Shown here one piece after another: positions 1-64,000 of a stretch of DNA of 64,000 nucleotides. How positions within the stretch are numbered: position 1 is the stretch's first letter; the number at the start of each line of letters is the position of its first letter. This DNA is from Candidatus Rifleibacteriota bacterium. Its GTDB lineage: Bacteria > Muiribacteriota > Ozemobacteria > Ozemobacterales > Ozemobacteraceae. The notes beneath the pieces are model-generated. The model made no database searches. It was not told the DNA's origin and was given only the letters and a program-made list of their open reading frames with translations. Where the stretch lies: the NCBI GenBank assembly GCA_012517355.1, contig JAAYVD010000032.1:25544-89543 (forward strand), written 5' to 3'. A program made the translations under genes and the position numbers.

Positions 1-833
1 GGTGGCGGTCGGGCGGGGAGAGGGACCGCGGCCGAGGCGGCGACCGGTTCCTGGGTGTCGGGTTCCAGCAGCTTCGTAACCGGCTGGAGGTGCAGGAAAT
101 CGCCGGAGAGGACCACCCGGCCTGGGCCGAAGGAGACGCGCAGGCGACCACCTTCGAGGTCGGTGGGGGACAGGCCGGTGGTGGCGAGCACCCAGGCGGC
201 CAGGTGGGAGCGGGCGAGGGCGAACAGCCAGCCGTCGTTCAGTTGCAGGCCGTTGACGAGGAGGCGTTCCACCTTGTAGGAGGGGCCTCCGGGGGCGGTG
301 GCGGCCAGTTCGACCGCGAAGGAGAGGGACCGCATCCAGAACCCCGAACCCTGCAGGACGAGGATGGCCTTGTCGGTCTCGGGCAGGATCCAGGCGTGGT
401 CGAGGGCGAAGCCGCGGGCGGGGATCGGCGCCCAGCGTTGCAGGAGGGCGTTGGCCTCGCCCGCCGTCAGGTCGAGGGTGGCCCCCGGGGCGGCTGTCCC
501 CGTCGCGGCGAACCGGCGCACCTTGTCGGCCAGGTTCCAGCGGTCTTCGCGATCCGGGCGGGGCGCTTCGGGCAGGGAGGGGCGGGTGCGGAGGCCGGTG
601 ATCAGGGGGTCGACGACCCAGAAGAACACGACCCCGGCCACGAGGAGGGCGAGGAGAAGGAAGACGCAGCCGAACCCGCAGCCGAGGAGGCAGCAGGGAC
701 CGCGGGTGGGTGGGCGGGCGGGGTCCGCTCCGGTCGTGCCTTTGGCGGGGGAAGGGCCGTCGGCCGGGGGGGAGGGGGAAGAATCGGACCCGGCGGCGGG
801 GGTCGGGGGCAACCCCGTGGGGCCGGCGGTCAT
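1..833 (-). CDS. Membrane-anchored protein of unknown function (C-terminus beyond window)
   Basis: Reading the minus strand from an ATG at 833-831 gives an open frame that leaves the window at position 1, so the protein is at least 277 residues and its C-terminus is not seen. It begins with a Pro/Ala/Ser-rich stretch of about 45 residues, then a Cys-containing hydrophobic segment (GCVFLLLALLVAGVVFFWVV) that looks like one membrane span, then a soluble domain with phrases such as LDLTAGEANALLQRW and GGRLRVSFGPGRVVLSGDFL. I do not recognise a family. It starts about 10 nt after the cheW stop codon on the same strand, so the two are probably cotranscribed. The codon use (GC-rich third positions) matches the neighbours, which supports it being real and makes the plus-strand frames here shadows. 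Confidence 0.72.
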   Translation of the reverse strand, partial: MTAGPTGLPPTPAAGSDSSPSPPADGPSPAKGTTGADPARPPTRGPCCLLGCGFGCVFLLLALLVAGVVFFWVVDPLITGLRTRPSLPEAPRPDREDRWNLADKVRRFAATGTAAPGATLDLTAGEANALLQRWAPIPARGFALDHAWILPETDKAILVLQGSGFWMRSLSFAVELAATAPGGPSYKVERLLVNGLQLNDGWLFALARSHLAAWVLATTGLSPTDLEGGRLRVSFGPGRVVLSGDFLHLQPVTKLLEPDTQEPVAASAAVPLPARPP

Positions 834-843
834 GCGGCGAGGA

Positions 844-1326
844 TCAGGACTTGATGCCCGCCAGGGCGCTCTGCTCCTCGAACGAGAGGAGATTCTCGAC
901 GTCGAGCAGGATGATCAGCCGTTCGTTGAGTTTGGCCACCCCGGAGATGTAGCGGGAATCGATGGTCAGGGAGAAGATGTCGGGGGTCTTCTCGACCTGG
1001 TCGGAATACAGGCGGATGACTTCGGAAACGTTGTCGACGACCAAGCCGACGAGGTTCTTGTTGAACTCGACGATGAGGATCTTGGCCTGGGCGGGGTCGA
1101 CGGCGGGGGGAAGGTCGAACCGCTTGCGGAGATCGATGACCGGCAGGATCCTGCCGCGCAGGTTGATGACGCCTTCCACGAACTTGGGCGCCTTGGGCAC
1201 TTTGCGGATCTCGGTCATGCTCTGGATTTCGCGGACCTTGGCGATGGTGATGGCATACTCGTCGGTGCCGAGATAGAAGCCGACGACCTGGAATTCATGT
1301 CTGACCTGGGCCTTCTTGACCACCAT
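844..1326 (-). CDS. cheW: CheW-like chemotaxis coupling protein
   Basis: The 160-residue protein is a single CheW domain, the usual full length. CheW-fold hallmarks are visible: FYLGTDEYAITIAKVREI near residues 17-34, a GVINLRGRILPVIDLRKRF segment (about 52-70), and GLVVDNVSEVIRL followed by a C-terminal LLDVENLLS strand. CheW couples membrane chemoreceptors to the CheA kinase in the cytoplasm. No other chemotaxis gene is within the window, so it may serve a receptor complex encoded elsewhere or a CheW-based signalling scaffold. It is followed at close spacing by the membrane protein at 1-833 and is divergent from the molybdenum hydroxylase genes. Confidence 0.93.
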   Translation of the reverse strand: MVVKKAQVRHEFQVVGFYLGTDEYAITIAKVREIQSMTEIRKVPKAPKFVEGVINLRGRILPVIDLRKRFDLPPAVDPAQAKILIVEFNKNLVGLVVDNVSEVIRLYSDQVEKTPDIFSLTIDSRYISGVAKLNERLIILLDVENLLSFEEQSALAGIKS

Positions 1327-1479
1327 GCGGGTATCCTATCACGCGGGTTTCCGGCGGGCAAGCCTGGGGTTGGACAGACGGCGGGGGTCGTGGGAGCGGT
1401 TTCCGCTTTTGTTTTTGGCGGCCTTATGGTTGAATACAGGGGTCACCGTCCCCCAACCATTTTCGCGGAGGAGGTTCCT

Positions 1480-3837
1480 GTGGATCTGAAGTATGTAGGA
1501 AAGAACATCAAGCGCCCGGACGCGGTCAAGAAGGCGACCGGAAAGGCCATCTACCTCGACGACATCCAGCTGCCGGGCATGTTGTACGCGGCCATCCTGC
1601 GGCCCGATTTCGCGCATGCGAAGATCCTCTCGATCGACACGTCCGAAGCAGAGAAGGGCGAAGGGGTGGTGAAGGTCGTCACGGGGAAGGGGTGCGATTT
1701 CCGGTACGGCGACAACATCCGCGACCTGGTGCCGATGGCCATCGACAAGGTGCGCTACATCGGCGAGCCGGTGGCGGCCGTCATCGCCACCAGCAAGCAC
1801 CTGGCGAAACAGGCGGTGAAGAAGATCAAGGTCGAGTATGAGCCCCTTCCCGTCTACACCGACGCCCTCGCCGCGATGGAAAAGGGCGCGGCCCTGATCC
1901 ATGAGAACAGCGGTGACTACTGGCATCTGCCGGGGCTCGGACCGAAACCGGGGACGAACATCGCGAACCACTATTTCCTGAAAAAGGGCGACGTCGAGAA
2001 GGGGTTCGCCGAGGCCGAGATCACGGTCGAGGGCGAATTCGTCTATCCCTTCGGCTCCTGCGCGGCCATCGAGCCGCACGGGTCGATCGCCTGGTTCCAC
2101 GAGGACAAGACGATCGAACTGTGGTCGTCGTCGATCTGCCCGTTCATCATCCGCGAGGAACTGGCCCGCGTCTACAAGCTGCCCGAGTCCGACGTGCGCG
2201 TCCACATCCCCGAGCTGGGCGGCTGCTTCGGATACAAGTCCGACATCACCGTCGAGCAGACGATCGCCTGGATCGCCAGCTTCGTGCCGGGCCATCCGGT
2301 CAAATGGGTCGCCAGCCGCAAAGAGGACTTTTTGAGCACCCTGCTGGGTCACGGGATGCGCGTCAGGATGAAGGTCGGGGCGAAGAAGGACGGCAAGCTG
2401 ACCGCCCTGCGCACCACCGTCTATCACTCGACCGGCGCGTATTCCGACACCGGGGTGCACGTCTCGATCGCCGCCGGCCACAACTCGGCGGGCACCTACG
2501 AGTTCCCCAACATCCACCAGGATTCCTTCCTCGTCTACACCAACACGCCGCCGGTCGGGGCGTTCCGCGGCTACGGCCACCAGGAGGGCCAGTTCGCCAT
2601 CGAGCGGCTGATGGACATCCTGGCCCGCAAGCTGCAGATGACCCCCTTCGAGCTGCGGTCGAAGAACTACCTGCGGCCCGGCACCACCTCGTCCCTCGGG
2701 GAACGCATGTACGTCTCCAGCGGCGACGTGACCAAGTGCGCCGCCATCGTCCAGAAGGCGGTCTACGGGCATGAGAAACCGAAGGAGGACGACAAGTACT
2801 GGTATGGCCGTGGGTTCGCCGCCCTGACCAAGACGCCCAAGGGCGCCCCGCACTCCTCGAAGAGCTGCTATCTGAAATTCAACGGCGACGGCAGCGTCTC
2901 GATCAACATGGGCGGGGCCGAGGTCGGGCAGGGACTGCGCAACGTGGTGCGGCTGATCGCCGCCGAGACCCTGAAGATCCCGCCGGAGCGCATCCGCGTC
3001 TACACCGAGATCGACACCCAGTTCTCGCCGTGGGAATGGCAGACGATCGGGTCGATGTTCACCCTGCAAGGCGGCGGCGCGGTGGTCAAAGCCTGCCAGC
3101 GGGCGATCGCCATGTTCAAGAAGACGGCGGCGCAGGTGCTGCGGGTGGAAGAGGAGATGCTCGACTACGACGGCGAACACGTCTTTCTGAAGAACGACCC
3201 GGCGATGAAGATCGAGGTGCACCGCCTGACCCGCGGCTACATGTACGAGAACGGCATGACCGCCGGCGAGGTGGTCCACACCACGTCTGACATGCGGCTG
3301 CCGCGGTATTCCGGGCCCGACCCGGCCACCGGGCAGGGGACGATGGGCGTGTCCTACACCTTCGGGGCGCAGGGGTGCGAGATCCGCATCGAGAAGGCGA
3401 CGGGGAAGGTGATCATCGACCACTTCGCCAGCTCGTTCGACGTCGGCAGGGTGATCAGCCCCGAGCAGATCCGCGGCCAGATCGCGGGCGGCGTGATGAT
3501 GGGAATCGGCGCGACCTTGTACGAGGAAGTGAAGTTTGACAAGGACGGCAAAGGGCTCAACCCCCACTATTCGAAATACCGGTTCCCCAACATCAAGGAC
3601 GCGCCGAAGAAGCAGACCATCGAATGCGTCGAGACCCCCGAGGCGATCGGTCCCTACGGGGCCCGCGGCATCGGCGAGCACCCGGTCATCGGGGTGGCCC
3701 CGTCCATCCTGAATGCCATCCAGGACGCCATCGGCGTCGAGTTCTTCGAAATCCCGGTCACCCCCGAGAAGATCCTGGCCGCCGTGGCGGCGAAGGGTTC
3801 GGGCAAACCGGGGCAGGCCGGGAAATCCGGCAAGTGA
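1480..3837 (+). CDS. Molybdenum hydroxylase, large molybdopterin-binding subunit (xanthine dehydrogenase/CoxL family)
   Basis: This 785-residue protein binds the Mo-pterin cofactor and catalyses hydroxylation of a heterocycle or aldehyde in a xanthine-dehydrogenase-type complex. It begins with the family start (NIKRPDAVKKATGKAIYLDD) and carries GGCFGYKSD at about 247, GAFRGYGHQEGQ at about 361, GGAEVGQGL at about 478 and GPYGARGIGE at 724-733, whose last Glu is the expected catalytic base. I start it at the GTG at 1480 because GGAGGAGG lies just upstream; the open frame reaches much further 5' but that part overlaps cheW and has no family similarity. The 2Fe-2S subunit follows after 30 nt. 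No FAD-binding subunit is encoded nearby. The substrate cannot be read from sequence; the deaminase-like neighbour favours a purine or pyrimidine. Confidence 0.92.
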   Translation: MDLKYVGKNIKRPDAVKKATGKAIYLDDIQLPGMLYAAILRPDFAHAKILSIDTSEAEKGEGVVKVVTGKGCDFRYGDNIRDLVPMAIDKVRYIGEPVAAVIATSKHLAKQAVKKIKVEYEPLPVYTDALAAMEKGAALIHENSGDYWHLPGLGPKPGTNIANHYFLKKGDVEKGFAEAEITVEGEFVYPFGSCAAIEPHGSIAWFHEDKTIELWSSSICPFIIREELARVYKLPESDVRVHIPELGGCFGYKSDITVEQTIAWIASFVPGHPVKWVASRKEDFLSTLLGHGMRVRMKVGAKKDGKLTALRTTVYHSTGAYSDTGVHVSIAAGHNSAGTYEFPNIHQDSFLVYTNTPPVGAFRGYGHQEGQFAIERLMDILARKLQMTPFELRSKNYLRPGTTSSLGERMYVSSGDVTKCAAIVQKAVYGHEKPKEDDKYWYGRGFAALTKTPKGAPHSSKSCYLKFNGDGSVSINMGGAEVGQGLRNVVRLIAAETLKIPPERIRVYTEIDTQFSPWEWQTIGSMFTLQGGGAVVKACQRAIAMFKKTAAQVLRVEEEMLDYDGEHVFLKNDPAMKIEVHRLTRGYMYENGMTAGEVVHTTSDMRLPRYSGPDPATGQGTMGVSYTFGAQGCEIRIEKATGKVIIDHFASSFDVGRVISPEQIRGQIAGGVMMGIGATLYEEVKFDKDGKGLNPHYSKYRFPNIKDAPKKQTIECVETPEAIGPYGARGIGEHPVIGVAPSILNAIQDAIGVEFFEIPVTPEKILAAVAAKGSGKPGQAGKSGK

Positions 3838-3867
3838 GCAGCCTGCGAGGCGAAAGAGACGAACATC

Positions 3868-4362
3868 ATGGCTGAAACGATCACGTTCAAGGTCAATGGC
3901 GAGACGAAGACGGTGTCCCTCGAGGGGCACGAGAAGCTTTTGGAGATCCTGCGCGACAAGCTGTCGTTGACGGGGACGAAGTGCGGCTGCGACGACGCGT
4001 CGTGCGGGGCCTGCACGGTGGTGGTCAACGGCGAGGCGAAGAAGAGCTGCGTCTTCCCGCAGGCGAAACTGGCGGGGGCCGAGGTGACGACCATCGAGGG
4101 GCTGGCCGGCAAGGCCGGGGAGCTGCATCCGATCCAGCAGGCGATGATCGACGGCGGGGCGGTGCAGTGCGGCTACTGCATTCCCGGCATCGTCATGGAG
4201 CTGCACGGGTTGTTCTCGAAGAACCCTGACGCCGGCCACGACGAGATCACCGAGGCCCTGTCGCGGCACTTCTGCCGCTGCACGGGGTACGAGGCGATCA
4301 TGGCCAGCGCCCTGCTGGCGCAGAAGTACCTGAAGGAAGGCAAGGGCGGGAAGAAGTCGTAG
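3868..4362 (+). CDS. Molybdenum hydroxylase, 2Fe-2S small subunit
   Basis: The 164-residue protein has the two-domain architecture of CoxS/XdhC-type iron-sulfur subunits. The plant-type ferredoxin cluster is held by Cys41, Cys46, Cys49 and Cys61 (within GCDDASCGACTVVVNG and the following Cys). The helical second domain has CGYC at 101-104 and CRC at 136-138. It passes electrons from the Mo site of the 1480-3837 product. In most three-subunit enzymes a FAD subunit would take them next, but none is encoded here, so the acceptor is unknown. An extra Cys39 precedes the cluster. Same strand and 30 nt after the large subunit, so almost certainly one transcript. Confidence 0.94.
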   Translation: MAETITFKVNGETKTVSLEGHEKLLEILRDKLSLTGTKCGCDDASCGACTVVVNGEAKKSCVFPQAKLAGAEVTTIEGLAGKAGELHPIQQAMIDGGAVQCGYCIPGIVMELHGLFSKNPDAGHDEITEALSRHFCRCTGYEAIMASALLAQKYLKEGKGGKKS

Positions 4363-4684
4363 ACGAAAGATCCCCGGTGGTCGACGGCCCGAGGCCAGGC
4401 TGGATCACGGCGGAAAAGATTCACACAGATGAACACCGGGGAACACAGGTAACCCAGGTAACCAAGATAACCAAGATAACCAAGATTACCCAGATACCAG
4501 AGATGCATTCAGATCCATGCGGAAGCAGGGAAGCCGCCGGACCGGTCTCCCAGGGAATTCCAGGGGCCGGCAGGCGGGATGGTCGCCCGTGAAGTGACCC
4601 CAGACCAGCTGCCGGCCGAGTCGGCGAGAGGCCGGGGGGCGCGGCGGCAGGTTCCGAAGACATCAACCAAACAGGAGGAAGGAC
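4363..4684 (+). repeat. Intergenic stretch with a 9-bp tandem repeat
   Basis: This 322-nt gap between two purine/pyrimidine-type genes contains a run of near-perfect 9-nt units (AACCAAGAT type) at about 4448-4497, preceded by a CACACAGATGAACACC phrase. On the reverse strand this reads as a meaningless GYLGYLGYLGYL peptide. AT content is higher than in the flanking genes. I see no gene in it. A Shine-Dalgarno sequence (AGGAGGAAGG) just before 4685 belongs to the downstream gene. Confidence 0.7.
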
Positions 4685-5905
4685 GTGGATTTCGATCTCA
4701 TCATCACCAACGCGCAGTTGCGCCGCAAAGAGGGGAAGTTCGACATCGCCATCGACAAGGGTGTCATCAAGAAGATCGAGAAGAAGATCGCCGGCAAGGC
4801 GAAGAAGACGATCGATGCCGGGGGCCGGCTGGTCACCGAGTCGTTCGTCAACACCCACCTGCACCTGTGCAAGGTGTACACGCTGCAGATGCTCGATTCG
4901 AAGGCCCTGACCTCATACCATGGCTCGAACATGGGGGCGGCGATGACCGCCATCGAGCTGGCGGCGCGGGTCAAGGAGCACTACGACGAGAAATGGATCA
5001 TCAAGAACGTCCGCAAGGCCCTCAAGTCGGCCGCCCTGTATGGCAACACCCACATCCGCGCCTTCGCGGACGTCGATTCGAAGGCGAAGCTGATCGGGCT
5101 GAAGGCGCTGCTGAAGGCGCGGGACGAGTTCAAGGGCATCGTCGACGTGCAGGTCGTGGCCTTCCCCCAGGACGGCGTGGTGCGTGAGCCCGGCACCGTC
5201 GACCTGATCAAGAAGTCCATGGACCTCGGGGCCGACGTGGTGGGCGGCATTCCCTGGATCGAGTACACCGACGCCGACTCGAAGAAGCACGTCGACGAGA
5301 TGTGCAACATCGCGAAGAAGTACGACACCGACGTGTCGATGCTGGTTGACGACGCGGGCGACGCCGGGCTGCGCACGCTCGAGATGCTGGCGGTCAAGAT
5401 GCTGGAGCAGGGCCGCATCGGCCGCGCGCTGGCGCACCATGCCCGCGCCATGGCGTTGTATCCCGAGCCGTACTTCCGCAAGATCTCGGCCCTGCTGAAG
5501 AAGGCGGGGATGGGCGTGGTCAGCGACCCGCACACCGGCCCGCTGCACGCGAAGGTGAAGGAGCTGCTGGCCGAGGGCAACCTGGTGATGCTGGGCCAGG
5601 ACGACATCGCCGACGCCTACTACCCCTTCGGGCGCAACAACATGCTCGAGGTGGCCTTTTTGAACGTGCACCTGCTGTGGATGACCACCTTCCCCGAGAT
5701 GGAGACGATCTACGACATGATCACCGTCAACCCGGGCAAGGCGATCAACCTGAAGAACTTCGAGCTGAAGCCGGGCGCCCCGGCGCACCTGGTCGTGCTG
5801 AACGAGAAGTCGGTCTACGAGGCGATCTGGAACCACCAACCGCCTCTGCACGTCATCAGCCACGGCAAGCTCATCGACAAGGACGCGATGCAGGCCGCCG
5901 ACTGA
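4685..5905 (+). CDS. Amidohydrolase family protein, cytosine-deaminase-like
   Basis: The 406-residue protein follows the CodA/AtzC branch of the amidohydrolase superfamily from end to end: an N-terminal beta-sandwich (DLIITNAQL), the HxH metal motif THLHLCK (His58, His60), the HHARAM segment (His251/His252 region) and GQDDIADAYYPFG with the catalytic Asp pair at 306-307. The strand that in E. coli CodA carries His214 and Glu217 reads SMLVDDAGD here, so by alignment the metal His is Leu220 and the catalytic Glu is Asp223. It may therefore use a different metal arrangement or substrate. The GTG start at 4685 is preceded by AGGAGGAAGG. It follows the molybdenum hydroxylase subunits, which suggests a shared nucleobase or heterocycle catabolic role. 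Confidence 0.82.
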   Translation: MDFDLIITNAQLRRKEGKFDIAIDKGVIKKIEKKIAGKAKKTIDAGGRLVTESFVNTHLHLCKVYTLQMLDSKALTSYHGSNMGAAMTAIELAARVKEHYDEKWIIKNVRKALKSAALYGNTHIRAFADVDSKAKLIGLKALLKARDEFKGIVDVQVVAFPQDGVVREPGTVDLIKKSMDLGADVVGGIPWIEYTDADSKKHVDEMCNIAKKYDTDVSMLVDDAGDAGLRTLEMLAVKMLEQGRIGRALAHHARAMALYPEPYFRKISALLKKAGMGVVSDPHTGPLHAKVKELLAEGNLVMLGQDDIADAYYPFGRNNMLEVAFLNVHLLWMTTFPEMETIYDMITVNPGKAINLKNFELKPGAPAHLVVLNEKSVYEAIWNHQPPLHVISHGKLIDKDAMQAAD

Positions 5906-5951
5906 CCGGAACGGGAGGGATCCCGGAGGGCCATGAACGAACACGGGTGAT

Positions 5952-5979
5952 GCAGGGGCGGGTCGCGACCCGCCCCTGC
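5952..5979. terminator. Perfect GC-rich palindrome, possible terminator or REP-like element
   Basis: GCAGGGGCGGGTC at 5952-5964 pairs perfectly with 5967-5979 across a two-base centre. It lies 47 nt after the amidohydrolase stop and just before the IS630 end. It has no U-run on either side, so it may be a dispersed palindromic unit rather than a classical intrinsic terminator. Confidence 0.55.
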
Positions 5980-5993
5980 TGACAATCCTCGTA

Positions 5994-7107
5994 TCTGCTT
6001 GCATAAATATTGATATTTATGGTGGCATTATGCATGAGCAAGATCGCACCCGAAATTATCCTGTCCAACCGCGAGCGGAGGATCCTTCAGGACTATCAAA
6101 GTGCCGGCAAGACCGAGCAGAGGCTTGTCCGTCGCAGCAAGATTGTCCTCCTTGCCGCCAAGGGGCTGATGAATCAGGAAATCGCCCAGCAACTGGAAAT
6201 TGGCGAGCCCCAAGTCTCTCGCTGGCGCACTCGCTTTAGTGAGGGTCGCCTCTCTGCCTTGTTCGATCGCCCCCGACCGGGGAAACCCGAGACTTACGAC
6301 GCCCTGACGGAGAAGCGGGTCCTTCAGATGCTTGACGGCCCTCCGCCCAGTGGTATGGCTACATGGTCTGGGTCCACGCTGGCGAGGGCCCTCGGAGATG
6401 TCTCCGACGACCAAGTTTGGAGGATTCTACGTAGGCATAAGATCAGTCTGCAGCGCCGAAGGTCCTGGTGCATCAGCACTGATCCTCAGTTTGCCCCCAA
6501 AGCCGCCGACATTGTTGGGCTGTATCTGGCTCCGCCCACAAACGCTGTCGTGATTTGCGTCGACGAGAAGCCCCGCATTCAAGCGGTGGAGCGCGCGCAG
6601 GGTTACCTCCGCCTGCCGAACGGGCGAGCTCTGACCGGGCGAAGCCATGAGTATGCGCGGCATGGGACAACGACCTTGTTTGCTGCGCTGAACGTGGCAA
6701 CCGGGGAGGTCACGGGGGGGGGCATTATCAGCGGCGCCGCCGCGTTGACTTCCTCGATTTCATGAATGGGGTTGTCGCCGACTGCGAGGGGAAGGAGATT
6801 CACGTCATCCTTGACAGCCTGACCACCCACAAGCCAAAGCGGGATATGTGACTGGCCAGAAGGAAGAACGTCCACTTCCATTTCACCCCCACCCATGCCT
6901 CTTGGCTGAACCAAATCGAAGTCTGGTTCAGCATTTTGACCCGCCAGGCCCTCAGTGCCGCAAATTTCGAGTCCGTGGCTCAGCTTCAGCAAGCGATCGA
7001 GGCTTTCATCGCAGCCTACAACCAGACGGCTGCTCCGTTTGAGTGGACCAAGGCTGAAGTTCACCAAAAAAACCCAAAGAATAAATTCGCTGAATTATGC
7101 AAGTAGA
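5994..7107 (+). mobile_element. IS630-family insertion sequence, decayed
   Basis: The element has 13-bp terminal inverted repeats, TCTGCTTGCATAA at 5994-6006 and its complement (TTATGCAAGTAGA) at 7095-7107, matching at 12 of 13 positions. It is flanked by a TA dinucleotide on both sides (5992-5993 and 7108-7109), the target duplication characteristic of the IS630/Tc1 group. The single transposase frame inside is broken by a frameshift and a stop codon, so this copy is not autonomous. The GC content of the element is lower than that of its surroundings, consistent with acquisition from elsewhere. Confidence 0.9.
6034..7106 (+). pseudogene. IS630 transposase, frameshifted and with an internal stop
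   Basis: The first part (from ATG 6034) encodes the helix-turn-helix region (MNQEIAQQLEIGEPQVSRWR) and the first catalytic Asp in VICVDEKPRIQ. At a run of nine G residues (6714-6722) the frame is lost; the continuation, in a different frame, restores YQRRRRVDFLDFMNG, the second Asp in VILDSLTTHK and the Glu in NQIEVWF. Within this second part, TGA at 6849-6851 sits where the family has Trp (KRDM-W-LARRKNV). The last codon, TAG at 7104-7106, lies in the right inverted repeat. A slippery G-run could allow ribosomal frameshifting, but the additional in-frame stop argues for decay. Confidence 0.88.
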
Positions 7108-7286
7108 TACTAGTGGGATCCCGACTTGAACGGGGGGTGGAATGGCCCTGCGGTACCCCTCCCTGCCGTTCGGGTTGGGAAGCCCGGCGGGGCTGAGGTC
7201 GCGGGGGAGCGCAGCAAAGGGGGGGGAGAAATCCGGGGACGGTTCCAGGCTCCCCTATCGCCCTCTTGATGGCTTCTCCGGCCCTT

Positions 7287-8399
7287 TCAGTCCTTTCCCG
7301 GTTCCTGGATCTTTTGGATGAATCCTCCGGGGTTGACGATGACCCCCCCGTTGAACGGGGTCCCGGTACCGCGGAGAAGCCTGAACACATCTTCCTCGGA
7401 CAAATCGGGAGCGATCTGGAATCCCAGGGCAATGACCCCGGCCAGGTAGGGAGCCCCCCAACTCAACCCCCCCTTTGCCCCGAAAGTGAACTCCTTTTCT
7501 CCGGCGAAACTGGCTACCGTGCGGTTGTCGATGGGAACATACAAAAGCCCAGCCGGCAACTCCGCCCGCCGGCCCTTCGCGAAACAACAGATCTCGAAGT
7601 TCGATGGGTCATCGGCATCCTTGTACAGCGGACATCCCACCCCGAAGATGTCTCTGGCGCAATGGATGACGATCAACCCGCTCCGCCGGGCTTCCTCCAG
7701 GGTCCTCTTCCATTCCTCGAGATTCTGGAAATCCTGATTGAAGCCGATGGAGACGCTGACCACCCTGATTCGCGCCGTTGGCTCCTTCCCCGTGTTGAAC
7801 GCCAGGATCCGCCGCAGGGCGGCGGTTCTTGGCGCGTAATCGCGCTTCCAGCTGGGTTCGGCGAAAAAAAACAGGGATGCTCCGGGAGCCGTCCCGCATG
7901 TTTCCCCGACCAGCAGGCTGGAGACGGCCGCGCCGTGCATTTGTGGTCCGACCCCCTCGCAGTCGATGGGGACGTAGGTGGCGATCTTGCCTTTGTACTC
8001 CTCGTGCTCCAGCAGTAAGGGTTGGTCGATGATGGCGACGTTCACGCCCTTGCCGGTAATCCCCTGCCGGTGCAGGGCCCGGATCCCCAGGCCCGGATTC
8101 CGACACATGTCCAGAAGTTCCCGGGGATTGAACCGCTCCGGCAGTTTTTCTCTTGGGGGCCATATGGTCAGTGTATCGAATTCAGATTTCAGCAGAACGG
8201 CATGCTTGTCCCGGAAATCCGCATCCGCGATGCTCCATTTCTTCATTTGCAGGATGACTCCCCGCAAATCGGCATACTCCTTCAGATCGTGGAAATCCGG
8301 TTTTCCCTGGACCCCTTCGGCAAAACCCGGGTGGGATCTCCATGCCAGGACCGCCGACAACACGAGGCACAGGGAAAAAGAAAGGAATCTCCTGTTCAA
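7287..8399 (-). CDS. Exported subtilisin-like (S8) serine peptidase homologue
   Basis: The protein has the three catalytic blocks of subtilases in order: Asp in VNVAIIDQPLLLEHEEY, His in MHGAAVSSLLVG, and Ser in GGLSWGAPYLAGVIALG (compare GTSMAAPHVAG). The oxyanion-hole Asn region (normally AAGN) reads HCARDIFGVGC, so that residue may be lost. I prefer the TTG start at 8399 (370 residues): it gives a clean signal peptide (NRRFLSFSLCLVLSAVLAW) and has GGGGAG upstream, whereas the longer frame to 8549 adds 50 residues with no signal and no ribosome binding site. It stands alone beside the IS element. Likely periplasmic or secreted; substrate unknown. Confidence 0.78.
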   Translation of the reverse strand: MNRRFLSFSLCLVLSAVLAWRSHPGFAEGVQGKPDFHDLKEYADLRGVILQMKKWSIADADFRDKHAVLLKSEFDTLTIWPPREKLPERFNPRELLDMCRNPGLGIRALHRQGITGKGVNVAIIDQPLLLEHEEYKGKIATYVPIDCEGVGPQMHGAAVSSLLVGETCGTAPGASLFFFAEPSWKRDYAPRTAALRRILAFNTGKEPTARIRVVSVSIGFNQDFQNLEEWKRTLEEARRSGLIVIHCARDIFGVGCPLYKDADDPSNFEICCFAKGRRAELPAGLLYVPIDNRTVASFAGEKEFTFGAKGGLSWGAPYLAGVIALGFQIAPDLSEEDVFRLLRGTGTPFNGGVIVNPGGFIQKIQEPGKD

Positions 8400-8617
8400 C
8401 CGCGCTCTCCCCGCCAGAACCTTGATGCCAAAACCGTGGCTCCAGCCGGCGACGGACGGCCGGAGTCCTCTGAAGGTGAGCCCGTGGTACATTGCGAATC
8501 CAAGTTTTCCCGATGGCGCATTCCATTCCGATAGCACAAAACCCACCACCGGGCAAACCGGGAGGTGAAAGGGGAATGATTGTCACGAAGGGACAAGAAG
8601 GGCCACGGATGAAGCAA

Positions 8618-8643
8618 ACCGGGGCGGGAGGACCCGCCCCGGT
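8618..8643 (-). terminator. Intrinsic-type hairpin after uridine phosphorylase
   Basis: An 11-bp perfect stem (ACCGGGGCGGG / CCCGCCCCGGT, 8618-8628 with 8633-8643, loop 8629-8632) lies 40 nt beyond the stop of the minus-strand phosphorylase gene and is followed, reading minus, by TTGCTTC. Confidence 0.65.
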
Positions 8644-8683
8644 CTGACAACGGTGGGGCCGGCGTTGGCGCGGCCGGCCCGGG

Positions 8684-9484
8684 CTACTTCTTCCCGCGCT
8701 TCGGCTTGGCGGCGGCGGTGTCCTGGGCGTGGAGGATCTTGATCGCCTCGACGGCGGTCTTGATGGCTTCCTCGACGCCGACCTTGGCGACGATGGGGGC
8801 GTCGTCGTAGGTCAGGCCGATGATGGCCAGGACCTCGCCGGCGCGCACCTTGCGGATCGAGGAGACGACGAACAGGGCGGCCGATTCCATCGAGGTGGAG
8901 AGCACGTTGGAGCGGTACCAGGCGTTCCACTTCATGATGTTCTCTTCGGCGATGGGCAGGTCTTCCTCGCCTTCGATGAAGAAGGCGTCCTTGCAGTGGC
9001 CGATGCCGCAGTGGTGCCGCAGACCAAGCTTCTTCGCCCCTTCGCGCAGGGCGAGGGTGACGTCGAGGTCGGCGACGGCGGGGTAGCTGAGGGGGACGTA
9101 CTGGCGGGTGGTGCCTTCCTCGCGGACGGCGGCGGTGGTGATGCAGACGTCGCCGAGCTTGACCTCGCGCTGGAGGGCGCCGGCGGTGCCGACGCGGATG
9201 AAGGTGTCGGCGCCGAGCTTGATCAGTTCCTCGACGGCGATGGCGGTGGAGGGGCAGCCGATGCCGGTGGAGGTGCAGGAGACCTTGATGCCGTCGATGA
9301 GGCCGGTGTAGGTGCGGTATTCGCGGTTGAAGGTGATTTCCTTGGCGGAGTCGAAGAAGGCGGCGATCTTGGGCACGCGGCCCGGGTCGCCCGGCAGGAT
9401 GACGTAGCGGCCGACGTCGCCCTTCTTCATGTTGATGTGGTACTGGACGCCCTCTTTCTCCTTGGACGCCGCGTGCTTGGCCAT
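8684..9484 (-). CDS. udp: Nucleoside phosphorylase, uridine phosphorylase type
   Basis: The 266-residue protein belongs to the NP-I (PNP/UDP) family: phosphate-binding GDPGRV near residue 34, CTSTGIGCPSTAIAVEEL, the VGTAGALQ motif, and STSMESAALFVV with the ribose-binding Met-Glu pair. It cleaves uridine-type nucleosides with phosphate to a base and ribose-1-phosphate in the cytoplasm. The start is the ATG at 9484, preceded by AAGGGGAGGAAACCC; an in-frame extension to 9589 lacks family similarity. With the molybdenum hydroxylase and deaminase-like genes nearby it suggests salvage or fermentation of nucleosides, although it is separately transcribed. Purine specificity cannot be fully excluded. 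Confidence 0.9.
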   Translation of the reverse strand: MAKHAASKEKEGVQYHINMKKGDVGRYVILPGDPGRVPKIAAFFDSAKEITFNREYRTYTGLIDGIKVSCTSTGIGCPSTAIAVEELIKLGADTFIRVGTAGALQREVKLGDVCITTAAVREEGTTRQYVPLSYPAVADLDVTLALREGAKKLGLRHHCGIGHCKDAFFIEGEEDLPIAEENIMKWNAWYRSNVLSTSMESAALFVVSSIRKVRAGEVLAIIGLTYDDAPIVAKVGVEEAIKTAVEAIKILHAQDTAAAKPKRGKK

Positions 9485-9663
9485 GGGTTTCCTCCCCTTG
9501 ATGGAATTGGTGCGGACGTGGAACGAGGCCATTCTGCCCGGGGCGGCGGAGGATGTCAAGAAGGCGTGGCGGGAATGCCGCTCCTGCACGGGGTGGGTGG
9601 TCGCGGTTGCGGTGAGAACGGGCTGCGGCAGGAATGCCGCTCCTGAGCCGGGGAAGAGAAGAA

Positions 9664-9684
9664 GGGGCCGGAAACACCGGCCCC
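9664..9684 (-). terminator. Intrinsic terminator of the truA-rplM-rpsI operon
   Basis: GGGGCCGG (9664-9671) pairs perfectly with CCGGCCCC (9677-9684) around an AAACA loop; reading the minus strand it is followed by TTCTTCTCTT. It lies 27 nt beyond the rpsI stop. Between here and udp are two copies of a GAATGCCGCTCCTG phrase (near 9575 and 9632). Confidence 0.8.
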
Positions 9685-9710
9685 CTCGGGGATGCGGACG
9701 GGGTGAAGGA

Positions 9711-10103
9711 CTAGCGCTTGGAGAACTGCGGCCGCTTGCGGGCTTTCTTCAGGCCGTATTTCTTGCGTTCCTTCATGCGCGGGTCGCGGGTCAACAACCC
9801 GTTCTTGCGCAGCAGGGAGCGGAACTCCTCGTTGAACTTGACCAGGGCGCGGGCGATGCCGTGCCGGAAGGCTCCGGCCTGGCCGGTGCTGCCGCCGCCG
9901 GCGATGTTGGCGAGGACGTCGAACTTGCCGACGGTCTCGGTGACGGTCAGGGGCTGCAGGATGATCTTGCGGGTCAGCGGGATGGGGAAATACTCGTCGA
10001 AGGGGCGCTGGTTGACGAGGATCTTCCCGTCACCCTTGAGGATGCGGACGCGGGCGGTGCTGGCCTTGCGGCGGCCGGTGCCCCAAAACATGGCTTCTGG
10101 CAT
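9711..10103 (-). CDS. rpsI: 30S ribosomal protein S9
   Basis: The 130-residue sequence is a complete uS9: [16 protein letters not shown] at the start, [19 protein letters not shown] in the middle and the basic C-terminal tail [18 protein letters not shown] that reaches the ribosomal P site. It is the last gene of a minus-strand operon, 17 nt after rplM, the near-universal bacterial order. A strong terminator hairpin follows. Confidence 0.98.
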
Positions 10104-10120
10104 GGATCAGTCTCCTCCTG

Positions 10121-10555
10121 TTACTTGCCCAGTTCCAGGGCTTTCGGCTGCTGGGCGACGTGCGGATGCTCGGCGCCCGGGTACACCTTGAGTTTGCGCA
10201 GGAAGCGCTGCCGCAGCTTGTTGCGGGGCAGCATGCGCTTGACGGCCAGCCAAAGCATGTATTCGGGCTTGTTGCGCTTGAGGTCGCCGTAGGAGACGGA
10301 CCGGATGTGGCCGATGTAGCCGGTGTGCCAGAAGTGGGTCTTGTCGCGTTCCTTCTGGCCGGTCAGCTTGATCTCGCCGGCGTTGATGACGACGACGAAA
10401 TCGCCCATGTCGAAGTTGGGCAGGTAGGTGGGTTTGTGCTTCCCCATCAGGATGTGGGCCACCTGGGAAGCGAGACGCCCGAGGACCTGGTCCTTGGCGT
10501 CCACGAGGTGCCAGTCGCGTTGGATCTGGTCCTCTTTGGGGACGAACGTCTTCAC
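10121..10555 (-). CDS. rplM: 50S ribosomal protein L13
   Basis: The 144-residue protein is a full-length uL13, with WHLVDAKDQVLGRLASQVA at the N-terminus, GDFVVVINAGEIKLTGQK in the core and the AVKRMLPRNKLRQRFLRKLKVY segment near the end. It binds 23S rRNA early in large-subunit assembly. It sits between truA and rpsI on the minus strand, 19 nt after the truA stop, an arrangement seen in many bacteria. Confidence 0.98.
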   Translation of the reverse strand: MKTFVPKEDQIQRDWHLVDAKDQVLGRLASQVAHILMGKHKPTYLPNFDMGDFVVVINAGEIKLTGQKERDKTHFWHTGYIGHIRSVSYGDLKRNKPEYMLWLAVKRMLPRNKLRQRFLRKLKVYPGAEHPHVAQQPKALELGK

Positions 10556-10574
10556 CGAATGTTCCTCCTTTCGG

Positions 10575-11321
10575 TTAGTACATGACCCTCATCAGATACA
10601 GCCCGGCGGCCGGGGCCGGCGAACCCAGGCGGCGGCGGTCCTGATTACGGTACAGTTCCGGGATTTCGTGTGGTTCCATCTTGTGCAGGCCGATCAGCAG
10701 GAGGGCCTTGGCCATGTTGCGGACCATGTTGTGGAGGAACCCCGTTCCGACCACATCGAAGGTGATGACCGCTCCTTCCCGCGCGAGGCGGCTGTCCAGG
10801 ATGGTGCGAACGGGGTTCTCCTTGCCGGCGGGGGATCGGGTGAAGGCCGAGAAGTCGTGTTCCCCCACGAAGCGTGCCGCTCCCTGCTCCATCGCAGCCA
10901 GGTCGAGCGAGCCTTCGACCTGGCAGAAATGCCGTTCGAGGAACGGGCTGCGTTCGGCCACCTCGCGGAAGAGGTAGCGGTAGTGCTTGGCCCTGGCCGA
11001 GAACCGGGGGTGGAACCCCGGGGCGGCCTCTTCGATCCGGCGAATGCGGATGCTGGGAGGGAGAGCCCCATTCAATGCCACGATCAACTTGTCAACCGGG
11101 ATCGGACGATCGGTCTGGACCAGGATCACCTGCCCGAGGGCATGCACTCCCGTGTCGGTCCGCCCGGACCCATGGACGCGCACCTGATGGCCGAGGATCC
11201 TGGCCAGGGCCCGTTCCAGTTCCGCCTGGATGGTCGGGACTCCCGGTTGGATCTGGAAGCCGAAAAAGGCACTTCCGTCGTAGGTAACGGTCATTGTAAT
11301 GCGGCGGGGATCGGTTGTCAA
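10575..11321 (-). CDS. truA: tRNA pseudouridine(38-40) synthase TruA
   Basis: The 248-residue protein modifies uridines in the tRNA anticodon stem-loop. The catalytic Asp lies in GSGRTDTGVHALGQ (Asp56), followed by the family segments FSARAKHYRYLF, GEHDFSAF and VVGTGFLHNMVRNM. Length is normal for the family. I keep the upstream start because residues 1-10 (MTTDPRRITM) match the usual lead into the TVTYDGSAFFGFQ strand. It is the first gene of the truA-rplM-rpsI operon; the 263-nt gap to the divergent cyclase gene must contain both promoters, but I could not pick out convincing boxes there. Confidence 0.96.
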   Translation of the reverse strand: MTTDPRRITMTVTYDGSAFFGFQIQPGVPTIQAELERALARILGHQVRVHGSGRTDTGVHALGQVILVQTDRPIPVDKLIVALNGALPPSIRIRRIEEAAPGFHPRFSARAKHYRYLFREVAERSPFLERHFCQVEGSLDLAAMEQGAARFVGEHDFSAFTRSPAGKENPVRTILDSRLAREGAVITFDVVGTGFLHNMVRNMAKALLLIGLHKMEPHEIPELYRNQDRRRLGSPAPAAGLYLMRVMY

Positions 11322-11584
11322 GCGGTTTCTCGGCTCCTATGGGGGCAAAGCCGGCCCGGGCGTCTCCGGTTCCCGGCCAGGGGCGGGCGTCGTCGGAGGG
11401 AAGGGCGCGGCCCGGAAGCCTGGGGCCGCGGCCCTGCTTCCGCCCCGAGGGCTGACGCCGGGCCGGGGTCGCCCCCCCGGCGTCGCCGCGGATGTCCCTC
11501 GGCCCGGTCGGGTCCCCTACCCTACCCCAATCCCACGAGGCTTGCAACCGGCCCTTCTCTGGGGTACCGTTCCTGGAAGCCACC

Positions 11585-14500
11585 ATGCGCCGTCTCCTGC
11601 TGTCACTCGTTGCCGTCCTGCTGCTCGTGCTGCCCTGGGTCATCCTCGATTCCCTCGATGCCTGGATGATCGAGGAGCGGGCGGGAGCCGACCTGCGGGC
11701 CTGGGAAGGGCGGGCGCGCCAGGTGACCGGGCAGATCCAGGCCTCGCATGCCATCGAGCGGCAGTGCGAGCGGCAGGCCGACCGGTTCCGCGAGCGGCTG
11801 GGCAGCCTGCTGACCCACCTGGGCCGGCGCGGGCTGGCTCCCGAACTGGTGATACGGGCTGCCAGGGAGATCTTTTCCCACGACCGTTCGGCTCCCGCCA
11901 TGTACTTGTTCCGGCCCGGCCCCGACCGGGCAGGGAAATGGCAGGCGGTGAAAGGGAAGGGGCTCGGCACGGTCGCCGCGCCGCTGCTGGGCACCGTGGT
12001 GGGAGCCCTGGTGCGGGGCAGCCGCCAGGAGGCGGTGCCGGCCGAGGCCGGTCGCACCTTCCGGGGCCTGTTCGGCGACCTGTTGACCATCGACCAGCTG
12101 GCGCGGCAGGGCATCGGCCGGGTCTACGCGGCGACCTTCCGCGGGAAGGACGTGTGGCTCTACTGGAACGTGCTGCGGCCTGGACGGAAGCCGGCGGGCG
12201 TGCTTCTGCTGCTGTTTCCCCGGCGCATCGACCTGAGCCCCGAGGAGGAGCTGGGGCGGTTTCTGCGGAACTGGCGGGCCCGGAGCGGGTTCCCCCTCTT
12301 CCTGCGGACCTTCCAAGCCCCAGGGTCCCGCGAACTCCTGGCGCATCCCCGGCTGGCCGCCCTGCCGGCCTTCCGTGGCCTGGCACCCGCCCTGATCCGG
12401 CAGATCCGCGGGTTGCCGCCCGGACGGGCCGGTCGGTTCGGCGACTGGTGGCTGCTTCGGCAGGGGCTGTCGGGCGACCGGCCCTACGACGTCTGCCTGG
12501 TGCGACCCATCCCCGTTCGCGGTCCGACCCTGGCCGGGCGCGGGCGCGCCTGGTATGGGGGGGGGATGGCCCTGGCGTTGACGCTGGGACTGGGTTGGTG
12601 CCTGCGGGCTGGGGCCCTTCCCTCCCCCACCCTGCGCCGCTCGTTCGTCATGCTCCTGTTGCTGCTGGCCGGCCTGCCCCTGTTCGGCTGCCTCGTCTTC
12701 GGGGCGGGGCAGGCGGGCGGCTGGCTGGCCCTGTCCCTGCGGCAGGCCACGGAGGAGGTCGACGCCTTCTACCAGCGCCTGGACGCGGTGGGCGAGCACC
12801 GGAAGGCGCAATACCGCCGGATCGTGGACCGGGACCTGCCCGCCTGGAAGTCCATGGTGCCGGGCGTCAACGGCGGTTCCCACCTGGACCGGCTGGCCGG
12901 GGCCTTCCGGGAGGCGGGGCTGCCCCTGATGGGCATCCTCGTCTTCGACCGGGCGGGGGGCATCCTGTCCCGGCTGTCGGACAGCCTGGCGCCGGCCGCG
13001 GTCCAGTCCCTGATCGACTATTTCCAGGACTGGGCGGTGGGCGGGTTCTCCGAGATTTCCGGACCGGCGGGTGGGCCCGGCTGGCTGCAGTCGCAGCGGA
13101 CCCAGATGTTCCAGCACCTCGCCCGGACCCTGAACCCCGATCGGGGCCTGGCCGCCATGATCATGTGGCAGCTCGGCATGGCGGAGGCCGTCGTCCTCGA
13201 GGACACCCGATTCTACAATCTGCACACCGCCGTGGTCAGGGACGGGACCCTGCAGGCGTTCATCAACATCCTCTGGCGGGGAGATGCCGACTTCCGCGGG
13301 ATCCTGCGGGAAGCCGTGGCCCGGCGCAATGCCGGGAGCCCGGCGCACACCTGTGCCGTGGTGGCGGCGGAACAAGGGGCCCTGGTGCCGGTGGTGCCGC
13401 CTGCCAGCTCGGTGTTCTGGCGCACCCCCGCCGGCCGGGCGATGTGGGAGGTGTTCGAGGGGTTCCGGTTCCGGCGGGCCGCCTTTGCCGGCGTCCGCGG
13501 CGGGTTCCACCTGACCGTCGCCCCGAGCGTGACCGCCCCCGGCCTGTTGTTCGGGGGTGTCGCCCCGCTCGAGCCGTTCCAGGCCGAGGCCCGGCGCCGG
13601 CAGTTCCTGCTCGTGGCCTTGCTTTCCCTGCTGACCGTCGGGGTGGCGGGCACCGGCCTCCTCATCGTCCGGCGGTTCATCGATCCGATCCGGCGTCTGG
13701 AGGAGGCCTTGTGGGCGGTCTGCCACGGAGATCTCGGACAGACCCTCGAGCTGAGCGGGGCCCGCGAATTCGCCGAGGTGTCGGCGACCTTCCAGGACAT
13801 GGTCGACGGCTTGCGGGAGCGCCGCAACCTGGGACGGTTCGTCTCGGGGGCCCTCGCCGGGGGCGGCCTGGCCGGAGGAAGCCTCGCCGGTGGGAGTCTG
13901 GCCGGCGGAAGCCTGGCCGGCGGCGGATTCGGGGGCGACGGGCGGGCGGGAGGTGGCGGTCTGCCCGGGGTCGGCCTCGCCGCGCCGGCGGGCCGTCGCC
14001 ACAGCGTGCGGCGGCGAGGGACCGTCCTGGTGTCGGACATCCGGCGGTTCACGACCTTGTCGGAGAGGCATCCGGTCGACCAGGTCGTGTCGATGCTGAA
14101 CCGGCACCTCGACGCCCTGGCCCGGGAAGTCCACGCCCGGGGCGGGTTCGTCGACAAGTTCATCGGGGACGCCATGGTGGCGGTCTTCTTTGCGGAAGAA
14201 GCGGCGGGGGTGCCGGGGCCTTCGGTTCCCGGCCAGGCCGCCGGGGTGGTGGCCGCCCTGGATGCCGCCGGGCCGTCGCACGTCCGGCGGGCGATGGCGG
14301 CCGCCTGGGCCATGCGGCAGACGGGGCTGGCCATCGTGGCGGAGCGTGAGGCGGCGGGCCAGTTCTCCTACGAATTCGGCATCGGGCTGGCCACCGGGGA
14401 GCTGGTCAGCCTGACCATCGGATTGGCCCTGGAACGTTCGGAGCACCAGGTGTTGGGATTCCCGGTCCAGCGGGCCGAGGTGCTGGAAGGGCTGTCGAAA

Positions 14501-14725
14501 CAGGCCACCCGGACCAGGATCGTCGTCGACCGTTCGGTGGTCAGCGCCTGTCCGGAATTCGCCTTCGCGGCGCTGCCGTTCGTCGAAACCTGGGAGGTGA
14601 CCGGCCCGGCCGATCCCGGGGGGCCGGGGCCGGGGCGGGGCGCTTCGTCCGCGCCGGAACCGGCGGGGCCCGCCGCGCCAGGCCAGGCCTCAGCCCCAGG
14701 GATGCGCGGGGAGGATGACCGATGA
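11585..14725 (+). CDS. Large membrane class III nucleotide cyclase, C1-like half (metal-binding)
   Basis: This 1046-residue protein has an N-terminal membrane span (about 3-21), a long presumed extracytoplasmic region, two spans near 325-342 and 353-375, a second sensor region, a span at about 674-695, a HAMP-like segment (FIDPIRRLEEALWAV), a Gly/Ser/Leu/Ala linker (about 755-790) and a class III cyclase domain (about 805-985). The cyclase has both metal Asp residues, Asp818 in VSDIRRFT and Asp862 in DKFIGDAM, and Lys858. The transition-state Asn and Arg of the motif VNLASR are replaced by Gln962 and Val966 (VQRAEV). This is the pattern of mammalian C1. The start at 11585 is chosen for the immediate signal anchor. 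Its stop overlaps the start of the partner gene (ATGA at 14722-14725). Confidence 0.88.
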   Translation: MRRLLLSLVAVLLLVLPWVILDSLDAWMIEERAGADLRAWEGRARQVTGQIQASHAIERQCERQADRFRERLGSLLTHLGRRGLAPELVIRAAREIFSHDRSAPAMYLFRPGPDRAGKWQAVKGKGLGTVAAPLLGTVVGALVRGSRQEAVPAEAGRTFRGLFGDLLTIDQLARQGIGRVYAATFRGKDVWLYWNVLRPGRKPAGVLLLLFPRRIDLSPEEELGRFLRNWRARSGFPLFLRTFQAPGSRELLAHPRLAALPAFRGLAPALIRQIRGLPPGRAGRFGDWWLLRQGLSGDRPYDVCLVRPIPVRGPTLAGRGRAWYGGGMALALTLGLGWCLRAGALPSPTLRRSFVMLLLLLAGLPLFGCLVFGAGQAGGWLALSLRQATEEVDAFYQRLDAVGEHRKAQYRRIVDRDLPAWKSMVPGVNGGSHLDRLAGAFREAGLPLMGILVFDRAGGILSRLSDSLAPAAVQSLIDYFQDWAVGGFSEISGPAGGPGWLQSQRTQMFQHLARTLNPDRGLAAMIMWQLGMAEAVVLEDTRFYNLHTAVVRDGTLQAFINILWRGDADFRGILREAVARRNAGSPAHTCAVVAAEQGALVPVVPPASSVFWRTPAGRAMWEVFEGFRFRRAAFAGVRGGFHLTVAPSVTAPGLLFGGVAPLEPFQAEARRRQFLLVALLSLLTVGVAGTGLLIVRRFIDPIRRLEEALWAVCHGDLGQTLELSGAREFAEVSATFQDMVDGLRERRNLGRFVSGALAGGGLAGGSLAGGSLAGGSLAGGGFGGDGRAGGGGLPGVGLAAPAGRRHSVRRRGTVLVSDIRRFTTLSERHPVDQVVSMLNRHLDALAREVHARGGFVDKFIGDAMVAVFFAEEAAGVPGPSVPGQAAGVVAALDAAGPSHVRRAMAAAWAMRQTGLAIVAEREAAGQFSYEFGIGLATGELVSLTIGLALERSEHQVLGFPVQRAEVLEGLSKQATRTRIVVDRSVVSACPEFAFAALPFVETWEVTGPADPGGPGPGRGASSAPEPAGPAAPGQASAPGMRGEDDR
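13850..13940 (+). repeat. 15-nt tandem repeat encoding GGSLA units
   Basis: Inside the first cyclase gene, between HAMP and the catalytic domain, GCCGGAGGAAGCCTC-type units repeat and encode LAGG-SLAGG-SLAGG-SLAGG. The array is in frame and would act as a flexible linker whose length can change by slippage. Confidence 0.85.
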
Positions 14726-17700
14726 CCAGGATGCCCGCCCGTGGCTGGCAGGGGTTCCTCACCGGCCTGCTGTTCCTGCTTCCCTTCCTCGTGGTCCATG
14801 TCTCCATGGACCTGACGGAGCAGGAGGAAGCCGCCGAGCGGTTCCGGGAGACCGAACAGGCCAACCTGACCGACCTGGACCGGGTGACGCGGTCCCTGAC
14901 CCCCGCCCATTTCCTCGGCACCGCCCTCAAGCACCTGGAGTTCCGGCTGGCCACCGGGATCCGGGCCCGGCTGGCGGCGGGCCGGCCGCCCTCGCCGGGG
15001 GACCTGCGAACGATGGTGGAATCGGCCATGGACGGCCCCGAAGGCGTGGTGATCCGGCGGTTCGGGGCCGAACTGGTGGTGGTCCGGAGCGACCGGGCGG
15101 GGACGGCCGGCGCGGGGGGCGGCCACCAGGTCGTCTGGCGGGAAGGGGCAGCCCGGGGGCTGCAGGACCTCCCCGCCGAGGCCTTCGACTACCTGCTCGA
15201 ACCCGGGCAGACCGGCCCGGAGGGGGCGGCGCGAGTGGAGGTCGCCTTCCGGCGGCTGATGGGCTTTCCGGTGGTGGTGAACGCGTTCCGGGACCGGTGC
15301 TGGGGGGCCTGCGGGGAGTACACCAACGAGCACGGCACCTGGGGCTTCTTCTGGGAAGAGGTCCCGCTGCCGCCCGGCGCGCCTGACCGGCTGCTGGTGA
15401 CGGCGCGGGCCAGCCTGCTGGGCCTGGGTGAACGGGTCCGGTGGCGGCTGGCGACGCTCCTGTGGGACTCCTGGGACGGGGACGGCCCCTCGGCGGACGG
15501 CCCCCCGGTGGTGCGCGACAGCGGGGTTTCGCGCGGCCCTCCGCGGCGGCAGCGGGGAAGCCCTTCCGACCTGGGGCCGGCCGCCCCCGGGGCGTTGCGT
15601 CAGGCTGGCGCCGGGCGCGGGGCTCCATCCCCGCAAGCGCCACCGACCACCCTCGTGTCGGCCTCGACCGGTGGGGTCCGGCGGGACGGAGCCGCCCTGG
15701 CCATCCTGCCGGGCGGCGGGCAGGGGACGGCCGTCCTGTCGAACACCTGGCGCCGGTCGGAGGCCCTGCGCGGCTGGCGGCGGGGGGACCTGCCGGCCCC
15801 GGGGGCCAGCGCCGTGGTCGGCGGTGGCCACCTGGTCACCCGGCAGGCGGATCCCGACGGCGGGGCGGGTTCCCTCGTCCTCGCCCGGCCGTTGCCGCCG
15901 GGGCGCAGCCCGCTCTTCCGGGCCGTCCGGCTGGCCGCTTCTTTCGTCTACGTGGCCCTGGTGGTGCTCGGGGTCGTCCAGTTGATCCTGTTCGAGCGTC
16001 GCCAGGCCCTTCCCCTGCGGCTGCTGTTCGGCCTGCTCTTTTTGCTGGCGGTCCTGACGCCCCTGACCGGGGTCTACCACCTGGCCTCACGGCAGGTGGG
16101 GCAGACCTTCCGGGAAGACCAGAAATCGGCCCGCGACGCCCTTCGCCGGCGGTTCAAGGAGATCGACGACGGGCAGACCGAGCACTCGGCTGGGGTGATG
16201 AGCATCCTGCAACGGGCCTTGCAGGCCCCCTCCTTCCTCGCGCAGGTGCGGGCGGGCGAGGACGAGTGGCGCCGGACGGGGCGGGGGCGTCGGCTGGGGG
16301 CCCTGTTGCAGGGGTTCTTCCGGCGGATCCGGAATCCCGACCATCCCATCCACCGGCTGCCCGACGGCACCCTGGTTCCCCTTTCCCGGGTGCTCGGGTT
16401 CTTCCTGGTGGGGCCCGACCGGCTCGCCGAATTCCAGAACAACGAACGGATCCCCACGTCCGTCGATATCCGGAAGTTCTTCGAGGTGATCGGCCAGCGG
16501 GCCCTCGAGGTCCGCAACCCGGCCCTGCGGCGGGAGGGCCCTGCCCGACCGCCCGGCCGGGTCGACCGGGCGGCGATGCTCCTGGAATACGGCAGCCAGA
16601 TGCTGATCAACCTGGCCGGTTACGAGGCGTTCCTCGACCTGGTCTACAAGCCGTCCAGCCTGGTGGCGGCGCGGGTCGGGGCCGTCCGGCAGACCTTCTT
16701 CCAGACGACGCTGCGGATCGACGGGGTCGCGCGGTTCGTGGCGCTGCTGGTCTGGCTGGAGATGGACCAGGACCACCCCTACCTGTTGATGGCGATGCAG
16801 AGCCCGTTGCGGCCGGGGGAACCGGTGGTCTACCCCGTCGACCGCATGAACCGCACCTTCCTCGCCGCCCCCCCCGACCTGCCCGTGCCGATCCGGGAGG
16901 CTGCCTTCCAGGCTCTGGAGACCGGCCTTCCGGTCAGCTCGTTCGACCGGCGGACCGGGCTGCTGGTGGAAGCCGCCCCCTGCCGGAACCTGAACCGGCA
17001 CGTGCTGGTCGGCTCGCAGCCGATCGCCCCGCTGGTGGAGAGGATGACGGCGGGGCGCCGGCGGTTCTGGCTGGGCCTGGCGGTGGTGGTCGGCCTGGCG
17101 GTCCTGAGCGCGGCGGGAGGGGCGGCCGTGTTCCTGTTGCCCCTGCAGGCCATCGTCCGGGCCTTCCGGGCGGTCAGGGAGGGGCGGTTCGAAACCCGGC
17201 TCGAGCTGCGGGAACGGGACGAGTTCGGGTCGGTGGCGGAGGCATTCAACGCCCTGGCCCAGGGCCTGCAGGAAGGGCGGCTGTTGGGGCGGTTCGTCTC
17301 GGAACCGGTGCGCCAGGCGGCCCGCGCCGGCAACCTGGAGATGCTGGCGGGGGCGGCGCGGGAGATCGAGACGACCGTGGTCTTCGCGGGGCTGGGCGGG
17401 TTCGAGGAGGTCCGGCGGGTGGCGCCCGTCGACGAGCTGGCGGCCATCCTGGAGGACCACCTGGAGATCGCCAGCCGCGCGGCCGCCCGGGCGGGCGGCG
17501 AGATCGACAAGCTGTTCGGGGAGAAGATCATGGTGGTGTTCGACCATCAGCGGTTCGACCACCCGGCGCAGGCGGCGCGCGCGGCCCTGGCCTTTGCCCG
17601 CGAGGTGCGCGGCGCGTTCGGGGGTCACGGGCGGCTGCGGCAGCTGAGCGCCAAGATCGGCATCAACAGCGGGCCGGCCCTGCTGGGCTTCCTCGGCTCG

Positions 17701-17931
17701 CCGGCGGTGCGGCTGGACCACACCGTCATCGGCGACACCGTCAACCTGGCCTCGCGCCTGGCCAGCCTCGCCCACACCCTGCCCGGCGGGCAGATCGTGG
17801 TGGCCGGCCAGACCCTGGCCCTGGCCGGCGAGACCGGGCAGCCCCGGCCGCTCGCCGTGCGGCAGGTGCGGGGCAAGACCCGGCAGGTCGAGGTTTTCCA
17901 ACTTGATGGCCGATCGGGAGCGGCCGGCTGA
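14722..17931 (+). CDS. Large membrane class III nucleotide cyclase, C2-like half (transition-state residues)
   Basis: This 1069-residue paralogue of the upstream protein has the same layout: N-terminal span (about 11-30), extracytoplasmic region, spans at about 404-423 and 433-455, second sensor region, span at about 782-808, HAMP-like segment (IVRAFRAVREGRFETRLEL) and cyclase domain (about 877-1065). Its cyclase keeps Asn1008 and Arg1012 in GDTVNLASRL, Thr1001 and Lys930, but the two metal Asp positions are Gly890 (FAGLGGFEE) and Glu934 (DKLFGEKIM). The spacing of both altered positions is 44 residues, the same as for the intact pair in its partner. The ATGA overlap with the first gene implies translational coupling and matched dosage. 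A Gly/Pro/Arg-rich insertion of about 75 residues (near 255-330) includes a copy of a dispersed element. Confidence 0.88.
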   Translation: MTRMPARGWQGFLTGLLFLLPFLVVHVSMDLTEQEEAAERFRETEQANLTDLDRVTRSLTPAHFLGTALKHLEFRLATGIRARLAAGRPPSPGDLRTMVESAMDGPEGVVIRRFGAELVVVRSDRAGTAGAGGGHQVVWREGAARGLQDLPAEAFDYLLEPGQTGPEGAARVEVAFRRLMGFPVVVNAFRDRCWGACGEYTNEHGTWGFFWEEVPLPPGAPDRLLVTARASLLGLGERVRWRLATLLWDSWDGDGPSADGPPVVRDSGVSRGPPRRQRGSPSDLGPAAPGALRQAGAGRGAPSPQAPPTTLVSASTGGVRRDGAALAILPGGGQGTAVLSNTWRRSEALRGWRRGDLPAPGASAVVGGGHLVTRQADPDGGAGSLVLARPLPPGRSPLFRAVRLAASFVYVALVVLGVVQLILFERRQALPLRLLFGLLFLLAVLTPLTGVYHLASRQVGQTFREDQKSARDALRRRFKEIDDGQTEHSAGVMSILQRALQAPSFLAQVRAGEDEWRRTGRGRRLGALLQGFFRRIRNPDHPIHRLPDGTLVPLSRVLGFFLVGPDRLAEFQNNERIPTSVDIRKFFEVIGQRALEVRNPALRREGPARPPGRVDRAAMLLEYGSQMLINLAGYEAFLDLVYKPSSLVAARVGAVRQTFFQTTLRIDGVARFVALLVWLEMDQDHPYLLMAMQSPLRPGEPVVYPVDRMNRTFLAAPPDLPVPIREAAFQALETGLPVSSFDRRTGLLVEAAPCRNLNRHVLVGSQPIAPLVERMTAGRRRFWLGLAVVVGLAVLSAAGGAAVFLLPLQAIVRAFRAVREGRFETRLELRERDEFGSVAEAFNALAQGLQEGRLLGRFVSEPVRQAARAGNLEMLAGAAREIETTVVFAGLGGFEEVRRVAPVDELAAILEDHLEIASRAAARAGGEIDKLFGEKIMVVFDHQRFDHPAQAARAALAFAREVRGAFGGHGRLRQLSAKIGINSGPALLGFLGSPAVRLDHTVIGDTVNLASRLASLAHTLPGGQIVVAGQTLALAGETGQPRPLAVRQVRGKTRQVEVFQLDGRSGAAG
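15502..15550 (+). repeat. Copy of ~49-nt dispersed GC-rich element, in-frame inside the second cyclase gene
   Basis: Ungapped comparison with the intergenic copy at 28222-28270 gives about 38 identities in 49 positions, including TTTCGCGC and CGGCGGC, and similarity continues into GGGGAAG just after. The copy encodes a Gly/Arg/Pro-rich low-complexity stretch in a region otherwise conserved in architecture with the upstream paralogue. Confidence 0.6.
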
Positions 17932-18007
17932 GCGCGGCCGCGGGGGAACGCCGGGTGGTGGGGAACGCCGTTCTGGGGGGGAAGGGGCGGGGGCGGAGCC
18001 TGGGGGG

Positions 18008-18280
18008 CTACTTTGCGGGGTGGTCGTCGAGGCCGACCTTGACCACCTTGGCGTTGACGTCAGGCAGCAGCGAGATCTTGCGGAACAGTTCGTCCTTCTT
18101 GTCTTCGGCGCCGATCAGCTCGAGGACGATCAGGCCGACGTCGGACTGGGCGTCGGGGGTCCCGTCGTGGATGCCCAGGCGGGTCTTGATGAGGTGGCCC
18201 CACCCCGTCAGCACCTTCTGCACGCTGACGGCGGTGTCCTTGCGCTTGCCGACGAGGATGATCATGACGGTCTTTTCCAT
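18008..18280 (-). CDS. TM1266-type putative iron-only hydrogenase system regulator (ACT/NikR-C-like)
   Basis: The 90-residue protein starts at the ATG at 18280, preceded by CCGGAGGGCCCC; an open extension to 18508 has no similarity to anything I know. The pattern MIILVGKRKDTAVSVQKVL, then IKTRLGIHDG, then VGLIVLELIG and LFRKISLLPDVNAKVVKVG, matches the small ferredoxin-fold regulators first named from Thermotoga TM1266 that often accompany [FeFe]-hydrogenase maturation genes. Here there is no hydrogenase gene in view. It converges with the second cyclase gene and lies downstream of the helicase gene with a 272-nt gap. Confidence 0.72.
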   Translation of the reverse strand: MEKTVMIILVGKRKDTAVSVQKVLTGWGHLIKTRLGIHDGTPDAQSDVGLIVLELIGAEDKKDELFRKISLLPDVNAKVVKVGLDDHPAK

Positions 18281-18552
18281 GGGGCCCTCCGGTTGCAGGT
18301 TTGCGGGAAGTATACCCTTCCCTGCCGCGAGAGGCAACCAGGGCGGATGGCCAACAGGAATTCCCGCCCAGCGCTCCCATGCTTTTCTGCTGAACAGTGA
18401 CTTTCGCAGGCCCTGGCCCACTCGACGAGTCAGACCGAAGGAGCCCGGAGAACCGCTGCAGCGGCCATGGTGAGAGTTGCTGGATGGCCAGCTGCCCGCG
18501 ATGTTCACGGGAAGGCCGGAAAGACCTCGGTGGGTTTGGGGGGGGGCTGGCG

Positions 18553-21162
18553 CTAGCGGGGACGTCGTTCGGCGAAGAAGGCGCGGGCTTCCTCCAGGAG
18601 GCGGGCCAGCGGCCCCCGCACCAGGCGGGCCGGCGGCAGCGACTCGAGGAAGTAGGCGCCGTAGGGCTTGGTGAGGAGGCGGCGGTCGAGGATCCAGACG
18701 GTGCCGTGGTCCCCCTTGCCGCGGATGAGCCGGCCGAAGCCCTGCTTGAGCTTGATGGCGGCCAATGGCAGCTGGTATTCCTGGAACGGGTTGCGCCCCT
18801 CCTCTTCGAGGCGTTCCTGGCGGGCGGCCAGCACGGGGTCGTCGGGAACGGCGAACGGGAGCTTGATGATGACCAGGTTGCGCAGGGCCTGGCCGGGGAC
18901 GTCGATGCCTTCCCAGAAACTGTCGGTGGCGAACAGCACGCCGTTGCCGTCCTCGCGGAACCTTTCCAGGAGGTGGTGCCGCTCCATCTCCCCCTGCCGG
19001 AAGCAGGCCAGGCCCGCGGCGGTGAGGCGGTCGGCGAGGGCGTTCGACAGGCCGTGCACCTGGGCGTGGCTGGTGCAGAGGACGAGGGTGCCGCCCCGCG
19101 AGGTCTGCACGATTTCGAAGAGCGGGTCGTGGAGGGCGGCCAGGAAGTCGGAGCGGGTCGGTTCGGGCAGGTCGCTGGGCACGAACAGGCGCGCCTGAAC
19201 CTGGTAGTCGAAGGGCGAAGGGAAGCGGCCGGTCAGGGGTTCGGGGGTGATCTCGTCGGAATCGAGGCCCAGCCGGGACTTGACGAAATCGAAGGTGCGC
19301 CGGGTCGACAGGGTGCCCGAGACCAGCACCACGCTGCGGATCGGCTGGAAGACCGAGTGGACCATCGCCTCGACGACCGAGACGGGGGCGGAATGGACGG
19401 CGGGATAGCGGGACCGTCCCCTGACCCCGACCGCGAAGAAATGCACATACTGGGCGCGTTCGGCCGACTCCTCGTCGAAGACCAGCTTCAGTCCGTCGCG
19501 CGCCTCGCCGAACCGGGCGACGAGGCTGCCGACCTCGGACAGGGGCACCTCGAACGCCTTGCGGCCGGCGTCGTCCTCCTCGAGCCCGGCGGCGACCCGG
19601 CGCTGCAGACGGCGGAGGGCGCGGGTGAACTCCTGCAACTGCTCGTCGAGCTTGCCCGCGGCGATCTTCAGCCGGGCGAACGGTTCCGACCGTTCGACGG
19701 CGGGGCCGAGGCGGAGCCGCTGCTCGCCCGGGTGCGGCTCGCGCGGCCCGATGACGAGGTCGGCGACCTGGTCGAACAGGTCGTTGGCGAACCCGCCGAG
19801 ATCCTGGCGGCGGGGCATGATCTCGTCGCGCAGCAGTTTCAGGATGCCGGCCCGCTCCTGGGCGGAATACGGCCCGAGGCCGGCTTCGAGCCTGGCCTCC
19901 AGGACGGCGAGGACCCCCTTCTCGCGCCGGCCCCGGCGCTGGTGCAGGCGGCCGAGCAGCCGCTGGAAGCCGAGGCCGGTGGTGCGGAAGCCGAAATGGC
20001 GGGTGGCAGTGTCTTCGAGGTTGTGGGCCTCATCGAGGACGGCGGCCTTGTATCCGGGGATGATCGCGGTCTGCTCGTATTCCTGCATGGCGGCGCGCAG
20101 CGCGAGGTCGGTGAACAGCAGGTGGTGGTTGACCACGAGCAGGTCGGCCTCGGCGGCCTTGCGGCGGGCGCTGTAGAAGAAGCAGGGATTGTAATGGGCG
20201 CACTTGACGCCGATGCAGGAATCCTTTTCCGAGTTCAGTTTTTCCCACAGCTTCTCGTCGGGGACCCAGTTCAGGTCGGCCAGCGAGCCGTCGGTGGTCT
20301 TGGCGGCCCAGGCCTGCAGGCGTCCGAACTGCTCGAGTTCGTCGAGGTCGAGCAGGACGTCGCCCTCGGGGGCGCCGACGATCTCCTCGAGGCGACGCTG
20401 GCAGAGGTAGTTGGCGCGACCCTTGACGAGGCAGAAGGCGAAGGGAAAGGGCAGCGCCTTCTGCAGGAAGGGCAGGTCCTTCTGGCAGAGCTGCTGTTGC
20501 AGGTTGATGGTGTTGGTCGAGACGACGACGCGGCACTTGTTCTGGCGGGCGAAGAAGAGGGCCGGCACCAGGTAGGCCAGGCTTTTGCCGACGCCGGTCT
20601 CCCCTTCCAGGATGGCGTGGCAGGGGGTGTTGAAGGCGTCGATGACCGCTTCGAGCAGGCCCATCTGGCCCGGCCGCGCCTCGAACTTCGGCAGCAGGCG
20701 GCTGATCGGGCCGTCCCCGGCGAACAGGGCGCCGATGGCGTGGGCGTCGAGGGGCTCGACAATCTCCTCGCGGAAGGGTTCCACCACGACGTAGGCCCGC
20801 CGGCAGGCGTTGTCGTGGATGGCAAACCCGATGCCCGAAGATCCGCACAGCGAAGCCACCTGCAGGTCGGCGTCAGAAGGAGACAGCAGGCCGGTCGGGT
20901 GGTTGTGCAGCAGGATGTCGCCCGGCCGGAGTCCGCGCAGGATGGCCGGGGCCCGGTCGGCCGCGCCGCGGGCCAGGATGCGCAGGTCCCCCCACCGCCC
21001 GCCTTCCTGGACGGTGGCCGCCGACAGGACCTCGGCGCCGCCGGCCGCCTCGATCTCGGCGGCCAGAAAGCGTTTCTCCTCGGCGACCAAAGGGAACCGG
21101 CCCCCCGGCGGGGAGGGGTCGGCCTCGCCGGAGGATGCGTCGATACGCGGTTTCCTGGCCAT
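18553..21162 (-). CDS. DinG/XPD-type iron-sulfur helicase with N-terminal JAB/RadC-like domain
   Basis: The 869-residue protein is a two-part fusion. Residues about 40-125 form a JAB (JAMM) metalloprotease-like domain with LLHNHPTGLLSPSDADL, in which His86, His88, Ser96 and Asp99 fit the HxH-x7-SxxD motif. The rest is a superfamily 2 helicase of the DinG/XPD group: Walker A EGETGVGKS (186-194), four Cys residues for a 4Fe-4S cluster (one in GRANYLC, then DSC, VKC and NPC), DEAH in AVLDEAHNLED, VLVSGTLSTRR, and motif VI in QGFGRLIRG. Such helicases unwind forked DNA or R-loops during repair. Whether the JAB part is an active peptidase or a RadC-like structural module cannot be told. Confidence 0.87.
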   Translation of the reverse strand: MARKPRIDASSGEADPSPPGGRFPLVAEEKRFLAAEIEAAGGAEVLSAATVQEGGRWGDLRILARGAADRAPAILRGLRPGDILLHNHPTGLLSPSDADLQVASLCGSSGIGFAIHDNACRRAYVVVEPFREEIVEPLDAHAIGALFAGDGPISRLLPKFEARPGQMGLLEAVIDAFNTPCHAILEGETGVGKSLAYLVPALFFARQNKCRVVVSTNTINLQQQLCQKDLPFLQKALPFPFAFCLVKGRANYLCQRRLEEIVGAPEGDVLLDLDELEQFGRLQAWAAKTTDGSLADLNWVPDEKLWEKLNSEKDSCIGVKCAHYNPCFFYSARRKAAEADLLVVNHHLLFTDLALRAAMQEYEQTAIIPGYKAAVLDEAHNLEDTATRHFGFRTTGLGFQRLLGRLHQRRGRREKGVLAVLEARLEAGLGPYSAQERAGILKLLRDEIMPRRQDLGGFANDLFDQVADLVIGPREPHPGEQRLRLGPAVERSEPFARLKIAAGKLDEQLQEFTRALRRLQRRVAAGLEEDDAGRKAFEVPLSEVGSLVARFGEARDGLKLVFDEESAERAQYVHFFAVGVRGRSRYPAVHSAPVSVVEAMVHSVFQPIRSVVLVSGTLSTRRTFDFVKSRLGLDSDEITPEPLTGRFPSPFDYQVQARLFVPSDLPEPTRSDFLAALHDPLFEIVQTSRGGTLVLCTSHAQVHGLSNALADRLTAAGLACFRQGEMERHHLLERFREDGNGVLFATDSFWEGIDVPGQALRNLVIIKLPFAVPDDPVLAARQERLEEEGRNPFQEYQLPLAAIKLKQGFGRLIRGKGDHGTVWILDRRLLTKPYGAYFLESLPPARLVRGPLARLLEEARAFFAERRPR

Positions 21163-21235
21163 GGACCGGCATTCTAAGCCGCTCCGCCGGGGGTGTCAAT
21201 CCTGCTGCCCCCGCGGGGACAAAACGCCAAGGACC

Positions 21236-22312
21236 TCAGAAGGAGAGATCGGCGCTGGTTTCCCAGCGGCGGTAGCGGCGGTCGGTGGGGACGGCGCCGT
21301 CGAGGCGGTGCCAGTCCAGGTAGTCGGCGGAGAGGGCCAGATGCTTCGTCAGCCGGAACTTGGCGGTCAGGTGGGTCCCTTCCATGTTGAGCCGTTTCTC
21401 GTAGGAGACGAAGGCGGGGGGAGTGACCTGGGCCCCGACCCGCAACCACTGCACGATACCCTGGAAGGTGCGGTCGTGCTTCATCCGGCCCAGGACCAGC
21501 GTGGCGTTGAGCCCCTGCCGGCCGCGTTCGGGACCAACCGCGCGCAGGTTGCGGGCGGCGTCGAGGGTGAGGCGCACCTGCCCGGGCAGATCGACGGCAC
21601 CGTACAGGTTGACGGTGCGGTAGCCCGGGGCGAGGTTGCCCCGCCACCAGGCCGGGTCGAGATGGTAGTCGAAGTGGTCGAGCCGCCACTCGGCCTGCAC
21701 CTTTCCCCAGTGCGGCTTGCCGAGCGCACCCAGCACGAACAGGCGGTCGCCCCGGAAACGCAGGTCGCGGTGGACGAGGAAGGCGCCGCCGTGCCATGCC
21801 GCGGTCGCCCCGGGACGGAAGGGCAACTCGGTCCACAGGCCGTCCCAGTAGATGTCGTTGTCCCAGAGCATCTCGGATTTGTTCTTCAGAAAGGGCACCT
21901 GGGTGCGCCCGAGGCGCAGCCTGCCGCCGGCCCGCCCGCAGGCGCGTTGTCCGTAGAGGTTCGTGATCTGGAACTGGGCCGGCCCCAGCGGGGTCTTCTC
22001 GTCGCGGCCGAGGCATAGCAGGGCGCTGGTCAGCCGCTGGTTGTCGATGGTCGACAGGCTGAACCGCCAGTCCCAGCCACCGTCGCGCCCGTCGAGGAAG
22101 AAGCGGAGGCGTCCGGCGATGACCCGCTTGGTGGATTCCTTCCCCTTGGCGTTTTCGGTGACGGTCTTCACCCAGGACCGGTGCGACAGGTCTCCCGTCA
22201 CCACCATGGGCCGGTGGCGCGCTGCCGTTCCCGGGGCCGCCTGGGCGGCCAGGACGGCCGTTATACAACCCAAAACGATCAGATGCCGTGCCGTGTTCCG
22301 AAGAATGCGCAT
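21236..22312 (-). CDS. Putative outer-membrane beta-barrel protein
   Basis: The 358-residue protein starts with a good signal peptide (RHLIVLGCITAVLAAQA, cleavage near APGTAA) and continues with alternating polar and hydrophobic strands, many aromatic girdle residues and a C-terminal Phe (WETSADLSF), which together suggest an outer-membrane barrel. Phrases such as LRFFLDGRDGGWDWRFSL and SADYLDWHRLDGAVPTDRR are of the alginate-export or porin kind, but no family is certain. It stands alone, divergent from the phosphofructokinase gene; the divergent region 22313-22470 should hold both promoters. Confidence 0.65.
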   Translation of the reverse strand: MRILRNTARHLIVLGCITAVLAAQAAPGTAARHRPMVVTGDLSHRSWVKTVTENAKGKESTKRVIAGRLRFFLDGRDGGWDWRFSLSTIDNQRLTSALLCLGRDEKTPLGPAQFQITNLYGQRACGRAGGRLRLGRTQVPFLKNKSEMLWDNDIYWDGLWTELPFRPGATAAWHGGAFLVHRDLRFRGDRLFVLGALGKPHWGKVQAEWRLDHFDYHLDPAWWRGNLAPGYRTVNLYGAVDLPGQVRLTLDAARNLRAVGPERGRQGLNATLVLGRMKHDRTFQGIVQWLRVGAQVTPPAFVSYEKRLNMEGTHLTAKFRLTKHLALSADYLDWHRLDGAVPTDRRYRRWETSADLSF

Positions 22313-22470
22313 GACCAGTCCTTTATGGTTGTGTAAGGTAGGAAAACATCCTCATCGGATAGTAGCGCTTGCCGTAGCAGGAGTCAATCATGCCCCTCTT
22401 GACCCGGAATGGGGAAGGGGGCATACTGCGGCTGTTTCACCGCGGAAAATCCAACCCGAAGAGGTGCATC

Positions 22471-23679
22471 ATGGGAAAACTGGTCGGTAACGTCCTCATC
22501 GCCCAGGGCGGCGGCCCCACGGCCGTCATCAATCAGAGCCTGGTCGGCGCGGTCCTCGAGTCGCGCAAGTTTCCGGAGGTCGAACGGGTGTACGGGGCCC
22601 TGCACGGGGTCCGCGGCATCCTCGAGGAGGATTTCGTCGATCTGACCCAGGCGACCACCCACAATCTCGAACGGGTCGCCCGCACCCCCAGTTCCGCGCT
22701 GTTGTCCACCCGCGACAAGCCGGACGCCGCCTATTGCGAGAAGATCTTCAAGATCTGCATGAAGCACAACGTCCGCTACTTCTTCTACAACGGCGGCAAC
22801 GACTCGGCCGACGCCGTGCGCATCGTCAACGACAACGCCCGCAATGCCGGCTACGAGCTGCGCTGCGTCCACATCCCCAAGACCATCGACAACGACCTTC
22901 GCGTCACCGACCACTGCCCCGGGTACGGCTCGGCGGCCCGGTTCGTCGCCCTCGCCTTCGCCGGCATCAACCTCGACAACCGCGCCCTGCCCGGCGTCTA
23001 CATCGGCGTGGTCATGGGGCGGCACGCCGGGTTCCTGACCGCCGCCGCCGCCTTCGCCCGCAAGTACGAGGACGACGGCCCGCATCTCATCTACGTTCCC
23101 GAGCGGACCTTCCGCAAGGACCAGTTTCTGAAAGATGTCGACGAGATCTACAAGAAGTTCGGCCGCTGCATCATCGCGGTGTCGGAGGGCATCATCGGTG
23201 AGGACGGCAAGCCGATCATCACCCAGCTCACCGGCTGCACCGAGAAGGACGCCCACGGCAACGTGCAGCTGTCGGGCACCGGGGCTCTCGGCGACCTGCT
23301 CGGCGAGCTGGTGAAGAAGGAACTGAAGATCAAGCGCGTGCGCTCCGACACCTTCGGCTACCTGCAGCGCAGCTTCGTGGGCATCGTTTCGGAGGTCGAT
23401 CAGCAGGAGGCCCGCGAGGTCGGCGAGAAGGCGGCCCAGTTCGCCCTGTGGAACAACGTCGACGGGTCGGTGGCCATCCGGCGCACCGGCGACTATTCGG
23501 TCGACTACTTCCTGACCCCGCTCGAGACCGTCGCCAAGGAAACCAAGCACATGCCCGACAGCTTCATCACCCCCTTCGGCACCGACGTCACCACCGAGTT
23601 CCTCAACTACGCCCGCCCGCTGCTCGGGACCATGCCGGAATACGAGCGGCTGATGGCCCCGGTGGTCGCCAAGAAGTAG
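22471..23679 (+). CDS. pfp: 6-phosphofructokinase, probably pyrophosphate-dependent
   Basis: The 402-residue protein phosphorylates fructose-6-phosphate in glycolysis. Motifs: GGGPTAVIN (13-21), GGNDSADA (108-115), PKTIDND (136-142) with the catalytic Asp140, GYGSAAR and MGRHAGFL. Lys137 in PKTIDND, where ATP enzymes have Gly, and an Asp after the GGN/GGD motif point to pyrophosphate as the phosphoryl donor, which would make the step reversible and save ATP. The ATG at 22471 has GAGGTG upstream; the frame is open for 81 nt further without homology. A strong hairpin follows the gene. Confidence 0.9.
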   Translation: MGKLVGNVLIAQGGGPTAVINQSLVGAVLESRKFPEVERVYGALHGVRGILEEDFVDLTQATTHNLERVARTPSSALLSTRDKPDAAYCEKIFKICMKHNVRYFFYNGGNDSADAVRIVNDNARNAGYELRCVHIPKTIDNDLRVTDHCPGYGSAARFVALAFAGINLDNRALPGVYIGVVMGRHAGFLTAAAAFARKYEDDGPHLIYVPERTFRKDQFLKDVDEIYKKFGRCIIAVSEGIIGEDGKPIITQLTGCTEKDAHGNVQLSGTGALGDLLGELVKKELKIKRVRSDTFGYLQRSFVGIVSEVDQQEAREVGEKAAQFALWNNVDGSVAIRRTGDYSVDYFLTPLETVAKETKHMPDSFITPFGTDVTTEFLNYARPLLGTMPEYERLMAPVVAKK

Positions 23680-23700
23680 GCTCCGCGCGGATTCCGCCGG

Positions 23701-23728
23701 AACAGGGAGCCCCCGTGGGCTCCCTGTT
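23701..23728 (+). terminator. Hairpin terminator after the phosphofructokinase gene
   Basis: AACAGGGAGCCC (23701-23712) pairs perfectly with GGGCTCCCTGTT (23717-23728) around a CCGT loop, 21 nt after the stop codon. There is only a weak T-run (CCTGTCAT), so it may work with Rho or in both directions toward the convergent gene at 23903. Confidence 0.7.
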
Positions 23729-23902
23729 CCTGTCATACGCCGGTCCCGCGGACTCCCGAGCCAAAGGCCCTGACCGGCCAGCCCGTGGGCGGACCGGGAT
23801 CAGCGGGTGTCCGCGCCCATCGGCGAAAAGGAGATCCGTTCCTTTCCCGATGCGGGATGGGCAGGTATTCCCCCGGCGGGTGGCTGCACCCGGACCAGGG
23901 GA

Positions 23903-24835
23903 TTACCCTTCCGGTTCGGCGAGGGCTTCGAGCAGGTAGGCCAGCGTCAGGAAGGCGTCGCCGAAGGGGCCGTGACCCTGGTGGGCCAGCACGCCCGGTT
24001 CCCACCAGCCCAGCAGCAGGTCGACGAACCCGGCCCGGGAGCTCAGGGCCAGGGCGCCGCCCTCGACCCCCACCTGTTCCCCGCCGGCCAGGCGCAGAGG
24101 GTCGGCGCCGCGCGGCGCCACCACCGTACCGCTCGAGCGGCGCACGCGCGTCAGGTAGTCGCCCACCCGCTGGGCCATGGCGTGGGTGGTCCAGGGCCGG
24201 CCGTCGGCATCGGCGAACTGCAGGCTCTGGCCGTCGGCCGAGACGGTGGCGGTCGGGCCGTCGGCCTGCCGTTCGGTGAACAGCCGGTATTCGGGCCGGC
24301 CGGCGAACCACCGGTCGAAATGGGGGAAGGGGTGGTCGAGGCGGCCGAGGCGGGGGCGGGGCTCGAGGAAGGGGTCGAGCAGCACGCGCAGCCCGTTCAG
24401 GTAGGGCGTCACCAGGTCGGTCGATCCGATGACCCCCAGCTTGTTCAGGGGCGACGGGGAGACCTCGGGCAGGTCGGCCTCGGTGAACGGGCCGCCGTGG
24501 TTGCCGACGGCCAGCAGCCGGAAGGTGCCGGCCGGCTCCTCGTCGAGGAACAACCCGAGGGGCATGCCCCGCAGGCTGACCGCCTGCGACACGGCCGAGA
24601 TGGGGGCGGCGGCGTCGGCCAGAAAGACGTTCAGGCCGGCCTGTGACAGGCCGGCGGCCACGCCGTCGGCGACCTCGGCCAGGCCGGGGACGCCGGCGAA
24701 TCCCACCAGCACCGACGGGAAGCGGCTTCCCGAAGTCAACACGAGGTCGCGGAACGGGCGGTTGGCCGGCTCGGCCAGCCACCAGCCGTCGGCCAGGTTG
24801 TCGGCGGTGAAGACCGCCGGTCCGACCGGGTTCAC
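23903..24835 (-). CDS. Degenerate alpha-D-phosphohexomutase-like protein
   Basis: The 310-residue product follows the order of phosphomannomutase/phosphoglucomutase segments: a LTSGSRFPSVLVGFAG strand, EVADGVAAGLSQAGLNVFLAD, AVSLRGMPLGLFL, GGPFTEADLP, and later DADGRPWTTHAMAQRVGDYL. The key elements are missing: the catalytic serine loop (TASHNP) reads FLDEEPAGTF, there is no DPDADR-type metal loop, and no C-terminal SGTEP phosphate loop. It is also well below the usual 450 or so residues. I infer a non-catalytic relative that may bind a sugar phosphate. Its GTG start overlaps the TGA of the ROK kinase gene (GTGA, 24832-24835), so the two are translationally coupled. Confidence 0.55.
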   Translation of the reverse strand: MNPVGPAVFTADNLADGWWLAEPANRPFRDLVLTSGSRFPSVLVGFAGVPGLAEVADGVAAGLSQAGLNVFLADAAAPISAVSQAVSLRGMPLGLFLDEEPAGTFRLLAVGNHGGPFTEADLPEVSPSPLNKLGVIGSTDLVTPYLNGLRVLLDPFLEPRPRLGRLDHPFPHFDRWFAGRPEYRLFTERQADGPTATVSADGQSLQFADADGRPWTTHAMAQRVGDYLTRVRRSSGTVVAPRGADPLRLAGGEQVGVEGGALALSSRAGFVDLLLGWWEPGVLAHQGHGPFGDAFLTLAYLLEALAEPEG

Positions 24836-25791
24836 GCGAACAGGGCGGCGCCGCCCAGGAAGACCGCCTCGGTCTCGAAGCGGGCCTCCCCCAGCAGGTC
24901 GTCGCCGCGGTCGGCGACCGGCAGGATGTGCCGGTGGAGGGCGGCCCGTGCGTCGGGCAGGAAGAACTTCTTCAGCGCCATCACGCCGCCCCCCAGCAGG
25001 ATCCGGTCGGGGTTGAGCAGCGTGTGGACGTTGGCCAGGGCGAGGCCGAGGTAGCGGCCGGCCTTGGCCAGGGCCGCGAGGGCCACCTCGTCGCCCTCGC
25101 GGGCGGCCTTTCCGACCAGGTGCCCGGTCACCTTGTCGAGGTCGTCGCCGACCTCGTCCCGGATCAGGCTCTTGGCGCCCTTCTGGAGCCGGCGTTTGAC
25201 CTCGTTCTCGATGCCGCGGCCGGACGAGAACGCCTCGAAGCAGCCCTTATGGCCGCAGCCGCAGACGGGGCCTTCGGGGTCGAGGCAGATGTGGCCGATC
25301 TCGCCGGCCGAGTTGGTGGCGCCCTGGCAGAGCTGTCCGTTGAGCACGATCCCGCTGCCGATGCCGGTTCCCAGGAAGATGTTGACGAAGTTGTCGAGCC
25401 CCTTCCCCGCCCCGAACTTCCATTCGGCGATGGTCGCCGCCCGCACGTCGTTGGTGACGCGCACCGGCAGCCCGAGGGCGGCCGACAGGCTCCCGCCCAG
25501 GGGCGCATTGGTCCAGCGCAGGTTGGGGGCATACAACACGGCCCCGGTGCGGGGGTCGATCTGGCCGGCGGCGCCGATGCCGACGCCCGCCACCTGGGCG
25601 GGATCGGTGTCTCCCATCGCGGCCCGGGCCGCCCCCGCCATCGCCTCGATGACGGCGTCGAAGCCCTTCGCGGCATGGGTGGGAACGACCACCTTCTTCA
25701 GGATCTCGCCGCCCCGGCAGAGGCCCGCGGCGATCTTCGTGCCGCCGAGGTCCATGCCGATGGAGAAAACCGCCTTGGAACGCCGGGCCAT
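24832..25791 (-). CDS. ROK-family sugar kinase (glucokinase-like)
   Basis: The 319-residue protein has the ROK layout: GMDLGGTKIAAGL phosphate-1 loop, GVGIGAAGQIDPRTG, TNDVRAATIAEWKFG with the catalytic Asp, FLGTGIGSGIVLNGQL, and the zinc signature GEIGHICLDPEGPVCGCGHKGCFEA. It phosphorylates glucose or a related hexose with ATP in the cytoplasm. It is 16 nt downstream of moaA and coupled to the degenerate phosphohexomutase gene. N-acetylhexosamine specificity is possible; the sequence alone does not settle it. Confidence 0.9.
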   Translation of the reverse strand: MARRSKAVFSIGMDLGGTKIAAGLCRGGEILKKVVVPTHAAKGFDAVIEAMAGAARAAMGDTDPAQVAGVGIGAAGQIDPRTGAVLYAPNLRWTNAPLGGSLSAALGLPVRVTNDVRAATIAEWKFGAGKGLDNFVNIFLGTGIGSGIVLNGQLCQGATNSAGEIGHICLDPEGPVCGCGHKGCFEAFSSGRGIENEVKRRLQKGAKSLIRDEVGDDLDKVTGHLVGKAAREGDEVALAALAKAGRYLGLALANVHTLLNPDRILLGGGVMALKKFFLPDARAALHRHILPVADRGDDLLGEARFETEAVFLGGAALFA

Positions 25792-25807
25792 GGGAAACCT
25801 CCTTTGA

Positions 25808-26779
25808 TCATCCTCCGATGTCGGACAGGGAAACGCAGCGCGCGCCTTCGAACCGGGCGCAGGGTTTGCCCGTCGCCCGCTTGCGCGCGCCCAGGTCGCG
25901 GATGAGTGTGCGCAACTGCTCCTGGCCGAGGTTCTCGACCGGGAACCCCTCGCGGGAGTCCAGGCAGGGAAGCAGCACCCCCGTGGCGGTCAGCCGCAGC
26001 CGGTTGCAGGATTGGCAGAACGGGTGGGTGCGGGAACTGATGAACCCGATCCGGCCGCGCCCGTTGACGATGCGGAAAACCTGGGCCGGGCCGCCCCCGT
26101 TGCGGGTGTCGTCGGCGGCCAGGGTCAGGAAGCGGGAAAGACGGTCCAGGACCGCCTCCTGGGGGACGAAGGGGGCGGCGGCGGCGGCCTGGAACGGCAT
26201 ACGCTCGATGAACCGCACGTCGACCGCCCGTTCCTGGGCGAACCGGCCGAAATCCTCGATCTCGTCGTCGTTTTCGCCGGGGATGATCACGACGTTGATC
26301 TTGACCGGCGCCAGCCCGCATCGGATCGCGGCCTCGATGCCGGCCAGGACCTCTTCGATCCGGCCGAGGCGGGTGATGCGGGTGAACCGCTCCGGGCGGA
26401 GGGAATCGAGGCTGACGTTGACGCGGTGCAGGCCCGCCTCGCGCAGGGGGGCGGCGAGCCGGGCCAGCAGGACTCCGTTGGTGGTCAGCGACAGGTCGTC
26501 GATCCGGGGGAACCCCGCCAGCTGCCGCACCAGCTCGACCACGCCCTTGCGGACGAGCGGTTCCCCGCCCGTGACCCGCACCCGGTGCACCCCCTCGGCG
26601 ATGGCTGCTTCGACGACCGCCAGGATCGTCTCGTAGCGCAGGATCTGGGCGTGGGCGACCTTCGGCACGCCCTCCGGGGGCATGCAGTACACGCACCGGA
26701 GGTTGCACCGGTCGGTGATCGACAGCCGCAGGTATTCGAAGACGGGCCGGGAACTGGCTTCCATAGGATGCGTGCCCAT
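25808..26779 (-). CDS. moaA: GTP 3',8-cyclase MoaA (molybdopterin biosynthesis)
   Basis: The 323-residue radical SAM enzyme makes the first intermediate of molybdenum cofactor from GTP. The N-terminal cluster is bound by Cys25, Cys29 and Cys32 (DRCNLRCVYC), followed by RVTGGEPLVRKGV and SLTTNGVLL; the C-terminal cluster ligands lie in FCQSCNRLRLTATGVLLPCL. Two starts are possible, ATG 26779 (used) and ATG 26764; neither has a strong ribosome binding site. It would supply cofactor to the molybdenum hydroxylase encoded at 1480-4362. Divergent from the SH3/NlpC-type gene. Confidence 0.94.
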   Translation of the reverse strand: MGTHPMEASSRPVFEYLRLSITDRCNLRCVYCMPPEGVPKVAHAQILRYETILAVVEAAIAEGVHRVRVTGGEPLVRKGVVELVRQLAGFPRIDDLSLTTNGVLLARLAAPLREAGLHRVNVSLDSLRPERFTRITRLGRIEEVLAGIEAAIRCGLAPVKINVVIIPGENDDEIEDFGRFAQERAVDVRFIERMPFQAAAAAPFVPQEAVLDRLSRFLTLAADDTRNGGGPAQVFRIVNGRGRIGFISSRTHPFCQSCNRLRLTATGVLLPCLDSREGFPVENLGQEQLRTLIRDLGARKRATGKPCARFEGARCVSLSDIGG

Positions 26780-26825
26780 GGTAGACCCCGGCCCTGCGTT
26801 CGTCAAGGGTGACCAGGCCAGGGGT

Positions 26826-26854
26826 TTGACACTTCCCTGATCCATTCTTAAGAT
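26826..26854 (+). promoter_or_regulatory. Sigma-70-like promoter
   Basis: TTGACA at 26826-26831 and TAAGAT at 26849-26854 are separated by 17 nt, in a locally AT-rich stretch just upstream of the gene at 26883. A GGAGGG ribosome binding site follows at 26872-26877. This is the clearest promoter in the window. Confidence 0.75.
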
Positions 26855-26882
26855 TAAAATACTTCTCTCCCGGAGGGAACGT

Positions 26883-28111
26883 ATGCGTATTCTTGCCAGG
26901 TTGATGCTCCTGACCCTCGTTCTGGCCTTCGCCGCCATGCCGTCTGCTCGCGCCCAGACCGGTCCGTTCGGGGATGACACCGCCGTCGGCGCGACCCGGA
27001 CCGCGGCCGCCGGAACCGGCGCCGAAGCGGGCCAGGTGGCCATCAACAGCGCCTGGGTCAACGTCCGGGCGGGGCCGGGGGTGGGCAACGCCATCCTCAA
27101 GACGTTGCCCCGCGGCACCTCCGGCCAGATCCTCGACCAGAAGAACGGCTGGTACCTGATCGATTTCGGCAACGGCCTGAAGGGCTGGGTGCGCGGCGAT
27201 CTCGTCAGCGGCACCGCCGGCACCCCCCCCGCGAATGCCGACGGCAAGCTGCTGGCCCGCGATTTCGAGCGCCTCGACCGGCATCTGGGCGACAGTGTCC
27301 TCGATTTCTCGCGGTTCCACTCCTGGTGGGGCTGGGCCGGGCCTTCCAAAAGTTCCAGGAGGGCGACTACCAGGAAGCCTACGAGCTGGCCCAGAATGCC
27401 ACCACCAATCCGGTCGAGCGCCGCTACCTGATGGCCAAGTGCCTCTGGAAGCTCGGCCAGACCGGCGAAGCCCGCAAGCTGCTCGATACCATCAAGGGGC
27501 CCCTCGAAGACTACATCATGACCCGCTACCTCGACGGGGCGGCCAAGCCCTACATCGAGGCGGCGGTTCCCTTCAAGTTCGGCGGCTTCGACGACCTGGA
27601 CACCTATCAGAAAAAGGTCCTGGCGGGCAACCGGATGGGCCTCGAGTCGAGCGAATACTACGAGGATTTCGTCGACATCAACACCTGGAAATGGAAGTCG
27701 GCGGCGAAGGCCCGCGAGTTCGAGAAGATCGCCGGCATCGACTGCAGCGGGTACGTGCAGCGCGTCCAGCAGGGCATGTTCAAGGCGGCGGGGGTCCCCT
27801 ACCCCATCCAAGGCCGCACCTCCACCAGCGGCCTGTCTTCGCCCGCGGTCTCGACCCAGATCAACCCGGGGTTCAAACCCCCTCCTCCCCCCGACATCAA
27901 GCCCGGGGACATGATCCTTCTCGATTACGGCCACAACCGCTACGGCCACTCGATGATCTACCGCGGCCGTGACGCCAAGGGGAACATCCTGGTGACCCAG
28001 ATGGGCGGGGTTCCCGAGAACGGCATCCTCGCCCCGGAAAAGGTCCAGTTCTACAAGGGCACCTATCGCCTCAAAGGCATGGACAAGGTGCGCCAGAAGG
28101 TCCTGGCCTGA
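26883..28111 (+). pseudogene. Exported SH3b plus NlpC/P60-like cysteine peptidase, frameshifted
   Basis: Two overlapping frames make one logical protein. The first (from ATG 26883) has a signal peptide ending in PSARAQ and a bacterial SH3 domain (SAWVNVRAGPGVGNAILKTL, then GWYLIDFGNGLKGWVRGDL). At about 27316-27328 the reading shifts; the second frame continues through LVGLGRAFQKFQEGDYQEAYEL, a helical-repeat-like segment, to a C40-type peptidase core with Cys in IAGIDCSGYVQRVQ and His in NRYGHSMIYRG. Such proteins cut cell-wall stem peptides. Either a real frameshift mutation or a sequencing error separates the parts; translation of the second from a GTG at 27326 is conceivable but has no ribosome binding site. 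A terminator follows. Confidence 0.75.
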
Positions 28112-28128
28112 ACGGTCCGGTTCGTCAC

Positions 28129-28160
28129 GGGGTCCGGTCCCTCCGGGCCCCTTTTCATTT
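28129..28160 (+). terminator. Intrinsic terminator
   Basis: GGGGTCCGG (28129-28137) pairs with CCGGGCCCC (28143-28151), one G-T pair, around a TCCCT loop, followed directly by TTTTCATTTT. It ends the SH3/NlpC-type gene. Confidence 0.85.
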
Positions 28161-28221
28161 TCCCGGGACGAGGGTATCCTGGCCTGGTCAGGGGCGCGTG
28201 CTTCGTCGACCACCCGGAGGT

Positions 28222-28270
28222 CCCCTCGTGATGCGCGGAACGGGTGTTTCGCGCCGCCATCCGTGGCGGC
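28222..28270 (+). repeat. Dispersed ~49-nt GC-rich element with palindromic core (intergenic copy)
   Basis: The core GCCGCCA-TCCG-TGGCGGC forms a 7-bp perfect hairpin. A 24-nt stretch, TTTCGCGCCGCCATCCGTGG plus CGGC, recurs exactly in reverse orientation within 58748-58796, and diverged copies are at 15502-15550 and 35038-35086. The surrounding 28161-28427 region holds no gene that I can support. Confidence 0.7.
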
Positions 28271-28427
28271 AAGGGGGAAGTCCTGCCGCCCTCCTGTCGG
28301 TCGGAAACCCTGACTCGTCGGGCTTTCGCCTGGGGGAAGGGTCCCGGTCGCGCCCCGCCCGGCCGTGACCGTCGGTCGCCGCCGGCAGCCCACCCCCGCC
28401 TCGCCGGGGAGCCTTGGAGGAACCGCC

Positions 28428-29369
28428 ATGTCCAGCCGTCCCACCCCATCGCGCTGTATCACCCTCCTCGCGGGGATCGCCTTTCTCCTCGGGGTTGCCT
28501 GCGTGACGCGCGCCCCCGCTTCCGATGTCGCCGAAATCGTCCTGCAGGGCGGGTGGGGCAGCCAACCCGAGCAGCTTGGGCTGACGATGCCCGCTCCCGG
28601 GATGCTTCCCGAGGTGCCCTTCCAGGGCCCGGGCGGGTTCCGGGTCGACGCCCAGGGCGGGGTCTGGATCTCGGACTCGGTCAACCGCGCCGTCAAGGTC
28701 TTCCGCGAAGGGAAGGTCGAGATCTTCCCCATTCCCGCCACCGGCCTGGGCGACCTCGACCTGTGCGGGGAGGCCTTCTACGTCTGCACCCGTTCCCCCG
28801 ACGGCATCTTCGTCGGCCGGCAGGACGACGGCGGTGAGATCCGTCGCATCGCCCTGGCCTGCCGCTCCCCCGGCCGGCTGCAGGTCGTCGACGAGAACCG
28901 CATCCTGCTCGCCGACGGAGACGGCGGGCTGTGGTGGATCCGCAACGGGGAACCGGGCCGGCACCCGGCCGAGGTGATGGAACCGGTCGGCACCGCCGAG
29001 CACGTGTTCGGCATCGTCTACGACCTCGACGAGAGCAGCCGGAGCATCGTCAGGAGCGGCTGGACCGAACAGGAGAGCGAGCCCGGGATGTTCGCCCTGC
29101 TGAAGTTCCCGAAGGAGCGGATCGCCTTTTCCCGCCTTCTCGGCCTGCAGGACGGGAACCCCTGGGTGATGATGGTCATGGCCTCGAACCCTGGCCAATA
29201 CCGGGTGTTCCGGCTGGATGGCGACGGAAAGGTGGTTCGCGAGGCGCGCCTTCCCGTGCTGACCGGCGCCTGGCTGCCCGCCTGGTGGGTGGCGGGGCCC
29301 TGCCCGGTCGTCTACGGCTTCCGCAGCGATCCCCAGGGCTTCTCCATCCTGCGCCAATCGCTCGATTAG
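28428..29369 (+). CDS. Exported protein, possibly beta-propeller (NHL-like)
   Basis: The 313-residue protein starts at ATG 28428 with GGAGG eight nt upstream; the frame is open for a further 63 nt 5' but that runs into the dispersed-repeat region. A signal peptide (RCITLLAGIAFLLGVACVT) may carry a lipobox-like Cys (LLGVAC). The body alternates short strands with phrases such as GGFRVDAQGGVWISDSVNRAVKVF, LQVVDENRILLADGDGGLWWI and YRVFRLDGDGKVVREARLP, which resemble NHL-type propeller blades. Function unknown. It is followed by 354 nt with no gene. Confidence 0.7.
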   Translation: MSSRPTPSRCITLLAGIAFLLGVACVTRAPASDVAEIVLQGGWGSQPEQLGLTMPAPGMLPEVPFQGPGGFRVDAQGGVWISDSVNRAVKVFREGKVEIFPIPATGLGDLDLCGEAFYVCTRSPDGIFVGRQDDGGEIRRIALACRSPGRLQVVDENRILLADGDGGLWWIRNGEPGRHPAEVMEPVGTAEHVFGIVYDLDESSRSIVRSGWTEQESEPGMFALLKFPKERIAFSRLLGLQDGNPWVMMVMASNPGQYRVFRLDGDGKVVREARLPVLTGAWLPAWWVAGPCPVVYGFRSDPQGFSILRQSLD

Positions 29370-29723
29370 ACGAATTCTGGCGTTCCCGGGACGAGAGGGC
29401 CAGACCTGACGAATTGCACCACCAGCGGTTTTTCAACGCCCCAACATTTCCCCAGCCGTCTTCTCCCCCGATCCACCCAGCGATTCTGCCCTCGCCGACA
29501 CAGGTTGCCGGCCCCCCTCGCCCTTTCCCCCATTTCTCCCCTTCCCCTGTCGTCTCCTGAAATCCAGTCGTTGTGCTGAAGTCTCGATCTCCATGGTGAT
29601 CGCGGCGCGCGATGGCCGTCCTCCTTCTTCAATGGGGATGTTGGCAATGAGCGGTTCCGGTTCCTCTTTTTTCCGGGCGGCCATTTGTGGTAGACTCCGT
29701 CACCTTCGCCGCGGAGCCTGACC
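29370..29723. other. Intergenic region without a recognisable gene
   Basis: This 354-nt stretch is pyrimidine-rich on the plus strand (about 29440-29570) and shows no family-like reading frame on either strand. The promoter of the following glycosyltransferase operon should lie near its end; a TTGTGGTAGACT phrase at 29684-29695 resembles one upstream of 58966 (CTGTGGTAGACT). Confidence 0.6.
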
Positions 29724-30443
29724 ATGTCGGACCAGATCGCCGTTTCGGTGTGCATTCCGGTGTTCAACGAGGTCGACAACCTCGAAGAACTCGTGCACCG
29801 CGTCGAAACAGTCATGGCTCGCCTGCGGATTCCGTGGGAACTGATCCTGGTCGACGACGGGTCGCGCGATGGCAGTTACGAACGAATGCGGCAGTTGGGC
29901 GCTTCCCGGCCCTTCCTGCGCGGGATCCGCTTCGACCGGAACCACGGGCAGACGGCCGCCATGGCCGCCGGCATCCGTGCCTCGCGCGGCGAGGCGGTGG
30001 TAACCATGGACGCCGACCTGCAGAACGATCCCGAGGACATCCCCCGCCTGCTGGAAGGTCTGGCCGGGCACGCCGCCGTCGTCGGCTGGCGCGCCCGCCG
30101 GCAGGACACCTTCGTGCGGCGGGTCTCGTCGCGGTTCGCGAACTGGTTCCGCAACCTGGTCAGCGATGAGAACATCCGCGACACCGGCTGCTCGCTGAAG
30201 GCCTTCCGCGGCCCGGTGGTGCGCGCTCTTCCCTTCTACGAGGGAATGCACCGCTTCCTGCCCACGCTGGTGAAGATGGGCGGCGGCACCGTGGCCGAGA
30301 TCGAGGTCGCCCACCACCCCCGCACCAAGGGCACCTCGAAATACAATGTCTGGAACCGGGTCTTCCGGTCCTTCCTGGATCTGCTGGCCATCCGCTGGAT
30401 GAAATGGCGGCAGTTGAGGTATCGCATTCACGATGAGTTTTGA
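29724..30443 (+). CDS. Family 2 glycosyltransferase (polyprenyl-phosphate sugar transferase type)
   Basis: The 239-residue protein has a GT-A fold: SVCIPVFNEVDNLEEL, LVDDGSRDGS with the nucleotide-binding Asp pair, RNHGQTAAMAAGI, and MDADLQNDPEDIP with the metal DxD. RDTGCSLKAFRG and YNVWNRVFRSF are typical of DPM1/ArnC-like enzymes that load a sugar onto undecaprenyl phosphate. It has no C-terminal membrane helices, unlike ArnC. It overlaps the next gene by 11 nt and heads a three-gene set (GT2, LABN, ArnT-like) with the logic of lipid A or glycan modification. Confidence 0.9.
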   Translation: MSDQIAVSVCIPVFNEVDNLEELVHRVETVMARLRIPWELILVDDGSRDGSYERMRQLGASRPFLRGIRFDRNHGQTAAMAAGIRASRGEAVVTMDADLQNDPEDIPRLLEGLAGHAAVVGWRARRQDTFVRRVSSRFANWFRNLVSDENIRDTGCSLKAFRGPVVRALPFYEGMHRFLPTLVKMGGGTVAEIEVAHHPRTKGTSKYNVWNRVFRSFLDLLAIRWMKWRQLRYRIHDEF

Positions 30444-30720
30444 CTGGGATTTCTGGGTCCTGTTCGGGTTTGTCGGCCAGGCGATGTTTTTCATGCGGTT
30501 TTTCGTGCAATGGATCGAGTCGGAACGGCAGAAGAAAAGCGTCATTCCGGTCTCTTTCTGGTATTTCAGCCTGCTGGGGACGTCGATGCTCGCCTTGTAT
30601 GCCCTGCACCGCAAGGACCCCGTCTTCCTGGTCGGGCAGTCCCTCGGGTTTTTCATCTACATCCGCAATCTCATGCTGATCCGCAAGGAGCAGAAGTGCG
30701 ATGACGCCTCCGTCTCCTGA
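30433..30720 (+). CDS. Lipid A biosynthesis N-terminal (LABN) domain membrane protein
   Basis: The 95-residue protein has three hydrophobic segments (WVLFGFVGQAMFFMRFFVQW, IPVSFWYFSLLGTSMLALYA and VFLVGQSLGFFIYIRNLML) and the LABN signature FFVQWIESERQKKSVIP. Such small proteins are related to EmrE/ArnE-type transporters and are thought to help flip lipid-linked sugars. It overlaps the upstream glycosyltransferase by 11 nt and the downstream ArnT-like gene by 20 nt, so all three are coupled. Confidence 0.88.
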   Translation: MSFDWDFWVLFGFVGQAMFFMRFFVQWIESERQKKSVIPVSFWYFSLLGTSMLALYALHRKDPVFLVGQSLGFFIYIRNLMLIRKEQKCDDASVS

Positions 30721-33541
30721 ACTCTCCCCCGCTGCTCCGCCCGCCGCCGCACCTTCCGAGCTTGCCGCCGCCCCCGGGTCGCTTCCCACCGGCGACCCGG
30801 TTCCCGCGACCGACTCCCCGGAAGGGGATGACGGTGGGCCTTCCCAGCCCTCCCCCGGCCGTCCGCCTTCGGGGGAGGTTGCGAGGGGCCCCGCCCATGG
30901 TGCCGTGTCCTCGCCGCGCGCCTGGTCTCTCGGGCTGATCCAGGCGGTCCTGTTCTTCGGCGCCTTCGCCATCGTCGCCTACCAGATCGGCACCCCGAGC
31001 CTGTTCGAAACCTCCGAAGGGCGGTTCGCCTCGGTGGCCCGCACCATGGTCGAGTCCGGCGACTGGCTGGTCCCGCGGTTCAACGGCCTGGTCCATCTGT
31101 CCAAGCCTCCGGTGGCCTACTGGGCCAGTGCCTTCGGGCAGTCGTTGCTCGGGGTCAACGAATGGGGGGCGCGGGCGCTGCTGCCTCTCGCGGCCGCCTG
31201 CACCGTGTGGGGGTGCTTCCGGATCGGCCTGTTGTTCATGCCGTTGCGCACCGCCCTCATCGGCACCTTCGTGTTGATGACCACCCTGTTTTTCAACGCC
31301 CAGTACCGCGGGTTGACCGCCGATCCCTTCCTGGCGATGTTCGAGACCTGGATGGTCTGGGCCCTCCTGGCTTTCGTGCTGCAGCCAACGTCGCGCCGGG
31401 GGCTGCTGTTCTACGCCATGGCGGCCGGCGCCATGCTGACCAAGGGGCCGCCCGGTCTGCTGCCTCTGCTGGGGCTCGTGCCGGGCCTCGGTCTGCGCCA
31501 CGGTTGGGACCGCCTCAAGCGGCTGGCGGCCATGCCCAGGGGATGGGCCCTTTTCGTCGTACTCGGGTTGGGATGGTACCTGCTGATGGCCGTCCGCTTC
31601 CCCGGGGCGCTGTCGTATTTCCTGTTCGACGAGACCCTGGCCCGGGTGGCTTCCGAGTCCCACCAGCGTGGGGGCCCCTGGTACTACTTCTTCGGGATCC
31701 TTCTGGGGGGCACCTTTCCCTGGACGTTGTTCTTCTGCGGCGGGTTCCTGGCCTGCCTGGGCCGGGCCCGGAACGCCCGCGACCCCATGGGCCTTCCCCT
31801 GATGCTCTGGCTGGCGGTTCCCTTCGTGGTGTTCTCCCTCAGCCAGTCCAAGCTGCCGGCCTACGCCCTGCCGCTGTTGATCCCGGCCTCCCTGATGGCC
31901 GGACGGTATCTCGCCCCGATGCTCCACCTGAACGAGGACGAGCCGCTGGCCTTCAAGCTCGAATCCTCGCTGACCTTGTTCTTCCTGGGCGTTTTCGCGG
32001 TGGCGGTGCTGTACTGCGCGTGGTCCGGCGTGGTGCCTGACCCGCGCTTTTCCAAGGTTGCCCTCTTTCTGGCTTTCTACCTGATCTTCCTCACCGGGTT
32101 CGGGTACCTCTTTCTGTCCTGGGAAATGGCCAAGGGCATCATCCTGGTGCTCGGTTTGACCGTGCCCGGCAGCCTGATGTTCCTGATGCCCGGCCTGCGT
32201 GGCGACGAGGAGGTGGCCCCGGGGCGGTTCCTGCCCGGCTACAAAGCCCTTCTGGAAGAGGTGCAGCATCTGCCCTCCCAGGCCCGCATCCTGTGCATCG
32301 AGGACATGCTGCAGGCCATCCCCTTCTACACCGGCCGCACCATCCCCACCTGGAACGTCACCCGGGAGACGCGGTTCGACCCGGGCCTGGCCCCCCTGTT
32401 CGACCTGCACGGCGACGAGGCCCTGCGCGAAAACGCCTCCGGCGGGGCCTGGCTGCTGGTGCGGGGCAAGGATCTCGCCAAGGTCGAGCCCGTCGTCGGC
32501 CGGCACCTGGAGCGATTGGTCGCCTGCGGCCCGTGGGGCCTGTACCGGACCGGTGCCCCCCTGGCCACGATCCGGCCGCTGGGGTCGGAAACCCCCGACC
32601 TGGGCCTCGTTCCAGGCCCGGACGGCTCCCCCGCCCACCCCGGCGCGCCCAGCCTGCCCGCCGGCCTCGACCATCCACCACTTATCGAGACGGTCGACCA
32701 CCCGCCCGCCCCTGTGTCCGGTACGTCATCGGAACCGCTTCCGGTTGCGGCAACCGCCGTGGGGCCGGCCGCGGCATCGCCCCCCAGGCTGTCGACCCCC
32801 TCGCCGGCGACCGCCCCTTCAGGTGTGGCACCTGCCGCGCCCGCGCCGTCCGCTGCGCCCCCAGCGGCCGCCCCTTTGCTGGCCTCCGCGACACCGGCCG
32901 CCCGCCCCGCTTCCCAATCCCCGGGCATCGTTGCGGGCAATGCCTCTTCCCAGCCGGTTGTTCCGTCGCCTGGTGTCAATCCCCCCAAACCCGCCGTCAA
33001 GCCGGCTGGAACCGCCTCGGCCACGCCTGTCGCCAAAACCCCTGCCTCTCCTCCGACCAAGTCGGCCGCCATACCCGGAGCCGCCTCGCCCGCGTCGGCC
33101 GCGAAGCCCGTCGGAACTCCCTCGCCTGGCGCGGCCGCCAGACCCGCCGGAACCGCCTCGCCTGGCGCAGCACCCAGACCCGCTGAAACTGCTTCGGCCA
33201 GCGCAGCTCCCAAACCCGCCGGAACCGCCTCGCCCGCCGCCAGACCCGCCGGGCCAGCCTCGCCCAGCGCTGCCGCCAGACCCGCCGAAACCGTTTCGGC
33301 CACGCTGGCCGCGAAACCCGCTGGCCCCACCCCGCCCAAGCCGGCGGCCAAGCCTCCGGCCACCACCCCAGGCAAACCTTCCCCCCAAACGGCTCCCAAA
33401 CCAACACCCAAGCCGACAGCCAAGCCGACAGCCAAGCCGACACCTACGCCGACAGCCAAGCCGACGCCCCGCCCCGCCCCCGGGCCGGCGGCCGTCTCCC
33501 CCAGACCTCCGGTTCCCCCCACCGCGTCGGCCACTCGCTGA
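30701..33541 (+). CDS. ArnT/PMT-like lipid-linked sugar transferase with long Pro/Ala-rich tail
   Basis: The 946-residue protein has a disordered Pro/Ala/Ser-rich lead (1-75), then a polytopic GT-C core (about 75-610) with the ArnT family features: FETSEGRFASVARTMVESGDWLVP, HLSKPPVAYWASA, many membrane spans, and FSLSQSKLPAYALPLLIP. The catalytic acid is expected in the first periplasmic loop, in the TSEGR segment. It transfers a sugar from a polyprenyl carrier onto lipid A or another acceptor. From about residue 620 a tail of more than 300 residues is made of Pro, Ala, Lys and Thr repeats (for example ARPAGTASPGA, AKPTAKPT), unlike any usual member of the family. Confidence 0.87.
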   Translation: MTPPSPELSPAAPPAAAPSELAAAPGSLPTGDPVPATDSPEGDDGGPSQPSPGRPPSGEVARGPAHGAVSSPRAWSLGLIQAVLFFGAFAIVAYQIGTPSLFETSEGRFASVARTMVESGDWLVPRFNGLVHLSKPPVAYWASAFGQSLLGVNEWGARALLPLAAACTVWGCFRIGLLFMPLRTALIGTFVLMTTLFFNAQYRGLTADPFLAMFETWMVWALLAFVLQPTSRRGLLFYAMAAGAMLTKGPPGLLPLLGLVPGLGLRHGWDRLKRLAAMPRGWALFVVLGLGWYLLMAVRFPGALSYFLFDETLARVASESHQRGGPWYYFFGILLGGTFPWTLFFCGGFLACLGRARNARDPMGLPLMLWLAVPFVVFSLSQSKLPAYALPLLIPASLMAGRYLAPMLHLNEDEPLAFKLESSLTLFFLGVFAVAVLYCAWSGVVPDPRFSKVALFLAFYLIFLTGFGYLFLSWEMAKGIILVLGLTVPGSLMFLMPGLRGDEEVAPGRFLPGYKALLEEVQHLPSQARILCIEDMLQAIPFYTGRTIPTWNVTRETRFDPGLAPLFDLHGDEALRENASGGAWLLVRGKDLAKVEPVVGRHLERLVACGPWGLYRTGAPLATIRPLGSETPDLGLVPGPDGSPAHPGAPSLPAGLDHPPLIETVDHPPAPVSGTSSEPLPVAATAVGPAAASPPRLSTPSPATAPSGVAPAAPAPSAAPPAAAPLLASATPAARPASQSPGIVAGNASSQPVVPSPGVNPPKPAVKPAGTASATPVAKTPASPPTKSAAIPGAASPASAAKPVGTPSPGAAARPAGTASPGAAPRPAETASASAAPKPAGTASPAARPAGPASPSAAARPAETVSATLAAKPAGPTPPKPAAKPPATTPGKPSPQTAPKPTPKPTAKPTAKPTPTPTAKPTPRPAPGPAAVSPRPPVPPTASATR
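33100..33480 (+). repeat. Imperfect in-frame repeats encoding Pro/Ala/Lys/Thr tail
   Basis: Units of about 36-48 nt built on CCCGCCGGAACCGCCTCGCC recur at 33140-33320, and a shorter AAGCCGACAGCC unit repeats at about 33410-33470. All stay in frame in the ArnT-like gene. Confidence 0.75.
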
Positions 33542-33743
33542 CCGGCGTTCCGCGGTTGGTTCCTCCCCCGCAACGGTCAATACACCCCGTCCAGATGCAT
33601 GGAAAACCGGAGGTTGTGGTTTTCCACCCTGACGCTGTAACGTGAAAGGGTGTCTGCGTCTCTCAATGGAAGAGAGCCGCCGGAAAGGCCACACGCCGGT
33701 CGGTCTTCCTTCCGCAGAGCCGGACGACAAGGAGCCGCGTCGC

Positions 33744-34862
33744 ATGGGCATGGACCGCCGGACCTTCCTGAAAGCAGGCGTGTGCGCCTGCGGGGCCACT
33801 TTCCTGCCGGCCTGGGTGGGCCGCGTTCCGGGGGCGGGGGCTGCTCCCGCCCTTTCCGATCGCGAGGCCTCGTATTACGAGGTGCTGGCCGACGGCCGCA
33901 TTCATTGCCTGCTCTGCCCAAACGGCTGCGTCCGCGCCGAAGGGGAGCGCAGCCGCTGCCTGGTCCGGGAACCCCGGGGTGGCAAGTACCGCGCCTTGGC
34001 GTACGGGCTGCCTTGCGTCCTGGCCATGGACCCGGTCGAGAAGTGTCCCCTCTTCCATTTCCGCCTGCCCGGCAACGCCTTTTCGATAGCCACCGCCGGC
34101 TGCAACCTGGGCTGCCAGTACTGCCAGAACTGGCAGTTCTCCCAGAAGCGCCCGGAAGAGACCCGCAACTTCACGATGACCCCGGCGGAAGTGATAAAAA
34201 AAGCGAAAGAGTACAAGGCCTCCGCCATCTCCTTCTTCTACACCGAGCCCACCATCTATTTCGAATACATGGTCGACATCGCCCGGGCCGCCCGCCAGGC
34301 CGGGCTGCCCACGGTCATGGTGACCGGAGGCTACATCAATCCCGCCCCGCTCGCCGAGCTGACGGCCCTGGTCGACGCCTTCGTGGTCGGGCTGAAAGGT
34401 TTTTCGGAGGACTACTACCGGCAGACCGTCGACGGTTCGCTGGCTCCCGTCCTCGCCACCCTGAAGGCGATCAGAAAGGCGGGGCGGCACCTCGAGGTGG
34501 TCACCCTGCTGGTACCCACCCTCAATGACCGGTTGCCCGAGATCGAGGCCGAGGCGGCCTGGCTGATGCAGAACCTGGGCCCCGACGTTCCGCTGCACTT
34601 CACCCGGTTCAACCCGCAGTTCAAGCTGAAGGGGCTGCCACCCACGCCCATCCAGGTGCTCGAGCAGGCCCGGGCCATCAGCCGGAAGGCCGGCCTGAAG
34701 TTCGTCTACACCGGCAACGTGCCGGCGCACGAAGGAAACCACACCTGGTGCCCGGGTTGCGGCAAGGTCGTGATCGAGCGCCTCGGGTTCCAGGTGCTGC
34801 GCAACGACCTCGCCAACGGTACCTGTCCGCACTGCAAGACGGCCATTCCCGGCCGCTGGTAA
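33744..34862 (+). CDS. amrS: AmmeMemoRadiSam-type radical SAM protein (AmrS) with Tat-like signal
   Basis: The 372-residue protein has a radical SAM cluster motif GCNLGCQYC (Cys120, Cys124, Cys127), a preceding zinc-like CLLCPNGC and EGERSRCLVREP segment, EVIKKAKEYKASAISFFYTEP, and a C-terminal CPGCGKVVIERLGF...CPHCKT zinc pair, all typical of AmrS, a PflA-like enzyme of unknown substrate. I start it at ATG 33744 (GGAG nine nt upstream). The N-terminus, DRRTFLKAGVCACGATFLPA, looks like a twin-arginine export signal, which is odd for a radical SAM enzyme unless it is a vestige or a membrane tether. The Memo and AMMECR1 partners are not in the window. Confidence 0.87.
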   Translation: MGMDRRTFLKAGVCACGATFLPAWVGRVPGAGAAPALSDREASYYEVLADGRIHCLLCPNGCVRAEGERSRCLVREPRGGKYRALAYGLPCVLAMDPVEKCPLFHFRLPGNAFSIATAGCNLGCQYCQNWQFSQKRPEETRNFTMTPAEVIKKAKEYKASAISFFYTEPTIYFEYMVDIARAARQAGLPTVMVTGGYINPAPLAELTALVDAFVVGLKGFSEDYYRQTVDGSLAPVLATLKAIRKAGRHLEVVTLLVPTLNDRLPEIEAEAAWLMQNLGPDVPLHFTRFNPQFKLKGLPPTPIQVLEQARAISRKAGLKFVYTGNVPAHEGNHTWCPGCGKVVIERLGFQVLRNDLANGTCPHCKTAIPGRW

Positions 34863-34886
34863 CCTCACCGGAGGAGGAAGGAAGAC

Positions 34887-36518
34887 ATGAAAAGCCGATC
34901 CGTCCGTCATTCGCGCCGGCCCTTGGGCGATGCGGGAAGTGAATGTCCCGCGTCGTCATCCGTGTCGTCAAACCTGTCGTCATCGGTGTCGTCATCCGTG
35001 TCGGCAAAGGGGCGCTCACGACGTCGTGCTGATCGGTCCCCTGGCGATGCACGATTCGAAGGTTCTGTGCCGCCATCGGTGACGGCCGTGAGCCCCTTCC
35101 GGGCCTGCGCCGGCCGTTCCTCTGGCGATGAGCGACCCGGAAGGTCCGCGCCAGCCTTCGCGTCGACCGGAGTTTCCTGCCGACCGCATGCGGTTCGCTT
35201 CCTGGCCATCGCGCTGGTGTTGGGCGGTCTGGCCCTGCTGGCCGCTTCCCCGGCCCCCGCCAAACCACTGGACATCAAGGAGTTGCAGGACATCCGCGAG
35301 GAGATTTCCCTGCTCAACCTCCTGCGCGGCCTCTACCTGTCGAAGGACCAGGTGCAGAAACTGATGGGCATGGCCCAGAAGCTCCAGGCCCTGCGCCAGG
35401 ACCTGCTCGGCCAGATCGAGGCCGACCGCACCGGCGTCCTGGGCACGTTCGGCGGGCTGCGTGACGCGCTCTACGAGGCGCCCGGCCAGGAGAAGGCGGC
35501 CCAGGAGAAGGCGTCCGCCCTCGACGAACGGTTCAAGGAGGGGAAGGGGGCGCTCGACGACGAGACCTGGCGGCTGGAACGCGAGGCCGAAACGGTGCTG
35601 ACCGCCGCACAACGGGCGGTCATCGAGGGGTTCAAGCCCTGCCTGATCCCGCCCAGGGATCTCAAGAACCCGGTCCGGGTCGGCCAGGCCGCGGCCGAGG
35701 CGGGCATTCTCGGGAAGATCGCCGACCTCATCCATGCCGCCCCCGCCGACCTCTGGCAGGAGCGCGGCGGGCGCCTGCTCGCCCGCCTGACCGACAAGCT
35801 CGAAGAGGAGTCGGGGACGATGACCCCGGCGACCAAGGGGGACCTGCACAAGCGGCTGGCCGCGACGGCGGCCAGCATCCGCGCCCTGTCGGATGTCGAC
35901 TACAACCTGCGCCGCGAGGATCTGGCGCGGGAAATGCTGCTCATCAATCCGCGCGAAGCCCTCAAGCACGGCCACCACAAGGTGGGCAAGATCGGCCAGT
36001 TCCTGCTGTCGGAGGCCGCCGCCAGGGTGTTACCGCGGTGGATCAAGGCCATGGACAAGATGGGAACCCCGCCCGCGTGCGACACGGAAGCCGATGGGGA
36101 AGGCGGCCCGGGGGGGAAGGACTTCTCCCTGGCGGAGGCCGGCGCCAAGGCCCTCGACCAGTTGCAGCGGATGTTCCGCAAGCGCGACGGGCGGCAGAAG
36201 CTCGGGGCGTTCCCGGAGTTCGCCGCCCCGGTCAAGGCGGCCATCGAAGCCGGCGACGCCGACAAGACGCTCGAGGCCCTGCTGGCCTGCTGTGACCGCC
36301 TGATCCCGCTCGGTTCGGGCCCCGATCTCACCCGGGCGATGCTCCAGCTGGCGCGCACCACCGCCCGCCGCAAGAACCTGCCGCTGTTCAACCCCAAGCA
36401 GGATCCTTTCGGGCTGGCAGAGGAACTGAAAGCCGTGCAGGATGCCCCCGACACTCCCGAGGCCTGTGCCAAGGCCCGTTCCCTGGCCGGCCTGGCGGCC
36501 CGCTTCAAGGGGAAGTGA
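34887..36518 (+). CDS. Exported helical protein of unknown function with expanded N-terminus
   Basis: The 543-residue protein begins with a few basic residues (MKSRSVRHSRRP), then about 88 residues of low complexity (Ser/Val repeats from a TGTCGTCATC tandem, then three related units around PLGDAGS, SPGDARF and SSGDERP), and only then a hydrophobic signal core (FLAIALVLGGLALLAA, about 105-121) ending PAPAKP. The mature part (about 125-543) is rich in charged helices (IKELQDIREEISLLNLLRGLY, VQKLMGMAQKLQALRQDL). I know no family. GGAGGAAGGAAG before the ATG at 34887 supports this start, so the low-complexity region appears to be an insertion within the signal-peptide n-region. Confidence 0.75.
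   Translation: MKSRSVRHSRRPLGDAGSECPASSSVSSNLSSSVSSSVSAKGRSRRRADRSPGDARFEGSVPPSVTAVSPFRACAGRSSGDERPGRSAPAFASTGVSCRPHAVRFLAIALVLGGLALLAASPAPAKPLDIKELQDIREEISLLNLLRGLYLSKDQVQKLMGMAQKLQALRQDLLGQIEADRTGVLGTFGGLRDALYEAPGQEKAAQEKASALDERFKEGKGALDDETWRLEREAETVLTAAQRAVIEGFKPCLIPPRDLKNPVRVGQAAAEAGILGKIADLIHAAPADLWQERGGRLLARLTDKLEEESGTMTPATKGDLHKRLAATAASIRALSDVDYNLRREDLAREMLLINPREALKHGHHKVGKIGQFLLSEAAARVLPRWIKAMDKMGTPPACDTEADGEGGPGGKDFSLAEAGAKALDQLQRMFRKRDGRQKLGAFPEFAAPVKAAIEAGDADKTLEALLACCDRLIPLGSGPDLTRAMLQLARTTARRKNLPLFNPKQDPFGLAEELKAVQDAPDTPEACAKARSLAGLAARFKGK
34940..35160 (+). repeat. In-frame low-complexity insertion with tandem units and a dispersed-element copy
   Basis: TGTCGTCATC-type units repeat at about 34950-35003. 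Three diverged units containing GGCGATG follow. The stretch 35038-35086 aligns without gaps with the 49-nt element at 58748-58796 (about 33 of 49 positions) and keeps a near-palindromic GCCGCCATCGGTGACGGC core. Confidence 0.6.
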
Positions 36519-36856
36519 CCTTCCGGGCCCGATCGGTCCTGTCGTGGATGGTTTCGTGGCCTCGATCTACGGGCAGACGTTGGCGCCGCCTCACGACCTC
36601 TCGAAGAGCGGCAGCCGGCCCTCGGCGAAGACCGGCAATCCTTGGCAAAACAAGGCTTCCCAGCCACAGCTGATGCAGGCAATGAGGTCGAAGAGATTCC
36701 CAAGCCGATGCTGATGATTCCTGCCTGGACCATGCCTCTTTCACGGGGGCGGGTCCCGCTTCCGATCAGCCCGGTCTGCGCCCAGCCGCGTCCATTCGCG
36801 GCCGAGGCCTCTTCGGCCGTCGCCCTGCCAGAGCCACTGGGGCCGGTTCGCGGGGG
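36519..36856. other. Intergenic region without a recognisable gene
   Basis: These 338 nt contain short open frames on both strands, none with family character or a ribosome binding site. Composition is slightly less GC-rich in the middle (36640-36730). Confidence 0.6.
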
Positions 36857-39364
36857 ATGGTGAACATGCCGCGGGCTGTCGGGTTGCTGATCGCCTTCCT
36901 GCTTGGGTTCTGGGCAAACCTGGCTCAGGTGGCCACCCTGCGGCTGTATCTCGGCCTGTTCTATGGCACCGAGATCCACCTGGGACTCTTCCTGGGCCTG
37001 TGGCTGGCCGGCGTCTCGGCCGGCGGGGCCCTGGCCGGCTGGCGCCCGTGGACGACGCGGGCGGTGCTGGCCATGATGGGCCTGGCCCCGGTCGCGGTGC
37101 TGGCGGTGGCGGTGGCGGGGTTGCTGGCGATGCCTGCCCAGAGCGGCACCTTCCTGCCCACCCTGCCGGTGGTCCTGTTCCTGGCGGCGGTGGTCCTGCC
37201 TTTGGCCATCCCGGTTGGGATGGTCCTCCCTGCGATCCTGCGCGATTCGGGGGCCGAGCTCGGGCGGGCATACGGGGTCGAGGCCCTGGGCGGCTTCGCG
37301 GGGGGCGCCCTGCTGTCCTGGGGGTTGGGGGGAACCGCCCCCGCCGCGCTCACCCTGGCGGTTCTGCCGGTGGTGCCGCTGACGGCGTGGCTGGCCGGGG
37401 TGCGCGTCGGGCGGCTCCTGCCCGGCCTCCTCGCGGTGGTCTGGGCGCCGCTCGTGGCCTGGGGGTTCCCGGGCCTGGCCCAGGCGTGGGAAGCCCGGGT
37501 CTGGGAGCACTTCCACCCCGGCTACCGCCTTGCCGACACGCTCGAGACGCCCTACCAGCGGATCCAGGTCGGGGAATACCAGGGCCAGCGGAGCCTGTAT
37601 GCCAACGGGACCTTCGCCGCCGCCTGGCCTGATGCCGCCCGGGCGGAGGAGCGGGCCCACGCCTTCATGACCGTCCTGCCCGACCCGCGCCGGGTGCTGA
37701 TCCTGGGGGTTCCCACCCCCGACCTGGTGGCCGAGTTCCTGAAATATCGGGGAGTCGAGGTGACCGTGGCCGACCTCGACACCATGGTGTTGCGGTATCT
37801 TCTTGGCGAGCAGGGCGGGGGAAGTCCGGGTGCGGAGTCCCGACCCGGCTTGGACCCGATTCCCGGCCACGGTGCCACCGCGTCGGGGAAATCGGGGTGG
37901 CCGGCCGGGGGTTTTCCCCGGACGCACCCGGGGAGTGACCTGCGGGGGAATGGCTGCTCTTCGCCGTCGGCCGGTCTTCCCTCGCCCTCGTCCGCCTGGT
38001 CCGGGGGGAGCGGGACCCTGAGTTCTCCCACCACGCTCCCTGCCGGAGGGGATTCTCGGGAGAGTGACCGTCCCGGCCGTCTCCTTCCGGCCCCGTTCGT
38101 CCTGCGCGAGGAGGACCCGCGGGCTTTCGTCCGGGACCACCCCGGAGCCTTCGACGGGATCCTGGTGCTGCCGGCCGACCCCACGACGTTGGTCGGGAAC
38201 CGGCTGTTCACGCGGGAGGCGTTCGCCGAGATGGCGGCCGCGCTGGCGACCGGGGGGGTGTTGTGCGTCTCGGTGGCGGGGGCGGAAAACTACCTGGGGC
38301 CGGAACTCGAGACGGTCATCCTGTCGACCCACCGGGCGCTGGTTCCCTCGTTCGCCGAGGTGTTCGCGGTGCCTGGCGAGCAGATCTCGTTCTGGGCGGC
38401 GCGGACGCCCGGCGTGCTGGCCACCGACCCGCAGGTCCTCGGCGCGCGGCTGGAAGCCCGTGGCATTCCGACCGGTTCCTTTCTGCCGCTGAGCTTTTCC
38501 AACCTCCTGCAGCCGTTCCGGGTCGACGAAGTGCAAGGGTGGCTCCGGCGGGACGTCGAGGTCGCCGACAACACCGACGCCCACCCGCGGGCCTTCCTGC
38601 GGCAACTCCTGCTGTGGGACATCTTCAGCGGCTCCCAGATGTCCACGGCCATTCGGGGGGCGGAACGGCTGGGCATGGGCGTGGCCCTGCCCCTCCTGCT
38701 CGGGGCGGCCCTCCTGCTGGGCCTGGCCCTCTGGTTGAGTGGTCCCCGCCGCGGTCGGATCGGCCTGTTGGCGGCCGGGGTGGCCGTTTCGGGCGGGGGC
38801 GGGTTGCTGGCGGAGATCATCCTGCTGCTGATGTACCAGAGCCGCCAGGGGGCGATGTTCCAGATGGTCGCGTTGTTTTTCGGCCTCTACATGCTCGGCC
38901 TGTCGACGGGGGCCCACCTCGGCCGAGCCTGGGGGTTCGCCACTCCCGGCCGGCTGCGCGTGCTGAAGGTCAGCCAGTTCGGGATGGTCGCCGCCTGCCT
39001 CGCCCTGCTGCGGTTCCCCGCCTGGCACACGGGCCCGGTCATCGGCGCCGCCGTCTTTCTGGTGGCCTTCCTCGACGGCATCGAGTTCCCGGCGGTCGAC
39101 GCGATCCTGAAGGGCTGGGGCATGGCCCCCGGCCGCTCCGCCGGCCTGCTGATCTTCTCCGACAACTTCGGCGCCCTCTGGGTCGGCCTCGCCAGCGGCA
39201 TCTGGCTCCTGCCCGTCCTCGGCATGCCCGGCAGCCTGTATCTCCTGGCCGCCGCGCTGCTGCTCAACGTTCTTGGCCTACTGGGGTTTCCCCTGCCCCT
39301 CAATCGGAAAGGCCATTTCCCAGGGTTGGGTTCCGAAGCAAGTCTCTCCCACAAGGGAAACTAA
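36857..39364 (+). CDS. Membrane protein with spermidine-synthase-like domain between transmembrane halves
   Basis: The 835-residue protein has an N-terminal set of membrane spans (LLIAFLLGFWANLAQVATL, AVLAVAVAGLLAMP, VVLFLAAVVLPLAIPVGMVLP and others), a cytosolic polyamine-synthase-like Rossmann domain (ETPYQRIQVGEYQGQRSLYANG, RVLILGVPTPDLVAEFLKYRGVEVTVADLD, DGILVLPADPTTLVGNRLFT) and a second membrane half from about residue 610. This matches the fused spermidine-synthase/MFS-like proteins whose function is not known. The canonical acidic decarboxy-SAM ligands are poorly kept. A Gly/Ser/Pro-rich insertion of about 95 residues (nt 37810-38097) splits the Rossmann domain just after VADLDTMVLRYLL. 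The start could also be the ATG at 36866. Confidence 0.8.
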   Translation: MVNMPRAVGLLIAFLLGFWANLAQVATLRLYLGLFYGTEIHLGLFLGLWLAGVSAGGALAGWRPWTTRAVLAMMGLAPVAVLAVAVAGLLAMPAQSGTFLPTLPVVLFLAAVVLPLAIPVGMVLPAILRDSGAELGRAYGVEALGGFAGGALLSWGLGGTAPAALTLAVLPVVPLTAWLAGVRVGRLLPGLLAVVWAPLVAWGFPGLAQAWEARVWEHFHPGYRLADTLETPYQRIQVGEYQGQRSLYANGTFAAAWPDAARAEERAHAFMTVLPDPRRVLILGVPTPDLVAEFLKYRGVEVTVADLDTMVLRYLLGEQGGGSPGAESRPGLDPIPGHGATASGKSGWPAGGFPRTHPGSDLRGNGCSSPSAGLPSPSSAWSGGSGTLSSPTTLPAGGDSRESDRPGRLLPAPFVLREEDPRAFVRDHPGAFDGILVLPADPTTLVGNRLFTREAFAEMAAALATGGVLCVSVAGAENYLGPELETVILSTHRALVPSFAEVFAVPGEQISFWAARTPGVLATDPQVLGARLEARGIPTGSFLPLSFSNLLQPFRVDEVQGWLRRDVEVADNTDAHPRAFLRQLLLWDIFSGSQMSTAIRGAERLGMGVALPLLLGAALLLGLALWLSGPRRGRIGLLAAGVAVSGGGGLLAEIILLLMYQSRQGAMFQMVALFFGLYMLGLSTGAHLGRAWGFATPGRLRVLKVSQFGMVAACLALLRFPAWHTGPVIGAAVFLVAFLDGIEFPAVDAILKGWGMAPGRSAGLLIFSDNFGALWVGLASGIWLLPVLGMPGSLYLLAAALLLNVLGLLGFPLPLNRKGHFPGLGSEASLSHKGN

Positions 39365-39461
39365 CCCGGGGTGGGGGCACCCAGCCCGCCGTTTGCAGGG
39401 GACTCTCGAATGGGGCTCCCCAACATCGACCAAGAAAGGAGACAAGGTCAACCGGGGAAGC

Positions 39462-40601
39462 TCAGGCCATGACTTCCAAACCAAAATCCCTGAGAATGGC
39501 GGTTTGCATGGCCGAAGGATACTCTCGCCGCAGGACATCGGCGATTTCGTCGGAGTAACTGCCGCCAATGACGATCACTGCCTCAACCGGATCTTGCCGG
39601 AGAGTGCCGGGCGGGACGATGGGAAGGTGTGTCGCTGGGGTGAAGCGGCCCTGTTTGAAAGGTGCCGAATCGACGACATACCTGACCTTGGCGGAAATTC
39701 CGGAAAGGGCAATGATGGCCAGGGCCTGATGGCCGGCCCCCCAGATGGCCACCCTTTTGGCGCCGAACCGGTCAATGAATTGGTTGATCTCCGAGGTGAT
39801 TCGGGCCTGGTACTCATGGAAGCTGGAAATTTCCAGGGGTCTGCGCTTCCGGACGACTGCGGAAAGAACGTATTCGTCGCGCAGATCGCAGCAATCGAGC
39901 ACTTCAAAACCGTTGATTCTCAACGTGTTGTGAAATGTTTCTTCCGTGAAATACAGGAGATGATCCGTTGTAAACTCCGAGAAGATCCTCTTCCGCACCA
40001 TCATGCTGAAATTTGGGACTTCGACCAGTCCGATCCCACCATCGGTCAAATTGTTCCAGATCGCCTTCAACGCAGTATTCGGATGGGGCATGTGCTCGAG
40101 AAACATCAGTAGGAAGAAAGCGTCGAACGGCCCGTGGGGAAATGCCCCAAGTTCTGGTTCGGGATATCCCCGAAACACCTTGAGTCCCTTCTCCTGACAT
40201 ACTTTCACCGCGCAATTGCCATACTCCAGTCCAAAGGCTTCAACCTCGACCTCTCGCAGGAGCTCGAGAAACTCCCCACGCCCACACCCAATCTCGATGA
40301 CTTTCTTCCCGCGAAGGGAATACTTTGCGACCAACTCGGAAAACTGCCTCGTCTTTGCTTCCCGGATGATCGGGGAAACCCCGACAGCACGAATCACCTC
40401 CCGGAAATACGGTACCGGTTCGTTGTCCAATTGGATCAAACCACAGCCGGTACATTGGTGCACGGCCAGGTCGGTGCCCCTTTCCCCAGCCACAGAAGCT
40501 GCGTCAGGAAAATTCTGGGCAGCTTTTGGCATATTCTGATACTTCAGCAAGGGAGTGGGGAAAAAATCATTGCAACACACGCGGCAAGTGCAAACCTTCA
40601 T
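39462..40601 (-). CDS. Sugar C-methyltransferase-like SAM methyltransferase
   Basis: The 379-residue protein starts with a zinc-finger-like pair, CTCRVCCNDF and CTGCGLIQL, then a class I SAM-binding core (VIEIGCGRGEFLELL, with LMFLEHMPHPNTALK) and a C-terminal Rossmann-like domain (RVAIWGAGHQALAIIAL, VIVIGGSYSDEI). This three-part layout is that of TylC3/NovU-type C-methyltransferases acting on nucleotide-linked keto sugars. It is the last gene of the minus-strand glycan operon; its ATG overlaps the stop of the preceding glycosyltransferase (ATGA, 40598-40601). Codon use is less GC-rich than in genes left of 39364. Confidence 0.85.
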   Translation of the reverse strand: MKVCTCRVCCNDFFPTPLLKYQNMPKAAQNFPDAASVAGERGTDLAVHQCTGCGLIQLDNEPVPYFREVIRAVGVSPIIREAKTRQFSELVAKYSLRGKKVIEIGCGRGEFLELLREVEVEAFGLEYGNCAVKVCQEKGLKVFRGYPEPELGAFPHGPFDAFFLLMFLEHMPHPNTALKAIWNNLTDGGIGLVEVPNFSMMVRKRIFSEFTTDHLLYFTEETFHNTLRINGFEVLDCCDLRDEYVLSAVVRKRRPLEISSFHEYQARITSEINQFIDRFGAKRVAIWGAGHQALAIIALSGISAKVRYVVDSAPFKQGRFTPATHLPIVPPGTLRQDPVEAVIVIGGSYSDEIADVLRREYPSAMQTAILRDFGLEVMA

Positions 40602-41557
40602 GAATTCCGCTCCTTGTCCGCGAAATTGATTTTCTCTTCTTCGATGACGAGCGGGTGCATTTTCACCTGGGTCAGGATGGCCCCGACGTACTCGCCGATG
40701 ATGCCGATGAAAATGAGCTGCACGGCGGAAAAGAAGAACAAACCCACGACCAGTGGCGCCAATCCCAGGGTGAAGGTGTTCCAATACAGGAGTTTGTAAA
40801 CGAGATAGATGACGGCCACCACCAAGCTCAGCCCCGCCAGGCAGAATCCGGAAAATGTCGCCAACCGTAGTGGGAGGATGGAGTGATTTACGAACCCAGA
40901 CATCGCGAAATCGTAATACGTGAAGAGATCATGCTTTGATTGCCCGTGTTTGCGTGGCGGCTGGTCAAAGTGGATCACCGCTCGACGGAAACCGATCTCA
41001 CTGACGAGGCCCCGAAAATAGGGGTTGGGGTCCGGAAACCGTTTCAGGGCATTCATGAATTTCCGATCATAGAGTCCAAAACCCGTGAAATTCTGGATGA
41101 TCCCCTCTGATTTCGAAAACACCGTCAGCAATCGGTAATACAGGCTTCGCAAAAAGAAAACCAGGGAATTCTCTCCACTCGAATTCTTGCTTGCCACGAC
41201 AACTGGGAAGGACTGCTCCCACTTCCCGAGGAAATCCGCGATCAGTTCCGGGGGATCCTGAAGATCGGAACTCATGAGCACAACAGCATCCCCCGACGCC
41301 TGCAGGAAAGCATGATATCCCGATCGGATGGGGCCGAAATTGTTGGCATTCATAATCACTTTGAAATTCGGGTCTTGGGCGGCCAGGCGCCGAAGAATGT
41401 CCCGACTGCCGTCTGTCGAGCAATTGTCGGCCATGATGATCTCGTATGAGTAATGCGGAAATCGGGACAAAGTTCCGATCACCCGGTCATAGAACTCCTG
41501 AAGGTTGTCCTCTTCGTTGTAACAACCGCTGACAATACTGATCAATTTGCGTTCCAT
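40598..41557 (-). CDS. Family 2 glycosyltransferase with two C-terminal membrane helices
   Basis: The 319-residue protein resembles bactoprenol glucosyltransferases (GtrB/ArnC type): ISIVSGCYNEEDNLQEF, MADNCSTDGSRD, ANNFGPIRSGYHAF, MSSDLQDPPELI with the metal Asp pair, and a C-terminal pair of spans (FSGFCLAGLSLVVAVIYLVY and APLVVGLFFFSAVQLIFIGI) ending in IGEYVGAI. It loads a sugar onto undecaprenyl phosphate at the inner membrane. It sits between the second radical SAM gene and the C-methyltransferase on one minus-strand transcript. A GtrA-like protein, the usual flippase partner, is encoded at 48597-49079. Confidence 0.92.
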   Translation of the reverse strand: MERKLISIVSGCYNEEDNLQEFYDRVIGTLSRFPHYSYEIIMADNCSTDGSRDILRRLAAQDPNFKVIMNANNFGPIRSGYHAFLQASGDAVVLMSSDLQDPPELIADFLGKWEQSFPVVVASKNSSGENSLVFFLRSLYYRLLTVFSKSEGIIQNFTGFGLYDRKFMNALKRFPDPNPYFRGLVSEIGFRRAVIHFDQPPRKHGQSKHDLFTYYDFAMSGFVNHSILPLRLATFSGFCLAGLSLVVAVIYLVYKLLYWNTFTLGLAPLVVGLFFFSAVQLIFIGIIGEYVGAILTQVKMHPLVIEEEKINFADKERNS

Positions 41558-41559
41558 GT

Positions 41560-42603
41560 TCAGTCTCGTGATGGAGAATTCTTCTTTCGAAGATTCTCCA
41601 CGGGAAATCCGTCGATGTCGTCCCGGGTGTAGTGGTCGCTGAGATAGACATCACAACGGGCGCAGGAGGAGTTTTCGTGCTTCCGGTTTTCGAGTTGCAT
41701 CTTTTGGAACTCGAACCAGCGCTCAGAATTCCACAAGTCACGCAGATCGAGTTCCTCGACATTGCCCAGGGTGGTGCCACCAATGAAATCCACGCAACAC
41801 GGAGCGATGTCCCCATTGCTGCGGATGGCCATGGTGGTGAAGGGCATGGGGCAGGCGATTCTCCTGGTGCTGTGCTGATGCAAGTCGGCAAGGGCCTTCC
41901 CCAGGGCCTCCTGATAATAGTTCTTCAGGAAATCGGAAGAGCCAGTCTTGATCCAGGAATGGGGCTTGTCGATATACACTTCGTCAGTTACGTCCTGGAA
42001 CAGGCGAAGAAAACGCTCGTTTTCCTCCCCGAAGGAATCGAGCATCTTGGCACTGACGAACGGCCTCTCTGAGCGCTGCTGGATCTTGGTTTCCCGCAGG
42101 AGACGCAGATTTTCGCGAATGGTGCTGAGGAGGACCGTGGACCCGGTAACCTCCTCGTGTCGTCGTTGGTCGGTGGCATAGATGGAAACCCTGGCGTAAT
42201 CCAGCTGGAACCTGACCATTTTTTCGGCGATCTCTCTGGTCAGGAGGGACGCATTGGTCGTCGTCTCGACCCGTTCTGCGACCCCCGCCTCCTTGGCCAG
42301 ACGGATCATGTCGCAGAAATCGGGGTTGACCAAGGGCTCGCCGTACAAGCTGAGCTTCAAGACCTTGAGCCTGGGCCCTTCCCATTCCAGCAATTGCTTC
42401 AGGATCCGCCTGAACCGCGTCATCGGCATGTTCTTCCGGCTGCGGGAAAAGGATGTCTCTTCCTGCAGGCTTTGAAAACACTGGATACATCGGAAATTGC
42501 ATAGGCTCGAGGGTTCCACGAGCACCGTGAATGGCTTGGGCAGGGGGAGGATCTCCCGCAGATTCTGCCGGTTGGTGGATTTCAGGTCGGTGTATTTGAT
42601 CAT
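41560..42603 (-). CDS. Radical SAM/SPASM-type protein in glycan island (second)
   Basis: The 347-residue protein has a radical SAM motif in EPSSLCNFRCIQCFQ (CxxxCxxC) and YGEPLVNPDF in place of the GGEP strand, with TTTNASLLTREIAEKM after it. The C-terminal part has Cys residues typical of SPASM auxiliary-cluster domains: RIACPMPFTTMAIRSNGDIAPCCVDF, then NSSCARCDVYLSDH. Members of this group oxidise or epimerise peptides, alcohols or sugars; the substrate here is unknown. Its ATG shares a base with the stop of the upstream radical SAM gene (TGATG at 42601-42605), so the pair is coupled. Confidence 0.87.
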   Translation of the reverse strand: MIKYTDLKSTNRQNLREILPLPKPFTVLVEPSSLCNFRCIQCFQSLQEETSFSRSRKNMPMTRFRRILKQLLEWEGPRLKVLKLSLYGEPLVNPDFCDMIRLAKEAGVAERVETTTNASLLTREIAEKMVRFQLDYARVSIYATDQRRHEEVTGSTVLLSTIRENLRLLRETKIQQRSERPFVSAKMLDSFGEENERFLRLFQDVTDEVYIDKPHSWIKTGSSDFLKNYYQEALGKALADLHQHSTRRIACPMPFTTMAIRSNGDIAPCCVDFIGGTTLGNVEELDLRDLWNSERWFEFQKMQLENRKHENSSCARCDVYLSDHYTRDDIDGFPVENLRKKNSPSRD

Positions 42604-43649
42604 CAGTCCAGATCGTCCTCGGAAAAAACGGCTGTCCAGGGGATGGGCAAAGGTTTGCCGTAGGATTGGGCCATGTAGGTGTTGATGAAGGTCCGATCTT
42701 CACCGGATAGACACAGAGGGCTGTACTTCTTGAAGCACTTGATGCGCTGGCCGCGTTTGATGATATCCGCCAGGCTCTCCTCGAAAAGGCTTCCCAGGGA
42801 AATCGGGATGTACACGCAGGGCGTGACATCGCCATATTGAGTCACATGCAAGGTGGAATCCACACACCCACAGCCCTTGTCCATGCCATAGGCCGGGAAG
42901 GTGTCCCGATGGAGGACGGGATACTGTTCATGGGCCTTCCGAAGAAACTCCGCGTCTTCCTCATCGATCAGGACCTCATGCTTCCCTTCCCAGGCCCCGG
43001 TTGCCCGGGCGATCAGGATGTCGACGGTGAAACCATGTTCCTGCGCGAATCTGGCCATCCCGAACAATCGGTCGCTGCGGCAATTCTGATGCGTGACGAC
43101 GGTTTGTATCACCACGCTGAGGCCCGCCTCCTTGGCATTCAGCATGGCATCGATCGCCTTTTGATACGCTCCTTCACATCTTCGGTTTTCGTTGTGCCGC
43201 TGCTCGTCGTAATCGTCCAGACTGATTTTCACCTTGTCCAGTCCAAGCCCCTTCAGGTGCCTGGCCATGTCCTTGGTCATGAAGTGCCCGTTGGTGCTCA
43301 TGGCCAGATGGAATTTGTCCGGTTGCAAGGCGCGGATGACCTCATCGAGATCCTTGAAGAGCAACGGTTCGCCTCCGGAAATGCAGAACTGGCACAAGCC
43401 GAGGGCATGAGCTTCGTCGCTGAGCTTTCGGAGGTCGGCAGGAACCAGGATCCGGCTCTTTTTCGCGAACCTCGCCGCGGTGCAATGCTGGCACTTCAGA
43501 TTGCAGGCGTAGCTGTAGGCGATATCGATGATCGGGGTGGCAACCCCTCGCTGGTGTCGTTCGGCGATCCTGACGACCTTTTCAAACACCAGCGGTTTCT
43601 CCCTACGCAGTTTTTCCCGCTTGGCGTTTTCGATCTCTTTTTCTTCCAT
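42603..43649 (-). CDS. Radical SAM/SPASM-like protein in glycan island (first)
   Basis: The 348-residue protein starts at ATG 43649 (AAGGAGA upstream). It has the radical SAM motif YSYACNLKCQHC, the SGGEPLLFKDLDEV strand and MSTNGHFMTKDMA. The C-terminal region has further Cys residues (GMDKGCGCVDSTLHV, VTPCVYIP, SPLCLSG) in a SPASM-like arrangement. The two adjacent radical SAM proteins are only distantly alike, so they probably act on different steps or form a pair. It follows the FkbM gene with a 156-nt gap and precedes the second radical SAM gene with a one-base overlap. Confidence 0.87.
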   Translation of the reverse strand: MEEKEIENAKREKLRREKPLVFEKVVRIAERHQRGVATPIIDIAYSYACNLKCQHCTAARFAKKSRILVPADLRKLSDEAHALGLCQFCISGGEPLLFKDLDEVIRALQPDKFHLAMSTNGHFMTKDMARHLKGLGLDKVKISLDDYDEQRHNENRRCEGAYQKAIDAMLNAKEAGLSVVIQTVVTHQNCRSDRLFGMARFAQEHGFTVDILIARATGAWEGKHEVLIDEEDAEFLRKAHEQYPVLHRDTFPAYGMDKGCGCVDSTLHVTQYGDVTPCVYIPISLGSLFEESLADIIKRGQRIKCFKKYSPLCLSGEDRTFINTYMAQSYGKPLPIPWTAVFSEDDLD

Positions 43650-43805
43650 GGGTTTGTCTCCTTGGGTCCCTTCCATTGATCAACATAAGAAGGCGGACCA
43701 GAGGGGGAACGCTTGGCCTCGGTTCACCGGACTCCAGTCGCTGGTCACACCGAGATCACCGAGATCGCTGGCAAGGCGAGACGACGGCCGGGCATTCCCT
43801 GGACC

Positions 43806-44939
43806 TCAGATAGCGTAACAGACGGTTTCATACTCCATCGGTGTGTGGTGCCGGAGAAATAGGCGATACTCAGGCACGAGGCTCTTGATATACAAGGGGA
43901 TCTCCCACAGGTGTTCCGGTTTGTGGTAAACGCAGATGGCCAACTTGGGCTTCTGACAGCGGATGATGGCCTCTGCCCCGCGCAGGGCCAACGGTTCGGC
44001 CCCTTCGATGTCCATTTTGATGAAGGTCACCGGCTCGGTGGGCAGGGCATCCACCAGTCTCACCGTCTGACCCCGCCCTTCGGACTGCCCGATCGCGATG
44101 ACGCAGGTGCTTCCTGGGCCCCCGGTTTCGAAGGAAATCTCCGTGGCCCGGTCGAGAAGCCCGGTGTTGTGGATGGTTATCCTCTGCCTAACCTGTGCGT
44201 CCAAACAGGCGAGGGCCAAGCGCATTTCCTCGAAGTTCTTCCCGTCCAGTTCGAAGGCGTGGATGGAATGAAAACGTTCTCTCGACCGTCGGATGAATTC
44301 GAACACCGTGTCCCCATTGAACGCCCCGACATCCACGAAGGCTTCCTGGTCGCCCAGGTCGATGATCCCTGCCGGAAAATACTGGTCAGGGGAAACGATC
44401 CCCTTGTAGCCGATTCCGGTGATGTCAAAATCGAACCAGTTCTTCACCAGGCACAGGAACACATCCTTCGAAGTGGAGTCCTCGAACAGGTCGATGGCCT
44501 TTCCCAGCATGGATTTCATGGAGGACAGATTGGCGGGATCACGAAAGAAATCCCGGTTGAGGAGGCGATATTCCGTGACCACAAACGTATTGGGCAGCCC
44601 CAGGCCCGCTAACTGGGAGCGGATTTCCTGGTAGTGCTGGGTGGTGATGAGGATGGCCACTTCCTGACCATAGCGGGACAGCTCTTGCGGCGAAAGGCAG
44701 CGCAGGTCACCATGGAAAATCTTGCCCCATTTCGCAGGGTCGTTGTCGCAGACAAAGTCGATGTTGATCCCCGTGTTTGCACGGATCGACCGGATGATCG
44801 GCTTCGAAATCGCTCCCATGCCGAATACGCAGACATACCGCGAACGGGAGATCTGTTCGAGGACCTCGTCGATCCTTGATCGGCTCCGGTTCTTCAGAGA
44901 GTCCAGATAATCGGCCAGTTCAGTGGAATGGGTGTTCAT
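43806..44939 (-). CDS. FkbM-family methyltransferase with N-terminal Rossmann-like region
   Basis: The 377-residue protein has an N-terminal sugar-epimerase-like region (RYVCVFGMGAISKPIIRSI, FVCDNDPAKWGK, VAILITTQHY) and a C-terminal FkbM domain (EAFVDVGAFNGDTVFEF SAM loop, FHSIHAFELDGKNFEEM, TFIKMDIEGAEPLAL). FkbM enzymes O-methylate sugars or small molecules. I chose the ATG at 44939 because AAGGTGAG precedes it; a GTG two codons upstream is possible. The C-terminal HHTPMEYETVCYAI is the usual family ending. It belongs to the glycan operon. Confidence 0.88.
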   Translation of the reverse strand: MNTHSTELADYLDSLKNRSRSRIDEVLEQISRSRYVCVFGMGAISKPIIRSIRANTGINIDFVCDNDPAKWGKIFHGDLRCLSPQELSRYGQEVAILITTQHYQEIRSQLAGLGLPNTFVVTEYRLLNRDFFRDPANLSSMKSMLGKAIDLFEDSTSKDVFLCLVKNWFDFDITGIGYKGIVSPDQYFPAGIIDLGDQEAFVDVGAFNGDTVFEFIRRSRERFHSIHAFELDGKNFEEMRLALACLDAQVRQRITIHNTGLLDRATEISFETGGPGSTCVIAIGQSEGRGQTVRLVDALPTEPVTFIKMDIEGAEPLALRGAEAIIRCQKPKLAICVYHKPEHLWEIPLYIKSLVPEYRLFLRHHTPMEYETVCYAI

Positions 44940-44984
44940 GCTCACCTTCGATTGTTGAGGGGGGGAAAAGTTCCCTCGCCGGGG

Positions 44985-46772
44985 TCAAGGGTCAAGAGGG
45001 GGAACCAACATGTTGGCGCGGAATTCTTCGCGGTCCAGGAAGGGCCACATGTCCTCCAGAGGCTTGGAAACCATCGATCCGTCCGGTCTTTGTTGGGAAA
45101 CCACCCGAGGGGCGCGAGGCTCGTCGGGGATGATGAGGACGTCGCAGACGACTGGCCCTGGCCGTTCCAGAACACGCCGAATCTTGCTGCGGAGGCCGCG
45201 GGAACCGGCCATTCGCAGGGCAGGCAGCCGGTAGGCACGGGCAACCTTGACCACGTCGGGCAGGGTGAGGCCGCTTCGGCCGTCAGCCCCTGTGAATCGG
45301 TGGAAATACGCCTGCTGGGAGGCTCTGATGGAGGCGAATCCTCCGTTGTCCATGATGAAGAATTTGATGGGAAGATTCAGCCGTCGGATGGTCTCCAACT
45401 CCTGGATGTTCAGCTGGAAGCCGCCGTCTCCGTCGATGGCGATGGTGGGGCGCCCCTCCCCGGCAAGGCAAGCTCCGATGGCGGCCGGCTGGCAGAAACC
45501 CATGGCTCCGGTTCCCTTGTTGTGGAAGATGCGTTGCCCCGGCTTGGCTTGGAAGGCCGTGAGGAAGAGTTCGCAGGCGTTTCCCGCATTTCCCGGCAGG
45601 ATGATCTCCCCGCCCTTGAGCTCCTCGGAAAGGATCCGGGAGAATGCGTAGACGCTGATCCCATCTTTTGCCCCGAAGTGCTCCGGGAGAACGAAGGGAA
45701 ACCGCGCCCGCCAGTCCCGGCATCGGGCCAGCCAGGCGGTCCGTTCGCGGGTGTCCAGGTGGTCGGCCTGGCGGAGGACTTCCTCCAGGAATTGCCGGGC
45801 ATCGCCGGCGATGGGAAGATCGATGATCGCCCCCACCTTGCCGATCTCCGCCGGATCGATGTTGACCATGACCTTTTTCGCTCCCCGGGCCAGCTTTTCC
45901 GGGGCATAGGCGATCAGGGCCATGTCCAACCGGGCGCCCAGGATCAGCAGGAAATCGGCGTTCTGCAGGGTGAAGTTGGCCGCGCGCGAGGCGATCGAGC
46001 CGGGCATGCCCAGGCACCGGTCGTCGCTGCCGGGAATGAGGTCTACGCCCAAGCGGGTGGTCAGGACCGGTATTCCCAACCGGTCGACCAGGTTGTGGAA
46101 GGCGGCTTCCCCCCCCGCCAAGCGGACCCCGTTCCCGACGAGGATGACCGGTCGTTCCGAGTGGTTGAACAGGTCGATGCATTTTCTGGCCTGGACGGCC
46201 AGGGAAGGCTGCTCGGATTTTTCGGGACTGAAACGCGGCAGGCTTTCGGGATCGATGGACGAGGCCTGGACGTCGAGGGGGATGTCGATCCAGACCGGGC
46301 CGGGGCGTCCGGTCCTGGCCAGGTGGACGGCCTGCTCGAGATGGAACCGGATGGTCTGAGGATCCATGACCGTCACGGCATACTTGGTGATCGGGCGGAC
46401 CATCGAGACGATGTCGTTTTCCTGGACCCCATACTGGCGGACACCCCGGGTTCCCGTAAGATCGGACCGTTTCACCTGGCCCGACAGGAACAGGCAGGGG
46501 GTCGAGTCGAGCCAGGCCGCCGAAACCCCGGTGATGGCGTTGGTTCCCCCGGGCCCGGTGGTGACCAGGGCAACCCCGAGGGTGTTCGTTACTCGGGCGT
46601 AGGCTTCCGCGGCGATCGCGCTGGCCTGTTCATGGAGGTTGCAGACGTAGGTGAGGTCCGGATGCCAGCCGAGGGAGTCGTTGAGGTGCATGGCCCCCCC
46701 GCCCGGAAACAGGAACACGTGCCGGACCCCCAGCCGGGCAACGAAGTGCATGACGTAATCGGACAGCTTCAT
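44985..46772 (-). CDS. ThDP-dependent lyase/transferase of the acetolactate synthase type
   Basis: The 595-residue enzyme has all three domains of the acetohydroxyacid-synthase family: the N-terminal pyrimidine domain with catalytic Glu48 (LHEQASAIAAEAYAR) and TTGPGGTNAITGVSAAW, the central FAD-like domain (RPVILVGNGVRLAGG), and the ThDP pyrophosphate domain (AIDGDGGFQLNIQEL, FIMDNGGFASI). True IlvB is usually near ilvN; here the setting is a glycan cluster, so a YerE-like role in adding a two-carbon branch to a keto sugar, or a related decarboxylase, is plausible. Its start overlaps the stop of the KdsC-like gene (ATGA at 46769-46772). Confidence 0.85.
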   Translation of the reverse strand: MKLSDYVMHFVARLGVRHVFLFPGGGAMHLNDSLGWHPDLTYVCNLHEQASAIAAEAYARVTNTLGVALVTTGPGGTNAITGVSAAWLDSTPCLFLSGQVKRSDLTGTRGVRQYGVQENDIVSMVRPITKYAVTVMDPQTIRFHLEQAVHLARTGRPGPVWIDIPLDVQASSIDPESLPRFSPEKSEQPSLAVQARKCIDLFNHSERPVILVGNGVRLAGGEAAFHNLVDRLGIPVLTTRLGVDLIPGSDDRCLGMPGSIASRAANFTLQNADFLLILGARLDMALIAYAPEKLARGAKKVMVNIDPAEIGKVGAIIDLPIAGDARQFLEEVLRQADHLDTRERTAWLARCRDWRARFPFVLPEHFGAKDGISVYAFSRILSEELKGGEIILPGNAGNACELFLTAFQAKPGQRIFHNKGTGAMGFCQPAAIGACLAGEGRPTIAIDGDGGFQLNIQELETIRRLNLPIKFFIMDNGGFASIRASQQAYFHRFTGADGRSGLTLPDVVKVARAYRLPALRMAGSRGLRSKIRRVLERPGPVVCDVLIIPDEPRAPRVVSQQRPDGSMVSKPLEDMWPFLDREEFRANMLVPPLDP

Positions 46773-47263
46773 CGGGGATGAGCCTCACTTCTGACATCCA
46801 GGATCCGGTCGATCAGATCCCTGACCGCGCCGCGTCCGCCTGGTTTCTGGGTGATGAAGTGTGCCTGCCGTTTCACCTGGTCGTGGGCGCTGGCGGGAGC
46901 GGCGGCCAATCCGGCCAGGGCCATGGCGCCCAGGTCGTTGACGTCGTCGCCCATGAAACAGACTTCGGCCGGGTCGAACCCGTGTGTTCCGCAAAACGAC
47001 CGGAAGGCGGCCGCCTTGTCCTTGCACCCCTTGTACACATCGCCAATGGCCATTTTGGCGGCGAAACGGTCCACGAGGGGGCTGTCCTCGCCGGAAATCA
47101 GGGCGAACACGAGTCCGGCCCGAATGCCGAGGGAGATGCCCATGACGTCGAAGAAGGAAAAGCTCTTCCATTCCTCACCGCCGGGTCCCCAGTGGAAGGT
47201 GCCGTCCGTGAGGACACCATCTACATCGAGGGCGATGGCTTTGATCGTCGGTTCTCTGGTCAC
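46769..47263 (-). CDS. KdsC-like HAD phosphatase
   Basis: The 164-residue protein is a C0-type HAD phosphatase: ALDVDGVLTDG with nucleophile Asp13 and Asp15, LISGEDS, CKDKAAAF and CFMGDDVNDLGAM. Size and motifs match KdsC and the phosphatase part of sialic-acid cytidylyltransferases, which dephosphorylate 8- or 9-phosphates of ulosonic acids. I chose the GTG at 47263, with AGGA just upstream, over a TTG at 47305. Adjacent to neuB, it probably acts on a nonulosonate-9-phosphate-like product or on Kdo-8-phosphate. Confidence 0.85.
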   Translation of the reverse strand: MTREPTIKAIALDVDGVLTDGTFHWGPGGEEWKSFSFFDVMGISLGIRAGLVFALISGEDSPLVDRFAAKMAIGDVYKGCKDKAAAFRSFCGTHGFDPAEVCFMGDDVNDLGAMALAGLAAAPASAHDQVKRQAHFITQKPGGRGAVRDLIDRILDVRSEAHPR

Positions 47264-47330
47264 AGTTTTTCCTGGCGGTTGCGGTCCGCTTGAACTATTC
47301 CCCAAAGGTTGTTCTCCATGAGCCCCGGGG

Positions 47331-48194
47331 TCAGCCTACCCGACGAAGTTTCTTCATGACGGGGAGCTCCCTGGGCATGACCTTCTTTTTCGGGTCGCCC
47401 AAGCCGAGTTCGACCAGTCGGATGTCCCGGACCAGCTGGATCAAGCCGCTGGGGCCGAGGGAAGCAGCCTGGTCAGATCCCCACATGGCCCGATCCAGGG
47501 TGATGTGGCGTTCGATGACACAGGCACCGAGCGCCATTGCGGCCACGGAAGAGGCGATCCCTGTCTCGTGCCCCGAATAGCCAACGGGAACGTCGTATCG
47601 CTCTTTCAAAGCGGGGATCACCCGCAGGTTCAACTCGTAGTAATCCGCCGGATACACGCTGCAGGACTGCAGGATGACCAGGTTGTCCTTCCCCAGGACC
47701 TCGACGGCGTGGTCGACTTGTTCGAGCGTGCTCATACCCGTGGACAGCAGGATCGGGCGACCCTTGCCCCGGATGTGCCTCAGCAGGGCGTCGTCGGTTA
47801 GCGAAGCCGAGGCGATCTTGTGGCAGGGAGGGTTGTAGGCCTCGATGAAATCGACGGATTGCTCATCCCAACAGGAGGCGAACCAGAGAAAGTTCTTCTG
47901 ACGGCAGTACTGGTCGATGATGTCGTATTCCTTCCTGCCGAACTCCAGGCCCAATTTCAGGGCCCGGTTCGTATCCCCGAAAGGGCTTTCCCGTGGTTTG
48001 TCCAGCTCTTCCCTGGTGTAGACCACCTCGATGGTCCGTTTCTGGAACTTGACCGCGTTGCAGCCTGCCACCATCGCCAGATCGATCAGTTTTTTCGCCA
48101 GTTCCACGTCCCCATTGTGGTTGATGCCGATCTCTCCAATGATGAAACATGGGTGGCCGTCGCCGATCTTGTGACCCCCAATGGTTATTGCCAT
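47331..48194 (-). CDS. neuB: NeuB-type ulosonate synthase (sialic-acid-like), without SAF domain
   Basis: The 287-residue protein condenses phosphoenolpyruvate with an N-acyl hexose. Motifs of the NeuB barrel: IIGEIGINHNGDVELAKKL, AVKFQKRT, HKIASASLTDDALL, LLSTGMSTLEQV, QSCSVYPADY, GYSGHETG and ERHITLDRAMWGSDQAASL. The usual C-terminal antifreeze-like (SAF) domain of about 60 residues, which contributes to the active site of the partner subunit in Neisseria NeuB, is absent. AAGGAG precedes the ATG at 48194. No cytidylyltransferase (NeuA) is in the window, so activation of the product must be encoded elsewhere. Confidence 0.88.
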   Translation of the reverse strand: MAITIGGHKIGDGHPCFIIGEIGINHNGDVELAKKLIDLAMVAGCNAVKFQKRTIEVVYTREELDKPRESPFGDTNRALKLGLEFGRKEYDIIDQYCRQKNFLWFASCWDEQSVDFIEAYNPPCHKIASASLTDDALLRHIRGKGRPILLSTGMSTLEQVDHAVEVLGKDNLVILQSCSVYPADYYELNLRVIPALKERYDVPVGYSGHETGIASSVAAMALGACVIERHITLDRAMWGSDQAASLGPSGLIQLVRDIRLVELGLGDPKKKVMPRELPVMKKLRRVG

Positions 48195-48596
48195 GATGCC
48201 CCAGACTCCTTTCGCCAGAAACGCCCTGATTGGCCCCCCTCCCTCGCCTGGCCAATCCTGATGTCCATCTGCTTGTTGCTCGAGTTGGTGAAAGCAAGGG
48301 TCATTCCATCCCTGGGGGGCCACGCCCGTAGGCCATTATACCCCGTTCCGGTTCCCCGTCGCAGAAAAATGGCTGGGGTGGGGAGAGGGGCCGTGGACAA
48401 ACACGGGACCCGGGACCCGGAGGCCCCAGGGTGCGGCAGAAAGGCCACGCTGCGTAGTTTCCAGGTGCCGGGTAGACAAGAGATCAAGGATGTTTCATCG
48501 CGCTGGGCGAGCCCTGAGAAATCCTCGACTTCCTCGCAATGCCTGTGGACGCAGGGCAGGGCATTTTCCCCCTGAAGGGAAGTCGTTTCTTCCGGG
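48195..48596. other. Intergenic region without a recognisable gene
   Basis: These 402 nt separate gtrA from neuB. No frame has family character. The promoter of the neuB operon should lie close to 48195-48350, where a GGGTATAATGGCC phrase is found on the minus strand around 48334-48346; its TATAAT is a perfect -10 hexamer, but I found no convincing -35 box. Confidence 0.5.
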
Positions 48597-49079
48597 TCAT
48601 TTCGTTGCCGCCGGGGGCGTTGGAACGGATCGATCCTGGTGCCGGAAGGACCAGCGGGAATGTCCGAAGAAGCTGATGATGACGGTGCCGATCAGAAAGA
48701 ACCCTGCGACGATCTTGGGATCGAGGCCAGAGGTTTCCACGGCCAGGGGAAACAAGATCAGGCTCAGGAGGAAAGTGAACACGTAGGTGGTGGAGAACCG
48801 GGCCAGTTCCCCCAGGATGCCGAGGCCGGTCACCCCAGACCGGAAGGTGTAGTATTTGTGGCAGATGAACGCATTGAGGATGGCCAGCAGGTTCCCCATG
48901 ATCATCGCAGACATGTAGGCCAGATACCGTCGGGAAAACACCCGGGTGAAGAACAGGTCCAGAAGTACGAAGACCAGATACCCGAAAAGGGTGTTCCATC
49001 CTCCTGCGATCAGGAACCTCAATGTGACCTTGTGGCCATCGGACCCCCGGTTCTCGTCAGCAGGGCCTTTGGGGAGCAT
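48597..49079 (-). CDS. GtrA-family membrane protein
   Basis: The 160-residue protein has four hydrophobic segments: FLIAGGWNTLFGYLVFVLLD, YLAYMSAMIMGNLLAILNAF, YVFTFLLSLILFPLAV and IVAGFFLIGTVIISFFGH. The signature ICHKYYTFRS and the final RWSFR are typical of GtrA, which helps translocate undecaprenyl-linked sugars. I start at ATG 49079; the open frame upstream to 49286 has no similarity. It could partner the GtrB-like glycosyltransferase at 40598-41557. The 286 nt between this gene and the next show nothing recognisable. Confidence 0.9.
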   Translation of the reverse strand: MLPKGPADENRGSDGHKVTLRFLIAGGWNTLFGYLVFVLLDLFFTRVFSRRYLAYMSAMIMGNLLAILNAFICHKYYTFRSGVTGLGILGELARFSTTYVFTFLLSLILFPLAVETSGLDPKIVAGFFLIGTVIISFFGHSRWSFRHQDRSVPTPPAATK

Positions 49080-49365
49080 GCGAATACCCCTTTCTGGGAT
49101 TCCAGGGCAGCGTCGGAGTGGTGAGGATGCTCGAAAGCCCCACTGGGCATTCCCCTTCCCTTCGAAACCCCTGGGCACCATGGTAGCATGGAAGGTCCGA
49201 ATGCCCAAGGAATGCGGTTTTCGGGGTGTGACAACGGGGGGCATCGGGACGGAACCAGCCGGCGAGTGGCCAGCCTCGGTTGTCATTCACCTTCCTGCGC
49301 AAAGTGGCCTCCATCAGCCATTCAGGCACGCTCGGACAATTGGCACGGCCGACCGTGACGCAGGG

Positions 49366-51066
49366 CTAGGGGCTGGACCTTCGTTTCCAGACCTGAAACC
49401 CACCCCACGTGGCTTCCAGGGTGAAGTGGTTTCCGATGTATCTTTCGATCAGTCGATCCTCGAGGGGAAGCCGTCGGTACTCGGGAGACCAGTCGTGCAG
49501 CTGGGCGACGCCTCGGGTATCCACCACGATCCGGGCAACCTTTTTGCCTTCGAGATCCTGGACGATCTCCCGGATATGTTCGGGATGTCCGGCCTGGTAG
49601 ACGGCCGTCGAATACCGGGTCGGGTTCTTGACCTTCGCCAGAAAATACATCATCGGTTGCCACGGGAAAACATAGACCAGTTCCCCTCTTGGCACTTCCT
49701 GGGAAAGATAGGTGAGCAGCGGATCCGGGCCAAGCAGGCGGACCTTTCCGGCGCGGGTTTCCACTTCCACCTGGGGTCCCAGGCCGGGAAGGGCGAACAA
49801 AACCCCGGTCACCCCCAGGCTGACTGCCACTACCCCCCCCAGGGCCCTGCCCAACCGGGGACCTTTCACCATCAATGACTGCAACAGGCGCAACTCCACG
49901 ACGAACAGGAGGGCCGCCCCAAAGGCGAGGTGGATGATGTCGGGGCGATGATTCTCGGAATACCACAGGGCAAAACCGAACAGGGCCATGGGCAGGAAGC
50001 CTGGTTCCAGTCTTTTCCTTTCGGAGGGAATGGCCAGCAGGAGCAGGCACCCGCCCAATGCCACCCACGGTCCAGCCAGGAGCAGAAGGAGGCTGGCGGC
50101 AACGGTCATGAGGAGAAAGGATGCCAACCAGAACGGGAAGACCGCCTCGAGGATCGCTCCCCAGGTGGGAATCAGGTGCTCGCTGAACCCGTAGCCATAC
50201 GGCAGGGCGTTGAAATCCGCATAACGGGTCAGGGGGACGACGATCGTCCAATGGAGAAGGTCGGGGAGCGCGCCCTGCCACCAGAAGAACGCCACGGTGA
50301 CGAGGGCGAGGACGCATGGGGCACAGGACAGCGCCAGGAAATCCCGCACCCTCGCCCGCCATCCGACGCCCTGGCGAACGTGGTGGAAGGCGACCGTCAC
50401 GCACCCTGCGAGGAAGACCAGGGCCCCCTTCTGTTGCAGGGTCTCGGCGGCCAGGGCGCTCCAGAATCCGGCCAGAAGCAGATACCTGGGGCTGGGATGA
50501 CCGACCCAGCGGACCATGGAAGAGCACATCAGGACGGCAAAAAACGTGCTTTCCCAATGATTCGAATAGCCCAGGAAAAGAGGGATACCTAGGACCAGGG
50601 AAGCCAGGGCGGGCAACCAATCGAAAGGCCCTGGCGCGGTTTCCCTGGCCAGACGGTCGGTGAGGAAGGCCAAACCGACTCCCAGGAGCAGCAACAACCC
50701 CCTGGCCACCAGGAAATCAGCCCCGAACAAACGGAAGAAGACCGCCAACAGGTAGAAGGTTCCCGGCGTCTGGATTTCGTGGAAATCCCGGTAGGGAAGC
50801 TCACCATCCAGGACCCGTTGGGCCGCGCCAAGGAAGATCCCTTCATCCGGAACCCTCAACAGGAGGCGGATCTGCGGGATCAGATACAGGCAGGCGAACA
50901 GGACGACCCAGGCGTCTCGCCAGCCCCACATGGCGGCCGGAGTTGTGGCCTCCGGCAGAGAACCAGGTTCCGGACGGCCACTTGCGGGGCCGGAACGGCC
51001 GGAGAGTGTAGGATCGGCCACTGGATGCTCTGGCATCGGGGGGCAGGGCAGGTGACCTTCAACCAT
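49366..51066 (-). CDS. Polytopic membrane protein, GT-C glycosyltransferase-like
   Basis: The 566-residue protein has a Pro-rich lead of about 45 residues, then around ten membrane spans beginning WVVLFACLYLIPQIRLLL, with an acidic loop motif VPDEGIFLGAAQRVLDGELPYRDF after the first, the place where GT-C enzymes carry their catalytic Asp/Glu. The C-terminal soluble part (REIVQDLEGKKVARIVVDTRG, HFTLEATWGGFQVWKRR) resembles the periplasmic domains of ArnT/PMT relatives. A role in adding sugars from a lipid carrier is likely. ATG 51066 is used; ATG 51036 is an alternative. Last of the minus-strand glycan block in gene order from the right. Confidence 0.78.
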   Translation of the reverse strand: MVEGHLPCPPMPEHPVADPTLSGRSGPASGRPEPGSLPEATTPAAMWGWRDAWVVLFACLYLIPQIRLLLRVPDEGIFLGAAQRVLDGELPYRDFHEIQTPGTFYLLAVFFRLFGADFLVARGLLLLLGVGLAFLTDRLARETAPGPFDWLPALASLVLGIPLFLGYSNHWESTFFAVLMCSSMVRWVGHPSPRYLLLAGFWSALAAETLQQKGALVFLAGCVTVAFHHVRQGVGWRARVRDFLALSCAPCVLALVTVAFFWWQGALPDLLHWTIVVPLTRYADFNALPYGYGFSEHLIPTWGAILEAVFPFWLASFLLMTVAASLLLLLAGPWVALGGCLLLLAIPSERKRLEPGFLPMALFGFALWYSENHRPDIIHLAFGAALLFVVELRLLQSLMVKGPRLGRALGGVVAVSLGVTGVLFALPGLGPQVEVETRAGKVRLLGPDPLLTYLSQEVPRGELVYVFPWQPMMYFLAKVKNPTRYSTAVYQAGHPEHIREIVQDLEGKKVARIVVDTRGVAQLHDWSPEYRRLPLEDRLIERYIGNHFTLEATWGGFQVWKRRSSP

Positions 51067-51240
51067 GCGACGCTTTCTTCCCCCCGTTCCAGTTAAGGTG
51101 AATGACCTGGGTTTTTCCCCCTCGGGAAACGCCCCCATTTTCCGGAAAACCCAACGATGTCCACAGGATCGTCTGGGGCATTCGTTGGGTTCCGGGTCAG
51201 GGTATGATACCATGAGGTCAATCCTTTCCCGAGGTGGGGC

Positions 51241-51804
51241 ATGATCCGGTGGATGTCGGTGCAGTCGAGGCTGGCGGGATTTACCTACTACCCCGTCTGG
51301 GAGATCGCCTTCGGACTGTTCCTCATCATGAGTGCGGTGGCGATTCCCCTGCTCTTCTTCCGGTTCAACGGGTTCCAGTTGAAGCAGACCTGGGAGTGGC
51401 TGTTCTGCCTGGGCTTCCTTCTGTTTTTCGGACTGCTCGGGAAGTCGCTCGTCATGCAGTTCCTCCTGGCCCATCTCGAGGGGGCTGACCTGGTCGTCGA
51501 ACACAACCTGCGCGATCCGTCCCTGGCCATCCGCCGGCCGGTCATCGGCTGGACCGACACGGTTACCCGGCAGGCAACCACCGAACGGGGCGAGGTCTTC
51601 CACCTCCTCGTCCTGGTCTTCGGAACTGACGCGATCGAAATCTACCGCAGCGTCAGCCCCACCGAGATCGCCGCGCTCCAGGCCGCCTTTACCGCCCTTC
51701 GCCACGACGTCAGGCCGCCCGCCGCCGACGCCGCTTCACCTATGCCAGGGTCCGGCCCCGCCGGGGGGCCCGGACCTGAGCCTCAATCGGGGAGAACACC
51801 ATGA
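51241..51804 (+). CDS. Small membrane protein of unknown function
   Basis: The 187-residue protein has two membrane spans near its N-terminus (VWEIAFGLFLIMSAVAIPLLFF and WLFCLGFLLFFGLLGKSLVM) and a soluble part with GEVFHLLVLVFGTDAIEIYRSVSPTEIAALQ, ending in a Pro/Gly-rich tail. No family recognised. Its stop overlaps the start of the GH13 gene (ATGA, 51801-51804), so the two are coupled, although no functional link is evident. Confidence 0.72.
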   Translation: MIRWMSVQSRLAGFTYYPVWEIAFGLFLIMSAVAIPLLFFRFNGFQLKQTWEWLFCLGFLLFFGLLGKSLVMQFLLAHLEGADLVVEHNLRDPSLAIRRPVIGWTDTVTRQATTERGEVFHLLVLVFGTDAIEIYRSVSPTEIAALQAAFTALRHDVRPPAADAASPMPGSGPAGGPGPEPQSGRTP

Positions 51805-53090
51805 GCCACCTTCTCGGGAACCAGGGAATCCGTCTCTACAACCTTTTTCCGCGCCTGGCCGGGTCCATGACCCGGTGGAAGGAGCACCTGCCCCGCATCC
51901 AGCAGATGGGTTTCAACGCCGTGTATGTGAATCCCTTCCACTACCCGGGATTCAGCGGCAGCCTGTACTCACCCAAGGATTTCTTCAAGTTCAACCCCGT
52001 CTTCATCGACGATTCCTCGCACCAGGCCCCCGTCGACCAGCTGCGCAGCTTCATCGACCACTGCCATCAGGCGGGAATCCTGTTCATCATGGACCTCGTC
52101 ATCAACCACACCGCCATCGACTGCACCCTCATCGCCGAGCATCCGGCCTGGTTCAAGCGCAAGCCCGACGGCGAAATCGTCCATCCCGGCGCCAAGGACG
52201 GCGACCGGTGGATCGAATGGGGCGACCTCGCCGAAGTCGACAACGACCATTCCCCCGACCGGGGCAACCTCTGGAACTTCTGGTGGGGCATGATGGCGCA
52301 CTACCTCGACGTCGGCGTCGACGGGTTCCGCTGTGACATGGCCTACCAGGTTCCCGCCGACCTCTGGCGGTTCCTCATCGGCCGGGCCCGCGAGAAGAAG
52401 GCCGGCTGCCTGTTCCTGGCTGAATCGCTGGGGTGCAGTTTCCAGCAGGTCGAGGGTCTGGCGAAGGTCGGGTTCGATTACCTGTTCAACTCCTCGAAAT
52501 ACTGGGATTTCAACCAGCCCTGGGGAATGGAACAGTACTGGAAAATCAGTCCGGTGGTTCCGACCATCGCCTTCCCCGAGTCGCACGACACCACCCGGTT
52601 GCTCGAAGAGAAGGGTGGCGACCTGATGACGGTCAAGCGCCAGATGACCTTCGCCGCCACGTTCAGCAAGGGGTTCATGATCCCCATCGGGTTCGAGTTC
52701 GGGTTCCGGCGCAAGCTCGATGTCGTCCAGACCAACCCGTCGTGGTGGGAGGCTTCCCAGATCGATCTGACCGGGTTCATCCGGCACCTTTCCGACCTCA
52801 AGGCCCGCTACCCGGTGCTGAACCAGGAACCTGGCCTGCAGATCGTCGACCAGGGAAACTGGGCCAACATCTTCTGCTTCAAACGGTCAGCCCCCGGGCA
52901 GAAAACCGTCCTGGTGGCTCTCAACAAGGATTCACACCACCACCAGCAGCTCTTTCTTCCCGACCTCGAGAGCATCCTGGGGCCGGGTGCCCTTCGCGAC
53001 GTCTCCCCCGAGTTCGCCATGCCGTCTGTGCCCCGGCGGTTCGAGTACGGTCTCCGGCCTTCCGAGGTCAAGATCCTGACCGTGGAATGA
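51801..53090 (+). CDS. GH13 alpha-amylase-family enzyme
   Basis: The 429-residue protein is a complete catalytic (beta/alpha)8 barrel with a short C-terminal beta domain. The four conserved regions are present: DLVINHTA, GFRCDMAYQ with nucleophile Asp179, LAESLG with acid/base Glu208, and ESHDTTR with Asp263. The segment EHPAWFKRKPDGEIVHPG resembles the GlgE/isomaltase side of the family. No signal peptide, so it is cytoplasmic and may act on maltodextrin, trehalose or glycogen intermediates. Which transglycosylation or hydrolysis it performs cannot be told from the sequence. Confidence 0.9.
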   Translation: MSHLLGNQGIRLYNLFPRLAGSMTRWKEHLPRIQQMGFNAVYVNPFHYPGFSGSLYSPKDFFKFNPVFIDDSSHQAPVDQLRSFIDHCHQAGILFIMDLVINHTAIDCTLIAEHPAWFKRKPDGEIVHPGAKDGDRWIEWGDLAEVDNDHSPDRGNLWNFWWGMMAHYLDVGVDGFRCDMAYQVPADLWRFLIGRAREKKAGCLFLAESLGCSFQQVEGLAKVGFDYLFNSSKYWDFNQPWGMEQYWKISPVVPTIAFPESHDTTRLLEEKGGDLMTVKRQMTFAATFSKGFMIPIGFEFGFRRKLDVVQTNPSWWEASQIDLTGFIRHLSDLKARYPVLNQEPGLQIVDQGNWANIFCFKRSAPGQKTVLVALNKDSHHHQQLFLPDLESILGPGALRDVSPEFAMPSVPRRFEYGLRPSEVKILTVE

Positions 53091-53118
53091 CCGACGCCTC
53101 CGCGGCGACTCCCAGGCC

Positions 53119-54843
53119 ATGGCCGAGATTACCGCCTCCTCCGAAGGGGGTCCCCCCCTTTCGGGTGGCCTTCCGGAGCGTGGCCCGCTCCTGACCTTCC
53201 TGTTCGGCCAAGGCCCCCTGCAATCCCGCTCCGATCGGTTCCTGGGCGCCGGCCTGCTCCTCGCCTGGCTTCTGATGGTCACCTTCGTGAGCAGCCGGCA
53301 CGAGGTGTGGCGTGACGAGGCCAGGGCCTTTTCCCTGGCTGTTTCTCCCGCCTCGTGGTCCGGCCTGCCCAAGGCCCTCGAAAACGAAGGCCACCCCCTT
53401 CTCTGGTACGTCATCCTCCGGGCGGCCCACCAGATCCTTCCCCATCCGGTCGTTCTCAAGGTGGCCAGTATCGGAATTGCCTTGTCGGCCGTGTCGCTGT
53501 TCCTGTTCCAGGCGCCATTTCCCGTCTGGCTGCGGGCCCTGTTCCTGTTCAGTGCCCTTCCTGTCTATGAGTATTCCGTCATGGCGAGGAATTACGGAAT
53601 CTCGATGCTCCTCTTTTTCCTGTTGGCCTGGACCTTCGATCACCGTCACCCCCGTCCTCTGCGGCCGGCCCTGTGCCTGTTCCTGCTGGCGCAGACCAAC
53701 GTCCATTCCTGCCTGCTGGCCCTGGTTCTCCTGATGGTCTGGAACCTTGCCAGGTGCTGGACGTGGCGTCCGGAAACCTGGCGCCGGGCCCTGGGCGAGC
53801 AGGCTCTCGTCTCCCTCATCGTGGGCGTGGGGATCGCCTTGGCTCTGGTCATCACCATGCCGAACGACCAGACGGCCATTCCCAAGGCCCGTTCCCTGGG
53901 GCTTTCGACGATCCTGGAAAGCCTGTCGCGCAGCGTTGGCGATCCGGCCGGAACCTTCTTCTGCTTGTTCTCCATGATTCCCCAGCCCCTGGCCGGCCTG
54001 GTCCCATGGCTCCTGGTCGCGGGACTGGCGGGATTCCCCGCCCTGGCCGGCGCTCTCGCCGCGGGGATGGCGGCGCTGGGAGCGGTCTTCCATGGCCTGC
54101 ACAGCGGGTTCTTCCGCCACCAGGGATTACTGCTGATCCTTGCCCTCACCTTGTACTGGATGGCCCACCAGGAAGCCCGGCGGCGGGCCCTGGAGACGGT
54201 CGCGCCTCCCCCTGGCAGGGGCTGGCCGGCCGCTGCCTTCCGCCTTGGGAACTGGGTGCTGGCCGCGGTTCTGGTCTTGCAGTGCCTGTATGGGGCGGTG
54301 CTGATCCGACAGGACCTCGAAGGGGAAATGAGTTCCTGCTGGCGGATCGGCGATCTCGTGGCCAGCCGCCCCGACTTGCGGGGGGCCATCGTCGTGGGGG
54401 AGCCAGACGTTCTGATGGAGGCCGTGCGGTATTATCTTCCGAACCGGATCTATGTCCCCCGCCAGGGTGAATTCGCCGATGTGGTCCTTCTCACCCGGAA
54501 GAACCTGGCTCATTTCTCGCTCGGCGGGCTCCAGGATTCCGTCACGGCATTGCAGCAACGGGAGCGATGTCCCGTGCTCGTGGCGATCGGCCATTCGGGA
54601 TTCATGGCCGAACCCGCCGGGGAGCGAACCTACTGGCCCGAAAAGACCTTCTCCTGGAATCCCCTGGAAAAACAGGCCTTTCTCGCCCGCGCGGAACGGC
54701 TGGGAGGATTCCATGGGGCCAGCACCTCCGAAAATTTCGACCTGTTCTTGTTCCCTTTCCCCATCTCCCCAGCTTCCGAATCTCCTGCCATTCCCCCTGC
54801 TTCTCCTGACCCGTCCCCCATCCCCGGGGGAATCCACCCTTGA
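53119..54843 (+). CDS. Polytopic GT-C glycosyltransferase-like membrane protein
   Basis: The 574-residue protein has about ten spans and the GT-C loop motif HEVWRDEARAFSLA (Asp-Glu) after the first, followed by NEGHPLLWYVILRAAHQILPHP, a pattern shared with PMT/GT39-like enzymes that transfer sugars from polyprenyl phosphate outside the membrane. The C-terminal soluble domain contains AIVVGEPDVLMEAVRYYLPNRIYVPR. It starts 28 nt after the GH13 gene and ends 12 nt before a GT2 gene that could make its lipid-linked donor. The last 25 residues are Pro/Ser-rich. Confidence 0.82.
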   Translation: MAEITASSEGGPPLSGGLPERGPLLTFLFGQGPLQSRSDRFLGAGLLLAWLLMVTFVSSRHEVWRDEARAFSLAVSPASWSGLPKALENEGHPLLWYVILRAAHQILPHPVVLKVASIGIALSAVSLFLFQAPFPVWLRALFLFSALPVYEYSVMARNYGISMLLFFLLAWTFDHRHPRPLRPALCLFLLAQTNVHSCLLALVLLMVWNLARCWTWRPETWRRALGEQALVSLIVGVGIALALVITMPNDQTAIPKARSLGLSTILESLSRSVGDPAGTFFCLFSMIPQPLAGLVPWLLVAGLAGFPALAGALAAGMAALGAVFHGLHSGFFRHQGLLLILALTLYWMAHQEARRRALETVAPPPGRGWPAAAFRLGNWVLAAVLVLQCLYGAVLIRQDLEGEMSSCWRIGDLVASRPDLRGAIVVGEPDVLMEAVRYYLPNRIYVPRQGEFADVVLLTRKNLAHFSLGGLQDSVTALQQRERCPVLVAIGHSGFMAEPAGERTYWPEKTFSWNPLEKQAFLARAERLGGFHGASTSENFDLFLFPFPISPASESPAIPPASPDPSPIPGGIHP

Positions 54844-54855
54844 GGTTTTCACCCC

Positions 54856-55608
54856 ATGCTGAACCAGAAAAAGATCGTCGTCGTCCTGCCCGCCTACAAT
54901 GCCGGCAAAACCCTGGAGCGGACCTGCTCCGAGATCCCCTACCCCCTGGTCGACGAGGTCATTCTCGTCGACGACGCCAGCGGGGATGACACGGTGGCCG
55001 TCGGGAAGCGGCTGGGTTTGAAGACCTTCGTCCACCCGCAGAACCGTGGATACGGCGGCAACCAGAAGACCTGCTACTCCCATGCCCTCGAGTCGGGGGC
55101 CGACATCGTGGTCATGCTGCACCCCGACTATCAGTATTCCCCCAAGCTCCTGACGGCCGTCGCCGCCATGATCGCCTACGAGGAGTTCGACGTGGTCATG
55201 GCCTCACGCATCCTCGGGATCGGCGCACTGGCCGGCGGGATGCCGCTCTACAAATACGTGGCCAACCGCGCGCTCACGTTCGTCGAGAACATCCTGCTGA
55301 ACTACAAGCTGTCGGAATACCACTCGGGATACCGGGCCTTCTCCCGGAAGGTCCTCGAAACCGTCCCGTTCCTGCGCAATTCCGACGATTTCGTGTTCGA
55401 CAACCAGATCATCGCCCAGGCGGTCTGGTACGGGTTCCGCATCGGCGAACTCACCTGCCCGACCAAATACTTCCCCGAAGCCTCTTCGATCAATTTCTCG
55501 CGCAGCGTGAAGTATGGCCTGGGGGTCCTGGAGACGGCGATCCGCTACCGGCTGGCCCGCTGGAACATCCGCCGCTGTCCTCTGTTCCCGCCCCCCCCTC
55601 AGGGGTGA
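54856..55608 (+). CDS. Family 2 glycosyltransferase (polyprenyl-phosphate sugar synthase type)
   Basis: The 250-residue protein has IVVVLPAYNAGKTLERT, ILVDDASGDDTVAVG, NRGYGGNQKTCYSHAL and HPDYQYSPKLL (in place of the common DxD). YHSGYRAFSRKVLETVPF and ELTCPTKYFPEASSINFSRS are typical of DPM1-like bacterial members often found beside GT-C enzymes. No membrane helices. It probably supplies a lipid-linked sugar to the product of the gene 12 nt upstream. Confidence 0.9.
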   Translation: MLNQKKIVVVLPAYNAGKTLERTCSEIPYPLVDEVILVDDASGDDTVAVGKRLGLKTFVHPQNRGYGGNQKTCYSHALESGADIVVMLHPDYQYSPKLLTAVAAMIAYEEFDVVMASRILGIGALAGGMPLYKYVANRALTFVENILLNYKLSEYHSGYRAFSRKVLETVPFLRNSDDFVFDNQIIAQAVWYGFRIGELTCPTKYFPEASSINFSRSVKYGLGVLETAIRYRLARWNIRRCPLFPPPPQG

Positions 55609-55703
55609 GCCGGCCGGTGGGCCCGATCCCCGGCCGGGGCGGGGGAAGACGCAGACCGGGACTGGGGTGATGTCTTCCCCAGGCCCGGCCTTGGTGCAGC
55701 AGT

Positions 55704-55724
55704 CGCCAGGGGCAGCCCCTGGCG
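55704..55724. terminator. Hairpin between convergent genes, possible bidirectional terminator
   Basis: CGCCAGGGG (55704-55712) pairs perfectly with CCCCTGGCG (55716-55724) with a three-base loop. It lies between the stop codons of the GT2 gene and the surE-like gene and has no clear U-run. Confidence 0.5.
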
Positions 55725-55731
55725 CGCAAGG

Positions 55732-56613
55732 TCAGCGGCGTTCCAGTGTCATCCCCTCGAACTCGACGTGCAGGCGGCCGAGGCAGCGGGCGTCGAGCTC
55801 GGGCCGGATCATCGGCACCGGGGTGATCGAGATCTTGTTCTCGTCGAGGGCATACAGGTCGGTGCCGGGCTTGGGGCTGTAGCCGACGTGGCGCTTCACC
55901 GTGTTCCAGAAGTAGGTCTTGCCCCAGGGGGTCTTGCGCCGGAACCAGGTCTCGTTGAACTCGAAGTCGGACAGCGAGGTCAGCGCGATGCCCTTCCAGG
56001 AGCTCTTCTCGCCAGCGGGGAAGTTGATGTTGACGACCCGGTCGGTCGGGAAGCCGACCTTGGCCTGGGCCAGGATGTAGGCCTTGACGAAGGCGGCCGC
56101 GCCTTCGTAGTCCATCTTCTCGCCCTTGCTGCGCTCGAGCGAGGTGGCGATGGCGGGGATCCCTTTCAGGATGCCTTCCTGGGCGGCCCCGAAGGTGCCG
56201 GAATTGTAGACCAGTTCGCCGATGTTGTATCCCTCGTTGATGCCCGACACGACGAGGTCGACGGGTTCGTCGATCAGTTCGTCGAGGCCGATCTTCACGC
56301 AGGTGGCGGGGGTGGCCTCGATGCCGTAGCCGAAGAACTTCCCTTCCTTCTTCACCTCGTTCACCATGATGGGTCCCTTGACGGTCAGGGAGTGCCCGGC
56401 CCCGGAGAAGTTCTCCACGGGCGCGGCCACGGTGACGCGGGCGAAGGTGCGCAGTTCGTTGACCAGGGCGGCGATGCCCTCGGAATCGACCCCGTCGTCG
56501 TTGCTGACGAGGATGTGCAGCGTCTTCAGCGGGGTGCCGGCAAAACCGGCACCGGCGGTCAGGGCCAGGCAGAGGGCCAGAACGAAAGCGAACGGACGGA
56601 GGTGGGAGGTCAT
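55732..56613 (-). CDS. surE: SurE-like 5'/3'-nucleotidase with signal peptide
   Basis: The 293-residue protein is a SurE phosphatase: ILVSNDDGVDSEGIAALV with the metal Asp pair, APVENFSGAGHSLT, EATPATCVKIGL, VVSGINEGYNIG and TFGAAQEGILKGIPAIATS. SurE normally removes phosphate from nucleoside monophosphates in the cytoplasm. This copy has a clear signal peptide (RPFAFVLALCLALTAGAGFA, cleaved before GTPLK), so it should act in the periplasm, perhaps to scavenge phosphate or nucleosides from external nucleotides. The gene upstream (56654) also encodes an exported protein and is 40 nt away. Confidence 0.92.
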   Translation of the reverse strand: MTSHLRPFAFVLALCLALTAGAGFAGTPLKTLHILVSNDDGVDSEGIAALVNELRTFARVTVAAPVENFSGAGHSLTVKGPIMVNEVKKEGKFFGYGIEATPATCVKIGLDELIDEPVDLVVSGINEGYNIGELVYNSGTFGAAQEGILKGIPAIATSLERSKGEKMDYEGAAAFVKAYILAQAKVGFPTDRVVNINFPAGEKSSWKGIALTSLSDFEFNETWFRRKTPWGKTYFWNTVKRHVGYSPKPGTDLYALDENKISITPVPMIRPELDARCLGRLHVEFEGMTLERR

Positions 56614-56653
56614 GGCGGATTCCTTTCATGGTTTGGTTTTTCGGGGGAACCGG

Positions 56654-57289
56654 TCACTCGGACAGGCCGCGCCTGCCCGACGGCAGCGGGCCGCCGTCGG
56701 GGCCGGGGACCACGGGCGGCAGCACGCCCGCCAGCCCCGGGCCGGCGGCGATCAGGGCCCGGACGCGCGCCGAGACGGCGGCATACACTTCCGGGGTGAA
56801 GGTGTGCATCTCGTGGAAGGCGAACCGCCCGTCGGCGTCGATGCCGATGATGTTGGGGACGTTGTAGTTCACGCGCAGGCATTTGCCGATGGTGCCATGC
56901 CAGTCGAGCAGCAGCGGGATCGGCGGGCCGAAGTTCCGCCACTGGTTGATCAGCGTCGCGCGGCTGGTCGACCACGGGAACTTCGCGGTATTCACCACCC
57001 ACAGCAGGTGGGCCATGCCCGGCAGGCCGAACTCGCGCTTGAGCGACTCGGCCCACTTCAGGATCTCGAACCGCTGGTAGCGGTGCCCGGTCAGGATGAT
57101 GACCGGCCGGCCGCGCAGGTAGGTGCTGATCCAGCGCTGGTGGTAGATGTCCTCGATGTCGAAGTAGACGAAGGGCATGCCGATGACCAACTTGTAATGC
57201 TCATACTCGCTCTGGGCCTTTGCAGGCGCCGTGAACGCCAGCATCAGAACGAGGAACCCCGCCAGCCAGGCGATCTTCTTGCTACTCAC
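56654..57289 (-). CDS. Exported thioredoxin-fold-like protein of unknown function
   Basis: The 211-residue protein starts at a GTG (57289) with GGAGG upstream and has a signal peptide (IAWLAGFLVLMLAFTAPAKA). The body resembles an AhpC/redoxin fold lacking the catalytic Cys pair: RGRPVIILTGHRYQRFEILKWAESLKREF, HLLWVVNTAKFPW, IPLLLDWHGTIGKCLRVNYNVPNIIGIDADG. The C-terminus is Pro/Gly-rich. Probable periplasmic partner of the neighbouring SurE-like protein, but this rests only on adjacency and shared export. Confidence 0.7.
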   Translation of the reverse strand: MSSKKIAWLAGFLVLMLAFTAPAKAQSEYEHYKLVIGMPFVYFDIEDIYHQRWISTYLRGRPVIILTGHRYQRFEILKWAESLKREFGLPGMAHLLWVVNTAKFPWSTSRATLINQWRNFGPPIPLLLDWHGTIGKCLRVNYNVPNIIGIDADGRFAFHEMHTFTPEVYAAVSARVRALIAAGPGLAGVLPPVVPGPDGGPLPSGRRGLSE

Positions 57290-57375
57290 AGGGCAACCTC
57301 CGTGTTGGGGATTGGCGCGCACCTGCCGCGCGTGGGGGCGGAACGTCCAGAGCATACCACAATCGGGCAGGGTTG

Positions 57376-58701
57376 TCAGACCGGAAAGAGATACAACAGA
57401 ACGAGAGTTCCCACCCCCGTGACCAGGAGGGTCGAGGGAACCCCGAACCGGGCGTACCGCCGGAACCCCATCTCGCAGGTGTCCTTCGCCAGTTCCGCCA
57501 CGATCAGGTTGGCCACCGACCCGATCAGGGTCAGGTTCCCCGCGACCGTGCTGGCGAAGGCCAACAGGCACCAGAAGAACTCGGAATGGGGCAGGTGGGG
57601 AATGGCGTGCCCGACCAGCAGCACGTAGGGAACATTCGAGAACAGGTTCGACCCGATGAGGGTCAGCCCGGAAAACACCCACGCCTGACGGGTGGGATCG
57701 CCACGCAGCAGCTCGAGCGAGGCGCGGGTCAGGTGGTCGGCCAGCCCGCTGGTCTTGAGCCCCCCGATCACCACGAACAGCCCGGCGAAGAACAGCAGCA
57801 GCGACCACTCAACCCGGTCCAGCAGCAGCCGCGGGTCCTTGCGGTGCAGGATGATCACCAGCGCCGCGCCACCCAGGGCCGAGAAGGCCATCGAGAACCC
57901 CGCGAAGAAGCCTGCCACCGCCACGCCCAGCGAGAACAGGCCGATGCGCAGGTCGGTCGGCTCCCCCGTCGTCTCCCGGCCGGGCTTGCCCACGATCCGC
58001 AGGGTCCGGTCGGAGGTCAGGCTTTTGCCGTAATAGAGCCACAGCAGCAGCAGGTTCAGCCCGAGGCCGACCCCGACCGGCAGGGCCATTTTCGCGAGAA
58101 ATCCCGCGTAGGACAACCGCGACATGGTGCCGATGATCATGTTCTGCGGGTTGCCCGTCAGGGTCAGGGCCGACCCGATGTTCGAACTGGTGGCCAGGGC
58201 CATCAGGTAGGGAAACGGTTTCAGCCGCAGCTCCCGGCAGAGGATCAGCAGCAGCGGGGTCATCACCACGCAGATGGTGTCGTTGACGAAGATCGCCGAC
58301 AGGATCCCCGCCAGCAGGGAAAGGGCGGCCAGGAACAGGAAGGGCGACCCGATGCCGCGCAGGTGCCGCGAGACCTCCTCGAACAGCCCGGCGTCGCGCA
58401 GATACTCGGCCAGGATCATCATGCCCAGCAGCAGGCAGATGGTGTCCCAGTTGACCAGGGCGTAGGCCTCTTCCGGCGTCATCACCCCCGCCACCACCAT
58501 CAGCACGGCGCCGGTCATCGCCCCGGCCGGCCGGCCGATCGGCAGCCAGCGCAGCTGCCGGAACGAGATCAGGATGAAGGCGAAGGCGAAGATGATCCCG
58601 GCGGCCCACGGGTGCCGCAGGGGAACGGCCGCCCCGGGCAGGTGGACGCCCGCCGTGGCCAGGGCGGCGGTGATGGTGGCAGGCACGAAGGCTGGAGACA
58701 T
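57376..58701 (-). CDS. ArsB/NhaD/SLC13-type ion transporter (IT superfamily)
   Basis: The 441-residue protein has about eleven membrane spans. The two inverted half-motifs of the family are visible: VNDTICVVMTPLLLILCRE with ATSSNIGSALTLTGNPQNM, and SNLFSNVPYVLLVGHAIP with STVAGNLTLIGSVANLIV. These resemble the ArsB/CitM/NhaD group, which move arsenite, citrate-metal, Na+ or dicarboxylates. The substrate cannot be assigned. No ars genes are adjacent, so arsenite is not specially favoured. Length is normal for the family. Confidence 0.87.
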   Translation of the reverse strand: MSPAFVPATITAALATAGVHLPGAAVPLRHPWAAGIIFAFAFILISFRQLRWLPIGRPAGAMTGAVLMVVAGVMTPEEAYALVNWDTICLLLGMMILAEYLRDAGLFEEVSRHLRGIGSPFLFLAALSLLAGILSAIFVNDTICVVMTPLLLILCRELRLKPFPYLMALATSSNIGSALTLTGNPQNMIIGTMSRLSYAGFLAKMALPVGVGLGLNLLLLWLYYGKSLTSDRTLRIVGKPGRETTGEPTDLRIGLFSLGVAVAGFFAGFSMAFSALGGAALVIILHRKDPRLLLDRVEWSLLLFFAGLFVVIGGLKTSGLADHLTRASLELLRGDPTRQAWVFSGLTLIGSNLFSNVPYVLLVGHAIPHLPHSEFFWCLLAFASTVAGNLTLIGSVANLIVAELAKDTCEMGFRRYARFGVPSTLLVTGVGTLVLLYLFPV

Positions 58702-58747
58702 GGCGGAGGGTCATTCTACTCCCCCATGCGCGGAATGCAACTCATTG

Positions 58748-58796
58748 GCCGCCACGGATGGCGGCGCGAAAGGCCAGCTTCGCGGATGGCAAGGGG
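58748..58796 (-). repeat. Dispersed ~49-nt GC-rich element with palindromic core (intergenic copy)
   Basis: Reverse-strand copy of the element at 28222-28270, sharing a 24-nt exact block and the GCCGCCA/TGGCGGC hairpin. It lies in the 264-nt gap between the divergent transporter and AAA+ genes, so it could affect either promoter. Confidence 0.72.
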
Positions 58797-58965
58797 ATTT
58801 TCTGTTGTCGGGGCCTGTGCCTCCGCCACCGGGCGCCACGGGCCACTGGCAGTGGTCGTCTTTGGCCCCAGTGGCGTCTTTGACCCGACGGAGATTCCAG
58901 ACGGTCGGGGACATTTCCCTACCCCTGTGGTAGACTGACCCGCAAGACCGACATCGGGAGGAACC

Positions 58966-60852
58966 ATGCTCGAAGAATACGGGAGGGATCTGACTGCACT
59001 CGCCGCGATGGGGGCCCTCGAGCCGCTCATCGGACGCGCCCAGGAGATCAAGCGCCTCGTCGAGATCCTGACGCTGGAGGGGAAGAGCAACCCGGTGTTG
59101 ATCGGGCCCCCGGGCGTCGGCAAGACCTGCATCGTCGAGGGCCTGGCCCAGTACATCGCCGCCGGCAACGTCCCCGAGAAGCTGAAGGGGAAACGGCTGT
59201 TCCAGATCGATTTTGCTGCCATCACCAGCGGCACCATCTATCGCGGCATGCTCGAGGAGCGCATCGAGAAGGTGATCAACGAGCTGGTCGAGGGCCAGAA
59301 CACGATCATGTTCATCGACGAGCTGCACCTGCTGACCCAGACCTACTCGACCGGCCACTTCGACCTGGCCAACTACCTCAAGCCCTTCCTGGCGCGCGGC
59401 GACTTCCCCGTCATCGGCGCCACCACCGAGTCCGAGTTCAAGAAATACCTCGAGGAGAACGATCCCGCCCTGGCCCGCCGGTTCATCAAGGTCAAGGTCG
59501 GGGAACCGCCGCGCGACGAGCTGAAGCTGCTGCTGACGCGCCTGGGCAAACGGTTCGGGTCGCGCTACCACATCGTGGTGCCCGAGTACACGATCGACCA
59601 GCTGATCACCATGGCCGACCAGTACATCAAGGACCGCTTCTTCCCCGACAAGGCCATCGACCTGATGAAGGAGGCCATGGCCGAGAAACGGTTCAGCGAG
59701 GAGGCCGACCGTTCCCGGCGCGACCTCACCCTGCTCGACCCCATCCTGGCCCGCGAGATCGGGTGCATCGAGAAGAACGACATCCCGGCCCTGGAAGCCA
59801 CGCTGGAGTCCTGGGACGACGAGAAAAAGAACTTCTTCGACACGGCCCTCACGGTCGAAGATGTCGCCAACCTGATCTCCCGGCGAACCGGGGCCATGGT
59901 CGGCGACCGGCAGCTCGACGAGGTGGCGGGGCGCATCCGCAAGCTGCAGGAGTCCTTCAAGACCGCCATCATCGGCCAGAACCGCACCAAGGAGGCCATC
60001 CTCGGCGCCTTCAAGATGCTCGGCGCCGGCATCCGCAAGCCCAACAAGCCGATCGGCAGCTTCCTGTTCCTCGGCCCCTCGGGCACCGGCAAGACCGAGA
60101 CCGCCAAGACCATCGCCACCGCCTTCTTCGGCGACGAGCGGCGCCTGATCCGGTTCGACATGTCCGAGTTCTACGACGACCACACCATGGCCCGGCTCGT
60201 CGGCTCGCCGCCCGGCTACATCGGCAGCGACGAGGACGGCCTGCTGGTCAAGCTGATGAACCAGAACCCCTTCTCGGTCGTGCTGTTCGACGAGATCGAG
60301 AAGGCCGACCCCAAGCTGTTCGACATCTTCCTGCAGATGCTCGACGAGGGCTACGTGAAGGACATGAAGGGCAACACCGCCAGCTTCAAGGAAGCCCTCA
60401 TCATCATCACCAGCAACGTCGGCACCCACTACTACTCCGGCCTCGACCAGTCGGAGTTCGACAAGAAGTTCTCGACCATCCAGGCCAAGGTGCTCGAGGA
60501 GCTGAAGCGGGGGGTGCGGCCCGAGATCATCAACCGCATCGAGAACATCATCCCCTTCGCCCCCTTCACCAAGGAGGAGCTGCGGCTCGTCTTCCGCAAG
60601 CTGGCCGGCGAGAGCGCCAAGCGCATCTTCGACCAGAAGGAGATCCAGTTCACCGTCTCCGACGCCGCCGTCGACCTGGCCGTCGAGACGGGATACGATC
60701 CGCAGTTCGGCGCCCGTCCGATGCGCCGGGAAGTCCAGAAGCTGGAAGAACTGATCGCCGAGGCCGTCCTCGACCGGACGATCGCCGGCAAGGACCGCGT
60801 TTCCGTGGAGGTCCAGGACCGCAAGTACGTCCTGAAGAAGATCTATGAGTAA
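58966..60852 (+). CDS. Clp-type AAA+ ATPase with two ATPase domains, lacking N-domain and long M-domain
   Basis: The 628-residue protein has two AAA+ modules of the ClpA/ClpB class. D1: Walker A GPPGVGKT (47-54), Walker B TIMFIDELH, sensor GATTESEFKKYLEE. D2: Walker A LGPSGTGKTE near 371, Walker B VVLFDEIEKADPKLFDI, arginine finger region RPEIINRIENIIPF, sensor 2 GARPMRREVQ. At 628 residues it is much shorter than ClpB (about 860); the N-terminal substrate domain and the long coiled-coil are missing and no IGL/IGF loop for ClpP is visible. It is thus likely a stand-alone remodelling ATPase. It overlaps the dynamin-like gene by 8 nt. Confidence 0.88.
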   Translation: MLEEYGRDLTALAAMGALEPLIGRAQEIKRLVEILTLEGKSNPVLIGPPGVGKTCIVEGLAQYIAAGNVPEKLKGKRLFQIDFAAITSGTIYRGMLEERIEKVINELVEGQNTIMFIDELHLLTQTYSTGHFDLANYLKPFLARGDFPVIGATTESEFKKYLEENDPALARRFIKVKVGEPPRDELKLLLTRLGKRFGSRYHIVVPEYTIDQLITMADQYIKDRFFPDKAIDLMKEAMAEKRFSEEADRSRRDLTLLDPILAREIGCIEKNDIPALEATLESWDDEKKNFFDTALTVEDVANLISRRTGAMVGDRQLDEVAGRIRKLQESFKTAIIGQNRTKEAILGAFKMLGAGIRKPNKPIGSFLFLGPSGTGKTETAKTIATAFFGDERRLIRFDMSEFYDDHTMARLVGSPPGYIGSDEDGLLVKLMNQNPFSVVLFDEIEKADPKLFDIFLQMLDEGYVKDMKGNTASFKEALIIITSNVGTHYYSGLDQSEFDKKFSTIQAKVLEELKRGVRPEIINRIENIIPFAPFTKEELRLVFRKLAGESAKRIFDQKEIQFTVSDAAVDLAVETGYDPQFGARPMRREVQKLEELIAEAVLDRTIAGKDRVSVEVQDRKYVLKKIYE

Positions 60853-62863
60853 TCAAGCCACCCTCGACCGTTTCCAGAAACTGTACGACGACCTCCGCCA
60901 CCTGGGCGACCGCCTGCTGGTCGACCCCGGGCAGGTCAAGACCGTGCTCGACCGCGCCCGCCACAAGGCCCGCATCCTGGTCGTCGGCGAATTCAACACC
61001 GGCAAGTCGTCGCTGATCAATTCCGCCCTCGGCGAGCCGCTGCTGCCCACGGGCATCACGCCCACCACCAGCCTGGTGACCATCCTCGACAACGGCCCCT
61101 TCAAGGTCACCATCAAGCCGATGGGCAGCAAGGACCCCCTCGACATCGAGCCCGGCAAGCCCGGCACCCCGGGCTACGGCATCCCCGACGGCTCGTTCGA
61201 CTGGGCGGGGTTCAAGAACCTGCTCACCGATCCGAAGAACATCGACCAGATCGAGCAGGTGCGCATCACCCACCCGATCGTCCCCCCCACCCTCACCATC
61301 ATCGACACGCCCGGCATCAACGACATCGCCAAGTCGCGCGCCGAGATCGTCTACGGGCTGATCCCGGTGGCCGACATCGTCGTCTTCGTCATCTCGGCCC
61401 TCAAGCCGTTCTCCGAATCGGAACGGATCTTCCTCGAGGAGAAGCTGCTGGCCAACGACCTCAAGAAGATCGTCTTCGTCGTCAACCGCATCGACGAGAT
61501 CGAGCCGGCCGAGCGTGCCGACCTGCTGGCCGACATCGCGCAGAACCTCGCCAAGGCCCTCAACACCTCGTACAAACGCATCAACGCCGTGCTCGGCCAG
61601 AACCTCTACCTGGAGGTCGACCGGGTCGAGGTCATGCCCGCCTGCGGGAAGGAGCTGGCCCCCATCGAGGGGAAGACCCTCTCCCGCACCATCGGCTTCA
61701 ACCTGGCCGGCGGTTCCGGCAAGAACCCGCTGGCCGACGGCAACCGGGCCGTCTGGAAGAAGGTCCTCGAACTGTCCGGGGTGAAGCGGGAAGGCGAGGT
61801 CGAGCAGGTGCTCCACCATTTCCTGCGCCGCGGCGCCATGCGCCTCGGCCGCGCCCTCCACGAGATGGCCGCCAACGACAAGAGCGGCCGCGAGGCCACC
61901 CTGCAGCGGCTGAACGACCACAAGAACCGGCTGCAGCAACTGCGGCAGACCCTCAAAAACGCCGAACGCCGCATCGTCGAGACCGAGGCCTCCCTCAAGG
62001 AGAACTTCAAGACCCGCATCGAGCAGGTCTTCGCCGACCTCGCCTCGGCCCTGCGCCTGCAACGCGACCCGGGCACCGTCAACCTGCGGCTGAAGGAACT
62101 CTACGAGTACATCACCTCGAAGATGAAGGGCACCCTCGACGACCTCTACCGCGAACTGGGCCACTCGTTCGACGCCATCATCGACGACCCCGCCTTCCTC
62201 GAGGAGAGGAAGTTCGAGCTCGAATACGACCTCAACGACTTCCCCGGCAAAGTCGTCTCCTCGCTCAGCTTCGCCTACCTGGCCGCCATCTTCTTCGGCA
62301 TCAACATCGGCCTGTTCGCCGGCGCCGCCTACTTCGCCTCGCAGATCATCGCCAACAAGCGGTCGGTGAAGCAGTACCTGATGAACGCCACCGTCAGCGA
62401 GGAGACCCTGAAGAAGGTGCAGAACGACCTGCTCGAGCGCGTCATCCACGAGGTGGAATACGCGGTCGACTTCATCCGGCAGTCCCTGATCCAGCGCATC
62501 GACATCATCCAGAACGAGGTCCGCCACGCCGCCTATGCCCTCGGCCGCCCCGGCAAGCACGACCTCAAGGCCCTGCAGGCCGAACTCGACGGCATCACCA
62601 AGGGCATCAACGCCTTCCTGGCGACGCCCGGCACGCCTGGCATGTCTGGCACCTCCGGCACGTCAGGCACGACTGGCATCTCCGGCACGCCGGGCCCGTC
62701 TGGCTCGTCTGGCACGCCTGCCACGCCAGGCACGCCGGGAGAACCCGCAGGGGCGCCTCCCGCCTCTGGAAAAGGCCCGGGCGCCGGGGCGGCTTCCGGT
62801 TCCGATTCTGATCCTGATCCTGATACCCTTCCCGGCTTGTCCTCCGCCCCCCGGCGGAGCTGA
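60845..62863 (+). CDS. Dynamin-like GTPase with membrane hairpin and collagen-like tail
   Basis: The 672-residue protein has a bacterial dynamin GTPase domain: G1 GEFNTGKSS (48-56), G2 TGITPTTSLVT, G3 DTPGIND, and NRIDE at the G4 position. Long helices follow (LQQLRQTLKNAERRIVETEASL, LRLKELYEYITSKMKGTLDDL), then a hydrophobic hairpin (VVSSLSFAYLAAIFFGINIGL, FAGAAYFASQII, about 470-505) for membrane insertion and further helices. The tail from about 598 is a Gly-X-Y collagen-like run (GTPGMSGTSGTSGTTGISG) and then Gly/Ala/Asp-rich. It is translationally coupled to the Clp-type ATPase gene and 27 nt before the GIDE-like gene. A role in membrane remodelling or repair is likely. Confidence 0.88.
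   Translation: MSNQATLDRFQKLYDDLRHLGDRLLVDPGQVKTVLDRARHKARILVVGEFNTGKSSLINSALGEPLLPTGITPTTSLVTILDNGPFKVTIKPMGSKDPLDIEPGKPGTPGYGIPDGSFDWAGFKNLLTDPKNIDQIEQVRITHPIVPPTLTIIDTPGINDIAKSRAEIVYGLIPVADIVVFVISALKPFSESERIFLEEKLLANDLKKIVFVVNRIDEIEPAERADLLADIAQNLAKALNTSYKRINAVLGQNLYLEVDRVEVMPACGKELAPIEGKTLSRTIGFNLAGGSGKNPLADGNRAVWKKVLELSGVKREGEVEQVLHHFLRRGAMRLGRALHEMAANDKSGREATLQRLNDHKNRLQQLRQTLKNAERRIVETEASLKENFKTRIEQVFADLASALRLQRDPGTVNLRLKELYEYITSKMKGTLDDLYRELGHSFDAIIDDPAFLEERKFELEYDLNDFPGKVVSSLSFAYLAAIFFGINIGLFAGAAYFASQIIANKRSVKQYLMNATVSEETLKKVQNDLLERVIHEVEYAVDFIRQSLIQRIDIIQNEVRHAAYALGRPGKHDLKALQAELDGITKGINAFLATPGTPGMSGTSGTSGTTGISGTPGPSGSSGTPATPGTPGEPAGAPPASGKGPGAGAASGSDSDPDPDTLPGLSSAPRRS
62625..62750 (+). 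repeat. Gly-X-Y coding repeat in the dynamin-like gene
   Basis: Nine-nucleotide units of the GGCACGCCT / GGCACCTCC type encode about fourteen Gly-Thr-Pro or Gly-Thr-Ser triplets. The run is in frame and is followed by a second low-complexity stretch with Asp-Pro repeats (GATCCTGATCC). Confidence 0.85.
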
Positions 62864-62890
62864 GACCATCTCGTAGAGGAGACGTCCACC

Positions 62891-63706
62891 ATGCTCTATG
62901 TTGGCATTTTCTTTCTGGTGTTCGCGGCCATCCTGTTCTTCGCCAAGCGGTCGGAAGAGGAAAAGCTTGGCTACATCAAAGGCATCGAAACGTCCAACGC
63001 CCGCGACCTGATCGACGAGGTCAAGTCCATCACCGAGCGCATGGGGAAGGCGGGCAGCTTCCGGCGCCTCGTCGAGCTGAAGGGCATCATCAAGTGCGAC
63101 AACCCCCTGACCTCCGAGGTCGCCAAGCAGAAGTGCGTGTATTACACGATGACCGTGACCCGCAAGACCGAAGAGGACTACGAGGAAAAGGACGCCAAGA
63201 CCGGCCAGTCGGTGCGCAAGACCCGCCAGAAGACCGACACCGTGGCCTCCAATTCCCAGACCGTCCCCTTTTATGTCGAGGACGCCACCGGCAAGGTCCT
63301 GGTCAACCCCAACGGGGCCGAGCTCGACCCGGTGCGGGTCGTCGACAAGTTCGAAGCCGGCCAGGTGAACACCGGGCAGTCCATCTCCGTCGGCGGGTTC
63401 TCCTTCACCCTGAGCGGGTCCTCGTTCGGCAGCGCCCTCTCCCCCGGGCATCGGGTGCTCGGATACAATTTCACCGAGAGCGTCCTGCCGCTCGAACGGC
63501 GGGTGTACGTCCTCGGCGAGGCCAGCGACTCCGACGGCGAGCTGACCGTCAAGGCGCCCAAGGACAAGGGCCGGTTCATCGTCTCGCTGAAATCGGAAGA
63601 GGAACTGATGGCCGCGGGCGCCTCGAGCGCCCAGTTCATGGGCATCGGCATGGTCGTCAGCGGCCTGCTGGGCCTCGGCCTGATCATCTACTCGTTCATC
63701 CGCTGA
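62891..63706 (+). CDS. GIDE/BAM-domain membrane protein (MULAN-like, no RING)
   Basis: The 271-residue protein has an N-terminal span (MLYVGIFFLVFAAILFFA), a region with ELKGIIKCDNPLTSEVAKQKCVYYTMTVTRKTEE that matches the GIDE/BAM fold of MULAN-type E3 ligases and their bacterial relatives, the VPFYVEDATGKVLVNPNGAEL strand pair, ERRVYVLGEASDSDGELTVKAP, and a C-terminal span (FMGIGMVVSGLLGLGLIIYSF). No RING finger follows, as in other bacterial members. The domain faces the extracytoplasmic or intermembrane side in mitochondria. Its place directly after a dynamin-like GTPase and a Clp-type ATPase suggests a membrane-associated complex. Confidence 0.82.
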   Translation: MLYVGIFFLVFAAILFFAKRSEEEKLGYIKGIETSNARDLIDEVKSITERMGKAGSFRRLVELKGIIKCDNPLTSEVAKQKCVYYTMTVTRKTEEDYEEKDAKTGQSVRKTRQKTDTVASNSQTVPFYVEDATGKVLVNPNGAELDPVRVVDKFEAGQVNTGQSISVGGFSFTLSGSSFGSALSPGHRVLGYNFTESVLPLERRVYVLGEASDSDGELTVKAPKDKGRFIVSLKSEEELMAAGASSAQFMGIGMVVSGLLGLGLIIYSFIR

Positions 63707-63852
63707 CCGCCTTCCATCCACGGGTTGCCGGGCCGCGTCACCGTCCCTCCGTCCTCTCGCGACGGGGGTGCGGAGCCCGGTGACCCGGCTCGCGCCTCCT
63801 CCCTCCCCCACCCTTCTTCCACCTTCCATGCCCCATTGTCCCGAGGAACCCC

Positions 63853-64000
63853 GTGACCGACCATCCTTTGCCCGGGCCTGATCGCCCCGTCGGCGAGCCG
63901 GCGGCTGCCCCCCCGATCGTCGCCGTTCCGGCGGCCGGCGTACCGGCGGCCGGCGTACCGGCGGCCGGCGTACCGGCGGCCGGCGTACCGGCGGCCGGCG
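63853..64000 (+). CDS. Start of a repeat-rich gene cut by the window end
   Basis: A GTG at 63853, preceded by GAGGAACCCC, opens a frame that runs off the window: VTDHPLPGPDRPVGEPAAAP, then VPAAG units repeated to the end. Only 49 codons are visible, so no function can be given. Its position and strand make it a possible fourth member of the AAA+/dynamin/GIDE operon. Confidence 0.5.
   Translation, partial: MTDHPLPGPDRPVGEPAAAPPIVAVPAAGVPAAGVPAAGVPAAGVPAAG
63930..64000 (+). repeat. 15-nt perfect tandem repeat (VPAAG units)
   Basis: CCGGCGGCCGGCGTA repeats almost without change at least four times and continues beyond the window. It is itself GC-palindrome-rich (GCGGCCGGC) and in frame with the GTG at 63853. 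Confidence 0.9.

What the first reader, a model, noticed from the sequence alone, without database searches (positions are those of the whole stretch)
11585..17931. Two coupled cyclases with complementary broken active sites: a probable obligate heterodimer
Seen directly: the first protein has metal Asp818 and Asp862 but Gln962 and Val966 where the transition-state Asn and Arg belong; the second has Asn1008, Arg1012, Thr1001 and Lys930 but Gly890 and Glu934 at the metal positions. Both metal pairs are spaced by 44 residues, the same as Asp396/Asp440 of mammalian adenylyl cyclase. The genes overlap by ATGA. Known: class III cyclases place metal residues and Asn/Arg on opposite subunits; mammalian C1/C2 enzymes have one working site made this way. 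Inference: these two form one active site only as a heterodimer, a bacterial analogue of C1/C2, with two different extracytoplasmic sensors feeding one catalytic unit and the second pocket free for regulation.
Basis: partly seen in the sequence, partly recalled or inferred. Interest (0 to 1): 0.88.

Follow-up and report, generated by a model that had tools for sequence, protein, structure and literature searches.

The report
Paired half-cyclases sharing one active site
Two overlapping bacterial genes each encode a membrane-bound cyclase that carries only part of the catalytic residues, and the two proteins are predicted to join into one working signalling enzyme, a design best known from mammalian adenylyl cyclases; the same genome carries 27 more such loci, some of them fused into a single protein.

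The parts
11585..14725 (+). Gene A: membrane protein of 1046 aa ending in the metal-binding half-cyclase (C1-like)
   Evidence: HAMP 693-745, PF00211 813-987
14722..17931 (+). Gene B: membrane protein of 1069 aa ending in the Lys/Thr/Asn/Arg half-cyclase (C2-like)
   Evidence: HAMP 805-851, PF00211 883-1051
14722..14725 (+). ATGA overlap: stop of A, start of B
14000..14584 (+). A cyclase domain, residues 806-1000
   Evidence: 61% identical over aligned residues to the ortholog in L131
14036..14038 (+). A Asp818, first metal Asp
14168..14170 (+). A Asp862, second metal Asp, 44 residues on
14468..14470 (+). A Gln962 where the transition-state Asn belongs
14480..14482 (+). A Val966 where the transition-state Arg belongs
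17359..17907 (+). B cyclase domain, residues 880-1062
   Evidence: 79% identical to the ortholog in L131
17389..17391 (+). B Gly890 at the first metal position
17509..17511 (+). B Lys930, base-recognising Lys (role recalled)
17521..17523 (+). B Glu934 at the second metal position
17722..17724 (+). B Thr1001, base-recognising position (class IIIb-type Thr; class name recalled)
17743..17745 (+). B Asn1008, transition-state Asn
17755..17757 (+). B Arg1012, transition-state Arg
13661..13819 (+). HAMP domain of A
17134..17274 (+). HAMP domain of B
16093..17046 (+). B second extracytoplasmic region, residues about 458-775, predicted double-Cache-like sensor fold
13852..13926 (+). Gly-rich repeat in the HAMP-cyclase linker of A; only 19 of 55 linker residues align with the ortholog

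Best explanation
The two overlapping genes encode two membrane-bound class III half-cyclases with complementary catalytic residues that likely work only as an A:B heterodimer with one active site, in the manner of mammalian C1/C2. Shown by sequence: A alone carries both metal Asp, B alone carries the full Lys/Thr/Asn/Arg set, and the split is kept in an ortholog pair, in 27 further loci of the genome and in relatives. Inferred: the composite site takes the metals from A and Lys930, Thr1001, Asn1008 and Arg1012 from B, and makes cAMP. Inferred: each half's extracytoplasmic receptor region acts through its HAMP domain, so that output depends on two different receptors at once. In fused relatives the two halves are one chain in C1-C2 order; the window pair is the two-gene form of the same system.
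Against: No biochemistry. The window pair itself could not be co-folded; the model is of a fused relative, P0030, 19-55% identical to the 46 sequences aligned with it. Its pTM is 0.61; Foldseek's own whole-chain superposition on AC chains gives TM 0.31-0.36 of the query and rmsd about 28-34 A, since the membrane parts differ; no coordinates were returned, so active-site distances were not measured. Unpaired halves exist (L062; extra metal halves in L036 and L133). Of 93 metal halves four keep the Asn and nine the Arg, none both; L103 keeps the first Asp in its Asn/Arg half and L046 is unclear there, so some relatives may retain traces of a second site. The product is inferred from residues only.
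Confidence: 0.87

Rival explanations
1. A and B are catalytically dead pseudo-cyclases that act as nucleotide-binding switches or regulators of other enzymes.
Against: Decay would not keep exactly one residue set in each partner in 61 of 63 adjacent sets, nor in an ortholog pair about 50% identical.
Confidence: 0.07
2. The halves pair promiscuously: any A of the genome can join any B, so that the 28 loci form a cross-wired network rather than fixed pairs.
For: 29 metal halves and 28 Asn/Arg halves occur in one genome; L036 and L133 have an extra metal half and L062 is an orphan Asn/Arg-type half.
Against: Partner trees mirror each other, subclades coincide (the same 11 loci form one A clade and one B clade), and 12 own-genome pairs are fused. 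Joint duplication alone also mirrors trees, so exclusivity is not shown; within the 12 fused pairs 36 of 5000 permutations reach the observed correlation.
Confidence: 0.2
3. One half is active as a homodimer and the other is an accessory subunit.
For: A keeps both metal Asp and Lys858. Single-residue losses are sometimes tolerated in class III cyclases (recalled).
Against: A lacks Asn, Arg and the Thr; B lacks the first metal Asp; both gene orders occur with the same split.
Confidence: 0.05
4. The composite site makes another cyclic nucleotide such as cGMP.
For: Product not measured. The guanylyl cyclase Cya2 (2w01) is the best solved match of the metal-half profile.
Against: Lys plus Thr is the class IIIb adenylyl cyclase pattern (recalled). 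The genome has 24 cNMP-binding domain hits, which do not separate cAMP from cGMP.
Confidence: 0.12

Closest known systems
Mammalian transmembrane adenylyl cyclases, C1/C2 pseudoheterodimer
   Same: One half gives the two metal Asp, the other Lys, Asn and Arg; in fused bacterial relatives also one chain in C1-C2 order; predicted C1/C2 arrangement aligns with AC9
   Different: Window pair is two genes; few TM segments plus large extracytoplasmic regions and HAMP instead of two 6-TM bundles; Thr at the base position; best solved sequence matches are bacterial cyclases
Soluble guanylyl cyclase alpha/beta heterodimer
   Same: Two gene products share one site; A profile scores human alpha over beta, B profile beta over alpha
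   Different: No haem-NO domain found by Pfam; membrane receptors with HAMP; Lys/Thr base residues
Soluble adenylyl cyclase (ADCY10) and bacterial two-cyclase plus AAA proteins (P0040, P0048, P0049, P0054; L137 in this phylum)
   Different: AAA ATPase domain instead of membrane receptor and HAMP; the metal halves of P0040, P0049 and P0054 do not group with the receptor-type metal halves
Homodimeric bacterial class III cyclases
   Same: Same catalytic domain; HAMP-cyclase layout also in this genome's intact L007
   Different: All residues in one chain, two equivalent sites (PMC9552081 passages); here the sets are split
6yii, Pseudomonas tandem class III cyclase-like ATP-binding protein
   Different: Named transcriptional regulator in the PDB list; its catalytic residues were not examined

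Membership tests
Class III nucleotidyl cyclase (PF00211) | Guanylate_cyc catalytic domain over the curated cut-off | tested here: met
   A 23.4 and B 43.3 bits against 21.9
Class III nucleotidyl cyclase (PF00211) | Full residue set available at a dimer interface | tested here: met
   By residues, only for A plus B together; contact itself not tested
Homodimeric bacterial class III cyclase | All six catalytic residues in one chain | tested here: not met
   A DDKQQV, B GEKTNR
Pseudoheterodimeric transmembrane adenylyl cyclase (mammalian type) | Metal Asp pair in one half, Lys/Asn/Arg in the other, no second complete site | tested here: met
Pseudoheterodimeric transmembrane adenylyl cyclase (mammalian type) | Both halves in one polypeptide, C1 first | tested here: not met
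   Two genes in the window; met in 12 own-genome relatives and 35 of 35 database proteins with HAMP and two cyclase domains
Pseudoheterodimeric transmembrane adenylyl cyclase (mammalian type) | Two six-helix membrane bundles | tested here: not met
   Hydropathy only: 3 strong segments in A, 4 in B, with HAMP and large regions between
Pseudoheterodimeric transmembrane adenylyl cyclase (mammalian type) | Asp at the base-recognising position of the second half (class IIIa; recalled) | tested here: not met
   Thr1001; Thr invariant in 28 own-genome Asn/Arg halves
Pseudoheterodimeric transmembrane adenylyl cyclase (mammalian type) | C1/C2 domain arrangement | tested here: inconclusive
Soluble guanylyl cyclase alpha/beta | H-NOX haem domain and guanylate-selecting residues | tested here: not met
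   Pfam finds HAMP and Guanylate_cyc only over cut-off; Lys/Thr at the base positions
Soluble adenylyl cyclase (ADCY10 type) | Tandem cyclases followed by an ATPase region, no membrane anchor | tested here: not met
Adenylyl cyclase by activity | Makes cAMP from ATP | not testable with these tools
   Needs an assay

The most novel reading that the evidence does not exclude
Riflebacteria independently invented the mammalian transmembrane adenylyl cyclase: an obligate C1/C2-like (pseudo)heterodimer, expanded to 28 loci in one genome and fused into one chain more than once, that works as a two-receptor coincidence detector, with the dead second site, which mostly keeps an acidic residue in B and a basic one in A, turned into a regulatory pocket.
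Probability: 0.6. Interest if true: 0.9.

Novelty: new variant of a known kind. Interest (0 to 1): 0.84.

Why it matters
[quoted passage not shown] Here split pairs, fused pairs and intact cyclases sit side by side in one genome, so the steps from homodimer to heterodimer to fused protein, and the value of two receptors per active site, become directly testable. It would also give bacterial models for how an asymmetric cyclase is switched by membrane receptors and what a dead second pocket is for.

Tried and rejected
Searches that gave little: window A and B against the protein database returned two proteins each, the query itself among them; the genome-contig scan with B gave two relatives, both in split pairs with the same split. 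The NCBIfam scan gave only weak HAMP-region matches far below the cut-offs.

Mended on the way: the first profile was contaminated with antisense translations and was rebuilt; the 'specificity' column was the wrong one and was corrected.

Limits of the counts. The 61 of 63 sets were picked by coordinates from Pfam listings of nine genomes; the listing was truncated, so pairs in G010, G022, G003 and G035 may be missed. Not in the 63: L137 (G030), two cyclase domains about 80 residues apart in one AAA protein, soluble type and complementary; L138 and L139, similar proteins of which the listings showed one domain each; L136 and L140, single Asn/Arg halves near contig ends. L141 and L142 are single domains and L143 a weak one. 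Rows dropped: P0040, P0049, P0054, L055 and L061, which fall outside the metal-half clade. The 95 Asn/Arg halves were chosen for having K-T-N-R and the 93 metal halves for D-D, so those two facts are circular there. In one search only the 7982 candidates sharing most words were scored. The 35 fused proteins include some of this genome's own.

Trees: FastTree put the sAC-like tandem domains with the solos, the IQ-TREE quick tree put their second domains near the Asn/Arg halves; unresolved. One origin of all Asn/Arg halves is neither shown nor excluded. No mammalian sequence was put in a tree, so independent origin rests on the Thr, the sensors and the best solved matches. No receptor-type pair was seen in G003, G037 or G030.

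Full report
1. The observation. Gene A runs 11585-14725 and gene B 14722-17931, overlapping by ATGA. Translation puts D818, K858, D862, Q955, Q962 and V966 in A and G890, K930, E934, T1001, N1008 and R1012 in B; both metal pairs are 44 apart. Pfam finds HAMP and Guanylate_cyc in each, over the cut-off.

2. Not a single oddity. The window's genome (7.11 Mb, 96% complete) has 91 PF00211 hits at E up to 10, 89 of them marked over the cut-off. I fetched the adjacent ones and further solos and read the six catalytic positions by profile alignment. 29 loci hold adjacent cyclase domains. In 28 (27 pairs and one triple, L036) one half has D-D without Asn+Arg and its neighbour has K-T-N-R; the first Asp is absent from the latter, except that L046 is unclear there (an Asp one residue off register). 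In 12 the two are one open frame of about 1600-2700 codons, always metal half first. The 29th (L055) is an intact cyclase next to a short degenerate one. Of the 28 rows that one search lists as solo, 24 read D-D-K-x-N-R.

3. Other genomes. PF00211 was surveyed in eight more genomes of the phylum. Adjacent same-strand sets in the listings were fetched. Complementary: G022 18 of 18, G010 10 of 10, G035 2 of 3, G032 2 of 2, G001 1 of 1. With the own genome that is 61 of 63, in three of the families numbered by the tool (f1, f2, f7). Exceptions: L055, and L132 with two intact domains. L103 keeps the first Asp in its Asn/Arg half. Left out of the 63 is L137 in G030, a soluble two-cyclase AAA protein, also complementary. 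Split pairs occur in both gene orders. The f2 pair (L135) has a dCache_1 sensor in both halves. A search with fused protein P0030 met E 1e-40 in 22 of 39 genomes of the phylum, 21 of them in the window's family.

4. Protein database. A search with a fused protein gave 59 hits. All 35 that have HAMP and two cyclase domains (P0001-P0034, P0036; some are this genome's own) have a D-D half lacking Asn+Arg, then a K-T-N-R half lacking the first Asp. Names, where given, are Candidatus Ozemobacter sibiricus, Ozemobacteraceae or Candidatus Riflebacteria, or simply 'class 3 adenylate cyclase'. Other hits include soluble two-cyclase AAA proteins that are complementary (P0040, P0048, P0049, P0054) and two-cyclase proteins that are not (such as P0035).

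5. Selection. In a same-genus genome (G016, L131) the orthologous pair is 50% (A) and 51% (B) identical. Its cyclase domains are 61% (A) and 79% (B) identical, its sensor regions 41-55%; at the six positions it reads DDKQRV and GEKTNR, differing from the window only at Q962. So both broken halves appear to be held by selection.

6. Co-inheritance. With the six catalytic columns removed, 93 metal halves form one group with one intact solo, L007; a quick IQ-TREE of 114 rows again groups the 37 Riflebacteria metal halves in it (SH-aLRT 94). Of 95 Asn/Arg halves 82 form one group and 13 fall outside. Distances among metal halves and among their partners correlate: r = 0.79 (92 pairs) and 0.715 (28 own-genome pairs), 0 of 5000 permutations each; within the 12 fused own-genome pairs 36 of 5000 reach the observed value. 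Pairs therefore duplicated as units. This does not by itself show exclusive binding. The two-gene pair L044 lies among fused pairs, and fused L032 and L051 lie with two-gene L041, in both halves, so fusion or fission happened more than once.

7. Which half is which. The metal-half profile lists 1azs_A-type C1 chains and no separate C2 chain, and its best stretch is soluble AC 41-200 and AC8 411-544. The Asn/Arg profile lists 1azs_B-type C2 chains and, among the 60 rows shown of 65, no separate C1 chain; its best stretch is soluble AC 288-418 and AC8 983-1126. The best solved matches of both are bacterial cyclases.

9. Mechanism (inferred). One composite site: metals from A, base and transition-state residues from B. 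Lys and Thr suggest ATP (class IIIb pattern, recalled). Each half is a receptor with a few hydrophobic segments and HAMP, so two different receptor chains drive one site. In the other pocket B's second metal position is Asp or Glu in 84 of 95 and A's Lys position is Lys or Arg in 81 of 93: a hint, no more, of a retained pocket. Effectors may be among 24 cNMP-binding domain hits.

10. Literature. [quoted passage not shown] PMC4821796, passages: bacterial ACs require homodimerisation. PMC9433096, passages on Rv1625c. PMC2447327, one passage of the abstract. Ten paper searches listed no paper whose title or shown abstract start describes such bacterial pairs; most listed papers were not opened and most subscription journals are not held, so this is not proof of absence.

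Noticed in passing
whole genome G000: 91 PF00211 hits in 7.1 Mb (89 at E up to 0.01), against 44 and 61 in two same-family genomes and 20-25 in six genomes of other families (the last at E up to 1e-5).
   Followed up: yes
L036 647-10526; L133: Triples: L036 metal, metal, Asn/Arg; L133 metal, Asn/Arg, metal.
   Followed up: partly
L062 1330-3756: Orphan Asn/Arg-type half (GDKTNR) with single-Cache sensor, HAMP and C-terminal HEAT repeats; one search lists no other cyclase hit on its contig.
   Followed up: partly
L007: Intact HAMP-cyclase that falls with the metal halves in one tree, unresolved in the other; possible relic from before the split.
   Followed up: partly
P0040, P0048, P0049, P0054; L137, L138, L139: Bacterial two-cyclase plus AAA proteins resembling mammalian soluble AC; P0040, P0048, P0049, P0054 and L137 have complementary residues, also in this phylum.
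   Followed up: partly
P0037, P0041, P0045: Single cyclase domains in proteins whose Pfam list also has PF02687 and PF12704 (ABC-transporter permease families, names recalled).
   Followed up: no
window 13852-13926: Gly-rich tandem repeat in the linker between HAMP and cyclase of A; most of the linker does not align with the ortholog.
   Followed up: partly
window 9711-11321 and 18553-21162: Flanking genes on the other strand: ribosomal protein S9, tRNA pseudouridine synthase and a DEAD-type helicase, so the cyclase pair looks like its own two-gene unit.
   Followed up: partly
L135 (G001): Short two-gene pair with a dCache_1 sensor directly before the cyclase in both halves and no HAMP in the Pfam list: a simpler layout, perhaps nearer the ancestor.
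   Followed up: partly
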